49,988 nucleotides of DNA from Candidatus Omnitrophota bacterium (GTDB lineage Bacteria > Omnitrophota > Gorgyraeia > Gorgyraeales > Gorgyraeaceae), in assembly GCA_026387235.1 (NCBI GenBank), contig JAPLMD010000066.1:1-49988 (forward strand). Reading direction: 5' to 3'. Each line of letters begins with the position of its first letter. The stretch's first letter is position 1. The position numbers and the translations under genes are program-made. A model generated the notes under the pieces. The model did no database searches. It was not told where the DNA came from and saw only the letters and a list, made by a program, of their open reading frames with translations. Positions 1 to 49,988 of this stretch are shown here, in pieces.

Positions 1-1
1 G

Positions 2-997
2 GAGATTTGCAGCATGCTTAGAAAAACGGATAAAAATATTACATTAGCCGTGAATAAAGTGGACAGCGGAAGCTTAACGCAGAAGGCTAATGATTTTTAC
101 GGTTTAGGCTTTGGAGAGCCTATGTTCATATCCAGCTTGCATGGCCTGGGAATAGGAGATCTTTTAGATAAAGTTATGCGTAATATTGAGCAGCCTAATA
201 ACCAGAGCAGAAGCTTGGAACACGCCGTAAAACTTGCTGTTATTGGTAAGCCAAACGTTGGAAAATCCTCTTTTGTTAACAGTATTTTAGGAGAAGATAG
301 GATTACTGTCAGCGACATCCCCGGCACCACAAGAGATTCAATCGACACATACTTTGAGAAAGACAGAAAATCTTTTGTTATAATTGACACGGCAGGCATA
401 CGCTCAAAGAGCAAGATAAAAGACGCTGTCACTTATTTCAGTATATTGCGCACCGAAGAGAGCATTAAAAGAAGCGACGTGGCTGTGATAATTGCGGATG
501 CGCCGCTTGGGATAACTAAAGAGGAGCACAAGATAATAGACCTTGTCCAGAAAAATTTTAAGCCGTTTATCCTGGCTATAAATAAATGGGACCTGGCGGA
601 AAAAGAAGGCGTAAAGCAAGTTGGATACGAAAAAGTAATCCGCGAAAATATCAGGTTTATGTATAATGCGCCTATTGTTTTTATATCCGCGTTAAGAAAA
701 ATAAATCTCATGGCAGTGATTGATCTGGCGCATGAGCTGGCAGAAATAACCAGAAAGAATTTTTCAACAAGCGATTTAAACGCTATTCTGAAATCTATAG
801 AGTTTTATCCGACAAAGCTTTATTCCATAAGGCAGATAAAAAATTCTCCGCCTGAGTTTGAGGTTATCGCGAAAAGCCCGGAAGCGATAAACAATTCCGA
901 AGTAAATCACCTAGTCAATATATTCAGGAAAAAGTTGAATCTGGAAGGAGTTCCCGTGGTTATAAGGTTTAAAAGAAAGACATTTAAGTCCCGTTAA
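2..997 (+). CDS. der: Ribosome-assembly GTPase Der (EngA), 5'-truncated by window edge
   Basis: Der is a tandem-GTPase-domain protein that helps mature the 50S ribosomal subunit. The open frame runs in from the left edge (an internal Met lies at base 14), so the first GTPase domain is mostly missing. What remains is the end of domain 1 with its NKVD guanine-specificity motif, then a complete second domain: GKPNVGKSS (G1), PGTTRD (G2 region), DTAGIRSKSK (G3) and NKWD (G4). It ends with the KH-like C-terminal domain and a basic tail (RFKRKTFKSR). The visible part is 331 residues against about 440-490 for whole Der. The two-domain order and the DTAGIR...K signature make the call secure. Only 54 bases separate it from plsY, so co-transcription is possible. 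Confidence 0.95.
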   Translation, partial: EICSMLRKTDKNITLAVNKVDSGSLTQKANDFYGLGFGEPMFISSLHGLGIGDLLDKVMRNIEQPNNQSRSLEHAVKLAVIGKPNVGKSSFVNSILGEDRITVSDIPGTTRDSIDTYFEKDRKSFVIIDTAGIRSKSKIKDAVTYFSILRTEESIKRSDVAVIIADAPLGITKEEHKIIDLVQKNFKPFILAINKWDLAEKEGVKQVGYEKVIRENIRFMYNAPIVFISALRKINLMAVIDLAHELAEITRKNFSTSDLNAILKSIEFYPTKLYSIRQIKNSPPEFEVIAKSPEAINNSEVNHLVNIFRKKLNLEGVPVVIRFKRKTFKSR

Positions 998-1051
998 TGC
1001 TACAAAACAAATCATACTTGCTTAGTAACATATGAAAGGTTAGGAGGGCAT

Positions 1052-1681
1052 GTGGGGTATATTATATTATTTCTTGGGTTTGTGGCAGCTTACATAATCG
1101 GGTCTATTCCTACGGCATATATATTCGGCAGGGTTATTAAAGGCATAGATATACGCGAATACGGCAGCGGGAACGTCGGAGCTACAAACGTATTCAGGGT
1201 TATAGGCAAGGTGCCCGGCATAATAGTTCTTATGATAGACATCGTCAAAGGCCTCATCTGCGTAACTTATCTTGCTTCCGGGTTTTTATATCTGGCGCCT
1301 GTCACAAGGCCCGAACTTTACAGGATACTGGTTGGACTTTTCGCAATAGCTGGGCACAATTGGACGCTATTTCTTAAATTTAAAGGCGGCAAGGGCGTTG
1401 CTGCAAGCGCTGGCGTAGTGATAGGGCTTATACCTAAGATATCCTGGCTCGGATTCATGGTCTGGCTGATCACGTTTTTTATAACAGGATTTGTATCTCT
1501 CGCATCCATCATAGCGGTTATCTCAGTTCCGATTTTTACGCTTGCATTCGGAGAGCCCGTAGAAATAATTATTTTCACGTGTCTTTTATGCCTGATAATA
1601 GTCCATAGACATAAATCAAACATCAGGCGCCTGGCAAGAGGCGAAGAAAAGAGAATAGCGTTTTTTAAGAAGAAAAAATGA
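1052..1681 (+). CDS. plsY: Acyl-phosphate glycerol-3-phosphate acyltransferase PlsY
   Basis: This integral membrane enzyme transfers an acyl chain from acyl-phosphate to glycerol-3-phosphate, the first step of phospholipid synthesis. The 209 residues are mostly hydrophobic. They carry the family signatures GSGNVGATN (about residue 38) and GHNW...FKGGKGVA (about residues 98-115), which form the phosphate- and acyl-phosphate-binding loops. Length is normal for PlsY. A GTG start is chosen because it directly follows TAGGAGGG and gives the expected hydrophobic first helix; an ATG two bases upstream is in another frame. The stop overlaps the dinG-like start as ATGA, indicating translational coupling. 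Confidence 0.95.
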   Translation: MGYIILFLGFVAAYIIGSIPTAYIFGRVIKGIDIREYGSGNVGATNVFRVIGKVPGIIVLMIDIVKGLICVTYLASGFLYLAPVTRPELYRILVGLFAIAGHNWTLFLKFKGGKGVAASAGVVIGLIPKISWLGFMVWLITFFITGFVSLASIIAVISVPIFTLAFGEPVEIIIFTCLLCLIIVHRHKSNIRRLARGEEKRIAFFKKKK

Positions 1682-3627
1682 AAAAAATTTTTGACAAAAA
1701 CGGCCCAATAGCCAAGGCCATGCCCGGGTATGAGGTGAGGCATGAGCAGATAGAAATGGCAGAGGCTATTGAGAGCGCCATACAGCATTCAGAGCAGTTG
1801 ATTGTAGAGGCTGGGACCGGCATAGGTAAAAGTTTTGCTTATCTGGTGCCGCTTGCAGAATACGCGCTTGAAAACAAAACTCTCGGCATAGTTTCCACAA
1901 ACACTATAAGCCTTCAGGAACAAATTATTCATAAAGACATACCTTTTCTGGAAAAATTCCTGGATAAAGATTTTAAAGCAGTACTTGTGAAAGGCAGGAA
2001 TAATTATCTGTGCCTGAGAAGGCTGCATAGGTCTGAGTTTCAGCAGAAAGATCTTTTTTCTGACCAGTACGAGTTAACAGAATTTACAAAGATTTTTGCC
2101 TGGTCGTATAAAACGCAGGACGGTACGCTTTACGACTTGGAAGAAGAGCCTGATTCAAAGGTTTGGAGCCTGATTTCAGCTGATTCAGAAACCTGCCTTG
2201 GCAAAAATTGCCAGTATTATAAAAGATGTTTTTTTCAGAAAGCCAGAGAAAAAATAAGCGAAGCGAGGATATTGGTTGTGAACCATCATTTATTTTTTTC
2301 GAACCTGGCGCTGGAGAAAGAGCAGAAAAACATATTTCCTGAATGGGACGCGCTTGTGTTCGACGAGGCGCATAGCATCGAAGGCGTAGCTACGGAACAT
2401 CTGGGCGCAAGCATATCAAATACAGGCATAAAATATCTACTGGACCTTTTGTTTAACTTAAAAAAACAAAAAGGGTTTTTGTTGGCCGTAGGCGATCAGA
2501 ATAGCATGGAAATGGTGGAGCAGATACGCAGGAGATCAGACGCATTTTTTAAGGACGCAAAGGAATATTTTGACGCAAACGCGAAAAAAGAAGATTCTGA
2601 CACGCTCAGGATCAAGGAGAAAAATTTTATAGAAAACAACCTGTCGTTACCTTTGCATGACCTGGCGGAATCGCTTCTAGCCGCTAAAAAAAGCGCGAAG
2701 GATAAAGAAGATGAGATGGAAATAGCCAGTTTCGCCAGGAAAATAAGCGGCCTAAAAGATTCCGTGGAACTTATACTTAACCAGGCAATGGGAAATTATG
2801 TATACTGGATGGAATGCTCCAAAAATAAAAAGGTAAACAGGATTTCTATAAATATGGCTCCTGTAAATATAGGCGAAATATTAAAAGAAAGGCTTTTTAA
2901 TGAGGAAAAACCGATTATTCTGACAAGCGCAACGCTCTCAGTGGGCAATGGTTCGTTCGAGTATTTTAAGGCTAGGGTTGGGGCAAGAAAAGCCATAGAG
3001 TTGAAGATGGGTTCCCCGTTTGACTACAAAAACCAGGTCAGGATGTATATAGCGAAAGACATGCCTAATCCCGATAATGTGACTGATTATGCGGCCAAAG
3101 CGGCAGATAGAATAAAACGATACCTGAGCCTTACAAATGGAAACGCATTCGTGCTTTTTACAAGCTATTCTCTGATGAATATCGTCTATGAGGAACTTGA
3201 GGGATATCTTATTCAGAAGGGTTTTAACGTTTTAAGGCAGGGCAATGGTTTGAGCAGAAGTAAAATGCTTGCCAGTTTTAAAAAAGAGTCAGGGTCTGTG
3301 CTTTTCGGAGTGGACACATTCTGGCAGGGCATAGATGTTCAAGGCAAAGCCCTCTCTAATGTAATTATAACAAAACTGCCTTTTGCGGTCCCTGATCATC
3401 CGGTTATCGAAGCAAGAATAGAGGATATAAAAAAAAGAGGAGGCGACGCTTTTCTGGAGTATAATCTGCCGGAAGCTGTCCTTAAATTTAAACAGGGGTT
3501 TGGCAGATTAATTCGCAGCAAGAAAGATACCGGCATAATAGCTATTCTTGACAGCCGCATAATAAACAAATTTTATGGCAGGGCATTCTTGAGTTCTATT
3601 CCAAAATGTGATATAATCATTGAATAA
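1678..3627 (+). CDS. dinG: DinG/XPD-family ATP-dependent DNA helicase
   Basis: This is a superfamily 2 helicase of the iron-sulfur DinG/XPD group, which unwinds 5' overhang, D-loop and R-loop substrates. Walker A is AGTGIGKS (residues 45-52) and the DEAH box is at 229-232. Four cysteines (C112, C173, C178, C184) lie between them in the arrangement that holds a 4Fe-4S cluster. The C-terminal half has FGVDTFWQGIDVQG and GFGRLIRS, the motif V/VI region. At 649 residues it lacks the N-terminal exonuclease of the Firmicute DinG form. The start overlaps the plsY stop. The family is certain; whether it is orthologous to E. coli DinG or YoaA is not resolved from sequence alone. Confidence 0.9.
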   Translation: MKKIFDKNGPIAKAMPGYEVRHEQIEMAEAIESAIQHSEQLIVEAGTGIGKSFAYLVPLAEYALENKTLGIVSTNTISLQEQIIHKDIPFLEKFLDKDFKAVLVKGRNNYLCLRRLHRSEFQQKDLFSDQYELTEFTKIFAWSYKTQDGTLYDLEEEPDSKVWSLISADSETCLGKNCQYYKRCFFQKAREKISEARILVVNHHLFFSNLALEKEQKNIFPEWDALVFDEAHSIEGVATEHLGASISNTGIKYLLDLLFNLKKQKGFLLAVGDQNSMEMVEQIRRRSDAFFKDAKEYFDANAKKEDSDTLRIKEKNFIENNLSLPLHDLAESLLAAKKSAKDKEDEMEIASFARKISGLKDSVELILNQAMGNYVYWMECSKNKKVNRISINMAPVNIGEILKERLFNEEKPIILTSATLSVGNGSFEYFKARVGARKAIELKMGSPFDYKNQVRMYIAKDMPNPDNVTDYAAKAADRIKRYLSLTNGNAFVLFTSYSLMNIVYEELEGYLIQKGFNVLRQGNGLSRSKMLASFKKESGSVLFGVDTFWQGIDVQGKALSNVIITKLPFAVPDHPVIEARIEDIKKRGGDAFLEYNLPEAVLKFKQGFGRLIRSKKDTGIIAILDSRIINKFYGRAFLSSIPKCDIIIE

Positions 3628-3642
3628 AAGATATAAAAAAAC

Positions 3643-3671
3643 TTGACAATCTCAGGTATAGAAGGTATACT
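3643..3671 (+). promoter_or_regulatory. Sigma70-type promoter for the exported-protein pair
   Basis: TTGACA at 3643-3648 and TATACT at 3666-3671 are separated by exactly 17 bases. The predicted start point lies near 3678, giving a leader of about 35 bases that contains AAAGGGGG just before the ATG at 3712. This separates the downstream pair from dinG as its own transcription unit. Confidence 0.8.
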
Positions 3672-3711
3672 AGTAACAGTTTTAAAATGTATTTAATAAA
3701 GGGGGTTTTGC

Positions 3712-5202
3712 ATGGATAAAGCTTTAAAGTCGTTGTCAGCTATTGTGGCGCTTAGTTTTATCGGAATAAGCTTGTGTTCTGCTGAAACAATTTGGGAAAA
3801 GCGGCAAAAGGCAATTAAGGCTGAAACTCAGCCCCAGGCTGAGCAGAAAGCAGAAGAAATAGCAGAGCCTGATACTTCTGACTATAATGAAGAAGATATA
3901 GCAATGCCTGCAAAACCGGTTACCCTTGATCCAACAGACCCCTTTAACATAACTGTCCCAGCCATGTATGGCACAATAATAGATTCATATAAAGGTACGA
4001 ATGGCAAGCTGATAGTCCATATCCAGGATGCGCATGCAAATTACGAGGCGCAGAAAAATATAGCAGGAATAATAGGAGCACTGGTTGATGACTATAATAT
4101 AAATTTAGTTCTTATGGAAGGGAAGTTGACAGATAGAGACTTTAAATATTTAAGATACAGGGCTCCAATGGAAGTAAGAGAGGAGATAGCAGACAATCTT
4201 TTGAAAAAAGGAGATTTTAATGGGGTTAATTATCTTGACCTGTCTTCCTCTTATCCTATATCCATTCAAGGGGTAGAGGATAAAAATCTTTACGATTCTA
4301 ACGGTATGTTTTTATTGGAAATGGATAAATTTAAAGATAGTGCATTGGAATATTTGAATAAAATGTCAGAGGCAGGGCAGAAGATAAAGGAAAAGGTTTA
4401 TAATCAGGACCTATTGTCTTTGGACAAGGCAAAGAAAGATTACGAAAATGAAACAATAGATCTTTTAGGTTATTACAGGATATTAAATGATGCAATAAAG
4501 AAAAAGGGCATAAGCGTATCCGAATTTACTAATTTCGCAAATCTTATGAAGATAGATGATATGGAGAAAAAGATAGATTTCGTAAAGATAAATACAGGCG
4601 CGGCTACGGATGAGCAAAAGGCCCTTTACAAAGAATATCAAGACAGCCTTAAAAATCTAAATGTAAGTAAGCTATTTAAAGAAGAATTGCCAGCAGAAGG
4701 CAAGGTCTTGAATTCTATTTCAGAAAATGACAATCAAAAAGAGCTTATCAAAATCTCAAAGGCTATATCAATATTGGATAAGATGTTAAGGATTAAGCTT
4801 GTGCCTGAGGAATACGGATATTTTCTGAGTAATAAAAAAGATTTTGATCCCAAGAAATGGGCAGATTTTTTAAAGAAAGAATCTGATGAACTTGCGCTAG
4901 GCCTGCAGATTCCTGAAAATTATTATGTAATAACCGACAACATAACCACCATAGAAAAATTTTACAGCACGGCTACAGAAAGAGAAAAAACATTTGTAAA
5001 CAAGTCTGACGAAAAAATAAAAAAGGATAATGTAAACTCAGCTATCCTTATTGCAGGCGGTTTTCACACTCCTTCGCTAACCCAGCTATTGAGTGAAGCG
5101 GGTTATTCATATATAGTCATAAGCCCAAAGGTTACAACAAAAACAGATGATAACCTTTACAGGGAGACCCTTAAAAGAGAATGGGACCCAGCAATAAAAT
5201 AA
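3712..5202 (+). CDS. Exported protein resembling the ChaN/TIKI (haem-uptake/EreA-like) superfamily
   Basis: The 496-residue protein begins with a cleavable-type signal peptide (basic MDKALK, hydrophobic core, cleavage near CSA-ET), so it is probably periplasmic. After a low-complexity acidic linker (about residues 25-65) it has HIQDAHANYEAQKN with LVLMEGK about 30 residues on, and near the C-terminus AGGFHTPSLTQLL. An N-terminal aspartate/histidine-rich strand, a following MEG strand and a C-terminal GGxH strand are the pattern of ChaN/TIKI-like metal-dependent proteins. This is inferred from motifs, not from alignment. The middle is helical and charged. I recall similar DAHxNYEAQ proteins in Omnitrophota, but no function is established. 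It is followed 17 bases later by another exported protein and shares its promoter. Confidence 0.55.
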   Translation: MDKALKSLSAIVALSFIGISLCSAETIWEKRQKAIKAETQPQAEQKAEEIAEPDTSDYNEEDIAMPAKPVTLDPTDPFNITVPAMYGTIIDSYKGTNGKLIVHIQDAHANYEAQKNIAGIIGALVDDYNINLVLMEGKLTDRDFKYLRYRAPMEVREEIADNLLKKGDFNGVNYLDLSSSYPISIQGVEDKNLYDSNGMFLLEMDKFKDSALEYLNKMSEAGQKIKEKVYNQDLLSLDKAKKDYENETIDLLGYYRILNDAIKKKGISVSEFTNFANLMKIDDMEKKIDFVKINTGAATDEQKALYKEYQDSLKNLNVSKLFKEELPAEGKVLNSISENDNQKELIKISKAISILDKMLRIKLVPEEYGYFLSNKKDFDPKKWADFLKKESDELALGLQIPENYYVITDNITTIEKFYSTATEREKTFVNKSDEKIKKDNVNSAILIAGGFHTPSLTQLLSEAGYSYIVISPKVTTKTDDNLYRETLKREWDPAIK

Positions 5203-5219
5203 TAAAAAGGAGGGGAAAT

Positions 5220-6359
5220 ATGAAGGTGAACAGATTTTTAATGCTATTGTGCATTGCAGCTTTGATTAGTATTTTTGTTTTTGGGACAAGAGATTTAATA
5301 TTTGCAAAAGGAGCAGTAGTTGTAGAAGAGGCACAAGGAGGTACTACTGCTGTTGAAGGACAAATGCCGTCAACAACACCTGGGACAGAAGATAAAGGCT
5401 CTCCTATGCATGCTTGGAAAGCTATTGTAACAGCTGGTAAAAAAGAAGGTGATATTATAACAAGCGAAGAATTTGCCGGCATGAGAAACTGGTCAGCCAG
5501 AACAAGAGGCTATGAATTACAAAGCTTAGTTGTAATAGGTGTTTTGGCGCCAACTGGCACAAAAGGCGAATATAAGCTCGTGGTAGGTGCTACTACAGAT
5601 CAGATAGACCAGATTAATGAGCGGGCTAAACCATTCGTTGGTAGAACAGGTACAAATGGAGCAGCTTTAGGCATTGATAGCTATAGGTTGGATTCAGCTT
5701 ATTTAGGTCAAGGTAATGTTGCAGCTGGAAACTATGCTGCAGAAGCAATAAATGTTATAGTAAAAGATGTAACCAAGACAACAGCAGAAGTTAAAGCAGC
5801 TGCTAATACAAATTTTACAGGAGAGATAGCTGATGGGAAAGTTTTACCTGCAGCAGTTGCTATTAACGGAGATGTACCATTTACAATAAACGGTATAACT
5901 ATTTCAGGAAAAGATATGGATATATATCCCATCGAAGCGCAAGCTGTCTTAGCAGCATTGGTAGACATAAGGATAGTTTCTCCCGAAGGTAAAATTAAAG
6001 GCCAGGCTTGCGATTTTAGTGCAACAAAAGCTAAGACAGTAATGTTTAAAGATGTGTTTGTTACTGACAACCCAAGCGGATTTAAAGAAGAATTTGGCAA
6101 ATTGGCTAACGATGTAACAGCCGTCATTGTGGCAATAGATAAAAATGATGCTGAAATAAGGAAAGGCCTTGAGGACGCTGGGTTATTGCAAGAATGGGGG
6201 AAGAGGATAATAGTTATGGGCGTAAAGCCTGCATCTCCAGCATCTCAGGCATTTGCAAGATTGTTTGGCGACAGTAATATCATTGATCTGCGCGGTCAGA
6301 CTATAGACAAGATTCTTAAAGACAGAGACCTGATAGCAGGGTTAAAAGGCGCAGTATAA
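5220..6359 (+). CDS. Exported protein of unknown function
   Basis: I do not recognise this family. The ATG at 5220 is chosen because it follows AAGGAGGGG with ideal spacing; an in-frame ATG at 5181 lies inside the upstream gene and would put the signal sequence in mid-protein. The 379-residue product starts MKVNRFLMLLC with one hydrophobic segment (about residues 5-22), then an Ala/Gly/Thr-rich stretch. The body has alternating beta-like and helical segments (for example TAVIVAIDKNDAEIRKGLE near residue 305, which looks like a Rossmann-type strand-helix). No catalytic motif is evident. It is the second and last gene of the unit that starts at 3643 and is closed by the terminator at 6388, so its role is probably linked to the upstream ChaN-like protein. 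Confidence 0.6.
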   Translation: MKVNRFLMLLCIAALISIFVFGTRDLIFAKGAVVVEEAQGGTTAVEGQMPSTTPGTEDKGSPMHAWKAIVTAGKKEGDIITSEEFAGMRNWSARTRGYELQSLVVIGVLAPTGTKGEYKLVVGATTDQIDQINERAKPFVGRTGTNGAALGIDSYRLDSAYLGQGNVAAGNYAAEAINVIVKDVTKTTAEVKAAANTNFTGEIADGKVLPAAVAINGDVPFTINGITISGKDMDIYPIEAQAVLAALVDIRIVSPEGKIKGQACDFSATKAKTVMFKDVFVTDNPSGFKEEFGKLANDVTAVIVAIDKNDAEIRKGLEDAGLLQEWGKRIIVMGVKPASPASQAFARLFGDSNIIDLRGQTIDKILKDRDLIAGLKGAV

Positions 6360-6387
6360 TATAATTTAGATCAGCTGATTTATTTTA

Positions 6388-6427
6388 CCCCGCCCTTTCT
6401 AAAATTTAAAAAAGGGCGGGGTTTTTT
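6388..6427 (+). terminator. Rho-independent terminator
   Basis: An 11-bp GC-rich stem (CCCCGCCCTTT at 6388-6398, AAAGGGCGGGG at 6411-6421) is followed directly by six T. It lies 28 bases after the stop of the exported-protein gene. The stem is the same as that of the terminator at 16523. Confidence 0.9.
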
Positions 6428-6432
6428 AATGA

Positions 6433-6570
6433 GGCCACAATTTACGGAACGTAGTGACGTAAATTGTATAGGCCGAATTAATCCCGAGGATGCGACTAAG
6501 AGGAGCATTCGAGGGATCTAATTGAGATTGGCTTCGCCCTGAGGGCTTGGCGCTTCCTCGCAATGACACT
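6433..6570. repeat. Cluster of intergenic palindromes
   Basis: The gap between the terminator and the trpB promoter holds three palindromes and no credible ORF. The first is ACAATTTACG (6437-6446) with CGTAAATTGT (6458-6467), flanked by GGCC on both sides. The second is ATCCC...GGGAT (6481-6517) with an inner GATGC/GCATT stem and the loop GACTAAGAGGA. The third is a GAGATTG...CGCAATGAC unit (6524-6567), with GCCCTGAGGGC inside, which resembles a REP-like intergenic repeat seen in many bacterial genomes (from memory). Confidence 0.7.
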
Positions 6571-6585
6571 TTTCCCTTGATTCTA

Positions 6586-6614
6586 TTGACAAATGATTCT
6601 TTTTTCTATATAAT
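6586..6614 (+). promoter_or_regulatory. Consensus sigma70 promoter of trpBA
   Basis: TTGACA (6586-6591) and TATAAT (6609-6614) are both perfect matches with a 17-base spacer. The predicted start is near 6621, leaving a leader of about 20 bases with TTGGAGA before the trpB ATG. The leader is too short for a trp attenuator or T-box, so no leader-based tryptophan control is visible. Confidence 0.85.
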
Positions 6615-6640
6615 TTATATTCTATATTGGAGATATGTAG

Positions 6641-7816
6641 ATGTTACCTGATAAATACGGTAAATTTGGCGTATTTGGCGGAAAGTTTGTGCCTGAAACG
6701 CTCATGATAGCTCTTGAAGAGCTTGAAAAAGAATATAAAAAAACGCAGAAAGACGCTAAATTCAAAAAAGAATTAGATAATTTACTGGAAGTCTACGCAG
6801 GCAGGCCTACGCCGCTCTACCTAGCGAAAAACTTATCTAAAAAAACCAAAAGAAAAATATATTTAAAAAGAGAAGATCTTCTTCATACCGGCGCCCATAA
6901 GATAAACAATACTTTAGGCCAGGTGCTTCTGGCCGTTAAGATGGGAAAAACCCGCATCATCGCGGAAACAGGCGCGGGACAGCATGGGCTAGCTACTGCG
7001 ACCAGCGCAGCGCTATTCGGGCTTCCGTGCGAAGTATATATGGGAGAAGAAGATATTCACAGGCAGGCTCTTAATGTATTTAAGATGAGGCTTCTCGGCG
7101 CGAAAGTAATACCTGTTTATTCGGGAAGCAAAACCCTGAAAGACGCTACAAGCGAAGCAATAAGAGATTGGGTTACGAACGTAAGGAACACGTATTACGT
7201 CATAGGTTCTGCCATAGGCCCGCACCCGTATCCGATGATGGTCAGGGATTTTCAGTCAGTGATAGGCAAGGAGACAAAAAAACAGATTCTTAAATATGAA
7301 AAAAGACTTCCTGACTATATGGTTGCGTGTGTCGGCGGCGGAAGCAACGCAATGGGGTTTTTCCACCCATTTTTTAAAACAGGTGTAAAGCTTATCGGAG
7401 TGGAGGCAGGCGGATTAGGGCTTAATACGGAAAAGCACGGGGCAAGTCTTTGCAAAGGGGCTGTGGGTATTTTACATGGAACCAAGAGCTATCTATTGCA
7501 GGATAAAGACGGCCAGGTGAGAATAGCTCATTCCATATCTGCGGGATTGGATTATCCGGGCACAGGACCTGAACATTCTTATTATAAAGAAACCGGCCGC
7601 GCTGAATATGCGGCAATAACGGATAAAGAAGCGCTTCAGGGATTTAAGATGCTTACAGAACAGGAGGGCATAATACCCGCTTTGGAATCAAGTCATGCGA
7701 TATATTATGCTGTTAAAAAATTAGCTCCAAAAGTAAGTAAAGATAAAATCATAGCAGTCTGCCTTTCAGGCAGAGGCGATAAAGACATTGATATAATTAA
7801 AAATGAATCGCATTGA
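6641..7816 (+). CDS. trpB: Tryptophan synthase beta chain
   Basis: TrpB joins indole and L-serine to make tryptophan using pyridoxal phosphate. The 391 residues match the usual length of TrpB1. [14 protein letters not shown] contains the Schiff-base lysine (K87), ETGAGQHG the substrate-binding loop and GGGSNAMG the phosphate-binding glycine loop. The N-terminal [17 protein letters not shown] is typical of the TrpA-partnered form. The start is supported by TTGGAGA upstream. It overlaps trpA by 14 bases, which fits synthesis of a coupled alpha2beta2 complex. No other trp biosynthetic genes are in the window. Confidence 0.97.
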
Positions 7817-8591
7817 TAAAAAATTTAAAGAATTGCGGGAAGATAATAAGAAAGCTTTTATTGCTTTTATAATGGCAGGGGATCCATCTTTAGCCATCAC
7901 AAAAAAATTGATACTTGAATTAGACAAGCAAGGCGCGGATGTTATTGAGCTTGGCGTGCCTTTTTCTGATCCTATTGCTGACGGCCCAACCATACAAAAG
8001 GCTTCAGAGAGAGGTTTAAAAAGCAGGACAACTCTTGCCGATGTATTTAAGATAGCGAGGAGTGTCAGATCCATAATACAGACTCCGATAGTCTTTTTGA
8101 TGTACTACAATCTGGTTTTTCACTATGGGCTCGAAAGATTCGTAAAAGATGCTATATTTTCAGGCGTTGACGGCGTTATCATACCGGATCTTCCCGTGGA
8201 AGAGTCAAAAGATTTGCGGATGATTGCGAAAAGGCATGCCTTTTCAGTGATACATCTTTTGGCTCCGACCAGTTCTATTGAAAGAATAAAAAAAGTCAGC
8301 AATGCTTCAACAGGTTTTATATATTATGTTTCCCTTACCGGAACAACCGGAACCAGGGTAAAATTGCCGAAAGAACTGAAGTTGAGCATAAAAAATATAA
8401 AAAAGATTACCAAAAAACCTGTTTGCGCTGGATTTGGTATATCTACTCCCGAACAGGTAAAAGAGGTTCAGAAGGCGGCTGACGGAGCAATTGTAGGGAG
8501 CGCGATTGTAAAAGTTATTGAAAAAAATATCAGGAAGAAAGATTTAGTAAAAAAAGTCGGAAGTTTTGTAAGAACTCTAAAGGGGGCTTAA
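7803..8591 (+). CDS. trpA: Tryptophan synthase alpha chain
   Basis: TrpA cleaves indole-3-glycerol phosphate to indole, which is channelled to TrpB. The 262-residue TIM barrel has [17 protein letters not shown], which includes the two catalytic acids (Glu and Asp of the E49/D60 pair in enteric numbering). It also has [11 protein letters not shown] and the phosphate-binding FGISTPEQ and GSAIVK loops. The start codon lies inside the 3' end of trpB, so translation is coupled. Three bases separate its stop from the manC start. Confidence 0.97.
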
Positions 8592-8594
8592 TTT

Positions 8595-9653
8595 ATGTAC
8601 GCAGTTATAATGGCAGGCGGAAAAGGCGAAAGGCTTTGGCCGAAGAGCACTCGCGGTAAAGCAAAACACATAATATCTCTTGGAACAAGAAATGCGATGA
8701 TTCATGAGACCATTAAGAGGTTAAAAGAAAATTTACCCACAGAGAATATATTTCTCGTAACCACCAAGGATCAGTTTCACAGCCTGAAGCCTTACGTAGC
8801 AAGCCTCAAAAAAGAAAATATTATACTGGAACCTTTCGGCAGAGATACGGCTCCCGCGATATGCCTCAGCGCGCTCATTCTTGAAAAAAGATTCGGAGAC
8901 CCGACAATGGTAATTCTGCCTGCGGATCATATAATAAAAAACACAAAGACGTTTTTTAAGGATCTGGTTTCCGCGAAAAAGGCCGCAGAATCCGGATCAA
9001 ACCTTTTGACAATAGGCATAAAGCCCAGGTACCCGTCCGTAGGTTATGGGTACATGGAAATCGGCAAAAAATTCCAGGGATATTACGGCATAAAAAGATT
9101 TATAGAGAAGCCTAAAAAAGCAAAAGCAGAGGCATTGTATAAAAATAAAAAATATCTATGGAATAGCGGTATCTTTATCTGGAAGACAAGCTCCGCATTG
9201 AGCATGATGAAAAAGTACATGCCGGATATCTATTACAGCCTCGAAGACATTTCCAGGCTTGAAGGGAAAGCAGGTTATTCCCTAAGGCTAGAGAACGAAT
9301 ATTCTAGGTTTAATCCGATTTCCATAGATTACGCCATCATGGAGCCTGTTTCAAAGAACGAGCGCAATAAAATATTTTGCATAAAAGCAGATTTTGACTG
9401 GGTGGATATAGGGTCATGGTCGAGCATCGAAGAGATATACGATAAAGATTCGGATGGGAATATCATACTTTCTAATTCAAGCATGATAGACGTGAAGAAC
9501 TCTATCGTAGTAGGGGACAAAGATCATAAAATAGGGGTTATAGGGCTTAAGGATATAATAATAGTGCAGACGAAATCAGGAACTCTTGTTTGCAACAAGG
9601 CGAGGGCGCAAGAGGTAAAAGACCTGGTTAAGACTTTCAGGGTTTTTGAATAG
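8595..9653 (+). CDS. manC: Mannose-1-phosphate guanylyltransferase
   Basis: This enzyme forms GDP-mannose from GTP and mannose-1-phosphate for surface polysaccharides. The nucleotidyltransferase signature VIMAGGKGERLWPKST is at the N-terminus, followed by FGRDTAPAI (about residue 82), ILPADHII (about 109), FIEKPKKAKAEAL and LWNSGIFIWK. At 352 residues it is the short form without the C-terminal phosphomannose-isomerase cupin. The phosphohexomutase at 12158 could supply its substrate. The TTTAT between trpA and its ATG contains no strong ribosome site, but AAAGGGGG lies at the end of trpA. Confidence 0.92.
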   Translation: MYAVIMAGGKGERLWPKSTRGKAKHIISLGTRNAMIHETIKRLKENLPTENIFLVTTKDQFHSLKPYVASLKKENIILEPFGRDTAPAICLSALILEKRFGDPTMVILPADHIIKNTKTFFKDLVSAKKAAESGSNLLTIGIKPRYPSVGYGYMEIGKKFQGYYGIKRFIEKPKKAKAEALYKNKKYLWNSGIFIWKTSSALSMMKKYMPDIYYSLEDISRLEGKAGYSLRLENEYSRFNPISIDYAIMEPVSKNERNKIFCIKADFDWVDIGSWSSIEEIYDKDSDGNIILSNSSMIDVKNSIVVGDKDHKIGVIGLKDIIIVQTKSGTLVCNKARAQEVKDLVKTFRVFE

Positions 9654-9654
9654 C

Positions 9655-10083
9655 ATGCAGAGAATACTCGCGCTTGACTTTGGAGAGAAACGCATAGGTG
9701 TTGCCGTAAGCGACGCATTGAATATAATAGCGCAATCTGTCGGAACAATAGAGCGTAAAGGCATAAAAAACGATATAAAAAATATACGGGATCTGGTGGA
9801 AGAGCATGATGCGGCGAAGCTGATCGTAGGGCTTCCTTTAAACATGAATGGCACTGAGGGAAAAAGCGCGAACCTTGCTATAGATTTTGTCAACGAATTG
9901 AAGAAAGAAATTAACATCCGGGTGGAGATGATCGATGAGCGCCTTACTACTGCACAAGGCGAGCGGATTTTTTTAGAGGCAGATCTCTCGAGAAAAAAGC
10001 GTAAAAAAAATATAGACAAAATAGCAGCGCAGTTAATTCTGCAGAATTATTTAGATTCCTATAAGCACAAGAAAACTTCATAG
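9655..10083 (+). CDS. ruvX: Putative pre-16S rRNA nuclease / Holliday junction resolvase YqgF (RuvX)
   Basis: This is an RNase H-fold nuclease implicated in 16S rRNA 5' maturation and resolvase activity. The 142-residue protein has ALDFGEKRIGVAVSD at the N-terminus (first catalytic Asp), VGLPLNMNGTEG (about residue 60) and DERLTT (about residue 95), plus a conserved final Asp/Ala helix. The ATG at 9655 directly precedes MQRILALDFG; a TTG nine bases upstream is in frame but overlaps manC and adds nothing conserved. It is tightly packed between manC and a peptidase gene. Confidence 0.93.
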   Translation: MQRILALDFGEKRIGVAVSDALNIIAQSVGTIERKGIKNDIKNIRDLVEEHDAAKLIVGLPLNMNGTEGKSANLAIDFVNELKKEINIRVEMIDERLTTAQGERIFLEADLSRKKRKKNIDKIAAQLILQNYLDSYKHKKTS

Positions 10084-10089
10084 GTTAAA

Positions 10090-11358
10090 ATGTATAAGAA
10101 AACTAAACTTGATAATGGCCTTACGCTTGCAACAAACTATATGCCAAATATGGAATCTATGGCCATGGGTATATGGATAAGGGCGGGTTCCAGAAATGAA
10201 AACGAAAAAAATTCCGGGATATCGCATTTTTTGGAACATATGCTTTTTAAGGGCACTCCCTCGAGGACTTGCAGAAAACTGAAAGAAGAGATTGAAGGCA
10301 GAGGAGGTTCTTTAAACGGCTTCACAGCGGAAGAGGTTTCGTGTTTTCTTGCAAAAGTCAGTTTTAAACACCGAGATACAGCGCTGGAAGTTTTATCTGA
10401 TATGGTTTTAAACGCAAGTATCGACCAGAAGGAACTTGAGCGGGAGCGCGGGGTTATCATAGAAGAGATAAAGATGTATCAGGATCTTCCTAATCACCAC
10501 GTGCATGATATACTGGCCGAGATTATGTGGCCGGGGAATTCGCTTGGTTTTTCTATTGCCGGTACAATAGATTCAGTTCAAGCTATTTCAAGAAAAGATA
10601 TAGTTGGCTACAGAGATTCGAATTATATACCCGAGAACATAGTTATTGTTTTATGCGGCAATCTGGATCATGACGCAATAGAATCGAAGCTTAAAAAGAT
10701 ATTCGCCAGTTCCGTTAGAATAAAAGTCGCTCAGGCGGAAACCTTCCGCAATAATCAATCAAAGCCTCGCATAAAGGTCTTGAATAAAGATACTGAGCAG
10801 GCGCATTTATGCATAGGATTGCATTCCTTCGGAAAGGCTCACAAAGACAGATATGCGCTTGGTTTATTACACATTATTTTAGGCGGCAACATGTCATCCA
10901 GGTTATTTGAAAACATAAGAGAAAAAAAAGGCCTTGCGTATGAGATCGGTGCGGAGGTTAAAAGATATAATGAAACAGGCGCGTTTGTGGTGCACGCGGG
11001 CACGGAGCATAAAAAGGTTGAAGAGGCCATCAGCTGCATATTGGAAGAATTAAGAGGTATAAAAGAAAAGCAGGTTACGGCAGGCGAATTAAAAAGGGCA
11101 AAAGAATTTTTTAAGGTTCAGCTTTTGATGGCGCTGGAAGATACAGTGGATCACATGCTGTGGCTCGGAGATTACATGACTTCTTTGAATAAGCTGCCGG
11201 ATCGGCAGGACATTATAAAGAAAGTGGAAGCTGTTACAGCGGATGATATAAAGCGCGTTAGCCAAAATATATTCAATAGTTCTGGCCTGAACATAGCTGT
11301 GATAGGGGAACTTAATGACAGGGAACAGAAAGAAATAGAAAAAGAATTAGTTTTATAA
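10090..11358 (+). CDS. M16-family zinc metallopeptidase (processing peptidase-like)
   Basis: This is a single-repeat M16B peptidase of 422 residues. HFLEHMLFKGT carries the inverted zinc motif HxxEH (H46, E49, H50), and the distal zinc-ligand glutamate is probably in the ERERGVIIEEIKMYQD segment (about residues 117-132). The C-terminal half has the R/Y-type NMSSRLFENIREKKGLAY pair that closes the M16 chamber. There is no signal peptide, so it is probably cytoplasmic, resembling the B. subtilis YmxG/MlpA group. It lies six bases after ruvX. The substrate is unknown. A second, exported and two-domain M16 protein is encoded at 24686. Confidence 0.9.
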   Translation: MYKKTKLDNGLTLATNYMPNMESMAMGIWIRAGSRNENEKNSGISHFLEHMLFKGTPSRTCRKLKEEIEGRGGSLNGFTAEEVSCFLAKVSFKHRDTALEVLSDMVLNASIDQKELERERGVIIEEIKMYQDLPNHHVHDILAEIMWPGNSLGFSIAGTIDSVQAISRKDIVGYRDSNYIPENIVIVLCGNLDHDAIESKLKKIFASSVRIKVAQAETFRNNQSKPRIKVLNKDTEQAHLCIGLHSFGKAHKDRYALGLLHIILGGNMSSRLFENIREKKGLAYEIGAEVKRYNETGAFVVHAGTEHKKVEEAISCILEELRGIKEKQVTAGELKRAKEFFKVQLLMALEDTVDHMLWLGDYMTSLNKLPDRQDIIKKVEAVTADDIKRVSQNIFNSSGLNIAVIGELNDREQKEIEKELVL

Positions 11359-11385
11359 AAAACCGCGTAAGTTAAGGTGGTTAAA

Positions 11386-12138
11386 ATGAGTAAAATATTA
11401 ATAGCTCCGAGCTTGCTGTCAGCGGATTTTGCTAATCTTAAGGATGAAATAAAGAAGATTGAAGATTCAGGCGCAGACATGATACATATTGATATAATGG
11501 ACGGTCATTTTGTCCCTAATATTACAATAGGGCCTTTGATAGTCGAGGCGTCCAGGAGATGCACTGACATGATTTTGGACGTGCATCTCATGATTAAAGA
11601 ACCGCATAAATTTATCAAGGATTTTATAGAGGCAGGGAGCGATATCGTCACGATACACGCAGAAGCATACGGAAGGCCGCAAGGCTACAAAGGCACCCCG
11701 TACCATTCGCTTCGCTCAGGTACGGGGCAGGCAAAGACACAAGTCCTGAAAAAAGGGCAATCTAAAAGCGTAAAAGAGATTGATGAGAAAAGAATAACAG
11801 AGGTTTTGAAACAAATAAAAGCCTTTGGGAAAAAGGCAGGCATATCCTTGAATCCTGATTCGCCTTTATGCATAGAGGGCGTGTTAAAATATGCGGATAT
11901 GGTCTTACTTATGTCAGTTCATCCCGGATTTGGCGGGCAGAGTTTTATAGAAGCCGTATTGCCAAAAATAAAGGCATTAAGGGAGATGTATTCTAAAGAC
12001 ATAGAAGTAGATGGCGGCATAAATGATAAGATTGCTAAATTAGTTATCGGAGCTGGCGCGAATATACTGGTAGCGGGATCGTATTTCTTCGGCGCAAAAG
12101 ATAAAATAGATGCTGTAAAAAGATTACGCATACAATAG
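11386..12138 (+). CDS. rpe: Ribulose-phosphate 3-epimerase with an internal insertion
   Basis: Rpe interconverts ribulose-5-phosphate and xylulose-5-phosphate. IAPSLLSADFANL, HIDIMDGHFVPNITIG, LDVHLMI, SVHPGFGGQSF and EVDGGI are all present and include the metal-binding His/Asp set. The ATG at 11386 follows AAGGTGG with proper spacing; a GTG nine bases upstream is disfavoured. At 250 residues the protein is about 30-40 residues longer than usual. The excess lies between TIHAEA and ITEVLKQIK (about residues 95-136), where family members have a short loop. That insert is encoded by DNA containing a near-perfect palindrome (11696-11727). The insert falls in a surface loop away from the catalytic motifs, so activity is probably kept. 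Confidence 0.92.
   Translation: MSKILIAPSLLSADFANLKDEIKKIEDSGADMIHIDIMDGHFVPNITIGPLIVEASRRCTDMILDVHLMIKEPHKFIKDFIEAGSDIVTIHAEAYGRPQGYKGTPYHSLRSGTGQAKTQVLKKGQSKSVKEIDEKRITEVLKQIKAFGKKAGISLNPDSPLCIEGVLKYADMVLLMSVHPGFGGQSFIEAVLPKIKALREMYSKDIEVDGGINDKIAKLVIGAGANILVAGSYFFGAKDKIDAVKRLRIQ
11696..11727. repeat. Palindrome inserted in frame within rpe
   Basis: CCCCGTACC (11696-11704) and GGTACGGGG (11719-11727) are perfect 9-bp complements around a 14-base loop (ATTCGCTTCGCTCA). They lie inside the extra segment of the rpe product. The loop resembles the CGCTTCGCTC-type loops of the intergenic palindromes in this window. Confidence 0.8.
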
Positions 12139-12157
12139 AAAGGAAAGGGCAGGTAAG

Positions 12158-13564
12158 ATGGGTATTAAATTCGGAACAGACGGTTGGAGGGCAATAATAT
12201 CGCAGGATTTTACATTCGAAAACGTAAGAATAGTTTCGCAGGCGGTCGCGGATCATTTTAAAGCGAAGGACGTGGTTTTTGTAATCGGATACGACTGGAG
12301 ATTTTTATCCGAGAAATATGCTGAGCTCGCGGCAGAAGTTTTGGCAGGCAACGGGATCAAGGTATTGCTTTCAGACAAGGCTGTTCCTACGCCGCTCGTA
12401 AGCTTTGCCATAAAAAATAAAAAATTATCCGGAGGCTTGATGTTATCCGCAAGCCATAATCCTCCTTATTATAACGGCCTAAAGATAAAAGCGGCTTATG
12501 CGGGCACTGCTGACGAAGGAATTACAAAGTCGGTGGAATCGTTGTTGGCTAAAAATCCCGTGCAGTCCGTGGAGTTTAAAAAAGGCATAGAGTCAGGTAT
12601 GATAGTGCTGAGCGACCTTAAAAAAGACTATATGAAATTTGCAAAATCCTACATTGACCTCAAGCATTTGAAAAACGCGAAAATAAACGTGCTGGTTGAT
12701 TGCATGCACGGCGTAGGCGACGGTTATATACCCGAGATGCTTAAAGGCACAAAGATAAAGGTTACCCAGATGAGGACAGGCAGAGATGCTTTGTTCGGAG
12801 GCGTAAATCCTGAGCCTATTCCGAAGAACCTGGATGTATCTTTCCGGGCAATGAAAGATAAAAAAGTAAAATATGATATCTGTATAGTGAATGACGGAGA
12901 TGCGGATAGGATAGGCGCGGTTATTCCGGGCGGAAAATTCATGGGCGCAGGCCAGATAATGGCGCTTTTATTGCTTCATTTTATAGAAGACAGGCTTTGG
13001 AAAGGCGGAGTTGTAAAAACAATTTCAAATACCACGCTTATAGACCTTATCGCCAAAAAATATAACCTGAAATTGTACGAAACGCCTGTCGGATTCAAAT
13101 ATATATGCAGGCTTATGCTGGACGAAGACATTCTTATCGGAGGAGAAGAGTCCGGCGGCATAGGGGTAAAGGGTTACATGCCTGAAAGAGACGGTATGCT
13201 TCTTGGCGCGCTTCTCGTGGAAATGATGGCGTACAGAAAAAAAGGAATACTAGAGATAATAAAAGATGTGGAAAAAGAATACGGCTCGTTTCGGTATCAA
13301 AGGATAGACATGGATTATTCCGATGATAAAAAGAAAAAATTGATGGAGTTATTGAAAACCAACCCGCCAAAAGAGGTTTGCGGCAGAAGCGTAAAAGAAA
13401 CGAAATCTTTTGACGGTCATAAATTTATAATGGACGATAACAGCTGGTTGATTTTAAGATTGTCAGGGACCGAGCCAATCTTGAGGATATACGCAGAAGC
13501 CCCCAGCGAAAAAACAGCCAAATCATACCTGGATTTCGGCAAAAACCTAGCCCTTAGCATGTAA
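12158..13564 (+). CDS. Phosphohexomutase (phosphomannomutase/phosphoglucomutase)
   Basis: An alpha-D-phosphohexomutase that moves phosphate between C6 and C1 of glucose or mannose. The four domain signatures appear in order in its 468 residues: SASHNPPYYNGLK with the phosphoserine (about residue 99), DGDADRIGA metal loop (about residue 247), GGEESGGIG sugar-specificity loop (about residue 328) and RLSGTEPILRIY phosphate-binding loop (about residue 430). GGEESGG suggests glucose/mannose rather than glucosamine as substrate. It is preceded by GAAAGGAAAGGGCAGG and lies in one run with rpe. Linkage to manC (8595) suggests supply of mannose-1-phosphate, but the sequence does not settle the sugar. 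Confidence 0.9.
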   Translation: MGIKFGTDGWRAIISQDFTFENVRIVSQAVADHFKAKDVVFVIGYDWRFLSEKYAELAAEVLAGNGIKVLLSDKAVPTPLVSFAIKNKKLSGGLMLSASHNPPYYNGLKIKAAYAGTADEGITKSVESLLAKNPVQSVEFKKGIESGMIVLSDLKKDYMKFAKSYIDLKHLKNAKINVLVDCMHGVGDGYIPEMLKGTKIKVTQMRTGRDALFGGVNPEPIPKNLDVSFRAMKDKKVKYDICIVNDGDADRIGAVIPGGKFMGAGQIMALLLLHFIEDRLWKGGVVKTISNTTLIDLIAKKYNLKLYETPVGFKYICRLMLDEDILIGGEESGGIGVKGYMPERDGMLLGALLVEMMAYRKKGILEIIKDVEKEYGSFRYQRIDMDYSDDKKKKLMELLKTNPPKEVCGRSVKETKSFDGHKFIMDDNSWLILRLSGTEPILRIYAEAPSEKTAKSYLDFGKNLALSM

Positions 13565-13582
13565 CATTGCGGAATAGAAGTT

Positions 13583-15376
13583 ATGGATAAAAGCAAGATT
13601 AGAAATTTTTGCATTATTGCTCATATAGACCATGGCAAGTCCACGCTTGCCGATAGGCTGCTTCAAATTACCGATACAGTGAATAAGAGGCAGTTCAGGG
13701 AGCAGCTGCTGGACGATATGGATCTAGAGAGGGAGCGCGGCATTACTATTAAAGCAAGCGCTGTCAGGATGTCTTATAAGGCAGCTGATGGAGATGTTTA
13801 CGAGCTGAACCTTATTGATACGCCTGGGCATGTCGACTTCAGCTATGAAGTCTCAAAATCTTTATCAGCCTGCGAAGGCGCAGTCCTTCTGGTAGACGCG
13901 GCCCAGGGCGTAGAAGCCCAGACAGTCGCAAATCTGCAGCATGCGCTTGATAAAAAACTTACTATAATCCCTGTTATAAATAAAATTGACCTGCAGAATG
14001 CGGATCCTGAAAGAGTAAAAAATGAGATAAAGGGTATTTTGAATGTTGAAGATAATGAAATAATGCTTACCAGCGCTAAAGAAGGCATAGGAACCAAGGA
14101 ACTTCTTGAAAGAATAATAAAGGATGTGCCTCCTCCAAGCGGGAGCATAGACGAAAAGCTCCAGGCATTGTTATTTGATTCAGCGTATGATACTTACAGG
14201 GGCGTAATAGTTTATGTAAGGGTTGTAAACGGCGTAATCAGAAAAGGTATGAATATACTCATGATGTCCGGCTCTAAAAAATACGAGGTTCAGGATGTAG
14301 GCATATTCAGGCCCCAGATGGAACCTGTGGACAGCCTTTCGTGCGGAGAAGTAGGTTACGTTATCTGCCAGATAAAAGAAGCCAAGGATGTAAAGAACGG
14401 AGATACTATTACTGACGCCAAGCGGCCGGCAGATAAGCCTTTGATCGGCTATAAACAGCTCAAACCCATGGTGTTCTGCGGCATCTATCCTGTCAATGCA
14501 AAGGATTTTGATTTTCTCAAAAATGCCATTGAAAAATTAGAATTAAGCGATTCATCTTTTATATATGAACCTGAAAATTCTCCGTCATTAGGTTTTGGAT
14601 ACAGGGCTGGTTTTCTAGGGCTTTTGCACATGGAGATAGCCCAGGAAAGATTGGAAAGAGAATATGACCTGAATCTTGTCATCACTACGCCCAGCGTTGT
14701 TTACAGGGTTAAGGACAAAAAAGGGAAAGTTACAGAGGTTGACAACCCCAGTAAATTGCCGGAGCCCCAAAACATAGAAGAAATTTCAGAGCCATTTGCA
14801 GCTACCTACATAATGGTGCCTCACGATACATTAAGCATGGTTATCGAGTTTGCAAAATCGAGGCGCGGAGAATACAAGTCAACAGAATACATTTCCCAGG
14901 AAAAGATAAAACTTATTTTTCAAATACCGCTGTCCGAACTTATAGTTGATTTTTATGATAAGATAAAATCTATGACCAGAGGGTATGGCTCTTTGGATTA
15001 TGAGGTGAGCGAATACAGGCCCGGAAATCTTGTAAAACTTGATATATTGATAAATGGCGATCCTTGCGACGCGCTTTCTTCGATTGTTCATAAAGAGAAA
15101 TCTCAATATAGAGGGAGGATGCTCGCGGCGAAGCTCAAAGAACTTATCCCGAGGCAGATGTTTGAAGTAGCGATACAGGCGGCAATAGGGAATAATGTGG
15201 TAGCGAGAGAAACAGTCCGAGCGATGAGTAAAAACGTAACTGCAAAATGTTACGGAGGAGACATTTCCAGGAAACGCAAACTCTGGGAAAAGCAAAAAGA
15301 AGGAAAAAAGCGAATGAAACAATTCGGCAAGGTGCAGATACCGCAGGAAGCGTTTCTTGCTGTTTTAAAAATCTAA
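13583..15376 (+). CDS. lepA: Elongation factor 4 (LepA)
   Basis: LepA is a translational GTPase that acts on stalled or assembling ribosomes. AHIDHGKSTLADR (G1), RERGITIKA (G2), DTPGHVDFSYEV (G3) and NKIDL (G4) mark the GTPase domain. The C-terminal domain has the LepA-specific AAKLKELIPRQMFEVAIQA and the KCYGGDISRKRKLW motif. At 597 residues it is a full-length family member. The lepA-lepB order is common in bacteria, but here a palindromic element separates the two genes. Confidence 0.97.
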   Translation: MDKSKIRNFCIIAHIDHGKSTLADRLLQITDTVNKRQFREQLLDDMDLERERGITIKASAVRMSYKAADGDVYELNLIDTPGHVDFSYEVSKSLSACEGAVLLVDAAQGVEAQTVANLQHALDKKLTIIPVINKIDLQNADPERVKNEIKGILNVEDNEIMLTSAKEGIGTKELLERIIKDVPPPSGSIDEKLQALLFDSAYDTYRGVIVYVRVVNGVIRKGMNILMMSGSKKYEVQDVGIFRPQMEPVDSLSCGEVGYVICQIKEAKDVKNGDTITDAKRPADKPLIGYKQLKPMVFCGIYPVNAKDFDFLKNAIEKLELSDSSFIYEPENSPSLGFGYRAGFLGLLHMEIAQERLEREYDLNLVITTPSVVYRVKDKKGKVTEVDNPSKLPEPQNIEEISEPFAATYIMVPHDTLSMVIEFAKSRRGEYKSTEYISQEKIKLIFQIPLSELIVDFYDKIKSMTRGYGSLDYEVSEYRPGNLVKLDILINGDPCDALSSIVHKEKSQYRGRMLAAKLKELIPRQMFEVAIQAAIGNNVVARETVRAMSKNVTAKCYGGDISRKRKLWEKQKEGKKRMKQFGKVQIPQEAFLAVLKI

Positions 15377-15388
15377 CTAATAATATTC

Positions 15389-15508
15389 TTCGAGCGAGGC
15401 CACGAAGTGGCCGAGTCGAGAAATTCTCGACTCGCTTCGTCCTTCGTCGCTATCGCTCCTCAGGATTAGGACGATCCTGAACGAAGTGAAGGATCTGGTT
15501 CGCTCGAA
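15389..15508. repeat. Composite palindromic element between lepA and lepB
   Basis: Nested complementary segments fill the gap. Outer arms are TTCGAGCGA (15389-15397) and TCGCTCGAA (15500-15508). Inside are GGCCAC/GTGGCC (15398-15412), CGAGTCGAGAA/TTCTCGACTCG (15412-15434) and CAGGAT/ATCCTG (15461-15479). It would form a branched structure in the lepA-lepB transcript. A 77-codon open frame across it (15247-15480) is judged spurious. Confidence 0.8.
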
Positions 15509-15526
15509 TAATAAAATGGGGGCTAA

Positions 15527-16069
15527 ATGAACAACAAGATGCGTTATTTGATGAAAGAATGGGTTGAGCCTATAATTATAGCAGTAATACTAGCATTGAT
15601 AATAAGAACCTTTGTAGTGCAGGCATTCAAGATACCTACGGGTTCTATGAGGACTACTTTAATAGAAAGCGACAGGATACTTGTAAACAAATTCATATAT
15701 AAATTTGTTCAGCCAGAAAGAGGAGATGTTATAGTTTTTATATCTCCTGAGGACAAGAAAAAGGATTTTATAAAAAGGCTTGTCGGCCTGCCGAATGAAA
15801 ATATTCAGATTTCAAACGGCGCTATCCTGGTAAACAATGCCCCAGTGGAAGAGAGCTCTATGTTAAAAAAGCAGCATTATTATAATAGGGGGGATTTTGG
15901 CGCAGAAGGGCAGATCGTTACAGTCCCCAATGATGCTTATTACGTGTTAGGAGATAATAGTATTTCCAGCCGCGACTCGAGATACTGGGGTTTTATGCCT
16001 AAAAAATATCTGTTGGGCAAGGCATTTTTAATATACTGGCCGCCTAATAGAATAGGTATGATCAAATAG
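15527..16069 (+). CDS. lepB: Signal peptidase I
   Basis: LepB removes signal peptides from exported proteins at the outer face of the inner membrane. One transmembrane helix lies at about residues 13-33, followed directly by IPTGSMRTTL with the nucleophile S40. FIKRLVGLP carries the general-base K83, and LGDNSISSRDSRYWGF is the family box E. Length, 180 residues, is normal. The ATG follows ATGGGGGCTAA, a weak but usable ribosome site. It is the last gene before the promoter at 16081. Confidence 0.96.
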   Translation: MNNKMRYLMKEWVEPIIIAVILALIIRTFVVQAFKIPTGSMRTTLIESDRILVNKFIYKFVQPERGDVIVFISPEDKKKDFIKRLVGLPNENIQISNGAILVNNAPVEESSMLKKQHYYNRGDFGAEGQIVTVPNDAYYVLGDNSISSRDSRYWGFMPKKYLLGKAFLIYWPPNRIGMIK

Positions 16070-16080
16070 TTATATTGCGC

Positions 16081-16110
16081 TTGACTAGGGATGCTTAAAG
16101 GTGTTATAAT
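16081..16110 (+). promoter_or_regulatory. Sigma70-type promoter with extended -10
   Basis: TTGACT (16081-16086) and TATAAT (16105-16110) are 18 bases apart, and TGT precedes the -10 as an extended element. The start should fall near 16117, so the hairpins at 16129-16182 lie in the 5' untranslated region of the lipoprotein gene. Confidence 0.75.
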
Positions 16111-16128
16111 TACCAAAAATAGCCCCTC

Positions 16129-16187
16129 GTCCGCCAAAGTTCTGTGGCGGACTCGGGATCAAATTTTGTTTCACAAAATTTGGGAGG
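16129..16187 (+). repeat. Double-hairpin element ending in a Shine-Dalgarno
   Basis: Hairpin 1 is GTCCGCCA (16129-16136) with TGGCGGAC (16145-16152). Hairpin 2 is CAAATTTTG (16160-16168) with CAAAATTTG (16174-16182). GGAGG (16183-16187) follows the second stem without a gap, six bases before the ATG at 16194. The same arrangement recurs at 29252-29277 and 45313-45340 upstream of unrelated genes. Confidence 0.85.
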
Positions 16188-16193
16188 TGTAGA

Positions 16194-16499
16194 ATGAAAA
16201 AATATACGATAATAGTATTATTGCTTTTGTTGGTCATGGTTGCAGCAGGCTGCACAGGAACACAGAAAGGCGCTGGAATTGGCACATTGATAGGAGCTGG
16301 GGCAGGCGCTATCATAGGCCATCAGTCAGGTCATGCAGCTGAAGGCGCATTGATAGGCGGCGCTGCAGGAGCAGCAGGCGGAGCATTGGCTGGAGATGCT
16401 ATGGATAACAAGTTTTGCCCGGTTTGCGGAAAACAATACGGGTCAGATGTTCAGTATTGTCCGGCTGACGGAACAGAATTGAAAGTTATACAAAAATAA
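16194..16499 (+). CDS. Small lipoprotein with glycine zipper and zinc ribbon
   Basis: The 101-residue product has a lipoprotein signal peptide (MKKYTIIVLLLLLVMVAAGC), with the lipobox cysteine at residue 20. Residues 27-68 are Gly/Ala repeats (GAGAGAIIG, GGAAGAAGGALAG) of the glycine-zipper type, which usually insert in or span a membrane. The C-terminus has CPVCGKQYGSDVQYCPADG (residues 76-94), a CxxC...C zinc-ribbon-like segment that is rare outside the cytoplasm. The gene is alone, with its own promoter (16081) and terminator (16523). Function is unknown. A role in envelope stability or metal/redox sensing is conjecture. Confidence 0.75.
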   Translation: MKKYTIIVLLLLLVMVAAGCTGTQKGAGIGTLIGAGAGAIIGHQSGHAAEGALIGGAAGAAGGALAGDAMDNKFCPVCGKQYGSDVQYCPADGTELKVIQK

Positions 16500-16522
16500 A
16501 ATAACCAGAGCAGTTTGTGCAC

Positions 16523-16562
16523 CCCCGCCCTTTTTAAAATCTTAAAAAAGGGCGGGGTTTTT
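16523..16562 (+). terminator. Rho-independent terminator
   Basis: CCCCGCCCTTTTT (16523-16535) pairs with AAAAAGGGCGGGG (16545-16557), followed by TTTTT. It ends the lipoprotein transcript. The GC part of the stem matches the terminator at 6388. Confidence 0.9.
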
Positions 16563-16567
16563 ATTTC

Positions 16568-16596
16568 TTGACCACGCATATCCTCCGTGTTAATAT
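16568..16596 (+). promoter_or_regulatory. Promoter of the Wood-Ljungdahl gene cluster
   Basis: TTGACC (16568-16573) and TAATAT (16591-16596) are 17 bases apart. The predicted start is only a few bases before the ATG at 16606, and no Shine-Dalgarno is present in that space. The message may therefore be leaderless or nearly so. Confidence 0.55.
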
Positions 16597-16605
16597 TTAT
16601 CTACT

Positions 16606-18543
16606 ATGGATGAATTTAAAATCACATTTTTTCCGGAACATAAGTCTGTTTCAGTAGATAGAGGAACAGATCTTTTGACAGCTGCGCTGAAGACAGGCGT
16701 GCATATATATAATAGCTGCGGAGGAGAGGGTGTGTGCGGCAGGTGCAAGGTAATAGTAAAAAAAGGCGATTATATAACAGAAGGCAGCGGAAGGGTTTCC
16801 GATGCGGAACGGAATGAAGGATATGTGCTTGCCTGCAGGACTTCTCCTGGATCAGACATGGAAGTTTTTGTGCCGGAGGAATCCAGGCTGGGAGACCTTG
16901 AGATACTTACGGAAGAGATAAAGGCGAAGCGCCTGGCAGGACTTTATACGCCTGTCGAAGAAATAGAAGAAGAGCATTACAAAGTCACTTCAAAGATTTT
17001 CAAGCATGGTCCGTTATCCACAAAAATATTTTTAAAGCTGCCGAATCCTACGATTGACGATAATTCCGGAGACGCTGACAGGCTTCTCAGAGAGATAAAA
17101 AAACATCATAAAGAAATTAATACAATACAGATGGGGCTTAGCAATATAAAAAGGCTGCCCAGGCTTTTAAGGGAGAGCAATTGGGAAGTTACCGTAACTC
17201 TCGGGAATAGGAATAGAACTACTGAGGTGGTGTTGATAGAGCCAGGTGACAGGTCTAAAGAAAATTTTGGAGTAGCTGTGGACGTAGGCACAACTACTAT
17301 AGTCGCTTATTTAGTAGACCTGAATTCGCAGAAAGTGCTTGGTTCAAAAGCAAGTTATAACCCGCAGGTGGATTTCGGAGAAGATGTAATTTCCAGGATT
17401 ATCTTTGCTCAGCATGAAAAAGGCCTCGAAAAACTGCATCACGCAGTCATAGATACAATAAACACCCTTATAGATAATCTTATAAAAGAAGCAAGTCTTA
17501 CGCTGGATGATGTAACAGCTGTTGTTTCTGCAGGGAATACCACAATGACTCACCTGCTTTTAAAAATAGACCCTGCGAATATAAGAAAAGACCCGTACAT
17601 CCCTGCTGTAAATTTCATGCCGGTAATAAGAGCCAGCGAAGCAGGCATAAAAATAAATCCCAGAGGCCTATTAATGTGCCTTCCATGCATAGGAAGCTAT
17701 GTAGGCGGGGATATAATAGCAGGCGTTCTTGCGTCAGGCATGGATAAAACCAGAGATCTCTCGCTTTTTATAGATTTAGGCACAAACGGCGAAGTTGCGC
17801 TAGGAAACAAAGAATGGCTGATGTCTTGTTCTACATCAGCAGGCCCATGTTTTGAAGGCGGAGGCCTCAAGTGCGGGGTACGAGCTATGAAGGGCGCTAT
17901 CCAGAATATTTCTATAAAAAATAATTCTCTTGAAATACAGACCATTGGGAATCTGCCTCCAAAAGGCATATGCGGTTCCGGTATAGTAGATATTGTCAGC
18001 GAATTATTGAAAAATAAAATAATAGACCGGTCCGGAAAAATAAAAGATAATAAAATTTGCCAGGTCAGGGATTGCGACGGTATAAAAGAGCTTGTATTGG
18101 TAGTCGCGGAAGATTCTGCCACGGGCAAGGATATTACCATAGATGAAAATGATATAAAAAATTTAATCCACTCGAAAGGCGCTATCTATACGGGCATAGA
18201 GGTATTGCTGAAAGAATCGGGTTTTGAAAAATCAGACATAAAGCATGTTTTTATCGCAGGCGGGTTGGGTACTGCTTTAAACATTCGCTCGGCAATTAAT
18301 ATAGGGCTTTTGCCCGACCTCCCTGAGAAAAGTTTTGCTTTTCTTGGAAATACTTCAGTAGCAGGCGCAAAGATGTGCCTTTTGTCATATGAGGCAACTG
18401 ATAAAGCAGACGTTATTGCGAATAAAATGACGTATTTGGACTTAAGCACCAATGCCTTATTTATGAATAATTACAGCGCGGCATTATTCCTGCCGCATAC
18501 GGATATAGAGCTGTTCCCAAGCGTGAAGAAATTATTAAGTTAA
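16606..18543 (+). CDS. acsV: Corrinoid-protein reductive activator, AcsV/RamA type (2Fe-2S ferredoxin + ASKHA, DUF4445)
   Basis: This family re-reduces inactive Co(II) corrinoid proteins to Co(I) at the expense of ATP. The N-terminal 90 residues are a plant-type 2Fe-2S ferredoxin with C38, C44, C47 and C77 (CGGEGVCGRC). A linker domain follows to about residue 220. Then comes the ASKHA ATPase-fold region starting VAVDVGTTTIVAYLVDL (about residue 226), with SAGNTTMTHLL, FIDLGTNGEVALG, GICGSGIVD and FIAGGLGTALN. At 645 residues it is full length. Its position ahead of cooC, acsD and acsE makes the corrinoid iron-sulfur protein of the acetyl-CoA pathway the likely client, rather than a methylamine or O-demethylase corrinoid protein. 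Confidence 0.85.
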   Translation: MDEFKITFFPEHKSVSVDRGTDLLTAALKTGVHIYNSCGGEGVCGRCKVIVKKGDYITEGSGRVSDAERNEGYVLACRTSPGSDMEVFVPEESRLGDLEILTEEIKAKRLAGLYTPVEEIEEEHYKVTSKIFKHGPLSTKIFLKLPNPTIDDNSGDADRLLREIKKHHKEINTIQMGLSNIKRLPRLLRESNWEVTVTLGNRNRTTEVVLIEPGDRSKENFGVAVDVGTTTIVAYLVDLNSQKVLGSKASYNPQVDFGEDVISRIIFAQHEKGLEKLHHAVIDTINTLIDNLIKEASLTLDDVTAVVSAGNTTMTHLLLKIDPANIRKDPYIPAVNFMPVIRASEAGIKINPRGLLMCLPCIGSYVGGDIIAGVLASGMDKTRDLSLFIDLGTNGEVALGNKEWLMSCSTSAGPCFEGGGLKCGVRAMKGAIQNISIKNNSLEIQTIGNLPPKGICGSGIVDIVSELLKNKIIDRSGKIKDNKICQVRDCDGIKELVLVVAEDSATGKDITIDENDIKNLIHSKGAIYTGIEVLLKESGFEKSDIKHVFIAGGLGTALNIRSAINIGLLPDLPEKSFAFLGNTSVAGAKMCLLSYEATDKADVIANKMTYLDLSTNALFMNNYSAALFLPHTDIELFPSVKKLLS

Positions 18544-18544
18544 T

Positions 18545-18874
18545 TTTTCGGCTCCGGCAGGCCTAAAGAAAAGCCTCGTCGATTCGAGCGGGCATGGTGT
18601 CCTGCAGGCAGGTTGGGACTGTTCGGCACTGAAAGAGTTTCGCCGTGCGCTACGGTTTACGGCTCATTTTTTATACCGAAGGTAGTCTTGACGGTATAAA
18701 AACTTCGCCGTAATTCCTTGCGCACTTAGCATTAAGAATATTATTAATGCCGAAACTTTTCTGAGGTGCCTCAAGCCCCAGCCTGCCTGCAGGACGAGCG
18801 AGAATCGGCGCGGAGCGAAGGACGCCTCGCTGGGGCGTCCGAGCGTCTTTTCGTAGGTCTGTTAGAGCCGAAAA
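18545..18874. repeat. ~330-nt nested foldback element between acsV and cooC
   Basis: No credible ORF is present in this 350-base gap. Complementary segments occur in mirror order. TTTTCGGCTC (18545-18554) pairs with GAGCCGAAAA (18865-18874). The CCTGCAGGCAGG region (18600-18617) pairs with CCAGCCTGCCTGCAGG (18778-18793). GGCAC (18625-18629) pairs with GTGCC (18766-18770), and GTGCGC (18645-18650) with GCGCAC (18720-18725). At the apex TTTTTATACCG (18668-18678) pairs with CGGTATAAAAA (18692-18702). A side hairpin GGACGCC/GGCGTCC sits at 18820-18840. As RNA this would make one long branched rod. It lies inside a likely operon and could act as an internal processing or attenuation site. Confidence 0.8.
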
Positions 18875-18894
18875 GAATTGAAAAGGATTTCGAG

Positions 18895-19647
18895 ATGGCG
18901 TATGTTATTGCAGTAGCGGGAAAAGGCGGGGTTGGGAAGACTACGATCTGCGCAATGCTGGTTCAACATCTATTAAAGATAGACAAACCAATCCTTGCTG
19001 TTGACGCTGATCCGAATTCTAATTTAAACGTAGCGCTGGGGTTAGAATATGAGGAAACTATTGCGGACATCAGAGAAGAAGTCAAGAAACAAACTCCGGA
19101 AAGTTTTTCTAAAAGTGAATTTTTTGGCCTTAGACTGGAAGAGGCTGTAGCAGAAGGAAATGGGTTTGACCTTCTGGTTATGGGGAGGCCCGAAGGCCCA
19201 GGCTGTTATTGCGCAGTGAATAATATATTAAGAGAATACCTTGCAAGGATATCCAAGAAGTATAAATTTGTAGTTATTGACAACGAAGCCGGCATGGAGC
19301 ATCTTTCCAGGCGCACGGCAACAGATATAGATTTGCTTCTGCTTATCAGCGATCCTACAATGGTAGGCATTAGCTCTGCTGTAAATGCTTTTAATACCGC
19401 GAAGAGCGCCGGTCTAAAGATAAAAGACATAGTCTTGGTTATAAATAAATCAAAAGGCGGGCTGGAATCGGATAAATTGAAATTGATAGAAAATGCAGGT
19501 TTAAAGATAGGCGGGTATATCTGTTTTCAGGAAGAAATACAAAAGAATAGCGAAAAAGGGAAAGGCGTAGTTGAAGCAGACAGCAATTTGGAGAATATTA
19601 TCGATAGTTTATTTAAACAGGAGGAAAAAATAAATATAATTCCTTAG
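18895..19647 (+). CDS. cooC: CODH nickel-insertion ATPase CooC (AcsF)
   Basis: CooC is a dimeric MinD-type ATPase that loads nickel into carbon monoxide dehydrogenase / acetyl-CoA synthase. The deviant Walker A GKGGVGKTT lies at residues 9-17, DADPNSNLNVALG is switch I, and GRPEGPGCYCAVN holds the paired cysteines C104 and C106 that bind the metal. The 250-residue length is typical. The ATG at 18895 is chosen because it follows AAAGGA with good spacing and starts the conserved MAYVIAVAGKGG; the in-frame ATG at 18766 would translate the foldback element. Its presence implies a CODH in the genome, although none is in this window. Confidence 0.93.
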   Translation: MAYVIAVAGKGGVGKTTICAMLVQHLLKIDKPILAVDADPNSNLNVALGLEYEETIADIREEVKKQTPESFSKSEFFGLRLEEAVAEGNGFDLLVMGRPEGPGCYCAVNNILREYLARISKKYKFVVIDNEAGMEHLSRRTATDIDLLLLISDPTMVGISSAVNAFNTAKSAGLKIKDIVLVINKSKGGLESDKLKLIENAGLKIGGYICFQEEIQKNSEKGKGVVEADSNLENIIDSLFKQEEKINIIP

Positions 19648-19650
19648 CCA

Positions 19651-19684
19651 ATTTTGTCCGCCAAAGTTTTGTGGCGGACAAAAT
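19651..19684. repeat. Perfect hairpin between cooC and acsD
   Basis: ATTTTGTCCGCCA (19651-19663) and TGGCGGACAAAAT (19672-19684) are 13-bp perfect arms with loop AAGTTTTG. It lies three bases after the cooC stop. The GTCCGCCA core and loop resemble the hairpin at 16129. Confidence 0.85.
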
Positions 19685-19712
19685 TCAGCGGTGGCTATAC
19701 ATTGGAGATACA

Positions 19713-20627
19713 ATGGAAAGATTAATTGAAAAATGGCAGGATAAGATCAGCGAGGTTACGCTTGGCGCAAAAAAAATAATAAAGATAGGAGGAGAGACGG
19801 GTATCTATTTTATAGAGGGAGAAGACAAGTGCCCGAATCCTCCTCGCGTAGCAATGGAGGTATGGGACATGGAACCTGAGTCATGGCCGGAGGTGCTTAA
19901 ATCAAGTTTTGGAAAAGCGCTTAAAGATCCAGGCGATTGGGCAAAGATGTGCGTTGATAAATTTTTAGCTGACCTTATCTGTTTAAGGCTCGCAAGCACG
20001 CACCCTGACTCGAAAAATACTTCCGGAGAAGAAGCAGGAAAGGTTCTGGAAAAGGTTATGAAGGCTATTTCTGTCCCTCTGATAGTCATAGGAAGTTCTG
20101 CCCCTGAAAAGGATAATGAGGTTATGGCGTATTGCGCGAACATCGCGAAAGGACAAAACTGCCTGTTTGGCATCGCAACTCAGGCGAACTATAAAACGCT
20201 GACTGCTGCGTGCCTCAGCGCGGGACACGCTATAATTTCAGAAGCTCCTATAGATATAAATATTGCGAAGCAGTTGAATATACTTATCTGCGACATGCAG
20301 TTTCCGGCAGATAAAATAGTGATACATCACGCTACGGGCGCGCTGGGCTACGGCCTCGAGTACACTTATTCTATAATGGAAAGAACCAGGCTTGCCGGTC
20401 TTTCCGGAGACAAGATGTTGTCTATGCCGATGATAAGCTTTGCAGGCCAGGAGTCGTGGCGCACTAAAGAAGCGAAGACAGGGTGCATGGATACCGGTAT
20501 TTTATGGGAAATCGCTACAGGATCGGCATATCTGAATTCAGGCGTTGATATACTTGTAATGAATCATCCAAAAGCAGTTGAAGAAATAAAGAAGGCAATA
20601 AACAACTTTACAAGCAGAGGGGCTTAA
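19713..20627 (+). CDS. acsD: Corrinoid/iron-sulfur protein small subunit (CODH/ACS delta subunit)
   Basis: AcsD (CdhD) is the TIM-barrel subunit that, with AcsC, holds the corrinoid accepting methyl from AcsE and delivering it to acetyl-CoA synthase. The 304-residue protein carries family segments VTLGAKKIIKIGGETG, PNPPRVAMEVWDMEP, DLICLRLASTHPD, SEAPIDINIAKQLN and MERTRLAGLSGD. There are no 4Fe-4S cysteine clusters, as expected for the small subunit. The ATG at 19713 follows TTGGAGA; a GTG at 19671 lies inside the hairpin. Its stop overlaps the acsE start as TAATG, so the two partner proteins are translationally coupled. The large subunit AcsC is not in the window. Confidence 0.88.
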   Translation: MERLIEKWQDKISEVTLGAKKIIKIGGETGIYFIEGEDKCPNPPRVAMEVWDMEPESWPEVLKSSFGKALKDPGDWAKMCVDKFLADLICLRLASTHPDSKNTSGEEAGKVLEKVMKAISVPLIVIGSSAPEKDNEVMAYCANIAKGQNCLFGIATQANYKTLTAACLSAGHAIISEAPIDINIAKQLNILICDMQFPADKIVIHHATGALGYGLEYTYSIMERTRLAGLSGDKMLSMPMISFAGQESWRTKEAKTGCMDTGILWEIATGSAYLNSGVDILVMNHPKAVEEIKKAINNFTSRGA

Positions 20628-21421
20628 TGTTTATTATAGGCGAGCGTATCAACGGGATGTTTAAAGATGTGGCAAAGGCTATAAAAGAAAAAGATAAATC
20701 CATAATCCATGACCTTGCGCTTAAACAGATTTCCTGCGGCGCAAATGCCCTTGACGTAAATGTCGGCCCTGCTTCCGCTAACCCGAAAGAGGCTATGGAA
20801 TGGCTTGTTAAAACCATTAAAGAGGTTACTGATATATCGCTCGCCATAGACACTACAAAGCAGGACGTGATGGAGCTGGGCCTCGGCCTGTGCGAATCAA
20901 AACCAATAATAAATTCCGTGAACGCAAATGAAGAAAAAATGAAAACCCTTTTCGGGCTTGCCAAAAAATATAACGCGGCCATTATCGGCCTTGCCATGGA
21001 CAAGGCAGGCATTCCAAAGGACAGCGAAGGCAGGATGGAACTTGCGATGAAAATGGTAGCATCTTGCATGGAATACGGAATTGACATATCCGAGCTTTAT
21101 TTAGATGCTGTTATATTGCCTGTAAACGTTGCGCAGCCGCACGCGAAAGAAGTTCTCAAGACTATAAGGGATTCGAAATTATTGGCTGACCCGAGTCCTA
21201 AAACAGTGCTTGGCCTGTCAAATGTGTCCCAAGGCTCTTCGGCCAAACATAAAAGCCTGATCAACAGGACTTTTCTCGCGATGGCTATTGCTAACGGGCT
21301 GGATGCCGCAATACTGGACGTCACTGACAGAGAATTGATGGACACATTGATAACAGCTGAGCTTTTAATGGAAAAACAGCTGTATTGTGACTCATATCTG
21401 GATGCTTACAGGAGAAAATAA
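20627..21421 (+). CDS. acsE: 5-methyltetrahydrofolate:corrinoid/iron-sulfur protein methyltransferase
   Basis: AcsE (MeTr) transfers the N5-methyl of methyl-tetrahydrofolate to the cobalt of the corrinoid iron-sulfur protein. The 264-residue protein is a pterin-binding TIM barrel: IGERINGMFKDV at the N-terminus, DVNVGPAS (about residue 44), IDTTKQDVMELGL, PIINSVNANEEK and GLSNVSQGS. Length fits free-standing MeTr (about 262), not MetH. It begins within the acsD stop codon and ends at the yjbQ start (ATAATGG overlap), so the cluster continues without a gap. Confidence 0.93.
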   Translation: MFIIGERINGMFKDVAKAIKEKDKSIIHDLALKQISCGANALDVNVGPASANPKEAMEWLVKTIKEVTDISLAIDTTKQDVMELGLGLCESKPIINSVNANEEKMKTLFGLAKKYNAAIIGLAMDKAGIPKDSEGRMELAMKMVASCMEYGIDISELYLDAVILPVNVAQPHAKEVLKTIRDSKLLADPSPKTVLGLSNVSQGSSAKHKSLINRTFLAMAIANGLDAAILDVTDRELMDTLITAELLMEKQLYCDSYLDAYRRK

Positions 21422-21840
21422 TGGCTATCATCACAAAAAAAATAAAACTCAGCACTAAGGGCGATACGGACATAATAAATATTACCACGGAGGTATCATC
21501 CGCTGTTTTAAATTCCAGCCTGAAAAGCGGGTCTGTGACTGTTTTTGTGCCCGGTTCCACGGGAGGCATTACAACCCTTGAATATGAGCCCGGCCTTGTA
21601 GATGATCTTAAAACGTTTTTTGAAAAAATAGCGCCTAAATCAGGCGTGTATCAGCATAATATAAGATGGCAGGACGGGAACGGATATTCTCACGTGAGAG
21701 CTTCTTTTTTAGGCCCCGGCATAACTGTGCCTTTTGTTGATAATAAAGTACTGCTGGGCAAGTGGCAGCAGATAGTTTTCATTGATTTTGATAATAGGCC
21801 CAGAGACAGGGAAATTATACTGCAAATAACAGGTGAATAA
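21421..21840 (+). CDS. yjbQ: YjbQ/UPF0047 family protein
   Basis: The 139-residue product is a small beta-rich protein of the UPF0047 family; some members have weak thiamine-phosphate-synthase activity in vitro, and the physiological role is uncertain. HNIRWQDGNGYSHVRAS (about residues 79-95), GPGITVPF and LGKWQQIVFIDFDNRPRDRE are the conserved block with the His and Arg residues. The TAATGG overlap with acsE and near-overlap with the next gene place it within the operon. A link to thiamine would be with the thi genes at 35-37 kb, but nothing local shows it. Confidence 0.9.
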   Translation: MAIITKKIKLSTKGDTDIINITTEVSSAVLNSSLKSGSVTVFVPGSTGGITTLEYEPGLVDDLKTFFEKIAPKSGVYQHNIRWQDGNGYSHVRASFLGPGITVPFVDNKVLLGKWQQIVFIDFDNRPRDREIILQITGE

Positions 21841-21841
21841 T

Positions 21842-23128
21842 ATGAAACCGGTATTGCAAGTAGCTTTAGATTTTGTGGATTTAAAGCGCGCCTTGAAATG
21901 CGCGGAAGAAGCAGTTAATGGAGGTATTGACTGGTTAGAAGCAGGAACCCCTTTAATAAAGAGCGAGGGCCTGAATGCTGTCAGGAAGCTGCGCGAAAGA
22001 TTTCCCAATAAAACAATAGTAGCTGATATGAAAATAATGGACGCGGGCCGCACAGAGGTAGAGATTGCCGCGAAATCAGGCGCAAATATTGTTTGTGTCC
22101 TGGGGGCTGCGAGCGATTCAACGATCAAAGAATGCGTGGAAGCGGCGCATAATTACGGCGCAAAGATACAGGCGGATATGATAGCGATAAAAGACGTCAA
22201 GTCCAGGGCCATGGATGTGGCCAAGCTAGGAGTTGACTATATCGGCATACACTGCTCTATTGATGACCAGATGCATGCAAAGGATCCCTTTAAGCAGCTT
22301 AAAGACGTCGCAAAACATTTATCTATCCCTATAGCTGTGGCAGGCGGAATAAATTCCGAGACAGCGTCCGATGCCATCAGATCAGGCGCAAGCATAGTCA
22401 TAGTAGGCGGAGCTATTAATAAATCAAAGGACGCAAAAAAAGCGACCGAGGAAATAAAACGTTCGATAATGCAATTGAAGAAAATAAAAACGGAGCTTTT
22501 TAAAAGAGTAGATGAAAAAGATATCTTAAAGATTCTGATGAAAGTTTCTGCTTCAAATCTTTCAGATGCGATGCACAGGCAAGGCGCGTTAAAAGACATA
22601 ATAAGCGTTAATCCTGGTTTAAACATATGCGGACAGGCTTTGACCGTAAGGACTTATCCGGGAGACTGGGCAAAGCCTGTTGAGGCAATTGACGTGGCTC
22701 AGGAGGGGCAGATAATAGTCATTGACGCGGGAGGCGTAGGGCCTGCCATATGGGGGGAACTGGCAACTCGCGGGGCCATTCAAAAAAAGATAGCAGGTGT
22801 CGTAATAGATGGGGCTATAAGGGATATCAGAGAGATAAGAGGCTTGAAATTCCCTGCTTTTTCAAAAATGATTTCTCCTTCAGCGGGTGAGCCTAAAGGA
22901 TTCGGGGAGATAGGCATACCTATAAACGTGGGGGGCGTAAGAATATTCAGCGGAGATTGGATATTGGGGGACGATGACGGAGTAGTCGTAATTCCTAAAG
23001 ATAAAGCAGTGGAATTTGCGAACAGGGCCATGAGCGTGATGGAATCAGAAAACAGGCTGAGAAAAGAAATAGACGAAGGTTCCACTCTGTCAAAGGTCAC
23101 GGAATTATTAAAGTGGGAGAAGAGGTAA
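21842..23128 (+). CDS. Fused 3-hexulose-6-phosphate synthase and RraA-like protein
   Basis: Two domains are joined in 428 residues. Residues 1 to about 210 are an OMP-decarboxylase-superfamily barrel of the HPS/HUMPS type (LQVALDFVDLKRAL, DMKIMDAGRTEVEIAAK, IGIHCSID, AVAGGIN, IVGGAI). These enzymes condense formaldehyde with ribulose-5-phosphate, or run in reverse to make ribulose-5-phosphate. Residues about 225-425 are RraA/aldolase-like (NLSDAMHRQGALKD, DAGGVGPAIWGELAT, VIDGAIRDI, GDDDGVVVIPK). Similar fusions are known from archaea and some bacteria. The ATG at 21842 has AGGTGA upstream; the GTG at 21833 is less likely. Neighbouring C1 genes make formaldehyde or pentose metabolism plausible. 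Confidence 0.88.
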   Translation: MKPVLQVALDFVDLKRALKCAEEAVNGGIDWLEAGTPLIKSEGLNAVRKLRERFPNKTIVADMKIMDAGRTEVEIAAKSGANIVCVLGAASDSTIKECVEAAHNYGAKIQADMIAIKDVKSRAMDVAKLGVDYIGIHCSIDDQMHAKDPFKQLKDVAKHLSIPIAVAGGINSETASDAIRSGASIVIVGGAINKSKDAKKATEEIKRSIMQLKKIKTELFKRVDEKDILKILMKVSASNLSDAMHRQGALKDIISVNPGLNICGQALTVRTYPGDWAKPVEAIDVAQEGQIIVIDAGGVGPAIWGELATRGAIQKKIAGVVIDGAIRDIREIRGLKFPAFSKMISPSAGEPKGFGEIGIPINVGGVRIFSGDWILGDDDGVVVIPKDKAVEFANRAMSVMESENRLRKEIDEGSTLSKVTELLKWEKR

Positions 23129-23135
23129 CAATACA

Positions 23136-24245
23136 TTGCAGAAAAGAATATTTATCGCAGCCACAAGGCAGAATGACGGAAAGACCACTATTTCTCTAGG
23201 CCTTATCAGGGCATTTAGAAAAAGATTCAGCAGGGTAGGTTTCATAAAACCTGTTGGTCAAAGATATGTGTTTGAGCATGGGTATAAGGTGGATGAAGAT
23301 TCTGTGCTTATTGAAAAAGTCTGCGGCATGAGGTGTTCAATAAAAGACATGAGCCCTGTAGCAATAGATAAAGGCTTTACAGAAAATTATATAAAAAGAG
23401 GCGACCACAGAAAACTGGTGGACAGCATAATCTCCTCCTTTGAGCGTATATCCAAAAGAAAGGATCTTGTCGTGATAGAGGGCACAGGTCATGCAGGCGT
23501 GGGCTCTATATTTGATCTTTCCAATGCTAGGGTGGCGAATATCCTGGATGCCAAGGTGATACTCGTGACAGCCGGCGGAATAGGTAAGCCAATGGATGAA
23601 ATAGAGCTGAATATGGCATTGTTTGAAAAAGAAGGCGTGGATGTCATAGGCGTTATAATAAATAAAGTCCTTGCGTCAAAATATAAAAAAGTAAAAGACG
23701 TGCTTAAGCTGGGCCTTAAGAGAAAAGGCATTGACGTGCTTGGCGTGATCCCTTATGCGCCAAAACTTTCAAACCCCACGATTCAAAATATTATAGAAGA
23801 AACCGGCATGAAGCTTATATCTAAAAAGGCAGGCATTGAGAATGTTGTACGCAATATTTTTATAGGCGCCATGGAGCCTCATGCCGCGCTTAGTTTCATT
23901 GAAACAGATTCTCTTTTAATAACGCCCGGCGACAGGGAAGACATAATAAGAACTGTTTTAACGGCGCATCTTTTGAAAAAACCTAAAAGAAAAATTTCAA
24001 TATCAGGCATCATATTGACCGGCAACATAGTCCCTAACGAAAAGGTAATGAGGCTTATAGAGAACGCGAATATACCCGTGCTTTTAAGTAAAGAGCACAC
24101 GTATAAAGCTGCTTCTGAGATATATGATCTTGTTGTCAAGATAGGGCCTCGGGACAAGGAGAAAGCCAGAATAGCCGAAAACCTGGTAAAGAATTATGTA
24201 AACGTGGGCTGGATATTGGAAAAAATTAAACAAGGGAGGAATTGA
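23136..24245 (+). CDS. BioD-like P-loop / DRTGG-domain protein
   Basis: The 369-residue product starts with a dethiobiotin-synthetase-like NTPase domain: [19 protein letters not shown] is the P-loop, and [13 protein letters not shown] and [14 protein letters not shown] follow. A DRTGG-type regulatory domain follows (about residues 215-320, ending near [16 protein letters not shown]). The same pairing forms the N-terminal half of long phosphotransacetylases, but the catalytic PTA domain is absent here. The start is TTG: the family N-terminus begins exactly at [11 protein letters not shown] and no ATG is available there; AGAGGT lies 12 bases upstream. Function is unknown; the C1 operon context suggests metabolic regulation. 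Confidence 0.75.
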
Positions 24246-24247
24246 CT

Positions 24248-24409
24248 ATGTTTGGGATAGGGATGCCGGAATTGATTTTAATATTAGTCATCTGCCTTTT
24301 GGTATTCGGGGCTGCCAAATTACCGGAGATCGGGAGGAATATGGGAAAGGCGATAGGCGAATTCAAGAAAGGCATGAAGGACGATGAGTCGCCTTCCAAA
24401 AAAGACTAA
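24248..24409 (+). CDS. tatA: Twin-arginine translocase subunit TatA
   Basis: This short 53-residue protein reads [18 protein letters not shown] with one transmembrane helix, then the hinge [16 protein letters not shown], an amphipathic helix and a charged tail. The GxPELI start and FGxxKLPEIGR are diagnostic for TatA/E. GGGAGG lies seven bases upstream. TatA forms the pore for folded, often cofactor-containing, exported proteins. tatC is not in the window. It ends the operon just before the promoter at 24416. Confidence 0.93.
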
Positions 24410-24415
24410 TAGTGC

Positions 24416-24444
24416 TTGACACTTATAGGTGTTTTATATAGAAT
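24416..24444 (+). promoter_or_regulatory. Sigma70-type promoter of rpsU
   Basis: TTGACA (24416-24421) and TAGAAT (24439-24444) have a 17-base spacer, beginning right after the tatA stop. The start is predicted near 24451, with TTAGGGGGTG before the rpsU ATG. Confidence 0.8.
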
Positions 24445-24472
24445 TGATTTATATTTTAGGGGGTGAAAAAGA

Positions 24473-24649
24473 ATGTCAAGAATAGATATAGCTCCCGGGG
24501 AATCCTTGGAGAAAGCCTTAAGGCGCTTTAAAAAGAAAATAGAACGCGATGGTTTGTTGAAATTATTAAAAGCTCGAAAGCATTATGAAAAACCGAGCGA
24601 AAAAAGAAGAAGAAAACAACGTTCGCCTAAATCAACCAGCAGGTATTGA
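24473..24649 (+). CDS. rpsU: 30S ribosomal protein S21
   Basis: This 58-residue basic protein reads MSRIDIAPGESLEKALRRFK, then KKIERDGLLKLLKARKHYEK and PSEKRRRKQR. The ALRRFKKK...G....L..R..YEKPSEKRRR pattern is the S21 signature. S21 binds the small subunit near the anti-Shine-Dalgarno and aids initiation on structured mRNAs. It has its own promoter and a strong ribosome site. It ends soon after the basic segment, so it is a short S21 like those of many non-proteobacteria. Confidence 0.95.
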   Translation: MSRIDIAPGESLEKALRRFKKKIERDGLLKLLKARKHYEKPSEKRRRKQRSPKSTSRY

Positions 24650-24685
24650 TCTCTAATATCAAGCTATAATTTGATCGTGCCCAAG

Positions 24686-27271
24686 ATGATAAAAAAACAA
24701 ATTTTATTTTCTGTCTTGGCATTTTTTGTTTTAGGCGCTTTTATTTGCGCGCCTTTAAATGCTCAGGACAACGTAACGCTGGATAATGGCCTTAAGGCCA
24801 TTGTAAGAGAAGACCACAGAAACCCAATCGTGGTCTTTTCTGTTTTTACGGATTCCGGTTCTGCGTCTGAAGGTGAATACGCAGGAACAGGCATAAGCCA
24901 TCTTGTAGAGCACATGCTTTTCAAAGGGACTAAGAAATATCCAGTTGGCTCTATAGAAGATATATTGAATAAATATGGGGGCAATATAGAAGGCTATACC
25001 TCCTATGATTATACGGGTTATAGCGTGATCATACTTAAAGATCATTTGGATACGGCAATGGATATATTGAAAGGAATGCTCACAGAGCCTTTATTTGACC
25101 CAAGGGAATTTAAAAAAGAAAAGGCTGTTATTTTAAGAGAAATGGATATGAATAAAGATGATCCTGCCAGAAGGATTTCCAGGATGACGTTTGAGGCAGC
25201 CTTTTTAGAGCATCCTTACCGCCTGCCTCCCATAGGTTATAAAGAAAACTTCGAGCGGCTCAAAAGAGAGGACGCGGTAAAATTTTTCAAAGCCGCGTAT
25301 GTCCCGGAGAAAATTACCATAGCGGTTGTCGGGGATATAGACAGGCAGGATACGCTCGATAAAATAAAGGCGTCTTTCGGCAGGATACCGCGCGGCGCTA
25401 ACGCAATTGCCGTAAGGCCAAAAGAGCCTATGCAAGTAACGGGAAGATTTGCGGAAGAAAAAGCAGATATAGACGGCGCTTATATGAATATCAGCTTTCA
25501 TTCTACTGATTTGCTCGACACAGATCTATACGCGATGGATCTTTTGTCTTTTATTTTAGGGCAAGGAGAGAGCTCTATATTGAATGAAAATCTTAGGATG
25601 AAAAATCAAACAGTTCTTTCTGTTTCCGCGTATAATTATACGCCCAGAGATCCCGGCCTTTTTATTATTTCAAGCGTATTGGAAGAAAAAAACGTAAGCA
25701 AGGCAATGGAAGGCATGCTTGGCTGCACGGAAACCTTAAAACAAAATGGCGTTACCGAAGAAGATCTTTTAAAAGCAAAAAATAATTTTATCGCAGATTA
25801 TATATATCAAAAAGAAACAATAGAATCCCAGGCTAATGATATTGCGCAAAGCCAGATTCTGACAGGGAGCCCGGATTTTTTCAAGCAGTACATAGAAAAT
25901 ATAAAAGCGGTAAAGATAGAAGATATAAAACAAGCGGCTTCAAAGTATCTTAACGCTCAGAATATGACCGTAACGGTTTTGAGTAAATCGGGCAATGCCT
26001 TGAAGACTGGGTCTGCGCCGGGCTCAGCAGAAAAAAAGACAACGGATATTGAGAGAATTTTGCTTTCCAACAATATACCCGTGATTTTATATGAAAATCA
26101 CAACTTGCCGATAATAGCGGTATCTGTACTATTTAAAGGCGGGGTGAGGGCAGAGAACGAGGACAATAACGGCATATCAATGCTTACAAGCCAGATGTTT
26201 TTAGATGGCGCAGGTTCCATGTCAAGAAGCGATATGGCCAGGTTTTATGAATCAAGGGCAATAGCTTTAAACACATTCTCAGGAAATAACAGCTTGGGTA
26301 TTACTATGGCATGCCTTAAGGAGCATGTTGAAGACGCATTAAAACTTATTTCTGACATTTGTCTGAACCCTTCTTTTCCTGACGATGAGCTAAAGAGAGA
26401 AAAAAATGAAATCTCGCAGGCCATAGACATGCAGGATAATGACATTATTAATCACGGCCACAGGTTGTTAAAAGAGCTTTTATTTAAAACCCACCCATAC
26501 AGATTTCAGGCAATAGGCACGCACGATAGCATGAATAAAATAACAAAAGATATTATGAAGGATTTCTATAAAAGTATTGCAGCTGCGGATAATATTGCGA
26601 TAGGGGCATCAGGGGATTTTAAGAGCGGGGATATAGCGGCTATGATTGAAAAATATTTCTCAAAGATGCAATCAGGAGAAACAAAGCCCTTAAGCCCTAA
26701 AAAAGAACCAGCCATTGACAAAAATACAGAAAAAGACATAGCTACAAGCAAGGATCAGTCGCTTGTGCTGATAGGGTTCCGAGGAGTAGACATCTACGAT
26801 AAAGACAGATATGCTGTTGAGATACTTGCAAATATCTTATCGAGCCCTTCCGGCGTGTTGTTTGACAGTATACGGGAAGAAAAAGGCCTTACTTACGCAG
26901 TGGGCGCTTTTAATGTATTAGGCGTTGATCCTGGGTATGTCGCGATATATGCGCTGACTTCAAAGGGAAATATAGAAAGAGTGAAACAAGGGCTTTTCAA
27001 AGAACTGGATTTACTCGCGAGAAACGGCATAAAGAAAGATGAGATAGAGAAATCTAAAAATTATCTGAAAGCAATGCGCAAGGTAGAGATGCAGACAAAC
27101 TCCAGCTTTATTTTCAACGCGGCGATGGACGAACTTTACGGGCTTGGGTATGACAACTATAAGAATTTTGATAAAAACATAGATTCTGTTACAATAGAAG
27201 ACGTCAGGCAGGCAGCTAAAAGAGTTTTTACGCTTAATAAATGCGCGGTAGTGATTCTAAAGGGTAACTAA
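24686..27271 (+). CDS. Exported two-domain M16 metallopeptidase
   Basis: This 861-residue protein has a signal peptide (MIKKQILFSVLAFFVLGAFI, cleavage near LNAQ) and two M16 units. The first (about residues 30-430) has the active HLVEHMLFKG motif (HxxEH). The second (about 450-861) begins IPVILYENHNLPIIAVSVLF, but NNGISMLTSQMFLDG replaces the zinc motif, so it is the non-catalytic half. GVLFDSIREEKGLTYAVGAF near the end is the chamber-closing motif. This active/inactive pairing is usual for periplasmic M16 zinc proteases. The ATG at 24686 is preferred; TTG and GTG codons 15 and 9 bases upstream are in frame, and the ribosome site is weak. Confidence 0.9.
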   Translation: MIKKQILFSVLAFFVLGAFICAPLNAQDNVTLDNGLKAIVREDHRNPIVVFSVFTDSGSASEGEYAGTGISHLVEHMLFKGTKKYPVGSIEDILNKYGGNIEGYTSYDYTGYSVIILKDHLDTAMDILKGMLTEPLFDPREFKKEKAVILREMDMNKDDPARRISRMTFEAAFLEHPYRLPPIGYKENFERLKREDAVKFFKAAYVPEKITIAVVGDIDRQDTLDKIKASFGRIPRGANAIAVRPKEPMQVTGRFAEEKADIDGAYMNISFHSTDLLDTDLYAMDLLSFILGQGESSILNENLRMKNQTVLSVSAYNYTPRDPGLFIISSVLEEKNVSKAMEGMLGCTETLKQNGVTEEDLLKAKNNFIADYIYQKETIESQANDIAQSQILTGSPDFFKQYIENIKAVKIEDIKQAASKYLNAQNMTVTVLSKSGNALKTGSAPGSAEKKTTDIERILLSNNIPVILYENHNLPIIAVSVLFKGGVRAENEDNNGISMLTSQMFLDGAGSMSRSDMARFYESRAIALNTFSGNNSLGITMACLKEHVEDALKLISDICLNPSFPDDELKREKNEISQAIDMQDNDIINHGHRLLKELLFKTHPYRFQAIGTHDSMNKITKDIMKDFYKSIAAADNIAIGASGDFKSGDIAAMIEKYFSKMQSGETKPLSPKKEPAIDKNTEKDIATSKDQSLVLIGFRGVDIYDKDRYAVEILANILSSPSGVLFDSIREEKGLTYAVGAFNVLGVDPGYVAIYALTSKGNIERVKQGLFKELDLLARNGIKKDEIEKSKNYLKAMRKVEMQTNSSFIFNAAMDELYGLGYDNYKNFDKNIDSVTIEDVRQAAKRVFTLNKCAVVILKGN

Positions 27272-28077
27272 TGATACGAAGACCTGCGTTCGCCGGACAA
27301 TTTTATCCTCAAACCGAAGCAAGCCTTAGAAAAATGCTATCGGGATTGATAGAGCCTGTTTCTGAAAAACAGGATGCAATAGGCGTAATAATGCCGCACG
27401 CGGGCTACGTGTATTCCGGCCACGTGGCAGGCGCTACAATATCAAAGGTAGAACTTAAGAAAACTGTAATTATTTTAGGCACAAATCATACAGGCCGAGG
27501 GGAAAAATTCAGCATTATGACCGGCGGAAGCTGGATGACGCCTCTTGGAGAGGTTAAAATAGATTCTGAAATAGCAGGGTCTATTTTAAAAGAAAGCCTT
27601 CTTTTAAAAGAAGATAGTCTGGCTCACTTGCAGGAACATTCCATAGAGGTTGAGATACCGTTTTTACAATATCTGCAGAATGACATCAGGATTGTTCCTA
27701 TAGCCGTATCTCCATGGGCGGAGTTATCAGAGTGCCGAAGTCTCGGAGAGAGCATAGCAAATGGTTTTAAAAAAATAGGAAGATCAGGTCTTTTTATGGC
27801 GAGCACTGACATGACTCATTATGAATCAAAAGAGGCTGCGCAGGAAAAAGACAGGCTGGCTATAGATGCTATTTTGGATATGGATGAAGAAAAATTATTC
27901 AATGTAGTTAAGGAGAATGATTTATCCATGTGCGGGCTTCCGGCCGTATGCGGGCTTATAAGCGCGTGTAAAAAATTAGGCGCGAAAAAAGCAGGGCTCG
28001 TAAAATACCAGACAAGCGGAGATACGTCAGGCGACTATAGTTCTGTGGTAGGTTATGCAGGAATGATTATATGGTAA
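27271..28077 (+). CDS. amrB: MEMO1-family protein (AmmeMemoRadiSam system protein B)
   Basis: This 268-residue MEMO family protein is related to class III extradiol dioxygenases. MIRRPAFAGQFYP opens the protein, followed by GVIMPHAGYVYSGHVAG, the ILGTNHTG strand, LQEHSIEVEIPFLQYL and STDMTHYE, which supply the histidines and acids of the pocket. In many prokaryotes it is found with AMMECR1 and radical-SAM partners (AmrA, AmrS), but neither is in this window. The ATG overlaps the stop of the M16 gene (TAATG), so the two are coupled. Biochemical role is unproven. Confidence 0.92.
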   Translation: MIRRPAFAGQFYPQTEASLRKMLSGLIEPVSEKQDAIGVIMPHAGYVYSGHVAGATISKVELKKTVIILGTNHTGRGEKFSIMTGGSWMTPLGEVKIDSEIAGSILKESLLLKEDSLAHLQEHSIEVEIPFLQYLQNDIRIVPIAVSPWAELSECRSLGESIANGFKKIGRSGLFMASTDMTHYESKEAAQEKDRLAIDAILDMDEEKLFNVVKENDLSMCGLPAVCGLISACKKLGAKKAGLVKYQTSGDTSGDYSSVVGYAGMIIW

Positions 28078-29036
28078 ACAACAAATCATCGTTTTTATTA
28101 AAATTTATTATAAGCTTCGGGCTTCTTTTGCTTCTAGTTTGGATAATGAGAAAAGATGCCGGAGAGGTCATAGAGATCCTTAAAAACTCTAATAAATTTT
28201 TTATTATGCTGTCCGTAGCCGTTAATATTCTTATTTCAATAGGGTTTGCTTGCAGATTAAGAATGTTATTGTCCGGAAAGAAAATTATGCTTTCGATAAG
28301 AGATGCTGTCCGCCTTACATTTATAGGATATTTTTATAATAATTTTTTACCGACCACGATAGGAGGGGATATAGCTAAGGCATATTATGCGTCTAAGAAA
28401 ACAAACGATAAAGCTGCTTCTTATGCTGCTGTATTCATGGATAGGATTCTAGGGTTGGTATCTACTTTGATAATAGCTCTCATAGGCCTTATTTTTATAG
28501 GCAAAGATATGGATAATAAGTTTATCGTCTGGAGTGTTCCTTTTTTATGTTTTTTAGCGGCATCTATGATCGTATTTTTGTTTAAGAAAAATAATAAAAC
28601 AGCAGATGATTCTTCCGATAAAAAAGGGATATTCAATAACGTAAAGGCCAAGGCTTCAAAATTATATACTGCGATAAATCTCTATAGAAACAACCCCGTT
28701 CTTTTAATAAAGGTCGTGATACTGTCTTTTATTCTGCAATCCCTGAGCATAGCTACTATTTATATGTTTGCGTTGTCTGTAGGAGGAGATATCTCCTTAT
28801 TGAAATTGTTTTTTATCATTCCGCTTGTGTGGACTATAAGCATGCTGCCCTCTTTGAATGGATTGGGAGTAAGAGAGGGGGCGTTTGTATATTTTCTAAA
28901 AGGTTACATCGGGGCGGAAAAGGCATTTGCGATTTCTGTTCTATGCCTTGGCTTAATTATGTTTTCTAGCTTAGCCGGAGGGATTTTTCAATTAGCGTAT
29001 CCCATAAAAATCAAAGGAGACCATGTAAATGATTGA
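28071..29036 (+). CDS. Flippase-like membrane protein (LPG-synthase TM domain family, UPF0104)
   Basis: The 321-residue polytopic membrane protein has about eight hydrophobic segments. The family markers are RLRMLLSG, YFYNNFLPTTIGGDIAKAYY (about residues 85-104), MDRILGL (about residue 123) and NGLGVREGAFVYFL (about residue 263). This family includes the membrane domain of lysylphosphatidylglycerol synthases and AglD-like proteins, and is thought to move lipids or lipid-linked sugars across the membrane. No synthetase domain is attached. It overlaps the MEMO gene and the following Trm112-like gene, a tight three-gene string. Confidence 0.85.
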   Translation: MVNNKSSFLLKFIISFGLLLLLVWIMRKDAGEVIEILKNSNKFFIMLSVAVNILISIGFACRLRMLLSGKKIMLSIRDAVRLTFIGYFYNNFLPTTIGGDIAKAYYASKKTNDKAASYAAVFMDRILGLVSTLIIALIGLIFIGKDMDNKFIVWSVPFLCFLAASMIVFLFKKNNKTADDSSDKKGIFNNVKAKASKLYTAINLYRNNPVLLIKVVILSFILQSLSIATIYMFALSVGGDISLLKLFFIIPLVWTISMLPSLNGLGVREGAFVYFLKGYIGAEKAFAISVLCLGLIMFSSLAGGIFQLAYPIKIKGDHVND

Positions 29037-29181
29037 CAAAGAATTATTGGCGATACTCGCATGTCCTGCGTGCAAGGCGGACGTTGAATTAAAAGATAAT
29101 AAAATTTGCTGCACGAGATGCGGAAAAAAATACCCTATTAGAGACGGGATACCGGTAATGCTTATAGAAGAAGCGGAATAA
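29029..29181 (+). CDS. Trm112-like zinc-ribbon protein (UPF0434/YcaR)
   Basis: The 50-residue protein begins MIDKELLAILACPACKADVE. It has two cysteine pairs, CPAC (residues 12-15) and CCTRC (27-31), and the family ending YPIRDGIPVMLIEEA. Trm112-like proteins activate methyltransferases; the bacterial form is often encoded near LPS or lipid genes. AAAGGAGA lies upstream, inside the end of the flippase-like gene, which it overlaps by eight bases. The cysteine spacing and C-terminal IPVML make the call firm in spite of the size. Confidence 0.92.
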   Translation: MIDKELLAILACPACKADVELKDNKICCTRCGKKYPIRDGIPVMLIEEAE

Positions 29182-29198
29182 GCAAAATTTGGCCCTTC

Positions 29199-29277
29199 GC
29201 CGGCTAAAATGCTCGCTACTCGCTCGCATTTTTTTGACGCTGGCTCAGGATCAAATTTGTTTCACAAATTTGGGAGG
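29199..29277 (+). repeat. Double-hairpin element upstream of aroQ, ending in a Shine-Dalgarno
   Basis: Hairpin 1 has outer arms GCCGGC (29199-29204) and GCTGGC (29239-29244, one G-T pair) and inner arms AAATGC (29207-29212) and GCATTT (29226-29231). Hairpin 2 is CAAATTTG (29252-29259) with CAAATTTG (29265-29272). GGAGG (29273-29277) follows directly. Hairpin 1 is homologous to the element at 39025-39066; hairpin 2 plus Shine-Dalgarno matches 16160-16187. Confidence 0.85.
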
Positions 29278-29282
29278 ATATG

Positions 29283-29735
29283 ATGATAAAAATTCTGGTT
29301 ATACACGGGCCCAATCTGAACCTGCTCGGCAAAAGGGAACCGGGGATTTACGGTAAGGTTACTATCGAAGGCATTAATAAAAAATTAAATGCAATTGCGA
29401 AAAAGAAAAAAATAACCCTTGAGATTTTTCAATCAAACCACGAAGGCGAAATTGTGGATAAAATAGGTAAGGCAAAAGATAAGCATGAAGCGCTCCTTAT
29501 AAATCCTGCTGCATACACTCATACCAGCGTTGCCATAAGAGATGCCATATTAGCTACGAATATCCCCACTGTAGAGGTTCATCTCTCTAATATTTATGCG
29601 AGAGAGGATTTTAGGCATAATTCATTGATCGCTTCTGTTGCAAAAGGCCAGATATCCGGATTCGGCGTTGATAGTTACTTATACGGCCTTGACGCCGCCA
29701 TTAATCTGGCAAGAAAATCAATTTCTCTGACCTGA
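29283..29735 (+). CDS. aroQ: 3-dehydroquinate dehydratase, type II
   Basis: AroQ dehydrates 3-dehydroquinate in the shikimate pathway. The 150-residue protein shows [17 protein letters not shown] with the catalytic tyrosine, [27 protein letters not shown] with the catalytic histidine, and [18 protein letters not shown]. Length is standard for type II. The second of two tandem ATGs (29283) is chosen, since the first lies only two bases from GGAGG. aroB is at 46671, far away in the same orientation, so the shikimate genes are dispersed. Confidence 0.96.
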
Positions 29736-29762
29736 AAGCCAGGGAAATTGACACTGAGCGCC

Positions 29763-29779
29763 GCCATTGTTTCTATGGC
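29763..29779 (-). repeat. GCCA-AGAAACAA-TGGC-type hairpin
   Basis: On the minus strand this reads GCCATAGAAACAATGGC, 16 of 17 identical to 45286-45302. It lies just upstream of the chosen pepP start and accounts for the unusual N-terminal extension that an upstream start would give. Confidence 0.7.
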
Positions 29780-29798
29780 GGGCGAATGTATAACCCCT

Positions 29799-30881
29799 AT
29801 GAGCTATACCGCCAGACAAAGAAAACTTACAGCGTATCTGAAAAAGGAATCCATAGATGCTTTTCTGGTAAGAAAAAAAGAGAACATATCGTATCTTACA
29901 GGCGCCAGAGGCGAAGATGCTGTCCTTTTTGTCTCCGCGGGGAATATTATATTAATAACGGATTCGAGATACGAAGAAGAGTATAAGAAAAATGCGGGGA
30001 AATGTTCTGTCAGGATCGCCGGAAACAAAAATCTTCTTGAAATTATATCTGAAACTTGCGCTGAAACCGGTTCGAAGTTCATAGGATTTGAGGCTGATAA
30101 TTTTTCTTATCAGGCATACGCAAACTTAAAAAAACGCCTTGGCGGTAGAAAATTAATTCCCCTAATGGCCGCCGTAGAAGATTTGAGAATAATAAAAGAT
30201 AAGAGCGAAATCCGGTATATAAGGCAGGCCTGTAAATATGGAGTCCGGTTGATGAACTACGCGGTTAAGGCCGCAAAGCCCGGCATCAGCGAAAATAGCG
30301 TAAAGCGCGTGATAGAGGCTTATGCCTTAGAGAATAATATCGATCTGGCAAGTTTTGATATAATAGTAGCCTCAGGCGTTAACGCATCAATGCCGCATGC
30401 AGCTGCGACAGAAAGGCGTATAAAAAAACAAGAAATGGTTACAATAGACTTAGGGGCTATGTATTTTAGCTATAATTCCGACTTGACAAGGACGGTTTTC
30501 TTGGGTAGAATTAATCATAATTATTCGCATGCATATGACATAGTTCTGGCTAGCCAAGCAATAGCTATAGAAAGCTTAAAGCCAGGCGTTTATGCAAAAG
30601 ATGTAGATGCTGTTTCCCGCCAGTATATATCAGATAGAGGGATGGGAAGCTTTTTCCTTCACAGCCTGGGCCATGGCATAGGCCGAGAAACCCACGAAAT
30701 CCCGGCTATTTCCCAAAGCAGCAAAATAAAGCTGGAAAAGGGCATGGTTATTACTATTGAGCCCGGGATTTATATTCCAGGCTGGGGCGGGATAAGAATA
30801 GAAGATACAGTGCTTATTACAGAAAACGGCTGCGAAGTATTGACAAAAGGAGCAGTGAAATATGCAGGCAGGAATCAATGA
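29799..30881 (+). CDS. pepP: Xaa-Pro aminopeptidase (M24 family)
   Basis: This metallopeptidase removes an N-terminal residue before proline. The N-terminal creatinase-like domain (TARQRKLTAYLKK, DAFLVRKKENISYLTG) precedes the pita-bread domain. That domain has SFDIIVASGVNASMPHA, VTIDLGAMYFSYNSDLTRT (two Asp ligands), HSLGHGIGRETHE (His ligand) and VITIEPGIYIPGWGGIRIEDT (Glu ligands). The ATG at 29799 gives a family-like start and 360 residues. In-frame TTG (29748) and ATG (29775) would translate a palindromic repeat, and no site has a clear Shine-Dalgarno, so the start is uncertain. The stop overlaps efp, in the common pepP-efp-accB-accC order. Confidence 0.9.
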   Translation: MSYTARQRKLTAYLKKESIDAFLVRKKENISYLTGARGEDAVLFVSAGNIILITDSRYEEEYKKNAGKCSVRIAGNKNLLEIISETCAETGSKFIGFEADNFSYQAYANLKKRLGGRKLIPLMAAVEDLRIIKDKSEIRYIRQACKYGVRLMNYAVKAAKPGISENSVKRVIEAYALENNIDLASFDIIVASGVNASMPHAAATERRIKKQEMVTIDLGAMYFSYNSDLTRTVFLGRINHNYSHAYDIVLASQAIAIESLKPGVYAKDVDAVSRQYISDRGMGSFFLHSLGHGIGRETHEIPAISQSSKIKLEKGMVITIEPGIYIPGWGGIRIEDTVLITENGCEVLTKGAVKYAGRNQ

Positions 30882-31419
30882 TATAAAGAATGGGCTGAGC
30901 ATAGAGCTGGACGGAGCGGTTTATTACGTAGTGAGTTATGAAAATGTAAAGCCAGGCAAAGGCAGCGCATTTGTCCGCACAAAATTAAGGAATATAAAAA
31001 CAGGCGCAATATTGGAGCGCACTTTCAGAAATGAAAAGATAGAAACAGCCGAAATAGACAAAAGAACATACCAGTATTTATACACGTCCGGAGACATATA
31101 TGAATTCATGGACCATGATACGTACGATCAGATAGCCCTTCACCGCGATCAGGTAGGAGAGGTAGTAAATTACCTTAAAGAAAACCTAGAAGCGACAGCT
31201 CTTATTTATAAAGATCAGGTACTTACGCTTGAACCGCCTATGTTTATAGATTTAAAAATAGTAGAAACCGAACCTGGCATCAGAGGCGACACGTCCAAAT
31301 CCGGCAATAAGCCCGCAAAAACAGAAACGGGTTTTGTCGTATCAGTGCCTTTGTTTATAAGTGAAGGAGATGTGGTGCGCATAGATACGAGAACTAAAAA
31401 TTACGCAGGCAGGGTATAA
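30862..31419 (+). CDS. efp: Elongation factor P
   Basis: EF-P binds between the P and E sites and rescues ribosomes stalled on polyproline. The 185-residue three-domain beta protein has VKPGKGSAFVRTKLRN, with the tip lysine K33 where modification occurs in many species. It also has YLYTSGDIYEFMDHDTYDQI and the C-terminal signature VPLFISEGDVVRIDTRTKNY. A lysine at the tip is compatible with EpmA/B-type modification, but no epm genes are present here. It begins inside pepP and is followed 11 bases later by accB. Confidence 0.96.
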   Translation: MQAGINDIKNGLSIELDGAVYYVVSYENVKPGKGSAFVRTKLRNIKTGAILERTFRNEKIETAEIDKRTYQYLYTSGDIYEFMDHDTYDQIALHRDQVGEVVNYLKENLEATALIYKDQVLTLEPPMFIDLKIVETEPGIRGDTSKSGNKPAKTETGFVVSVPLFISEGDVVRIDTRTKNYAGRV

Positions 31420-31430
31420 GGAGACCTAAC

Positions 31431-31883
31431 ATGAATCTAAAAGAGATCAAAGAATTAATCACGCTTATGAATGAGAATGAGATTATGGAACTAGAGGTTG
31501 AAAGAGAAGGGATGAAAGTTAGGCTCAAAAAATCATCCTCCGGCAACATAGAGACTATTACGGAAAAACATATTGCGCCAAAGGTTGTTCAGGTCATGAG
31601 TGTGGATGAAAAAATCAGCGAACCCGTAAAGCAAGAATCAAACTTTACGGCGATAAAGGCGCCCATGGTAGGCACTTTTTACAGGTCAGCTAGCCCTGAA
31701 GCAAAGCCTTACGCAGAAATAGGCCAGACTGTAGTGGTCGGGCAAGTCGTATGTATTATTGAAGCAATGAAGCGGATGAATGAAATAAAATCAGAGGTCA
31801 AAGGCAAGGTCGTTGAGGTGCTTGTGGAAAATGCCAGGTCTGTTGAATATGGCCAACCGCTGTTTAAAGTGGAGCCTGCATAA
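31431..31883 (+). CDS. accB: Biotin carboxyl carrier protein of acetyl-CoA carboxylase
   Basis: AccB carries biotin between carboxylase and carboxyltransferase in malonyl-CoA synthesis. The 150-residue protein has an N-terminal helix (IKELITLMNENEIMELEVER), a flexible linker and the biotinyl domain with IKAPMVGTFYRS and EAMKRMNEIKSE; K114 is the biotinylation site. Normal motifs read EAMK(L/M/V)MNE. Arginine at the position after the lysine is unusual, though EAMK-MNE is otherwise intact. GGAGACC precedes the ATG. accC follows after two bases. Confidence 0.93.
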   Translation: MNLKEIKELITLMNENEIMELEVEREGMKVRLKKSSSGNIETITEKHIAPKVVQVMSVDEKISEPVKQESNFTAIKAPMVGTFYRSASPEAKPYAEIGQTVVVGQVVCIIEAMKRMNEIKSEVKGKVVEVLVENARSVEYGQPLFKVEPA

Positions 31884-31885
31884 AG

Positions 31886-33235
31886 ATGTTTTCTAAAATA
31901 TTAATTGCCAATCGCGGCGAAGTAGCGGTAAGAATTATACGCGCCTGCAAAGAAATGGGTATAAAGACAGTTGCCGTGTACTCAGAGGCTGACGTTGATT
32001 CTCTTCATACAAGGCTTGCTGACGAAGCTGTTTGCATAGGACCTGCGCAAAGTTCTGAAAGTTACCTGAATATCCCTGCTATTATAAGCGCTGCTGAAAT
32101 TACTGATGTAGATGCAATCCATCCGGGCTACGGATTTCTGGCAGAAAATGCGCACTTTGCGGAGATATGCGAGTCCTGCGACATAACATTTGTAGGCCCT
32201 ACCCCTGAAAATATGAGGATGATGGGCGATAAGATGACAGCCAGGCTTACCATGCAGAAAGTTGGCATACCTGTTATACCGGGCAGCCAAAGCATTATAA
32301 AAACAAAAGAAGAAGCAGTAAAGACAGCCAAAAGATTAAAGTATCCTGTAATAATAAAGGCTTCTGCGGGCGGCGGCGGAAAAGGAATGAGGGTTTGCCA
32401 TAATGACGTAAGATTAATCAGTTCGCTCGTAACCGCTCAGCAGGAAGCAGAAGTCTCCTTCGGAAACGCAGACGTATATCTTGAGAAGTATGTTGAAAGG
32501 CCCAGGCATATAGAGGTGCAGATACTTGCCGATAAATACGGCCATATTGTATCGCTCGGAGAAAGAGACTGTACTATACAAAGACGGCATCAGAAATTAA
32601 TAGAAGAATCACCTTCTCCTGCCATAGATTCTAAATTAAGAAAAAAGGTAGGGGACATGGCGATCAAGGCTGCAAAGGCCTGTAATTATCTGAATGCCGG
32701 AACAGTAGAATTTCTTTTTGACAGAAACGAGAGCTTTTATTTTCTTGAAGTGAACACCAGGATTCAGGTAGAGCATCCTATAACAGAGATGGTGACAGGC
32801 ATAGATCTTATAAAAGAGCAGATAAAGATAGCCAGCGGAATGAAGCTTGGTTTCAAGCAGGAAGATATAAAAATAAAAGGCGTTGCTATAGAGTGCAGGA
32901 TCAACGCCGAAGATCCGGAGAAAAATTTTATGCCTTGCCCCGGAAAAGTGGAGATGTTTTTGGTTCCGGGAGGCCCAGGCGTGAGGGTGGATTCGCACGT
33001 TTATTCAGGATACAATATATCTCCGTATTACGATTCCATGATAGCCAAGCTTATATGCTATGGAAGTTCCAGGCAGGAGGCAATAAAGATAATGCAGAGA
33101 GCTCTCGATGAATTCATGATAACTCCGATAAAAACCACGATACCTTTTCATAAGCATGTAATGAGCGATACGTTATTTTTAAGAGGCGATTTTGCAACGG
33201 ACTATGTTGAAAAACTTTTAGGGACAGACGAATAA
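31886..33235 (+). CDS. accC: Acetyl-CoA carboxylase, biotin carboxylase subunit
   Basis: AccC carboxylates biotin on AccB with ATP and bicarbonate. The 449 residues have KILIANRGEVAVRIIRACKE at the N-terminus, HPGYGFLAEN, the ATP-grasp glycine loop KASAGGGGKGMR (about residues 157-168), ERDCTIQRRHQKLIEE, EFLFD and the active-site EVNTRIQVEHP. It is full length and tightly coupled to accB. The carboxyltransferase genes accA/accD are not in the window. Confidence 0.97.
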   Translation: MFSKILIANRGEVAVRIIRACKEMGIKTVAVYSEADVDSLHTRLADEAVCIGPAQSSESYLNIPAIISAAEITDVDAIHPGYGFLAENAHFAEICESCDITFVGPTPENMRMMGDKMTARLTMQKVGIPVIPGSQSIIKTKEEAVKTAKRLKYPVIIKASAGGGGKGMRVCHNDVRLISSLVTAQQEAEVSFGNADVYLEKYVERPRHIEVQILADKYGHIVSLGERDCTIQRRHQKLIEESPSPAIDSKLRKKVGDMAIKAAKACNYLNAGTVEFLFDRNESFYFLEVNTRIQVEHPITEMVTGIDLIKEQIKIASGMKLGFKQEDIKIKGVAIECRINAEDPEKNFMPCPGKVEMFLVPGGPGVRVDSHVYSGYNISPYYDSMIAKLICYGSSRQEAIKIMQRALDEFMITPIKTTIPFHKHVMSDTLFLRGDFATDYVEKLLGTDE

Positions 33236-33254
33236 AAAAAGAGGAGAAATTATC

Positions 33255-34283
33255 ATGAAGAAAGTAGGCATATTAACAGGCGGTGGAGATTGTCCGGGAT
33301 TAAACCCGGTAATAAGAGCTGTTGTAAGGTACGCAATTCAAGAAAACTATCAAGTTGTAGGCATAAAAAACGGCTGGAAAGGCCTTGTGGAAAATGATAC
33401 CGTTGAATTAAACCTTCAATCGGTTTCAGGGATATTACCTAAAGGCGGAACCATACTGGGCACGTCAAGGACCAATCCTTACAAAAAAGAAAATGACATA
33501 AAAAACGTCAAGGAAAATTTTAAAAAGATGGGGCTTGAGGCATTGATAGCTGTAGGAGGAGAAGATACCCTTGGCATTGCGCATAAATTGTATAAAGACG
33601 GCTTTAATGTGGTTGGCGCGCCAAAGACTATAGATAATGATTTAAGCTGTACTGATGTTACGTTCGGATTTGATACTGCGATAAATATTGCGACAGATGC
33701 AATTGACAGGCTTCACACAACCGCAGAGTCGCACCATAGAATAATGGTAGTTGAAGTAATGGGAAGACATGCGGGATGGATAGCTCTTGAATCAGGGATT
33801 GCGGGCGGAGCAGATGTTATTTTGATACCGGAAATTCCTATAGATATCGATGAGGTATGCAGCCTGTTAAAGAAGAGGCATTCCAGAGGAAAAACCTTCA
33901 GCATAGTAGTGGCCGCTGAAGGCGCTCAGTTCAAAAAAGGAACAATGGTACTGCAGGAAGAAAAACTAGACGCCTTTGGCCACGTAAGATTGGGCGGCAT
34001 AGGCCAGAGGATCGGAGAGGAAATAGAAAAGAGAACAGGATACGAGACTAGGGTAACAGTTTTAGGGCATGTGCAGAGAGGCGGAACCCCTACTGCATTT
34101 GACAGGGTGCTTGGAACAAGGTTTGGAATAAAGGCTATGGACCTGGTTCTTAAAAAAGATTACGGCAAAATGGCCAGCATACAGGGAAACAAAGTAATAG
34201 CGGTTTCGCTGGAAGCCGCAGTCAGCGAGTTAAAGACCGTAGATATGGAGTTATATAACATTGCAAAGATATTTTTTGGATAA
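33255..34283 (+). CDS. pfp: Phosphofructokinase, PPi-dependent type by signature
   Basis: This enzyme phosphorylates fructose-6-phosphate to the 1,6-bisphosphate. The 342-residue protein has ILTGGGDCPGLNPVIRA, GTSRTNP, GGEDTLG (residues 101-107), APKTIDNDL with K124, and VEVMGRHAGW. In the PfkA family Gly104 with Gly124 marks ATP enzymes, while Asp104 with Lys124 marks PPi enzymes; here the residues are D104 and K124. A reversible PPi-linked enzyme is therefore predicted, as in group III actinobacterial and Thermotoga PFKs. AGAGGAGAAA precedes the ATG. It follows accC by 19 bases, so it may share the accBC transcript. Confidence 0.93.
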   Translation: MKKVGILTGGGDCPGLNPVIRAVVRYAIQENYQVVGIKNGWKGLVENDTVELNLQSVSGILPKGGTILGTSRTNPYKKENDIKNVKENFKKMGLEALIAVGGEDTLGIAHKLYKDGFNVVGAPKTIDNDLSCTDVTFGFDTAINIATDAIDRLHTTAESHHRIMVVEVMGRHAGWIALESGIAGGADVILIPEIPIDIDEVCSLLKKRHSRGKTFSIVVAAEGAQFKKGTMVLQEEKLDAFGHVRLGGIGQRIGEEIEKRTGYETRVTVLGHVQRGGTPTAFDRVLGTRFGIKAMDLVLKKDYGKMASIQGNKVIAVSLEAAVSELKTVDMELYNIAKIFFG

Positions 34284-34301
34284 TACGAATGACAGGTAAA
34301 T

Positions 34302-34865
34302 ATGAAAAAAAAGATAGTCAGTTTGATAAAAGAAAGTATTGAGGTAAAGAATAAGCTGCTTGAAAACCAGGTTAGTGAGATTGAAAAGCTGGCAAAAGCA
34401 ATGCTTAAGACAATAAAATCAGGCCGCAAGATTTTATTGTTCGGAAACGGCGGCAGCGCCACCGATAGCATGCACATAGCGGCAGAGCTTGTAGGCAGGT
34501 TTCGCAAAGAAAGAAAAGCTCTTCCGGCCATAGCGCTTACTGCTAATGCCTCTATTCTTACCGCGCTTGGAAATGACTATAGTTTTGAATACATTTTTGA
34601 AAGGCAGGTAGAGGCCCTTGGCAATAAAGGCGACATGGCAATAGGCATATCTACGAGCGGCAGCTCTAAGAATGTTGTGGCCGGCATACTAAAGGCATCT
34701 GAGATGGGGCTCAAGACAGCTGCGTTAACAGGAAACAAAATCGGAGAGCTTTCTAAGATATCGGATTTATGCATAAGAGTGCCTTCTCTCAATACCCCCA
34801 GGATACAGGAAGCTCATATTACAATAGGGCATATTGTGTGCGAGCTTATAGAAGATGCTTTTTAA
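34302..34865 (+). CDS. gmhA: Sedoheptulose-7-phosphate isomerase
   Basis: GmhA makes D-glycero-D-manno-heptose-7-phosphate, the first committed step to the ADP-heptose of LPS inner core. The 187-residue SIS-domain protein has LLFGNGGSATDSMHIAAEL, GRFRKERKALPAIALT, GISTSGSSKNVV and TPRIQEAHITIGHIVCELIE, which fit GmhA better than DiaA. It overlaps the next heptose gene. A heptose-LPS pathway supports a diderm envelope. GmhB and the heptose kinase (RfaE1) are not seen here. Confidence 0.92.
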   Translation: MKKKIVSLIKESIEVKNKLLENQVSEIEKLAKAMLKTIKSGRKILLFGNGGSATDSMHIAAELVGRFRKERKALPAIALTANASILTALGNDYSFEYIFERQVEALGNKGDMAIGISTSGSSKNVVAGILKASEMGLKTAALTGNKIGELSKISDLCIRVPSLNTPRIQEAHITIGHIVCELIEDAF

Positions 34866-35331
34866 TAAGATAAAAACCCTTCCTAAGGCAGTAGCCGCCA
34901 TAAGAGAACTGCAAAAAAATAATAAAAAGATTGTATTCACAAATGGCTGCTTTGATATTCTGCACGCGGGCCATGTAAGCTATCTTTCAAAGGCAAAATC
35001 TCTGGGAGACGTCCTGGTTATAGGGCTTAATAGCGACGGTTCAGTGAAAAAAATAAAGGGAAAATCAAGGCCTGTAGTATCGCAAAAAAACAGGGCCTTA
35101 TTGCTTGCGGCATTGGAGGCAGTGGATTTTGTAGTAATATTTAATGAATTAACTCCTGTGAAGCTTATAAAAGCAATCAAGCCGGACGTGCTTGTTAAGG
35201 GCGGGGATTGGAAAAAAGAAAAGATAGCGGGAGCTGAGTTCGTGGAATCATACGGCGGCAAAGTCAAAAGTCTCTCGTATGTAAAAGGGCTTTCTACCCG
35301 AGGATTAATAGCCAAGATTCAAACAAGTTGA
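34855..35331 (+). CDS. rfaE2: D-glycero-beta-D-manno-heptose 1-phosphate adenylyltransferase
   Basis: This 158-residue nucleotidyltransferase corresponds to the C-terminal domain of HldE. VFTNGCFDILHAGHVSYLSK carries the HxGH motif, GLNSDGSVKKIKGKSRP is the substrate loop and KGLSTRGLIAKI contains the final STRGLI-type motif. It makes ADP-heptose from heptose-1-phosphate. The kinase domain is absent, so kinase and transferase are separate proteins here. Its ATG lies inside the gmhA stop region, consistent with a coupled heptose pair. Confidence 0.93.
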   Translation: MLFNKIKTLPKAVAAIRELQKNNKKIVFTNGCFDILHAGHVSYLSKAKSLGDVLVIGLNSDGSVKKIKGKSRPVVSQKNRALLLAALEAVDFVVIFNELTPVKLIKAIKPDVLVKGGDWKKEKIAGAEFVESYGGKVKSLSYVKGLSTRGLIAKIQTS

Positions 35332-35337
35332 CAGGTT

Positions 35338-35775
35338 ATGATTGAAAATAAGTTATTGCGGATCATAGACGCAAATTTAAACAGGACGCGCGAGGGGTTA
35401 AGGGTTTGTGAGGATATAGCCAGATTTTCATTGCGGAATAGAGGCGCTACAAAAACCTTAAAAGCAATAAGGCATGGCGCGACAAACCTGGTGCTGAAAT
35501 CAAAAAAGATATCGCTGGCCGAACTTTTGTCCAATAGAGACGTAGCCAAAGATAAAACAAAATTTATAGATTTGACGCCCGGCTTGGAAATAGAAATTTC
35601 AGACATTTTTATGTCTAACATAGAACGCGTCAAAGAGTCTTTAAGAGTTCTGGAAGAGTGTTTTAAAATAATAGACGAAAAAATAAGCCGGGGATATAGA
35701 AAGCTCAGGTTCGATACCTATGATGCTGAAAAAAGAATTGTTAAAAAAGCCGGGCTTATATCTTGTAACAGATAG
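35338..35775 (+). CDS. thiD2: ThiD2-type HMP-phosphate kinase domain protein
   Basis: The 145-residue helical protein starts IENKLLRIIDANLNRTREGL, then RVCEDIARFSL, LKAIRHGA and ERVKESLRVLEECFK. This matches the domain usually fused to the N-terminus of ThiE and shown in some species to be an alternative hydroxymethylpyrimidine-phosphate kinase (ThiD2). Here it is a separate protein whose last 56 bases overlap the thiE frame. It supplies HMP-diphosphate to ThiE. The ATG follows the rfaE2 stop by six bases. Confidence 0.82.
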   Translation: MIENKLLRIIDANLNRTREGLRVCEDIARFSLRNRGATKTLKAIRHGATNLVLKSKKISLAELLSNRDVAKDKTKFIDLTPGLEIEISDIFMSNIERVKESLRVLEECFKIIDEKISRGYRKLRFDTYDAEKRIVKKAGLISCNR

Positions 35776-36349
35776 CGGTGTACTCAAAGGCAAGAATTTA
35801 TTTGACGCATTGTCCGGTTCCCTGAAAGCAGGGTTGGATATGGTTCAGTTTAGGGATAAAGAAGCGAGCGACGCAGATTTTTTTAAAACAGGCCTCAAGA
35901 TAAAAGGCCTGCTGAAAAATAAAGCCCTTTTTATAATAAATGACAGGGTTCACATGGCTCTTGCATTGGATGCCGACGGCGTGCATTTGGGCCCCACGGA
36001 TATGCCGATAGAAATAGCCAGAAAGATTCTCGGCAAGAAAAAGATAATAGGATTCTCATCCAGATCTCTGAAAGAAGCTATGGAAGCGCAAAAACAGGCT
36101 GTAGATTATATTGCCATAGGCGCTATTTTTAAGACCCCTGTAAAACCGGATTACAAGGCAGTAGGATTAGGAACATTGAAGCAGGCTGCAAAAAAGATAA
36201 AAATCCCTATCATAGCGATAGGTGGGATAAATAAGGCGAATATAAAAGAAGTTGCGGCAACCGGAGTAAAAAGAATAGCCGTCGTGCGGGCCATACTTAA
36301 AGCCAAAAATCATTATTCAGCTACAAGAAATTTATTGGAAAGAGTTTAA
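35720..36349 (+). CDS. thiE: Thiamine-phosphate synthase
   Basis: ThiE condenses HMP-diphosphate with thiazole-phosphate. The 209-residue TIM barrel has GLYLVTDSGV, MVQFRDKEASDADF, FIINDRVHMALALDADGVHLG, GFSSRSLKEA, YIAIGAIFKTPVKP and IIAIGGINKANI, the expected diphosphate and pyrimidine ligands. It starts within the end of thiD2 (56-base overlap in another frame). This looks like a broken-up version of the fused ThiD2-ThiE found elsewhere. Two tandem ATGs (35720, 35723) are possible. Confidence 0.94.
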   Translation: MMLKKELLKKPGLYLVTDSGVLKGKNLFDALSGSLKAGLDMVQFRDKEASDADFFKTGLKIKGLLKNKALFIINDRVHMALALDADGVHLGPTDMPIEIARKILGKKKIIGFSSRSLKEAMEAQKQAVDYIAIGAIFKTPVKPDYKAVGLGTLKQAAKKIKIPIIAIGGINKANIKEVAATGVKRIAVVRAILKAKNHYSATRNLLERV

Positions 36350-36350
36350 A

Positions 36351-37628
36351 ATGACCCAGGTAGAACTTGCAAAATCCAACAAGACCTCTCCCCAGATGCA
36401 GTATGTCTCAAAAAATGAAGGCATGCTTTTGGAGTTATTAAAAACCCGCATAAAAGAAGGAAAGATCGTCCTAATAAAAAATTCAAAAAGAAAAATAAAT
36501 CCATGCGCAGTAGGCGAAGGGCTTCGCGTAAAAGTAAATGCTAACGTAGGCACGTCCAAAGATAGTTTTAGTATCTATAAAGAACTCAGAAAGATGGATG
36601 TCGCAATAAAATTCGGGGCAGACGCTGTGATGGATCTGAGCACAGGAGGAGACATAAAGAAGATACGCAGGTTAATTCTGAAGAATTCAACAGTTCCGGT
36701 AGGCACTGTCCCCATATACGAGATAGCTATCATGGCAGCGAAAAAAAGAGGCCATATCTCCCGCATAAATCCGCAGGATATCCTTGAAATCCTTGAAGCC
36801 CAGGCGTCGGAAGGCGTGGATTTTTTTACCATTCATAGCGGCATAACGCAGAGCGTCATAGAAAGACTTAAAAAACAGAAACGGCTTATAAATATAGTTT
36901 CAAGAGGAGGTTCTTTTCTTGCGGAGTGGATGATTGTTAATAAAAAAGAAAACCCTTTTTATGAATATTTTGATGACATACTCAAGATTGCAAAAAAATA
37001 TGACGTAACTCTGAGCCTGGGAGACGGTTTAAGGCCGGGCTCGATAGTCGATGCTACTGATAGGCCTCAGATACAAGAACTTATTATGTTAGGGGAGCTT
37101 GCTGACAGGGCCAGGAAAAGCAACGTCCAGGTCATAATAGAAGGCCCGGGACATGTGCCATTAGATCAAATAGAATCAAATATGATTCTGCAGAAAAGAT
37201 TATGCGGCAATGCGCCTTTCTACGTTCTCGGCCCGATAGTTACAGACATAGCCCCCGGATATGACCACATAACAGGAGCCATAGGAGGCGCCCTGGCTGC
37301 TTTTTACGGCGCGGATTTCTTATGTTATGTAACGCCCTCGGAACACCTCAGGATACCTGACGAGGAAGATGTAAAAAACGGCGTCATAGCCTCCAGGATA
37401 GCAGGCCACGCAGCTGATATAGCAAAACGAATACCCGGCGCTCTGAACTGGGACAAGGCCATGTCAGAACTAAGGGTAAAAAGAGACTGGAAAGGTCAGA
37501 TCAAAAAATCCATAGACCCTATTAAAGCAGCAAAATACAGAAAATCTTCTATATCCATAAATAAGGACTTCTGCACAATGTGCAGCGATTATTGTTCTAT
37601 GAAAACTATGGAACAATACTTCAAATAA
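36351..37628 (+). CDS. thiC: Phosphomethylpyrimidine synthase ThiC (short form)
   Basis: ThiC converts aminoimidazole ribotide to HMP-phosphate by radical SAM chemistry. The 425-residue protein lacks the long N-terminal domain of proteobacterial ThiC. It has VGEGLRVKVNANVGTS, MDLSTGGDIKKIR, FFTIHSGI, SLGDGLRPGS, IEGPGHVPLDQI, GPIVTDIAPGYDHITGAIGG and the C-terminal cluster DFCTMCSDYCSMK. The cysteine spacing is CxxCx3C; the longer ThiC form has CxxCx4C, and I recall the shorter spacing in other short ThiC proteins. The paralogue BzaF (benzimidazole synthesis) is similar, but the thiD2-thiE context favours ThiC. No TPP riboswitch was found upstream. Confidence 0.9.
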   Translation: MTQVELAKSNKTSPQMQYVSKNEGMLLELLKTRIKEGKIVLIKNSKRKINPCAVGEGLRVKVNANVGTSKDSFSIYKELRKMDVAIKFGADAVMDLSTGGDIKKIRRLILKNSTVPVGTVPIYEIAIMAAKKRGHISRINPQDILEILEAQASEGVDFFTIHSGITQSVIERLKKQKRLINIVSRGGSFLAEWMIVNKKENPFYEYFDDILKIAKKYDVTLSLGDGLRPGSIVDATDRPQIQELIMLGELADRARKSNVQVIIEGPGHVPLDQIESNMILQKRLCGNAPFYVLGPIVTDIAPGYDHITGAIGGALAAFYGADFLCYVTPSEHLRIPDEEDVKNGVIASRIAGHAADIAKRIPGALNWDKAMSELRVKRDWKGQIKKSIDPIKAAKYRKSSISINKDFCTMCSDYCSMKTMEQYFK

Positions 37629-37637
37629 AAGGAGACC

Positions 37638-38540
37638 ATGAGAGAGATACTTGTTATAGGTTCAGTAGCGCTTGATACAATCGCGTCCCCTTCAGGATAT
37701 TCAAAGGAAATACTGGGCGGGTCTGCGACTTATTTTTCAATAAGCGCTAGTTTTTTTGCGCCTGTAAACTTAGTTGCGACCATAGGCATGGATTTTCCTG
37801 AAAAATACAAGAAAACCATGAAATCTTTTGGCTTAGATTTAGAAGGGCTTGAAGTAAAAGAAGGTAAAACTTTCCGATGGGAAGGGTCTTACGTAAAAGA
37901 CTTGAATTGCGCGGAGACCATTGAAACGCAGCTAAATGTATTTGCAGAGTTTAAGCCCTGTCTTCCAAAAAGATATGAAAAAAGTAAATATATTTTTCTC
38001 GCGAATATAGACCCAGACCTTCAGATATTCATACTTAAAAAATTTGCCGGTAAAAGATTTATAGGCTGCGATTCCATGAACCACTGGATTAAAAATAAAA
38101 ACAGGTCTCTTAAAAACATGATAAAGAAAACTTCTATAATATTTCTTAATGATACAGAAGCAAAGATGCTTTCCGGAGAATCTAATATGCTGAAAGCCGG
38201 CAAATACCTTCTTTCGATGGGGCCTGAATTTGCAGTTGTTAAAAGAGGCGAATACGGAGCGATACTATTCTCTAAAAATTTTACATTCATGGTACCTGCG
38301 TATCTTCTAGAAGATGTTAAAGACCCTACGGGCGCAGGGGATACGTTCGCAGGCGGATTTATGGGATATCTGGCAAAGATGGATAAGATAAGCGAAAAGA
38401 ATATAAAAAATGCCCTTCTGTGGGGCAGCGTGATGGCTTCTTTTACGGTCCAGGACTTCAGCATAAACAGATTTCTGAAATTGAATAAAAGAGACGTAGA
38501 GAAAAGGCATAAAAAATTCAAACAGCTGATAAGTATTTAA
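37638..38540 (+). CDS. PfkB-family carbohydrate kinase
   Basis: This 300-residue ribokinase-fold protein has ILVIGSVALDTIASPSG at the N-terminus, the substrate GGSATYFSISASFF, a nucleotide region VKRGEYGAILFS and DPTGAGDTFAGGFMGYL (about residue 230) with the catalytic Asp. AAAGGAGACC precedes the ATG. The sugar or nucleoside is not evident. It is too divergent from RfaE1 to be named the missing heptose kinase, though gmhA and rfaE2 lie about 3 kb upstream. It is the last gene before the palindrome-rich tRNA region. Confidence 0.85.
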   Translation: MREILVIGSVALDTIASPSGYSKEILGGSATYFSISASFFAPVNLVATIGMDFPEKYKKTMKSFGLDLEGLEVKEGKTFRWEGSYVKDLNCAETIETQLNVFAEFKPCLPKRYEKSKYIFLANIDPDLQIFILKKFAGKRFIGCDSMNHWIKNKNRSLKNMIKKTSIIFLNDTEAKMLSGESNMLKAGKYLLSMGPEFAVVKRGEYGAILFSKNFTFMVPAYLLEDVKDPTGAGDTFAGGFMGYLAKMDKISEKNIKNALLWGSVMASFTVQDFSINRFLKLNKRDVEKRHKKFKQLISI

Positions 38541-38552
38541 ATTTTGAGTGTT

Positions 38553-38588
38553 TTGTTTGTGTGGAATTTTAAAATTCCACACAAACAA
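38553..38588. repeat. 36-bp perfect palindrome downstream of the PfkB gene
   Basis: The left half (38553-38570) ends GTGTGGAATTTT and the right half (38571-38588) starts AAAATTCCACAC; all 18 pairs match with no loop. It lies 13 bases after the stop. There is no T-run, so it is not a standard terminator, though it may act as a transcript 3'-end stabiliser or protein-binding site. Confidence 0.9.
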
Positions 38589-38601
38589 TTGGGGGAGTTT
38601 G

Positions 38602-38727
38602 GAGGGGGTGCAGGCACCCCCTCGAGGGGTAACAGCGAAGCAATGCGACAATAGGAGCATTGAGTAGCGCCATAGGGGCAAAGCCCCTTTGGACAAGTTA
38701 TAAGGAGCGAAGCGACGAAATAACTTG
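38602..38727. repeat. Palindrome cluster upstream of tRNA-Gly
   Basis: Consecutive hairpins fill this space: GAGGGGGTGC (38602-38611) with GCACCCCCTC (38614-38623); CAATGC (38641-38646) with GCATTG (38657-38662); AGGGGC (38674-38679) with GCCCCT (38683-38688); and CAAGTTA (38694-38700) with TAACTTG (38721-38727). The last abuts the tRNA. No tRNA promoter was recognised with confidence. Confidence 0.75.
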
Positions 38728-38728
38728 T

Positions 38729-38802
38729 GCGGGTGTAGTTCAATGGTAGAACACGAGCTTCCCAAGCTCGCAGCGTGGGTTCGATTCCCATCACCCGCTC
38801 CA
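38729..38802 (+). tRNA. tRNA-Gly (anticodon CCC)
   Basis: A 74-nt cloverleaf can be drawn. The acceptor GCGGGTG pairs with CACCCGC, the D arm is GTTC-AATGGTA-GAAC, and the anticodon arm is CGAGC-TTCCCAA-GCTCG with CCC at the anticodon. The T arm is GTGGG-TTCGATT-CCCAT (one G-T pair), the discriminator is T, and the CCA is encoded. It reads GGG codons. Its 3' part is copied twice downstream (38897-38916 and 39096-39112). Confidence 0.96.
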
Positions 38803-38827
38803 GAGTATTAAAAGGGAATCGAAGGGA

Positions 38828-38868
38828 GTCCGCTAGATGCGACAGATAGGAGCATCTGTTTAGCGGAC
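38828..38868. repeat. Conserved-loop hairpin downstream of tRNA-Gly
   Basis: GTCCGCTA (38828-38835) pairs with TAGCGGAC (38861-38868), and inside it AGATGC (38835-38840) with GCATCT (38852-38857) around the loop GACAGATAGGA. The loop and GATGC/GCATC stem recur at 6489-6509, 38642-38661 and, more loosely, 38945-38969. Confidence 0.75.
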
Positions 38869-38896
38869 GAGTGGCCGACCCGCCGTAGGCGGGCGC

Positions 38897-38916
38897 CGAT
38901 TCCCATCACCCGCTCC
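38897..38916 (+). repeat. Second copy of the tRNA-Gly 3' end
   Basis: The 20 bases CGATTCCCATCACCCGCTCC are identical to positions 38782-38801 of the tRNA. A complementary GGGAATCG occurs at about 38814-38821, so the DNA between the tRNA and this copy is bounded by inverted arms. No 5' tRNA part is present, so this is not a second tRNA gene. Confidence 0.9.
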
Positions 38917-39024
38917 GAATTTTGCGAAGCAAAGTTCGTCCTGAGAATACGACCGAATAGAGAGTATTCGAAGGGCACAAAAGTAGATATTTGATAGAAT
39001 AGCTGATTGATGAGGAGATACTTC

Positions 39025-39096
39025 GGTAGCTAAAATGCTCGCTTTGCTCGCATTTTTGACGCTACCTCAGTACCAAATTTCCTTTGGAAATTTGGT
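39025..39096. repeat. Double-hairpin element (copy of the aroQ upstream element)
   Basis: Outer arms are GGTAGC (39025-39030) and GCTACC (39061-39066). Inner arms are AAAATGC (39032-39038) and GCATTTT (39050-39056). A second hairpin is ACCAAATTTCC (39072-39082) with GGAAATTTGGT (39086-39096). Order and spacing match 29199-29272, with base changes on both sides of the outer stem. It ends in the third tRNA-end copy. Confidence 0.8.
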
Positions 39097-39112
39097 TCCC
39101 ATCACCCGCTCC
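39096..39112 (+). repeat. Third copy of the tRNA-Gly 3' end
   Basis: The 17 bases TTCCCATCACCCGCTCC are identical to the tRNA 3' end. Copies two and three also share the following GAATTTTGCGAAG and much of the next 20 bases, so a longer unit of about 45 bases has been duplicated. The tail itself is a hairpin (GAATTTT with AAAATTC at 39113-39133). Confidence 0.9.
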
Positions 39113-39197
39113 GAATTTTGCGAAGTAAAATTCGTCCCGAGCAACCATGGTCTTTTGTGCATAGTTGCGAGGGACATAATTAATATATAAAGATTAT

Positions 39198-40820
39198 ATG
39201 CCAAACGATAGAGAAGAAATTTTAAATACGCTTATACGCAGGGTAAATTCCTTTGCTGATGGATACAGGCAGAACATAGCCATATTCGGAGAGCCATGCA
39301 TAGGCAAGACTACTTTGATAAAGAATCTTTTTTCGTCAGAATTATTGAAAAAAGACAGCGTTGTTCCCGCGTATCTGGAAATAAAAATAGAACCTTTTGA
39401 ATTCTGCGCCAAGAGGTTCATAAAATCCATATTGTCCCAAGTTGTAAAATCAGACCCTCTGCTTACATCCCCTCAAGACGCGGTTCTTCTAATAGAAGAC
39501 CTGGCGAGAGATTATCCTAAGACTGCCCAGATCTGCATAAGGGTCCTACAGGACATAGAAAAGTCTAAATTAGACGAGGCGTTTTCATTCATGCTGGATA
39601 TTCCTTCCGTGCTGTCCGAGGAAACAAAAAAACGCTGCATCCTCATACTTGACGAATTTCACAACTTGGATAATTTCATGCTCAAAAATCCGTTCGGCAC
39701 GATTGCAAAAAAGATAATGATACAGAAAGATACGATGTATATACTGGTAAGCTCCAGAATAAACCAGTCTCTGCGCGTGGTGAATGAAAAATTAGCGCTC
39801 CTATTTGGTAACTTTGAGAAATTTTTCTTAAAGCCGCTTGATATAGCCGCCAGCAGAGCTTTTCTGCAAAACAACATAAAAGGCTCTGTGCTGTCTCAGG
39901 TTTATCTGGATTTCGTAGCTTCATTTGCGGGCAATAGGCCTTTTTACATGCAGGCAATATGCGATGAGATAGAGAGAGCTGTGTTTTCCAAAAGAATAGC
40001 GCCGGAGAATTATCAGGATCTAATAGAACGCTCGTTCATGGAGGCGCTTTTCAAAAGAAACGGTATTTTGAACCAATATTTTTACAATCTTCTTTTTAAG
40101 ATATCAGAAGGCAAACTATTGTCAAAGTCTATATCGGTCCTGATCTCGCTTTCTTCCGAGAACAAGAAACAGGGCGATATCGCAAAGGATGCTAAATTAC
40201 AATCTGGGGATGTGTCAAAAATATTGAACAGCATGATTGAGCTGGATATTATCGCGCGAAACGGCGCTTTTTACAGATTTACTGACAGGCTATTCAGGTT
40301 CTGGCTTAAATCCGTATATATGAAAAGAATTTCTTCTTTCAGCTTGGACGAGAACATAGAAGAAGCGGCTTTTAGAAAGGACGTATCCAACAGGTTTAAC
40401 GTATTTGCTCAGGAGTTTGAGAAAGAACTTTCCCACAGGATTATAGAGCTTTTCAAGTTGTTCAAAAATGATATAATACAGTTGAACGGCAAAAAACATA
40501 AGTTCATATCTTTTACAAATGTAGAGGAATTCGAGGATTACAGCAGGAGTCATGCCGCTATCCTGGCGACAAATGGCAGGCAGAAATGGCTATGCACTAT
40601 TAAAAAAGAGAATATAACAGAAAATGACATGCTGGACATAATAAAAAATAGCCGGGATCAGAAGAAGAATGCCGGGATTAACAAGAATATCGTAATAGCC
40701 TTTTCAGGTGTCAACGAAAATGCATATCTTATGGCAAAGGAAGCGAAATTCTGGACATGGAGCGCGGAAGACCTAAACGTGCTGATGGAATTGTACGGCA
40801 AACCGCATGTATCGTATTGA
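39198..40820 (+). CDS. P-loop ATPase with winged helix and DUF234-like C-terminus
   Basis: The 540-residue protein has Walker A GEPCIGKTT (residues 31-39), Walker B CILILDEFHNLDNF (about 147-160) and a sensor-like YILVSSRINQSL. A winged-helix region follows (about 310-370), with FYRFTDRLFRFWLKSVY. This is the pattern of the 'archaeal ATPase' STAND-like family, whose members carry a DUF234 (PD-(D/E)XK-like) C-terminal domain. The last 110 residues (KWLCTIKKENITENDMLDII, IVIAFSGVNENAYLMAKEAK) could be that domain. Function is unknown; the family has been proposed to act in defence or on mobile DNA. It begins about 85 bases after the last tRNA-end copy and overlaps or abuts the phosphoesterase gene. 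Confidence 0.75.
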   Translation: MPNDREEILNTLIRRVNSFADGYRQNIAIFGEPCIGKTTLIKNLFSSELLKKDSVVPAYLEIKIEPFEFCAKRFIKSILSQVVKSDPLLTSPQDAVLLIEDLARDYPKTAQICIRVLQDIEKSKLDEAFSFMLDIPSVLSEETKKRCILILDEFHNLDNFMLKNPFGTIAKKIMIQKDTMYILVSSRINQSLRVVNEKLALLFGNFEKFFLKPLDIAASRAFLQNNIKGSVLSQVYLDFVASFAGNRPFYMQAICDEIERAVFSKRIAPENYQDLIERSFMEALFKRNGILNQYFYNLLFKISEGKLLSKSISVLISLSSENKKQGDIAKDAKLQSGDVSKILNSMIELDIIARNGAFYRFTDRLFRFWLKSVYMKRISSFSLDENIEEAAFRKDVSNRFNVFAQEFEKELSHRIIELFKLFKNDIIQLNGKKHKFISFTNVEEFEDYSRSHAAILATNGRQKWLCTIKKENITENDMLDIIKNSRDQKKNAGINKNIVIAFSGVNENAYLMAKEAKFWTWSAEDLNVLMELYGKPHVSY

Positions 40821-40827
40821 TAAAACT

Positions 40828-41319
40828 ATGAAAATCGGGATTGTGTCAGACACGCATTTATCTTGCGGTGATTGCGAGCTGCCGGCGAAGCTGACCAGAG
40901 AGCTTGAAAAATGCGACCTTATAATTCACGCGGGAGACCTGGTGGATATCTGCGTGCTGGACTCTCTTAGCAAGATATCAAAGGTGCATGCCGTGTGCGG
41001 CAACATGGACTGCGACAATGTGAGAACAAAGCTGGAAATCAAAGAAATTCTTAACGTAGTAGATAAAAAGATATGTGTCATGCATGGATACGGCCATCCG
41101 GACAAATTGATCGATATTTTAAAAAATGAATTTTTTTCAGAAAAACCGGATATAATAATATTCGGGCATTCTCATGTGCCGAAAAATGAGTATATAGACG
41201 GGGTCCTTTTTTTTAATCCCGGGAGTGCCACTGATACAGTATTTGCGCCATACAGGTCCTACGGCACAATAGAAATAAGTAAAGACGGGGGCATAAAAGC
41301 AGATATACATAAACTATAG
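40828..41319 (+). CDS. YfcE/MJ0936-type metallophosphoesterase
   Basis: The 163-residue calcineurin-like phosphoesterase starts MKIGIVSDTHLSCGD. It shows the metal motifs in order: SDTH (about residue 8), HAGDLVD (about 41), GNMDCD (about 64), CVMHGYG (about 88) and FGHSHVPKNE (about 112), then FFNPGSATD. The ATG at 40828 gives the family N-terminus; the in-frame ATG at 40807 adds seven residues and overlaps the ATPase gene. The substrate is unknown; relatives hydrolyse model phosphodiesters. Confidence 0.88.
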   Translation: MKIGIVSDTHLSCGDCELPAKLTRELEKCDLIIHAGDLVDICVLDSLSKISKVHAVCGNMDCDNVRTKLEIKEILNVVDKKICVMHGYGHPDKLIDILKNEFFSEKPDIIIFGHSHVPKNEYIDGVLFFNPGSATDTVFAPYRSYGTIEISKDGGIKADIHKL

Positions 41320-41322
41320 ATT

Positions 41323-41790
41323 ATGGATAAATTATGGGCTCCATGGCGGAGCGTATTTATAAAAATCAGAAAGATAAAAGGCTGCATATTCTGCGTTAAA
41401 GGCAAAAAGGATAAAGATCTTTTTATCATCAAGAGATCCAAGTATTCTTTTGCAATGCTGAACATATACCCGTACAATAACGGCCATATAATGGTAGCGC
41501 CTTTCAGGCACATAAAAGATTTAAAAGGATTGAATGATGAGGAGCTTCTGGATATAATAAAGCTTACAAGAGACATGCAGGCATTGCTTGAAAAAAAGCT
41601 GAAGCCGCACGGCTTTAATATAGGTATAAATACAGGCAAGGCAGCGGGGGCGGGATATAAAAATCATCTGCACGTGCATATAGTGCCGAGGTGGAAAGGC
41701 GACTCTAATTTTATGCCGGTTATCGCGGATACAAAAGTGATGCCGCAGTCGCTAAAAGAGTTATATAAGTTTTTTCTAAAGATAATATGA
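41323..41790 (+). CDS. HIT-family hydrolase/AP4A phosphorylase-like protein
   Basis: The 155-residue protein opens LWAPWRSVFI, a common start for ApaH-like HIT proteins. It has CIFC (residues 19-22, possible zinc ligands), YPYNNGHIMVAPFRHI and the histidine triad HLHVHIVPRW (about residue 116). NIGINTGKAAGAG is the usual nucleotide-binding strand. It probably cleaves dinucleoside polyphosphates or AMP derivatives. It overlaps the dgt-like start by four bases. Confidence 0.9.
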   Translation: MDKLWAPWRSVFIKIRKIKGCIFCVKGKKDKDLFIIKRSKYSFAMLNIYPYNNGHIMVAPFRHIKDLKGLNDEELLDIIKLTRDMQALLEKKLKPHGFNIGINTGKAAGAGYKNHLHVHIVPRWKGDSNFMPVIADTKVMPQSLKELYKFFLKII

Positions 41791-42941
41791 TTACGCGCAA
41801 AGATATAGAAAAAAGAGAATCTGATTTGCTGGCTCCTTATGCGATGCTTTCTAAGGATACGAAAGGCAGAAAATACCATGAAGAAGAGCCTAAGTACAGG
41901 TCTGTGTATCAGAGAGACAGGGACAGAATCATACACTCTACCGCTTTTAGAAGGTTGGAATATAAAACCCAGGTCTTTGTAAATCACGAGGGCGATTATT
42001 ACAGGACAAGGCTTACTCATACGATGGAGGTGAGTCAGATTGCCAGGTCTATTGCAAGAACGATGTCTTTAAACGAAGACCTGGTAGAGGTAATAGCGCT
42101 TTCTCATGACATAGGGCATCCTCCTTTCGGACACGCAGGAGAAGAAAGCCTGGGAATGCTCATGAAAGACAACGGCGGATTTGATCATAATCTGCAAGGC
42201 CTGAGGGTTGTGGAAGAGTTAGAACAGAGATACTTTAATTTTTCAGGGTTGAATCTCACGTGGGAAGTCAGAGAAGGCATCAATAAGCACACCACTATGT
42301 TTGACAGGGCGAAACAGCTAAAAGAGTTTAATCCAAATTCTTCCCCTACGATGGAAACGCAGGTGGTGGACGCTGCGGATGAAATCGCTTACGATAACCA
42401 CGATATAGACGACGGATTAACATCAGGCCTCATAGAAGAAAAAAACCTTCTTGAGCTTAAATTATGGAGAGATGCTGCCAGGTTTGTAAAAACGAAAGGG
42501 GCTGATTTACCCGATAAAATAAAAAAATATCAGATAATACGAAGATTGATAGATACTCAGATAGAAGACCTTCTGACCGCTTCAGAGAAAAACATAAAGT
42601 CTGGCAACATAAAAAATGTAGCCGATGTCAGAAAGCATAAAAAAAGGCTTGTTGCGTTTTCTGATGATATGCAGAAAAAAAGAAAAGAGCTGAGGACGTT
42701 TTTAATGGATAACTTGTATAAGAATTTCAGGGTAATGCGCATGTCTGATAAGGCCAGGAGATTTATAACAGGATTATTCAAGGTGTATCTTGAAAAACCG
42801 GAGCAGTTGCCGCCCTCTGACCAGAAAAAGATAAATAAAATAGGCCGCTACAGGGTGGTTTGCGATTACATAGCCGGCATGACAGACAGGTATGCCCTTG
42901 ACGAATATAAAAAATTATTCGACCCATATGAGCGAGTCTGA
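41787..42941 (+). CDS. dgt: Deoxyguanosinetriphosphate triphosphohydrolase-like protein (HD domain)
   Basis: Dgt-type enzymes split dNTPs into deoxynucleoside and triphosphate. The 384-residue protein has RTRLTHTMEVSQIARSIAR, ALSHDIGHPPFGHAGE (HD metal pair) and VVDAADEIAYDNHDIDDGL (distal Asp). The N-terminal YRSVYQRDRDRIIHSTAFRR is the Dgt signature. Length fits the shorter Dgt subfamily. It overlaps the HIT gene by four bases and the GAF/HD-GYP gene by 14 bases. Confidence 0.93.
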   Translation: MITRKDIEKRESDLLAPYAMLSKDTKGRKYHEEEPKYRSVYQRDRDRIIHSTAFRRLEYKTQVFVNHEGDYYRTRLTHTMEVSQIARSIARTMSLNEDLVEVIALSHDIGHPPFGHAGEESLGMLMKDNGGFDHNLQGLRVVEELEQRYFNFSGLNLTWEVREGINKHTTMFDRAKQLKEFNPNSSPTMETQVVDAADEIAYDNHDIDDGLTSGLIEEKNLLELKLWRDAARFVKTKGADLPDKIKKYQIIRRLIDTQIEDLLTASEKNIKSGNIKNVADVRKHKKRLVAFSDDMQKKRKELRTFLMDNLYKNFRVMRMSDKARRFITGLFKVYLEKPEQLPPSDQKKINKIGRYRVVCDYIAGMTDRYALDEYKKLFDPYERV

Positions 42942-44400
42942 GATAAAAGAAAAGCAGGGGTTTTTTATAAGATTTTCTAAGAGCAACTCTATCAGTGTTT
43001 TTAGAAATCTTTGCTCAAAGATACTTAAAAAAAGCCGCTGCGCGTTTCTTGACGCAGAATACAAGCCCCTTAAACGCGGCAGTGAATGTAACCACCTGAG
43101 TACAGGAAAATACCTAGCCAGGATAAAATCCAGCCCTTCAAGAGAATATATGATATTTAAATGCAGCTGTAACAAGATCTGTCTTTCTTTCCCTGTGATG
43201 CAGGGTTCCAGCGTTTACGGCCACGTATTGTTTGCGCATTTAAACAAAGAGCCCGATAAAAGAGTGATAGATGCTGTAAGGATATGCATGGATCTGGCTC
43301 TAAAAGAATTTCAGAAAGAACAGGAGCTGAACAAGCTATATGAAACAATCAGGCCCAGGGCAATAGCCCTTTCCACTATACATACTATTCACAGGCTGTT
43401 AAGTTCGACGCTCGACATGGATGAACTAATAGAGCGTATTGCAAGATTGACGCTGCAGGTTATGAGGTCAAGGCATTGCTCTATAATGCTCCTGGACGAA
43501 TCAAAAAGACACCTTATCCCGAAGGCTGTAATAGACATGGATAAAGAAATACCAAAAACAGACCCGCAGTATAAAAAAATAAAGCTTGGCGTCAGACAGG
43601 AAGGGGGAGTCGCTAAAAACGGAGAGACCATTTTTTTGCGTAATTCAGTCTGCGTGCCTCTTGTGGAAGAGGACATAATCGGTGTGATAAGCGCGCGGGA
43701 TAAAATAAATGGCGCGCCTTTTGATAGATTTGAACTTGAAATCCTGATTACGCTTGCGGAACAGGCTGTTATCGCCATAAAGAACGCGCAGATGTATGAA
43801 GAGCAGGAAAGGATGGCTTACGGGAGCATAAAAACCCTGGCAGCGCTTCTTGACGCAAAATCTCCCAATACTTTTACTCATTCTGACCAGTTCGTAAAAA
43901 TGGTTCTCGCGATAGCGGAAGAAATGAAACTGCCCAGAGAAGACATAGCAAATCTGCACTATGCGGCATTATTGCCGGATACAGGTAAATTCAGCATACC
44001 TGATGAGATATTAAGAAAACCAGGAAGCCTTTCCAATAGGGAATATGACATTATAAAAAAACAGCATTTGGAGAGCCTTAAAATAATAGAGCATCTGGAA
44101 TTTTTAAAGCCCGCGATGCCTATAATAAGGCATCATCATGAGAGATATGACGGCACTGGTTATCCTGACGGACTGAAAGGCGATAAGATTCCTGCGGGAG
44201 CTAGGGTAATGTCTGTAGCAAATGCCTTTGAGGCAATGGTATCTGCCAGCCCATATAAAGGGAAAAAGATAAGCATACCCCAGGCGATAAAAGAAATAGA
44301 GAACAATAAAGGCAGACAGTTCGATCCAGAGGTAGTGTACGCCTTTATAGGAGTCACTAAGAAGCCGGAGTTTAAAAACATTCTGGGGGCTTCTGCATGA
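42928..44400 (+). CDS. GAF protein with degenerate HD-GYP domain
   Basis: In the 490-residue protein, residues 1-125 form a cysteine-containing sensor-like region (C38, C54, C79, C81, C85). A GAF domain follows (about 155-290, SRHCSIMLLDESKRHLIPKA, VPLVEEDIIGVISARD), then an HD-GYP region (about 300-475). HD-GYP phosphodiesterases degrade c-di-GMP, but the metal-binding HDxGK here reads LPDTGK (349-354, proline for His) and the later D of VADAFDAM is N432. HHHERYDGTGYPDGL (402-416) is kept. It is therefore probably a non-catalytic binder or scaffold. The ATG at 42928 sits within the dgt end; an upstream ATG at 42892 gives no conserved residues. Confidence 0.85.
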   Translation: MSESEIKEKQGFFIRFSKSNSISVFRNLCSKILKKSRCAFLDAEYKPLKRGSECNHLSTGKYLARIKSSPSREYMIFKCSCNKICLSFPVMQGSSVYGHVLFAHLNKEPDKRVIDAVRICMDLALKEFQKEQELNKLYETIRPRAIALSTIHTIHRLLSSTLDMDELIERIARLTLQVMRSRHCSIMLLDESKRHLIPKAVIDMDKEIPKTDPQYKKIKLGVRQEGGVAKNGETIFLRNSVCVPLVEEDIIGVISARDKINGAPFDRFELEILITLAEQAVIAIKNAQMYEEQERMAYGSIKTLAALLDAKSPNTFTHSDQFVKMVLAIAEEMKLPREDIANLHYAALLPDTGKFSIPDEILRKPGSLSNREYDIIKKQHLESLKIIEHLEFLKPAMPIIRHHHERYDGTGYPDGLKGDKIPAGARVMSVANAFEAMVSASPYKGKKISIPQAIKEIENNKGRQFDPEVVYAFIGVTKKPEFKNILGASA

Positions 44401-44669
44401 AGAACATAAAAAGTTTATTTAAAAACGAGGCGGCCAGAAAAATATTACTTTTCTTTAATGAAAATCCTAATTGCATCGATACTGTCAAAGGCATATCTCT
44501 GTGGATAAACGGAGATATAAACGCTATACAAAAGGCATTAAATCAGCTCGTGAAAGAGGGTGTGATTACCAGCCATCAGACAGCCTCTACTACTGCTTAC
44601 GCATATACGAACAATAAAGAGATTGTGAAAAAGATAGAAAAATATATAAAAATTTTTAAAGGTTTGTGA
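44397..44669 (+). CDS. Small winged-helix protein
   Basis: The 90-residue protein consists of AARKILLFFNENPNCIDTVK, a helix-turn-helix (ISLWINGDINAIQKALNQLV) and a wing (VKEGVITSHQTASTTAYAYT), then a basic C-terminal helix. This is an ArsR/MarR-like single-domain DNA-binding fold with no metal-binding cysteine motif. Its ATG overlaps the stop of the GAF/HD-GYP gene (ATGA), so it may be the output regulator for that sensor. The target is unknown. Confidence 0.7.
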   Translation: MKNIKSLFKNEAARKILLFFNENPNCIDTVKGISLWINGDINAIQKALNQLVKEGVITSHQTASTTAYAYTNNKEIVKKIEKYIKIFKGL

Positions 44670-44675
44670 TATAAT
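44667..44675 (+). promoter_or_regulatory. Possible extended -10 promoter
   Basis: TGATATAAT fits TG-N-TATAAT and lies across the stop of the winged-helix gene. No clear -35 is seen. A start about seven bases on would put the transcript start within five or so bases of the ATG at 44687. Confidence 0.35.
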
Positions 44676-44686
44676 CGGTGAACCGT

Positions 44687-45028
44687 ATGAACATAAGAAC
44701 GCAAGAAAAAACGCAGAATGATCTTTTTGAGCAGGCCCAGGCAGCAGATAAAAAAATAAGAAGGAAAACCAGGTTTCTACTCCCGGATGTAAAGAACAGT
44801 ATGACTATTTCTTACGAGACCGCGATCTTTTACATGATAGGTTTTGTAATGGCATGCATAATAATATTTTCTCTGGGAGTTGAAAAGGGGAGGCATGACG
44901 AAAAAGAAAGGCGCATGGTAATTCCGCAACAAGCAGGCCGCGATGTCCAGCCTTTGCCTAAACAGGAACTAAAAAAAGGAGTGTCAAATGTCAATACACC
45001 CAAGCCTAAAAACGTCAAAGGCAGGTAA
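44687..45028 (+). CDS. Single-pass membrane protein of unknown function
   Basis: I do not recognise a named family. The 113-residue protein has a charged N-terminus (RTQEKTQNDLFEQAQAADKK), one transmembrane helix (AIFYMIGFVMACIIIFSLGV, about residues 47-66) and a basic/proline-containing tail. The layout resembles N-terminal anchors of larger Omnitrophota envelope proteins that end in SPOR or TPR domains, but nothing follows here. An in-frame GTG lies nine bases upstream; the ATG is preferred. Its last 41 bases overlap the start of the small basic protein gene. Confidence 0.6.
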   Translation: MNIRTQEKTQNDLFEQAQAADKKIRRKTRFLLPDVKNSMTISYETAIFYMIGFVMACIIIFSLGVEKGRHDEKERRMVIPQQAGRDVQPLPKQELKKGVSNVNTPKPKNVKGR

Positions 45029-45275
45029 GAAGCACAGAACTGTTTTGAAGAGGTTTGAGAGACTAACTGCCTTAAAAGAAAAAGGCATCTTAAACGATAC
45101 GGATTCTGTTTTTGGCATGCCCAAGCTAAAGATAATAAAGATCAAGGTCAAAAAAGAAAAGGCCGAAGAGAAGCCAAAAGAAGGCGAAGGGTTAGTAGCT
45201 GCTCCGGCCGCTCCGGAAGCCGCAAAGAAAGAAACAGCTCCCAAGAAAGCTGGAAAAGAAGAAAAAAAGAAATAA
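44988..45275 (+). CDS. PVC-type small basic protein
   Basis: The first 60 residues match the short basic protein of Chlamydiae, Verrucomicrobia and relatives (TIGR04137, from memory): MSIHPSLKTSKAGKKHRTVL, KRFERLTALKEKG, and NDTDSVFGMPKLKIIKIKV. The remaining 35 residues are a Lys/Glu/Ala/Pro-rich tail. The protein is thought to be ribosome-associated, without proof. AAAAAAGGAG lies just upstream, inside the membrane protein gene. It is the best phylogenetic marker in the window for a PVC-group origin. Confidence 0.85.
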   Translation: MSIHPSLKTSKAGKKHRTVLKRFERLTALKEKGILNDTDSVFGMPKLKIIKIKVKKEKAEEKPKEGEGLVAAPAAPEAAKKETAPKKAGKEEKKK

Positions 45276-45285
45276 GCCCTTGCCT

Positions 45286-45340
45286 GCCACAGAAACAATG
45301 GCTGCTCGGGATTAAATTTTGTTTCACAAAATTTGGGAGA
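45286..45340 (+). repeat. Double-hairpin element ending in a Shine-Dalgarno
   Basis: GCCACAGAAACAATGGC (45286-45302) forms the first hairpin. TAAATTTTG (45313-45321) pairs with CAAAATTTG (45327-45335) in the second, and GGGAGA runs directly into the ATG at 45345. This is the third copy of the hairpin-plus-Shine-Dalgarno arrangement (see 16129 and 29199). Confidence 0.85.
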
Positions 45341-45344
45341 TTCT

Positions 45345-45980
45345 ATGAGATATATTAAGAGTTGCGCAGTTATTTTTATTCTTTCGCTGTTCTCTTTAAC
45401 AGTTTATTCGGAAGAGGAGGCTAAGGAAAAATTTCCAAAGGTAGGCTATGTAAAAAATGAAGAAGCAATAGTCAGAGCGGGAGATAATGTAAATTTTGAA
45501 AACCTATGCTCGTTATCAAAATCTGACTCTGTGAAGATCATAGATAGGCGCTATAGCTGGTTTAAGATTTTATTGCCCAAAAAGGCGTTTTTGTATGTTA
45601 ATAAAGATTACGTCGATCTGACATCTGACGAAAAAGGCGTGGGCATAATAAATGCCTCCAACGTAAACTTAAGGGCAGGCGCAGGCACAAGATATTCCAT
45701 AATCGGACAGATATCAAAACCTGAAAAAGTTTCTATAATATCGGAAGATAGCGGATGGTATAAAATAGAACCGCCTTACGGCGCAACAGGCTGGATATAT
45801 TCTAACCAAATAATGCTGGCAGAAGAAAACGAGATAAAGATTCCAGAGCAAAAATCTGAGCAAAAAAAAGTAGAGGCAAAACCGAAAGAGACAACAGGTT
45901 CTACCGTAAGGCTTAACGCAAATTATCCCGCGCCTAAAGGCAATCTGTCCATAATTACTCCGGCAAAAAATAGCAGATGA
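45345..45980 (+). CDS. Exported protein with two SH3-like domains
   Basis: The 211-residue protein has a signal peptide (MRYIKSCAVIFILSLFSLTV, cleavage near YSEE). Two bacterial SH3 domains follow. The first is at about residues 30-90 (GYVKNEEAIVRAGDNVNFE, DRRYSWFKILLP). The second, more typical, is at about 95-155 (IINASNVNLRAGAGTRYSII, DSGWYKIEPPYGATGWI). A Lys/Pro-rich tail ends the protein. SH3b domains bind cell-wall peptides, so a periplasmic peptidoglycan-related role is likely. The ATG at 45345 follows GGGAGA; the upstream TTG is part of the hairpin. It overlaps the protease gene by four bases. Confidence 0.85.
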   Translation: MRYIKSCAVIFILSLFSLTVYSEEEAKEKFPKVGYVKNEEAIVRAGDNVNFENLCSLSKSDSVKIIDRRYSWFKILLPKKAFLYVNKDYVDLTSDEKGVGIINASNVNLRAGAGTRYSIIGQISKPEKVSIISEDSGWYKIEPPYGATGWIYSNQIMLAEENEIKIPEQKSEQKKVEAKPKETTGSTVRLNANYPAPKGNLSIITPAKNSR

Positions 45981-46588
45981 GTTTATTATTAAGTCTTTGC
46001 ATATTTTTCTTTGCGGTCATCATACATGAATACGCTCATGGATGGGTCGCGTGGAAGCTAGGGGATTCAACTGCGAGATTTATGGGAAGGCTTACGCTCA
46101 ACCCTCTTGCCCACATCGATCCCATAGGTACAATCTTTCTGCCGTTTATTCTTATCGCAACTCATTCTCCAGTACTTTTCGGATGGGCAAAACCCGTACC
46201 TGTAGATTTTTTAAATTTAAACAATCCAAAAAGGGATATGGTATGGGTAGGTCTTGCGGGCCCTGCGGCAAATATACTATTTGCGATAGCACTGGCCATG
46301 TTATTAAAGATCCCTTTATTAACAGCCAGTTACTTTGCCGTATCCGTGATAACGACCGCTATTATGGCAAATCTGGTTCTGGCCGTGTTTAATTTATTGC
46401 CTATTCCTCCTCTGGATGGGTCAAGAGTCATGATGGGCCTTTTGCCTTATAATATAGGTGCTGAATACGCAAAGATAGAGCCGTATGGTTTTATAATAAT
46501 ATTCGCGCTGCTTTGGATAGGTTTTGTAAATACTATAATTTGGCCTATAGTTATTTTTCTGGCACATGTATTGGGCGTACATGTATAG
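45977..46588 (+). CDS. Site-2 protease-type membrane metalloprotease (M50)
   Basis: The 203-residue polytopic protein has the zinc motif HEYAH (H17-H21) in its first transmembrane helix, LNPLAHIDPIGTIFLP and the third-ligand motif NLLPIPPLDGSRV (about residue 140). There is no PDZ domain, so it belongs to the minimal YwhC/FrpB-like group rather than RseP. Such proteases cut within membranes, often releasing anti-sigma factors, but no partner is visible. It is coupled to the SH3 protein gene. Confidence 0.9.
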   Translation: MSLLLSLCIFFFAVIIHEYAHGWVAWKLGDSTARFMGRLTLNPLAHIDPIGTIFLPFILIATHSPVLFGWAKPVPVDFLNLNNPKRDMVWVGLAGPAANILFAIALAMLLKIPLLTASYFAVSVITTAIMANLVLAVFNLLPIPPLDGSRVMMGLLPYNIGAEYAKIEPYGFIIIFALLWIGFVNTIIWPIVIFLAHVLGVHV

Positions 46589-46608
46589 TATCACCATAGT
46601 TACCTCTG

Positions 46609-46650
46609 AATTTCGTCCCCGTCGCTTTGCGAAGCAACGGTGACGAAATT
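46609..46650. repeat. Palindrome upstream of aroB
   Basis: AATTTCGTC (46609-46617) pairs with GACGAAATT (46642-46650), and GCTT/AAGC (46624-46635) forms an inner stem. It ends four bases before AAGGA, 20 bases from the aroB ATG. Confidence 0.75.
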
Positions 46651-46670
46651 GGCTAAGGAATTGATGCATT

Positions 46671-47774
46671 ATGAAAAAGATAAAAGTAAATCTTGGAAAG
46701 AATAGTTATGATATAATGATCTGCTCAAATGAGCTTGATAAACTTGGGGCATGCCTTAAGCGCCTGAACATAGGCAAAGACGCCATAATAGTCACCAACC
46801 CTTTTATAAAAAAACTTTTCGGCAGCAGAATAGAAAAGGCGCTTATCTCCTGCGGCTTTAGCGTAAGATTTGAAACAATCCCGGACAGCGAAAAAGCCAA
46901 ATCAGAGAAAGAATGCGTAAGGCTGTTAAACAGTATTTCTAAATTCGACATTCGCCGCAGGGTGTTTATAGCAGCGCTTGGCGGAGGAGTGGTAGGAGAT
47001 CTGGCTGGATTCACCGCAAGCATCTATAAAAGAGGTATTCCTTATGTGCAGATTCCGACAACGCTTCTCAGTCAGGTAGATTCTGCTATAGGAGGCAAAA
47101 CAGCCATAGACTTAAGCGCAGGAAAAAATCTTGCAGGCGCATTCTATCAGCCAAAGCTAGTTTTCACAGACATATCGTTTCTGGAAAATCTGCCTAAAAA
47201 AGAACTGATATCAGGCCTTGCGGAAGTTATCAAATACGGAATAATAAAGTCACCCGGCCTTTTCAGGTTTGTAGAGAAAAATTATGTGAAAATCCTGAAT
47301 CGCGATAAGAAGTCTTTTCTGCGCATCGTGTACGAATGCAGCCTTATAAAAGCCGGGATTGTTGAAAAAGATGAGATGGATAATAAAAAGGTGCGGGTAA
47401 TCCTGAATCTGGGCCATACCATAGGCCATGCTATAGAGACCGCATCTAACTATCGCAAATCTTATAATCATGGCCAGGCAGTTGGGCTTGGCATGCTGTC
47501 CAGTGTTTATATAGCAGAGAAGTCAGGTTTCTTAACAAAGGTTGATAGCTGCAGGATAAAAAATACGATTAAAAATACAGGGCTGCCGGTTAGGCTGAAA
47601 AATGTAAACTTAAAAGATATTTTGTCAGCCCAGAGCCACGACAAAAAATTTATTCACGGTAAAAACCGTTTTGTTTTGCCTATTAAGATAGGAAAGGTTA
47701 TTGTTAAAGAGGGTATTCCGGAGATCACTGTAAGGGAGTCTATTCAAAGCCTTTATGAACCTAAAAAAAGATAA
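46671..47774 (+). CDS. aroB: 3-dehydroquinate synthase
   Basis: AroB cyclises DAHP to 3-dehydroquinate with NAD and a divalent metal. The 367-residue protein has ALGGGVVGDLAGFTASIYKR, QIPTTLLSQVDSAIGGKTAI, KNLAGAFYQPKLV, GLAEVIKYGII (Glu ligand), LNLGHTIGHAIE (His ligand) and NHGQAVGLGM (His ligand). All three metal ligands are visible. It overlaps rnc by 20 bases. Confidence 0.96.
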   Translation: MKKIKVNLGKNSYDIMICSNELDKLGACLKRLNIGKDAIIVTNPFIKKLFGSRIEKALISCGFSVRFETIPDSEKAKSEKECVRLLNSISKFDIRRRVFIAALGGGVVGDLAGFTASIYKRGIPYVQIPTTLLSQVDSAIGGKTAIDLSAGKNLAGAFYQPKLVFTDISFLENLPKKELISGLAEVIKYGIIKSPGLFRFVEKNYVKILNRDKKSFLRIVYECSLIKAGIVEKDEMDNKKVRVILNLGHTIGHAIETASNYRKSYNHGQAVGLGMLSSVYIAEKSGFLTKVDSCRIKNTIKNTGLPVRLKNVNLKDILSAQSHDKKFIHGKNRFVLPIKIGKVIVKEGIPEITVRESIQSLYEPKKR

Positions 47775-48480
47775 AGACCGCTTAAAAAAACTTAAAATTT
47801 TTGAAAAATCCACAGGATATAGTTTTAGAAATAAAGTTTTGCTGAACCAGGCGTTTACGCATAAATCCTATGCAAACGAGAAAAAACTGGAACGTTCTAG
47901 CGATAACGAAAGACTGGAATTTCTAGGAGATTCTGTGCTCGGCTTAATTATGAGCCATACACTTTATAATGAATGCCCGGGCGATGATGAAGGCGTTCTT
48001 ACGCGTTATAAATCTCAGCTGGTGAGCGGAGAAACTCTTGGCAGGATAGCAAAGGAACTGGAAATAGGCGAATATCTGTTGCTCGGCAAAGGAGAAGAGG
48101 CTTCGGGAGGAAGAAAACACGTATCAAATCTTATGTGCGCAATGGAAGCCATCATAGGCGCCATTTTCTTAGACGGAGGATTAAAGGCTTCTTATGCTTT
48201 TATAAGCAGGATTTTTAGGCCTGAGATACAGCTCGTAAAAGAAGGCAAGGGGTCGAAGGATTATAAATCAGTATTTCAACAGATAGTGCTTAGAAAATTC
48301 AAAACCACCCCTACTTATAGAATTCTATCGGAAATAGGCCCTGACCATAAAAAACATTTTATTGTGGAAGCGATAGTAGCAGGCAAGAGATGCGGGATAG
48401 GATCTGGCCCGAATAAAAAAAGCGCAGAACAGATATCTGCCAAGGAAGCTATTTCTGCGCTGGAATCAGAAAACGGCTAG
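47755..48480 (+). CDS. rnc: Ribonuclease III
   Basis: RNase III cuts double-stranded RNA in rRNA and mRNA processing. NERLEFLGDSVLGLIM (about residue 45) is the catalytic motif, with the later acid pair in LMCAMEAIIGAIFLDGG. The C-terminal dsRNA-binding domain runs from DYKSVFQQIVLRKF to KKSAEQISAKEAISAL. 241 residues is normal. The start lies inside aroB. In this genome, rich in long hairpins, RNase III has many potential transcribed substrates. Confidence 0.96.
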   Translation: MNLKKDKDRLKKLKIFEKSTGYSFRNKVLLNQAFTHKSYANEKKLERSSDNERLEFLGDSVLGLIMSHTLYNECPGDDEGVLTRYKSQLVSGETLGRIAKELEIGEYLLLGKGEEASGGRKHVSNLMCAMEAIIGAIFLDGGLKASYAFISRIFRPEIQLVKEGKGSKDYKSVFQQIVLRKFKTTPTYRILSEIGPDHKKHFIVEAIVAGKRCGIGSGPNKKSAEQISAKEAISALESENG

Positions 48481-48503
48481 AAAACAGGCGCAAGCGTTTT
48501 CTA
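48478..48503. terminator. Hairpin between convergent rnc and gspB-like genes
   Basis: TAGAAAAC (48478-48485) pairs with GTTTTCTA (48496-48503), with an inner GC/GC step around a GCAA tetraloop. It spans both stop codons of the convergent genes. The A/T-rich outer arms could serve as a bidirectional terminator, but no long T-run follows. Confidence 0.4.
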
Positions 48504-48974
48504 CTTCAAGCCTAAAACTATTTCGTTCCCGTCTTTCTTTTTAATCCTTACAATATCTCGGGTTATGCTTATAATCTCTCCGCCGAGAAGATTGTCGCCT
48601 TCCTTGACGATCTTATCATTTACAATAGCCCATTTATCTTCATCGCCGTAAACAATGCCGTTTAATTTCGCGATATTCTGCGATTTCATGGCTTTTGCCG
48701 TATTTTTCTGCTCTATATTATTCAGAGTTGACTGAATTGCAGAGCCGGATTTATCGGATCCGCCGGCAATGTAATTGGGATTAGTTTTGAACACATTTCT
48801 GTGTAAAAAGAAAACTCCCAGAAGAATCGCCATGACAACAAAGATCATGGGTATCATCATCGGCCATTTTTTATCAGAGCTCGGCTCGGTTTTACGGACT
48901 GATGTTATCGTATCCTGAGCCTTGAATTCAAATTCTTTTCCGGCCTTTTTTAAAGCGTCATTGACAATGCTCAT
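48501..48974 (-). CDS. GspB-like accessory secretion protein
   Basis: The 157-residue protein begins MSIVNDALKKAGKEFEFK, a start typical of GspB-like proteins, and has one transmembrane helix (MMIPMIFVVMAILLGVFFL, about residues 39-57). Its C-terminal domain, LNGIVYGDEDKWAIVNDKIV with EGDNLLGGEIISITRDIVRI, resembles the GspC/PilP-type 'homology region' beta domain. With GspA it is thought to place or assemble the secretin ring of type II secretion or type IV pili through the cell wall. The ATG at 48974 follows GGGGGTG; a TTG three bases earlier is ignored. It overlaps the gspA end by 17 bases. Confidence 0.75.
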   Translation of the reverse strand: MSIVNDALKKAGKEFEFKAQDTITSVRKTEPSSDKKWPMMIPMIFVVMAILLGVFFLHRNVFKTNPNYIAGGSDKSGSAIQSTLNNIEQKNTAKAMKSQNIAKLNGIVYGDEDKWAIVNDKIVKEGDNLLGGEIISITRDIVRIKKKDGNEIVLGLK

Positions 48975-49782
48975 CAAACACCCCCTCTATTTCTTGAGCG
49001 CATTTTTTAACTATATCGGAATCTATTGTTTTTTTGTCGGCAGCATAGCCTGCCAGAAGCGATTTGTCGCACAATATGTTTATCAGCCTGGGAATGCCTC
49101 CGGAAAATTTAAATATTTCTTCAAGAGCGTCCTTATGAAAAATATCGCCGTTATGAGCGCCTGCCACGCTAAGCCTATGGGATACATAGCCATCGACCTC
49201 ATGCCTGGACAAGGGGCATATATGGTATCTTATGGTTATCCTCTGGCGCAATTGTTTTAATTCTCTTGACGCGAGTTTCTCTTTTAATTCAGGCTGTCCC
49301 ACCAGGATAATCTGCAGTAATTTTTCTTTTTCTGTCTCAAGGTTTGATAAAAGCCTTACCTGCTCCAGAAGAGATGGTTTTAAATTCTGAGCTTCATCTA
49401 TAATAAGCACCACATTGTTTCTGTGACTCAACTGCTCCAGTAAAAATTTATTCAGCTCATTCAGCATGGTAATCTTGTTTTTGGTTTTTACCTGTATGCC
49501 CAAGTCTTCTATGATGGCCTGCAAAAGCTGGATCTCCGTCATGTTTCCGTTCAGAATAAAGGCTGTTTTTGTATGTTGATCCAACTGGTTCAGAAGGGCC
49601 TTGCATACAGTCGTCTTTCCAGCGCCTATCTCGCCTGTTATTTCCAGGAAACCCATTCGCTCCTGAATTCCATACCGCATGTGGTTTATAGCTTCCTTAT
49701 GCTTTTTGCTGAGATAGAGAAAATTCGGGTCAGCTGTAACGCTGAAAGGCTTTTCAGTTAAGTTGTAAAATTTTAAATACAT
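48958..49782 (-). CDS. gspA: GspA/ExeA-family AAA ATPase
   Basis: The 274-residue protein starts MYLKFYNLTEKPFSVTADPN, the hallmark of the ExeA family. Walker A is GEIGAGKTT (about residues 50-58), Walker B is VVLIIDEAQNL (about 123-133), and LRQRITIRYHICPL and FSGGIPRLINILCD complete the AAA core. There is no C-terminal peptidoglycan-binding domain in this short form. ExeA with ExeB remodels peptidoglycan for secretin insertion. It overlaps the gspB-like gene. A TGCTATAAT box ends 10 bases before the ATG and no Shine-Dalgarno is seen. Confidence 0.88.
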   Translation of the reverse strand: MYLKFYNLTEKPFSVTADPNFLYLSKKHKEAINHMRYGIQERMGFLEITGEIGAGKTTVCKALLNQLDQHTKTAFILNGNMTEIQLLQAIIEDLGIQVKTKNKITMLNELNKFLLEQLSHRNNVVLIIDEAQNLKPSLLEQVRLLSNLETEKEKLLQIILVGQPELKEKLASRELKQLRQRITIRYHICPLSRHEVDGYVSHRLSVAGAHNGDIFHKDALEEIFKFSGGIPRLINILCDKSLLAGYAADKKTIDSDIVKKCAQEIEGVFDEHCQ

Positions 49783-49792
49783 ATCATTATGA

Positions 49793-49801
49793 ATTATAGC
49801 A
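49793..49801 (-). promoter_or_regulatory. Extended -10 promoter of gspA
   Basis: On the minus strand TGCTATAAT fits the extended -10 consensus, with no clear -35. The predicted start is within a few bases of the gspA ATG (49782), so the transcript would be leaderless or nearly so. Confidence 0.5.
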
Positions 49802-49881
49802 CTATTAAGGCGTTAATGAAAGAAATCTTTTAGTAATATATGCAATCCCTTGCTTTCAATGTTAGGTTACACTTTAGCTAT

Positions 49882-49982
49882 GCCTAGCCCAGCGAGTTTC
49901 AAGGACGCAAAATTTCCCCAGCGAGGAAATTTTGCTCCGTTTTGACACTCGCTCGCCCTGTCTAGGCTGGGGCCTGAGGCAC
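49882..49982. repeat. Foldback element at the window end
   Basis: GCCTAG (49882-49887) pairs with CTAGGC (49962-49967), and inside it GCAAAATTTCC (49907-49917) pairs with GGAAATTTTGC (49925-49935). The flank at 49948-49982, read on the minus strand, is GTGCCTCAGGCCCCAGCCT followed by a CGAGCGAG block, closely matching 18766-18802. No ORF is supported between 49783 and the window end. Confidence 0.8.
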
Positions 49983-49988
49983 ATTTGA

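Follow-up and report, generated by a model that had tools for sequence, protein, structure and literature searches.

Why should a hairpin joined directly to a Shine-Dalgarno (SD) sequence stand upstream of three unrelated genes? The question is raised by a 49,988-nt stretch of Omnitrophota DNA (hereafter, the window), which is contig 6 of a 1.50-Mb genome assembled in 69 contigs. A sequence-only reading of the window had described this arrangement upstream of a lipoprotein gene, aroQ, and an SH3-domain gene, and had proposed that a repeat ending in a ribosome-binding site was spread to translation starts, where melting of the hairpin could control ribosome access. The hairpin and the SD are indeed present upstream of all three genes, exact to the nucleotide, but the unit extends further, since each copy begins with another hairpin that had been overlooked. 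From 5' to 3', every copy consists of H1, H2 (the hairpin first described), and the SD, with a gap of 0 at both joints. Upstream of the lipoprotein gene, H1 (GCCCCTCGTCCGCC..GGCGGACTCGGGAT, 16122..16159, delineated by sequence and covariation) contains a UC/UC 2x2 mismatch, and is followed by H2 (CAAATTTTG-TTTCA-CAAAATTTG, 16160..16182), the SD GGAGG (16183..16187), and the ATG at 16194. The aroQ copy has a long variant of H1 (29191..29251), H2 with 8-nt arms (CAAATTTG-TTTCA-CAAATTTG, 29252..29272), the SD GGAGG (29273..29277), and the ATG at 29280. In the SH3-domain gene copy, H1 (45276..45312) abuts the stop codon of the preceding gene, and H2 (TAAATTTTG-TTTCA-CAAAATTTG, 45313..45335) is followed by the SD GGAGA (45336..45340) and the ATG at 45345. 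All three copies are on the + strand. The lipoprotein copy starts 12 nt downstream of a predicted sigma-70-like promoter (TTGACT-18-TATAAT, 16081..16110, + strand), and would therefore be part of the 5' UTR.

The double hairpin H1-H2 is about 60-90 nt in size. H1 has the form CCYUCG-variable-CUCRGGA (CCYTCG..CTCRGGA in DNA), in which outer and inner stems, separated by a UC/UC 2x2 mismatch, enclose an interior of ~14 to 44 nt, whereas H2 is a perfect A/T-rich hairpin of 8-10 bp with a short loop. In the window, there were 4 hairpin matches (2 places, both strands each) versus 0.15 expected from window shuffles. A window tally of TC/TC hairpins against those with other mismatches gave no information, as it demanded a 4-bp outer stem and that of H1 is often 3 bp. 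Among 25 aligned copies, 96.2% of the paired cells were in fact paired and 9 pairs had changes on both sides; the covariation score was reached by none of 500 shuffles, and sliding of the partner abolished pairing. The loop-closing pair of H2 alternates between U-A and C-G. Such covariation is compatible with a selected RNA and equally with a DNA palindrome whose symmetry is maintained by copying, and is no proof of RNA function. Rfam matches above the gathering threshold in the window were tRNAs alone, and five unit loci gave one tRNA and one sub-threshold match.

In the 1.5-Mb genome, 26 copies of the loop core TTTGTTTCACAAA were counted versus 0 for the reversed control, and every one directly precedes a GGAGG-type SD and an ATG on the gene's own strand. 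Thus, the view of a dispersed repeat, enriched in sense right before the starts of unrelated genes, is supported. With a looser pattern, the H1-H2 junction is found at 40 places in the whole genome, with H2 loops of the types TTTCA, CTTCG, TTTTA, CTTTG, and others, and ~44 protein genes carry the unit when degenerate loops are allowed. The carriers, named by their N-terminal sequences, include genes for ribosomal proteins (rplT, rpsG, rpsS, rpsP, and rpmA), tuf (EF-Tu), dnaK, groES, gap (GAPDH), aroQ, and lipoproteins. The H1 core by itself has 100 genome copies (control, 0), and H1 is therefore present in additional contexts; some copies of H2 lack H1 (L011 and L015). These censuses combine pattern and covariance searches of draft assemblies, many of them metagenome-derived, with a model trained on the double-hairpin family. 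Tandem units, mostly a degenerate upstream copy and an SD-flush copy connected by a recurring linker (T)AGCGAAAGACAAAG, are seen at six loci (L197, L200, L205, L231, L195, and L021). The groES leader (L029) contains a CIRCE-like inverted repeat TAGCACTC-N9-GAGTGCTGA in addition to the double hairpin, and a related double hairpin upstream runs into a -35-like TTGACA.

The position of the exact copies is what would be expected if the repeat carried its own ribosome-binding site to many starts and the ribosome were gated by the melting of H2. The orthologous sites of 8-12 congeneric genomes, where presence of the unit is polymorphic at all three genes, indicate otherwise. For the lipoprotein gene, the unit is found between an A-rich stretch and GGAGG or GGAGA in G000, G004, G008, and G011, whereas G006 (TATAATTATTAAAAATAGGAGGTGTAAGATG), G007 (TATAATTATTGAAAACAAGGAGGTGTGGGATG), and G010 are unit-free and have the same SD. 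Within the genus, an exact empty site ..AAAAATA^GGAGGTGT.. (the caret marks the junction) corresponds to the filled site ..AAAAATAG-(H1-H2)-GGAGGTGT.., and the same junction reads ..TATAATTATTAAAAATA^GGAGGTGTAAGATG in G006 versus ..TATAATTATAAAAAATAG(..)GGAGGTGTGGGATG in G008. The comparison of G006 with G008 and G000 revealed no target-site duplication and a junction ambiguity of 0-1 nt. Likewise, the SH3-domain gene is filled in G000 and G008 and empty in G001, a sister of G008, with the SD kept, and aroQ is filled in G000 and empty in G004, where the leader reads stop-AAAAAGGAG-ATG and the SD is also kept. Because filled and empty alleles share the promoter, the left flank, and the SD, the SD is native and the unit, a double hairpin of roughly 65 nt, is the insert; the SD belongs to the gene and not to H1-H2. 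Hence the proposed repeat with its own ribosome-binding site was rejected for the H1-H2 unit, and we regard it as quite unlikely overall, although a separate related element, described below, does have GGAG or GAGG within it in 11 of 16 start-flush copies. Since the site is empty in G006 but filled in more distant species, gain or loss has occurred more than once, and the empty sites could instead be precise losses. Other palindromes occupy the gap between gene and SD in sister species, including aroQ in G001, G003, G006, G007, and G008, which points to the compact intergenic space as a general landing site.

The unit also lies flush to the ends of tRNA genes, where no ribosome binds, which is a further argument against a spreading ribosome-binding site. 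In the source genome, it abuts the 5' end of a tRNA-Ser gene (L092, GGAGAAG..) and, inverted, at least nine tRNA genes at their 3' ends. In relatives, it is flush before tRNA-Ser (L130, GGAGGAGTG), tRNA-Gly, tRNA-Ala, and other tRNA genes, with copies at 5' ends at L130, L140, L144, L220, L221, L237, L240, L242, and L246; copies were classified by script and then by eye, and L130, L140, L242, and L206 are tRNA-linked despite the script's label 'start', which L202 likewise received. The abutted tRNA 5' ends are G-rich, and the 3' ends abutted by the inverted unit are CCA. Viewed on the opposite strand, the insertion point lies 3' of a C-rich sequence (..CCTCC^ or ..CC^A). Across 157 copies, the first five bases 3' of H2 are G (92%), G (70%), A (67%), G (83%), and G (72%), giving the consensus GGAGG. 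Moreover, GGAGG is present in 20/26 unit-bearing leaders versus 1/45 of the other window genes (P = 2e-11), whose starts come from ORF calls and are in some cases approximate. This suggests that GGAGG is the insertion target, although strong SDs may just mark the first genes of operons. In the window itself, the region 38729-39175 contains a tRNA-Gly gene and, after it, repeated 3' fragments of the tRNA that are each joined to hairpin elements. On the - strand, H1 (38939-38974) with H2 CGAACTTTGCTTCGCAAAATTCG (38917..38974 together) abuts a repeated tRNA-Gly 3' fragment (GGAGCGGGTGATGGGAATC, this strand), and H1 (39135-39173) with H2 CGAATTTTACTTCGCAAAATTCG (39112..39173 together) lies on another copy of the fragment. 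On the + strand, a variant H1 TACTTCGGTAGC..GCTACCTCAGTA with the hairpin CCAAATTTCCTTTGGAAATTTGG (39019..39095) faces the tRNA-Gly 3' fragment without an SD.

Flush junctions could also arise if the unit inserted at random and the spacer was then deleted as far as a functional boundary, with flushness as the end point of genome streamlining. The genomes are compact, and related hairpins are found flush to SDs, ATGs, stop codons, tRNA ends, and a -35 box (L028), as this scenario would have it. We nevertheless find it very improbable, because the lipoprotein pair keeps both flanks (AAAAATA and GGAGGTGT) to the nucleotide and because the junction has a base consensus in the 157 copies.

In predicted folds, the SD lies outside both hairpins, and its pairing is inconsistent among copies. 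Its mean unpaired probability is 0.43 with the unit versus 0.58 without it, with large scatter. Folding thus gives no support to the suggestion that melting of H2 gates ribosome access, and a general SD switch by the unit is not supported by these models. An RNA thermometer of the ROSE or fourU type was considered and is out, since the SD is not base-paired inside a hairpin. The minimum-energy fold of the aroQ copy pairs CCUUC of H1 with GGAGG, and the SD pairs alternatively with the 5' arm of H1 at a probability > 0.4 in 10/39 copies; individual leaders may therefore be affected.

Another possibility is that the unit is a selected cis-regulatory RNA of the 5' UTR, such as a thermometer, a protein-binding leader, or an mRNA stabiliser, serving a regulon of highly expressed genes. 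The covarying stems are compatible with it, as are the alternative SD pairing in 10/39 copies and the ribosomal protein, tuf, dnaK, groES, and gap genes among the carriers. With a covariance model (R1), the unit was found in 54/119 relatives, at 1 to at least 42 copies per genome, including 11/11 same-genus and 7/7 same-family genomes searched. The exact 27-nt pattern gave 42 stretches in 84,980 species genomes, exclusively in Omnitrophota, and viral contigs contained no exact copy. Some genes carry the unit in several species (ribH, dnaK, tuf, gap, yebC, trpD, and atpE), and for 16 of 57 unit-bearing genes sampled in relatives the counterpart in G000 carries it too versus 1.8 expected, a count that includes some paralogues (MoxR-like and pilin-like). 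Thus, either old copies have been kept or the same sites have been hit again, and such persistence at the same genes is also compatible with selected leaders. However, close relatives differ in presence of the unit, copies also adjoin tRNA genes, at the 5' ends and, in antisense, at the 3' ends, H1 occurs 100 times with other contexts included, and the loci tested lack an Rfam match. On balance, a regulatory RNA of this kind seems unlikely. A search of the literature on Omnitrophota palindromes or hairpins and on SD-linked palindromes returned nothing describing the unit.

Taken as a whole, it is probable that H1-H2 represents a miniature mobile palindrome of a REP/MITE-like type, Omnitrophota-specific in our scan, that has inserted flush 5' of G-rich signals. 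This reading is based on the architecture, the covariation, the flush junctions, the empty sites, and the patchy presence in close relatives, from which we infer mobility. Insertion would take place without target-site duplication immediately 5' of the G-rich signal, which in most cases is a strong native SD (GGAGG) but can also be a G-rich tRNA 5' end or, for the inverted unit, a tRNA CCA end. Because the unit stops exactly at the SD, it would leave the translation start intact and become a structured 5' leader of the mRNA. It may be spread by single-strand transposition of the IS200/IS605 or RAYT kind with the enzyme acting in trans, and its positions would presumably reflect target choice together with selection against broken genes.

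Several features are shared with known systems. Elements of the IS200/IS605 family produce no target duplication and are excised precisely. Their ends and derived MITEs resemble the unit in having mismatched hairpins, a short adjoining target, no duplication, and exact empty sites, and on the opposite strand the unit reads CCTCC^H2'-H1', in keeping with elements that carry subterminal hairpins at either end and insert 3' to a short target (PMC6006769). They differ in that no autonomous parent with the same ends as the unit was found beside Y1_Tnp genes, the transposase family searched. REPs and REPINs with their RAYT (TnpA-REP) are likewise many short dispersed palindromes, mostly outside genes, with turnover at the species level. 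They also share with the unit an imperfect stem with a conserved mismatch, in the unit the UC/UC of the H1 cores with their covarying stems, and E. coli TnpA-REP requires a mismatch bulge in the REP stem (PMC8266576). Unlike REPs, however, the unit is made of two adjoining hairpins, is flush 5' of the SD, and has neither a CGTC tag nor a GTAG/GTGG foot: H1 is preceded by an A-rich ...AG or AAG, and the opposite-strand foot of H2 is CCTCC or the tRNA CC^A. A REP driven by RAYT was rejected, as the unit is unlinked to the 30 Y1_Tnp genes of the genus (3 in its own genome and 27 others, in incomplete assemblies), none of which has an adjacent unit; two unit-model hits at these loci (E 0.16 and 0.38) are at chance level. 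CGTC-tagged REPs, which have a CGTC, TGTC, or CCTC tag, a single 8-9 bp stem, and no linked transposase (Di Nocera et al. 2013, PMC3733652), also form a REP-like family with the transposase unlinked, but their tag and single stem are absent from the unit. Mitochondrial double-hairpin or repetitive hairpin elements are dispersed, presumed mobile, and intergenic, upstream of protein and tRNA genes (PMC2800124). The unit is likened to these double hairpins by description, whereas their host is mitochondrial and they have no relationship to an SD. RAYT-like Y1 transposase genes are present in the genus (L123-L125, L252, L255-L257, L261, L262, L264, L266, and L273), and several have long perfect palindromes of their own on the flanks. 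In sister species, palindromes resembling these occupy the space in front of tpiA and the lipoprotein gene.

A related element has the form TTAATTCGCAC-linker-hairpin-GTGCTCATTAA, and lies flush to SDs, start codons (TTAATTCGCAC...GTGCTCATTA^ATG), or stop codons. It obeys the UC/UC rule, with changes on both sides in 16/25 pairs (the 3' side being fixed by the search pattern), and was found with its own model (R2) in 27/39 relatives, with up to 47 copies per genome and a wide distribution in the family. Of 33 long copies sampled, 16 terminate at a start codon, and the remaining 17 mostly do so at a native SD. The SD-like linker end (GGAG or GAGG) is present in the 11 start-flush copies mentioned above versus 4/17 other copies (P = 0.015), and the start-flush copies carrying it have a hairpin of 9-16 bp, usually 14-16 bp, between the SD and the AUG. 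This separate element does have an internal SD at some starts, where ribosome bypass or a folded-spacer start is possible. The arrangement TTAATTCGCAC-linker with SD-hairpin-GTGCTCATTA-ATG is seen at L094, L107, L109, L120, L318-L323, L325, L326, L328-L330, L332, and L334, and the genes include tpiA, leuD, hypD, hypE, argB, rplF, and rplC. Orthologues of tpiA, located with a triosephosphate isomerase N-terminus taken partly from general knowledge (69% identical to the genome's own protein) and used for location only, have element-free leaders, e.g. TAAGGGGAGATAATG.

More tentatively, a single-strand transposition system might target the translation-initiation signal itself, recognizing the SD complement CCTCC and the comparable C-rich ends of tRNAs; in this way, a selfish double hairpin would colonise safe positions before hundreds of genes throughout the phylum. 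The linker element, landing beside the start codon, would displace the native SD and then acquire an internal one, with its hairpin between SD and AUG. If the mobile-element reading is true, an SD- and tRNA-end-targeted class would be added to the small mobile palindromes, and a clear enzyme hunt would be set in an almost uncultured phylum. The copies would also provide natural experiments on 5' leaders, in which dozens of genes have the same double hairpin at a constant distance from the SD and sister species have unit-free orthologues.

Short copies of the related element often end at stop codons. Shorter relatives TAAGTGAGGAC..GTCCGAACTTA are flush at stop codons with the TAA within the palindrome (L013, L068, L081, L105, and L115; short R2 hits include L365, L400, and L401), and mirrored stop-side and start-side short copies can share one intergenic gap. 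Two long palindromes in the window (6388-6428 and 16523-16563; CCCCGCCCTTT..AAAGGGCGGGG) are 83% alike and terminator-like, with T runs after them.
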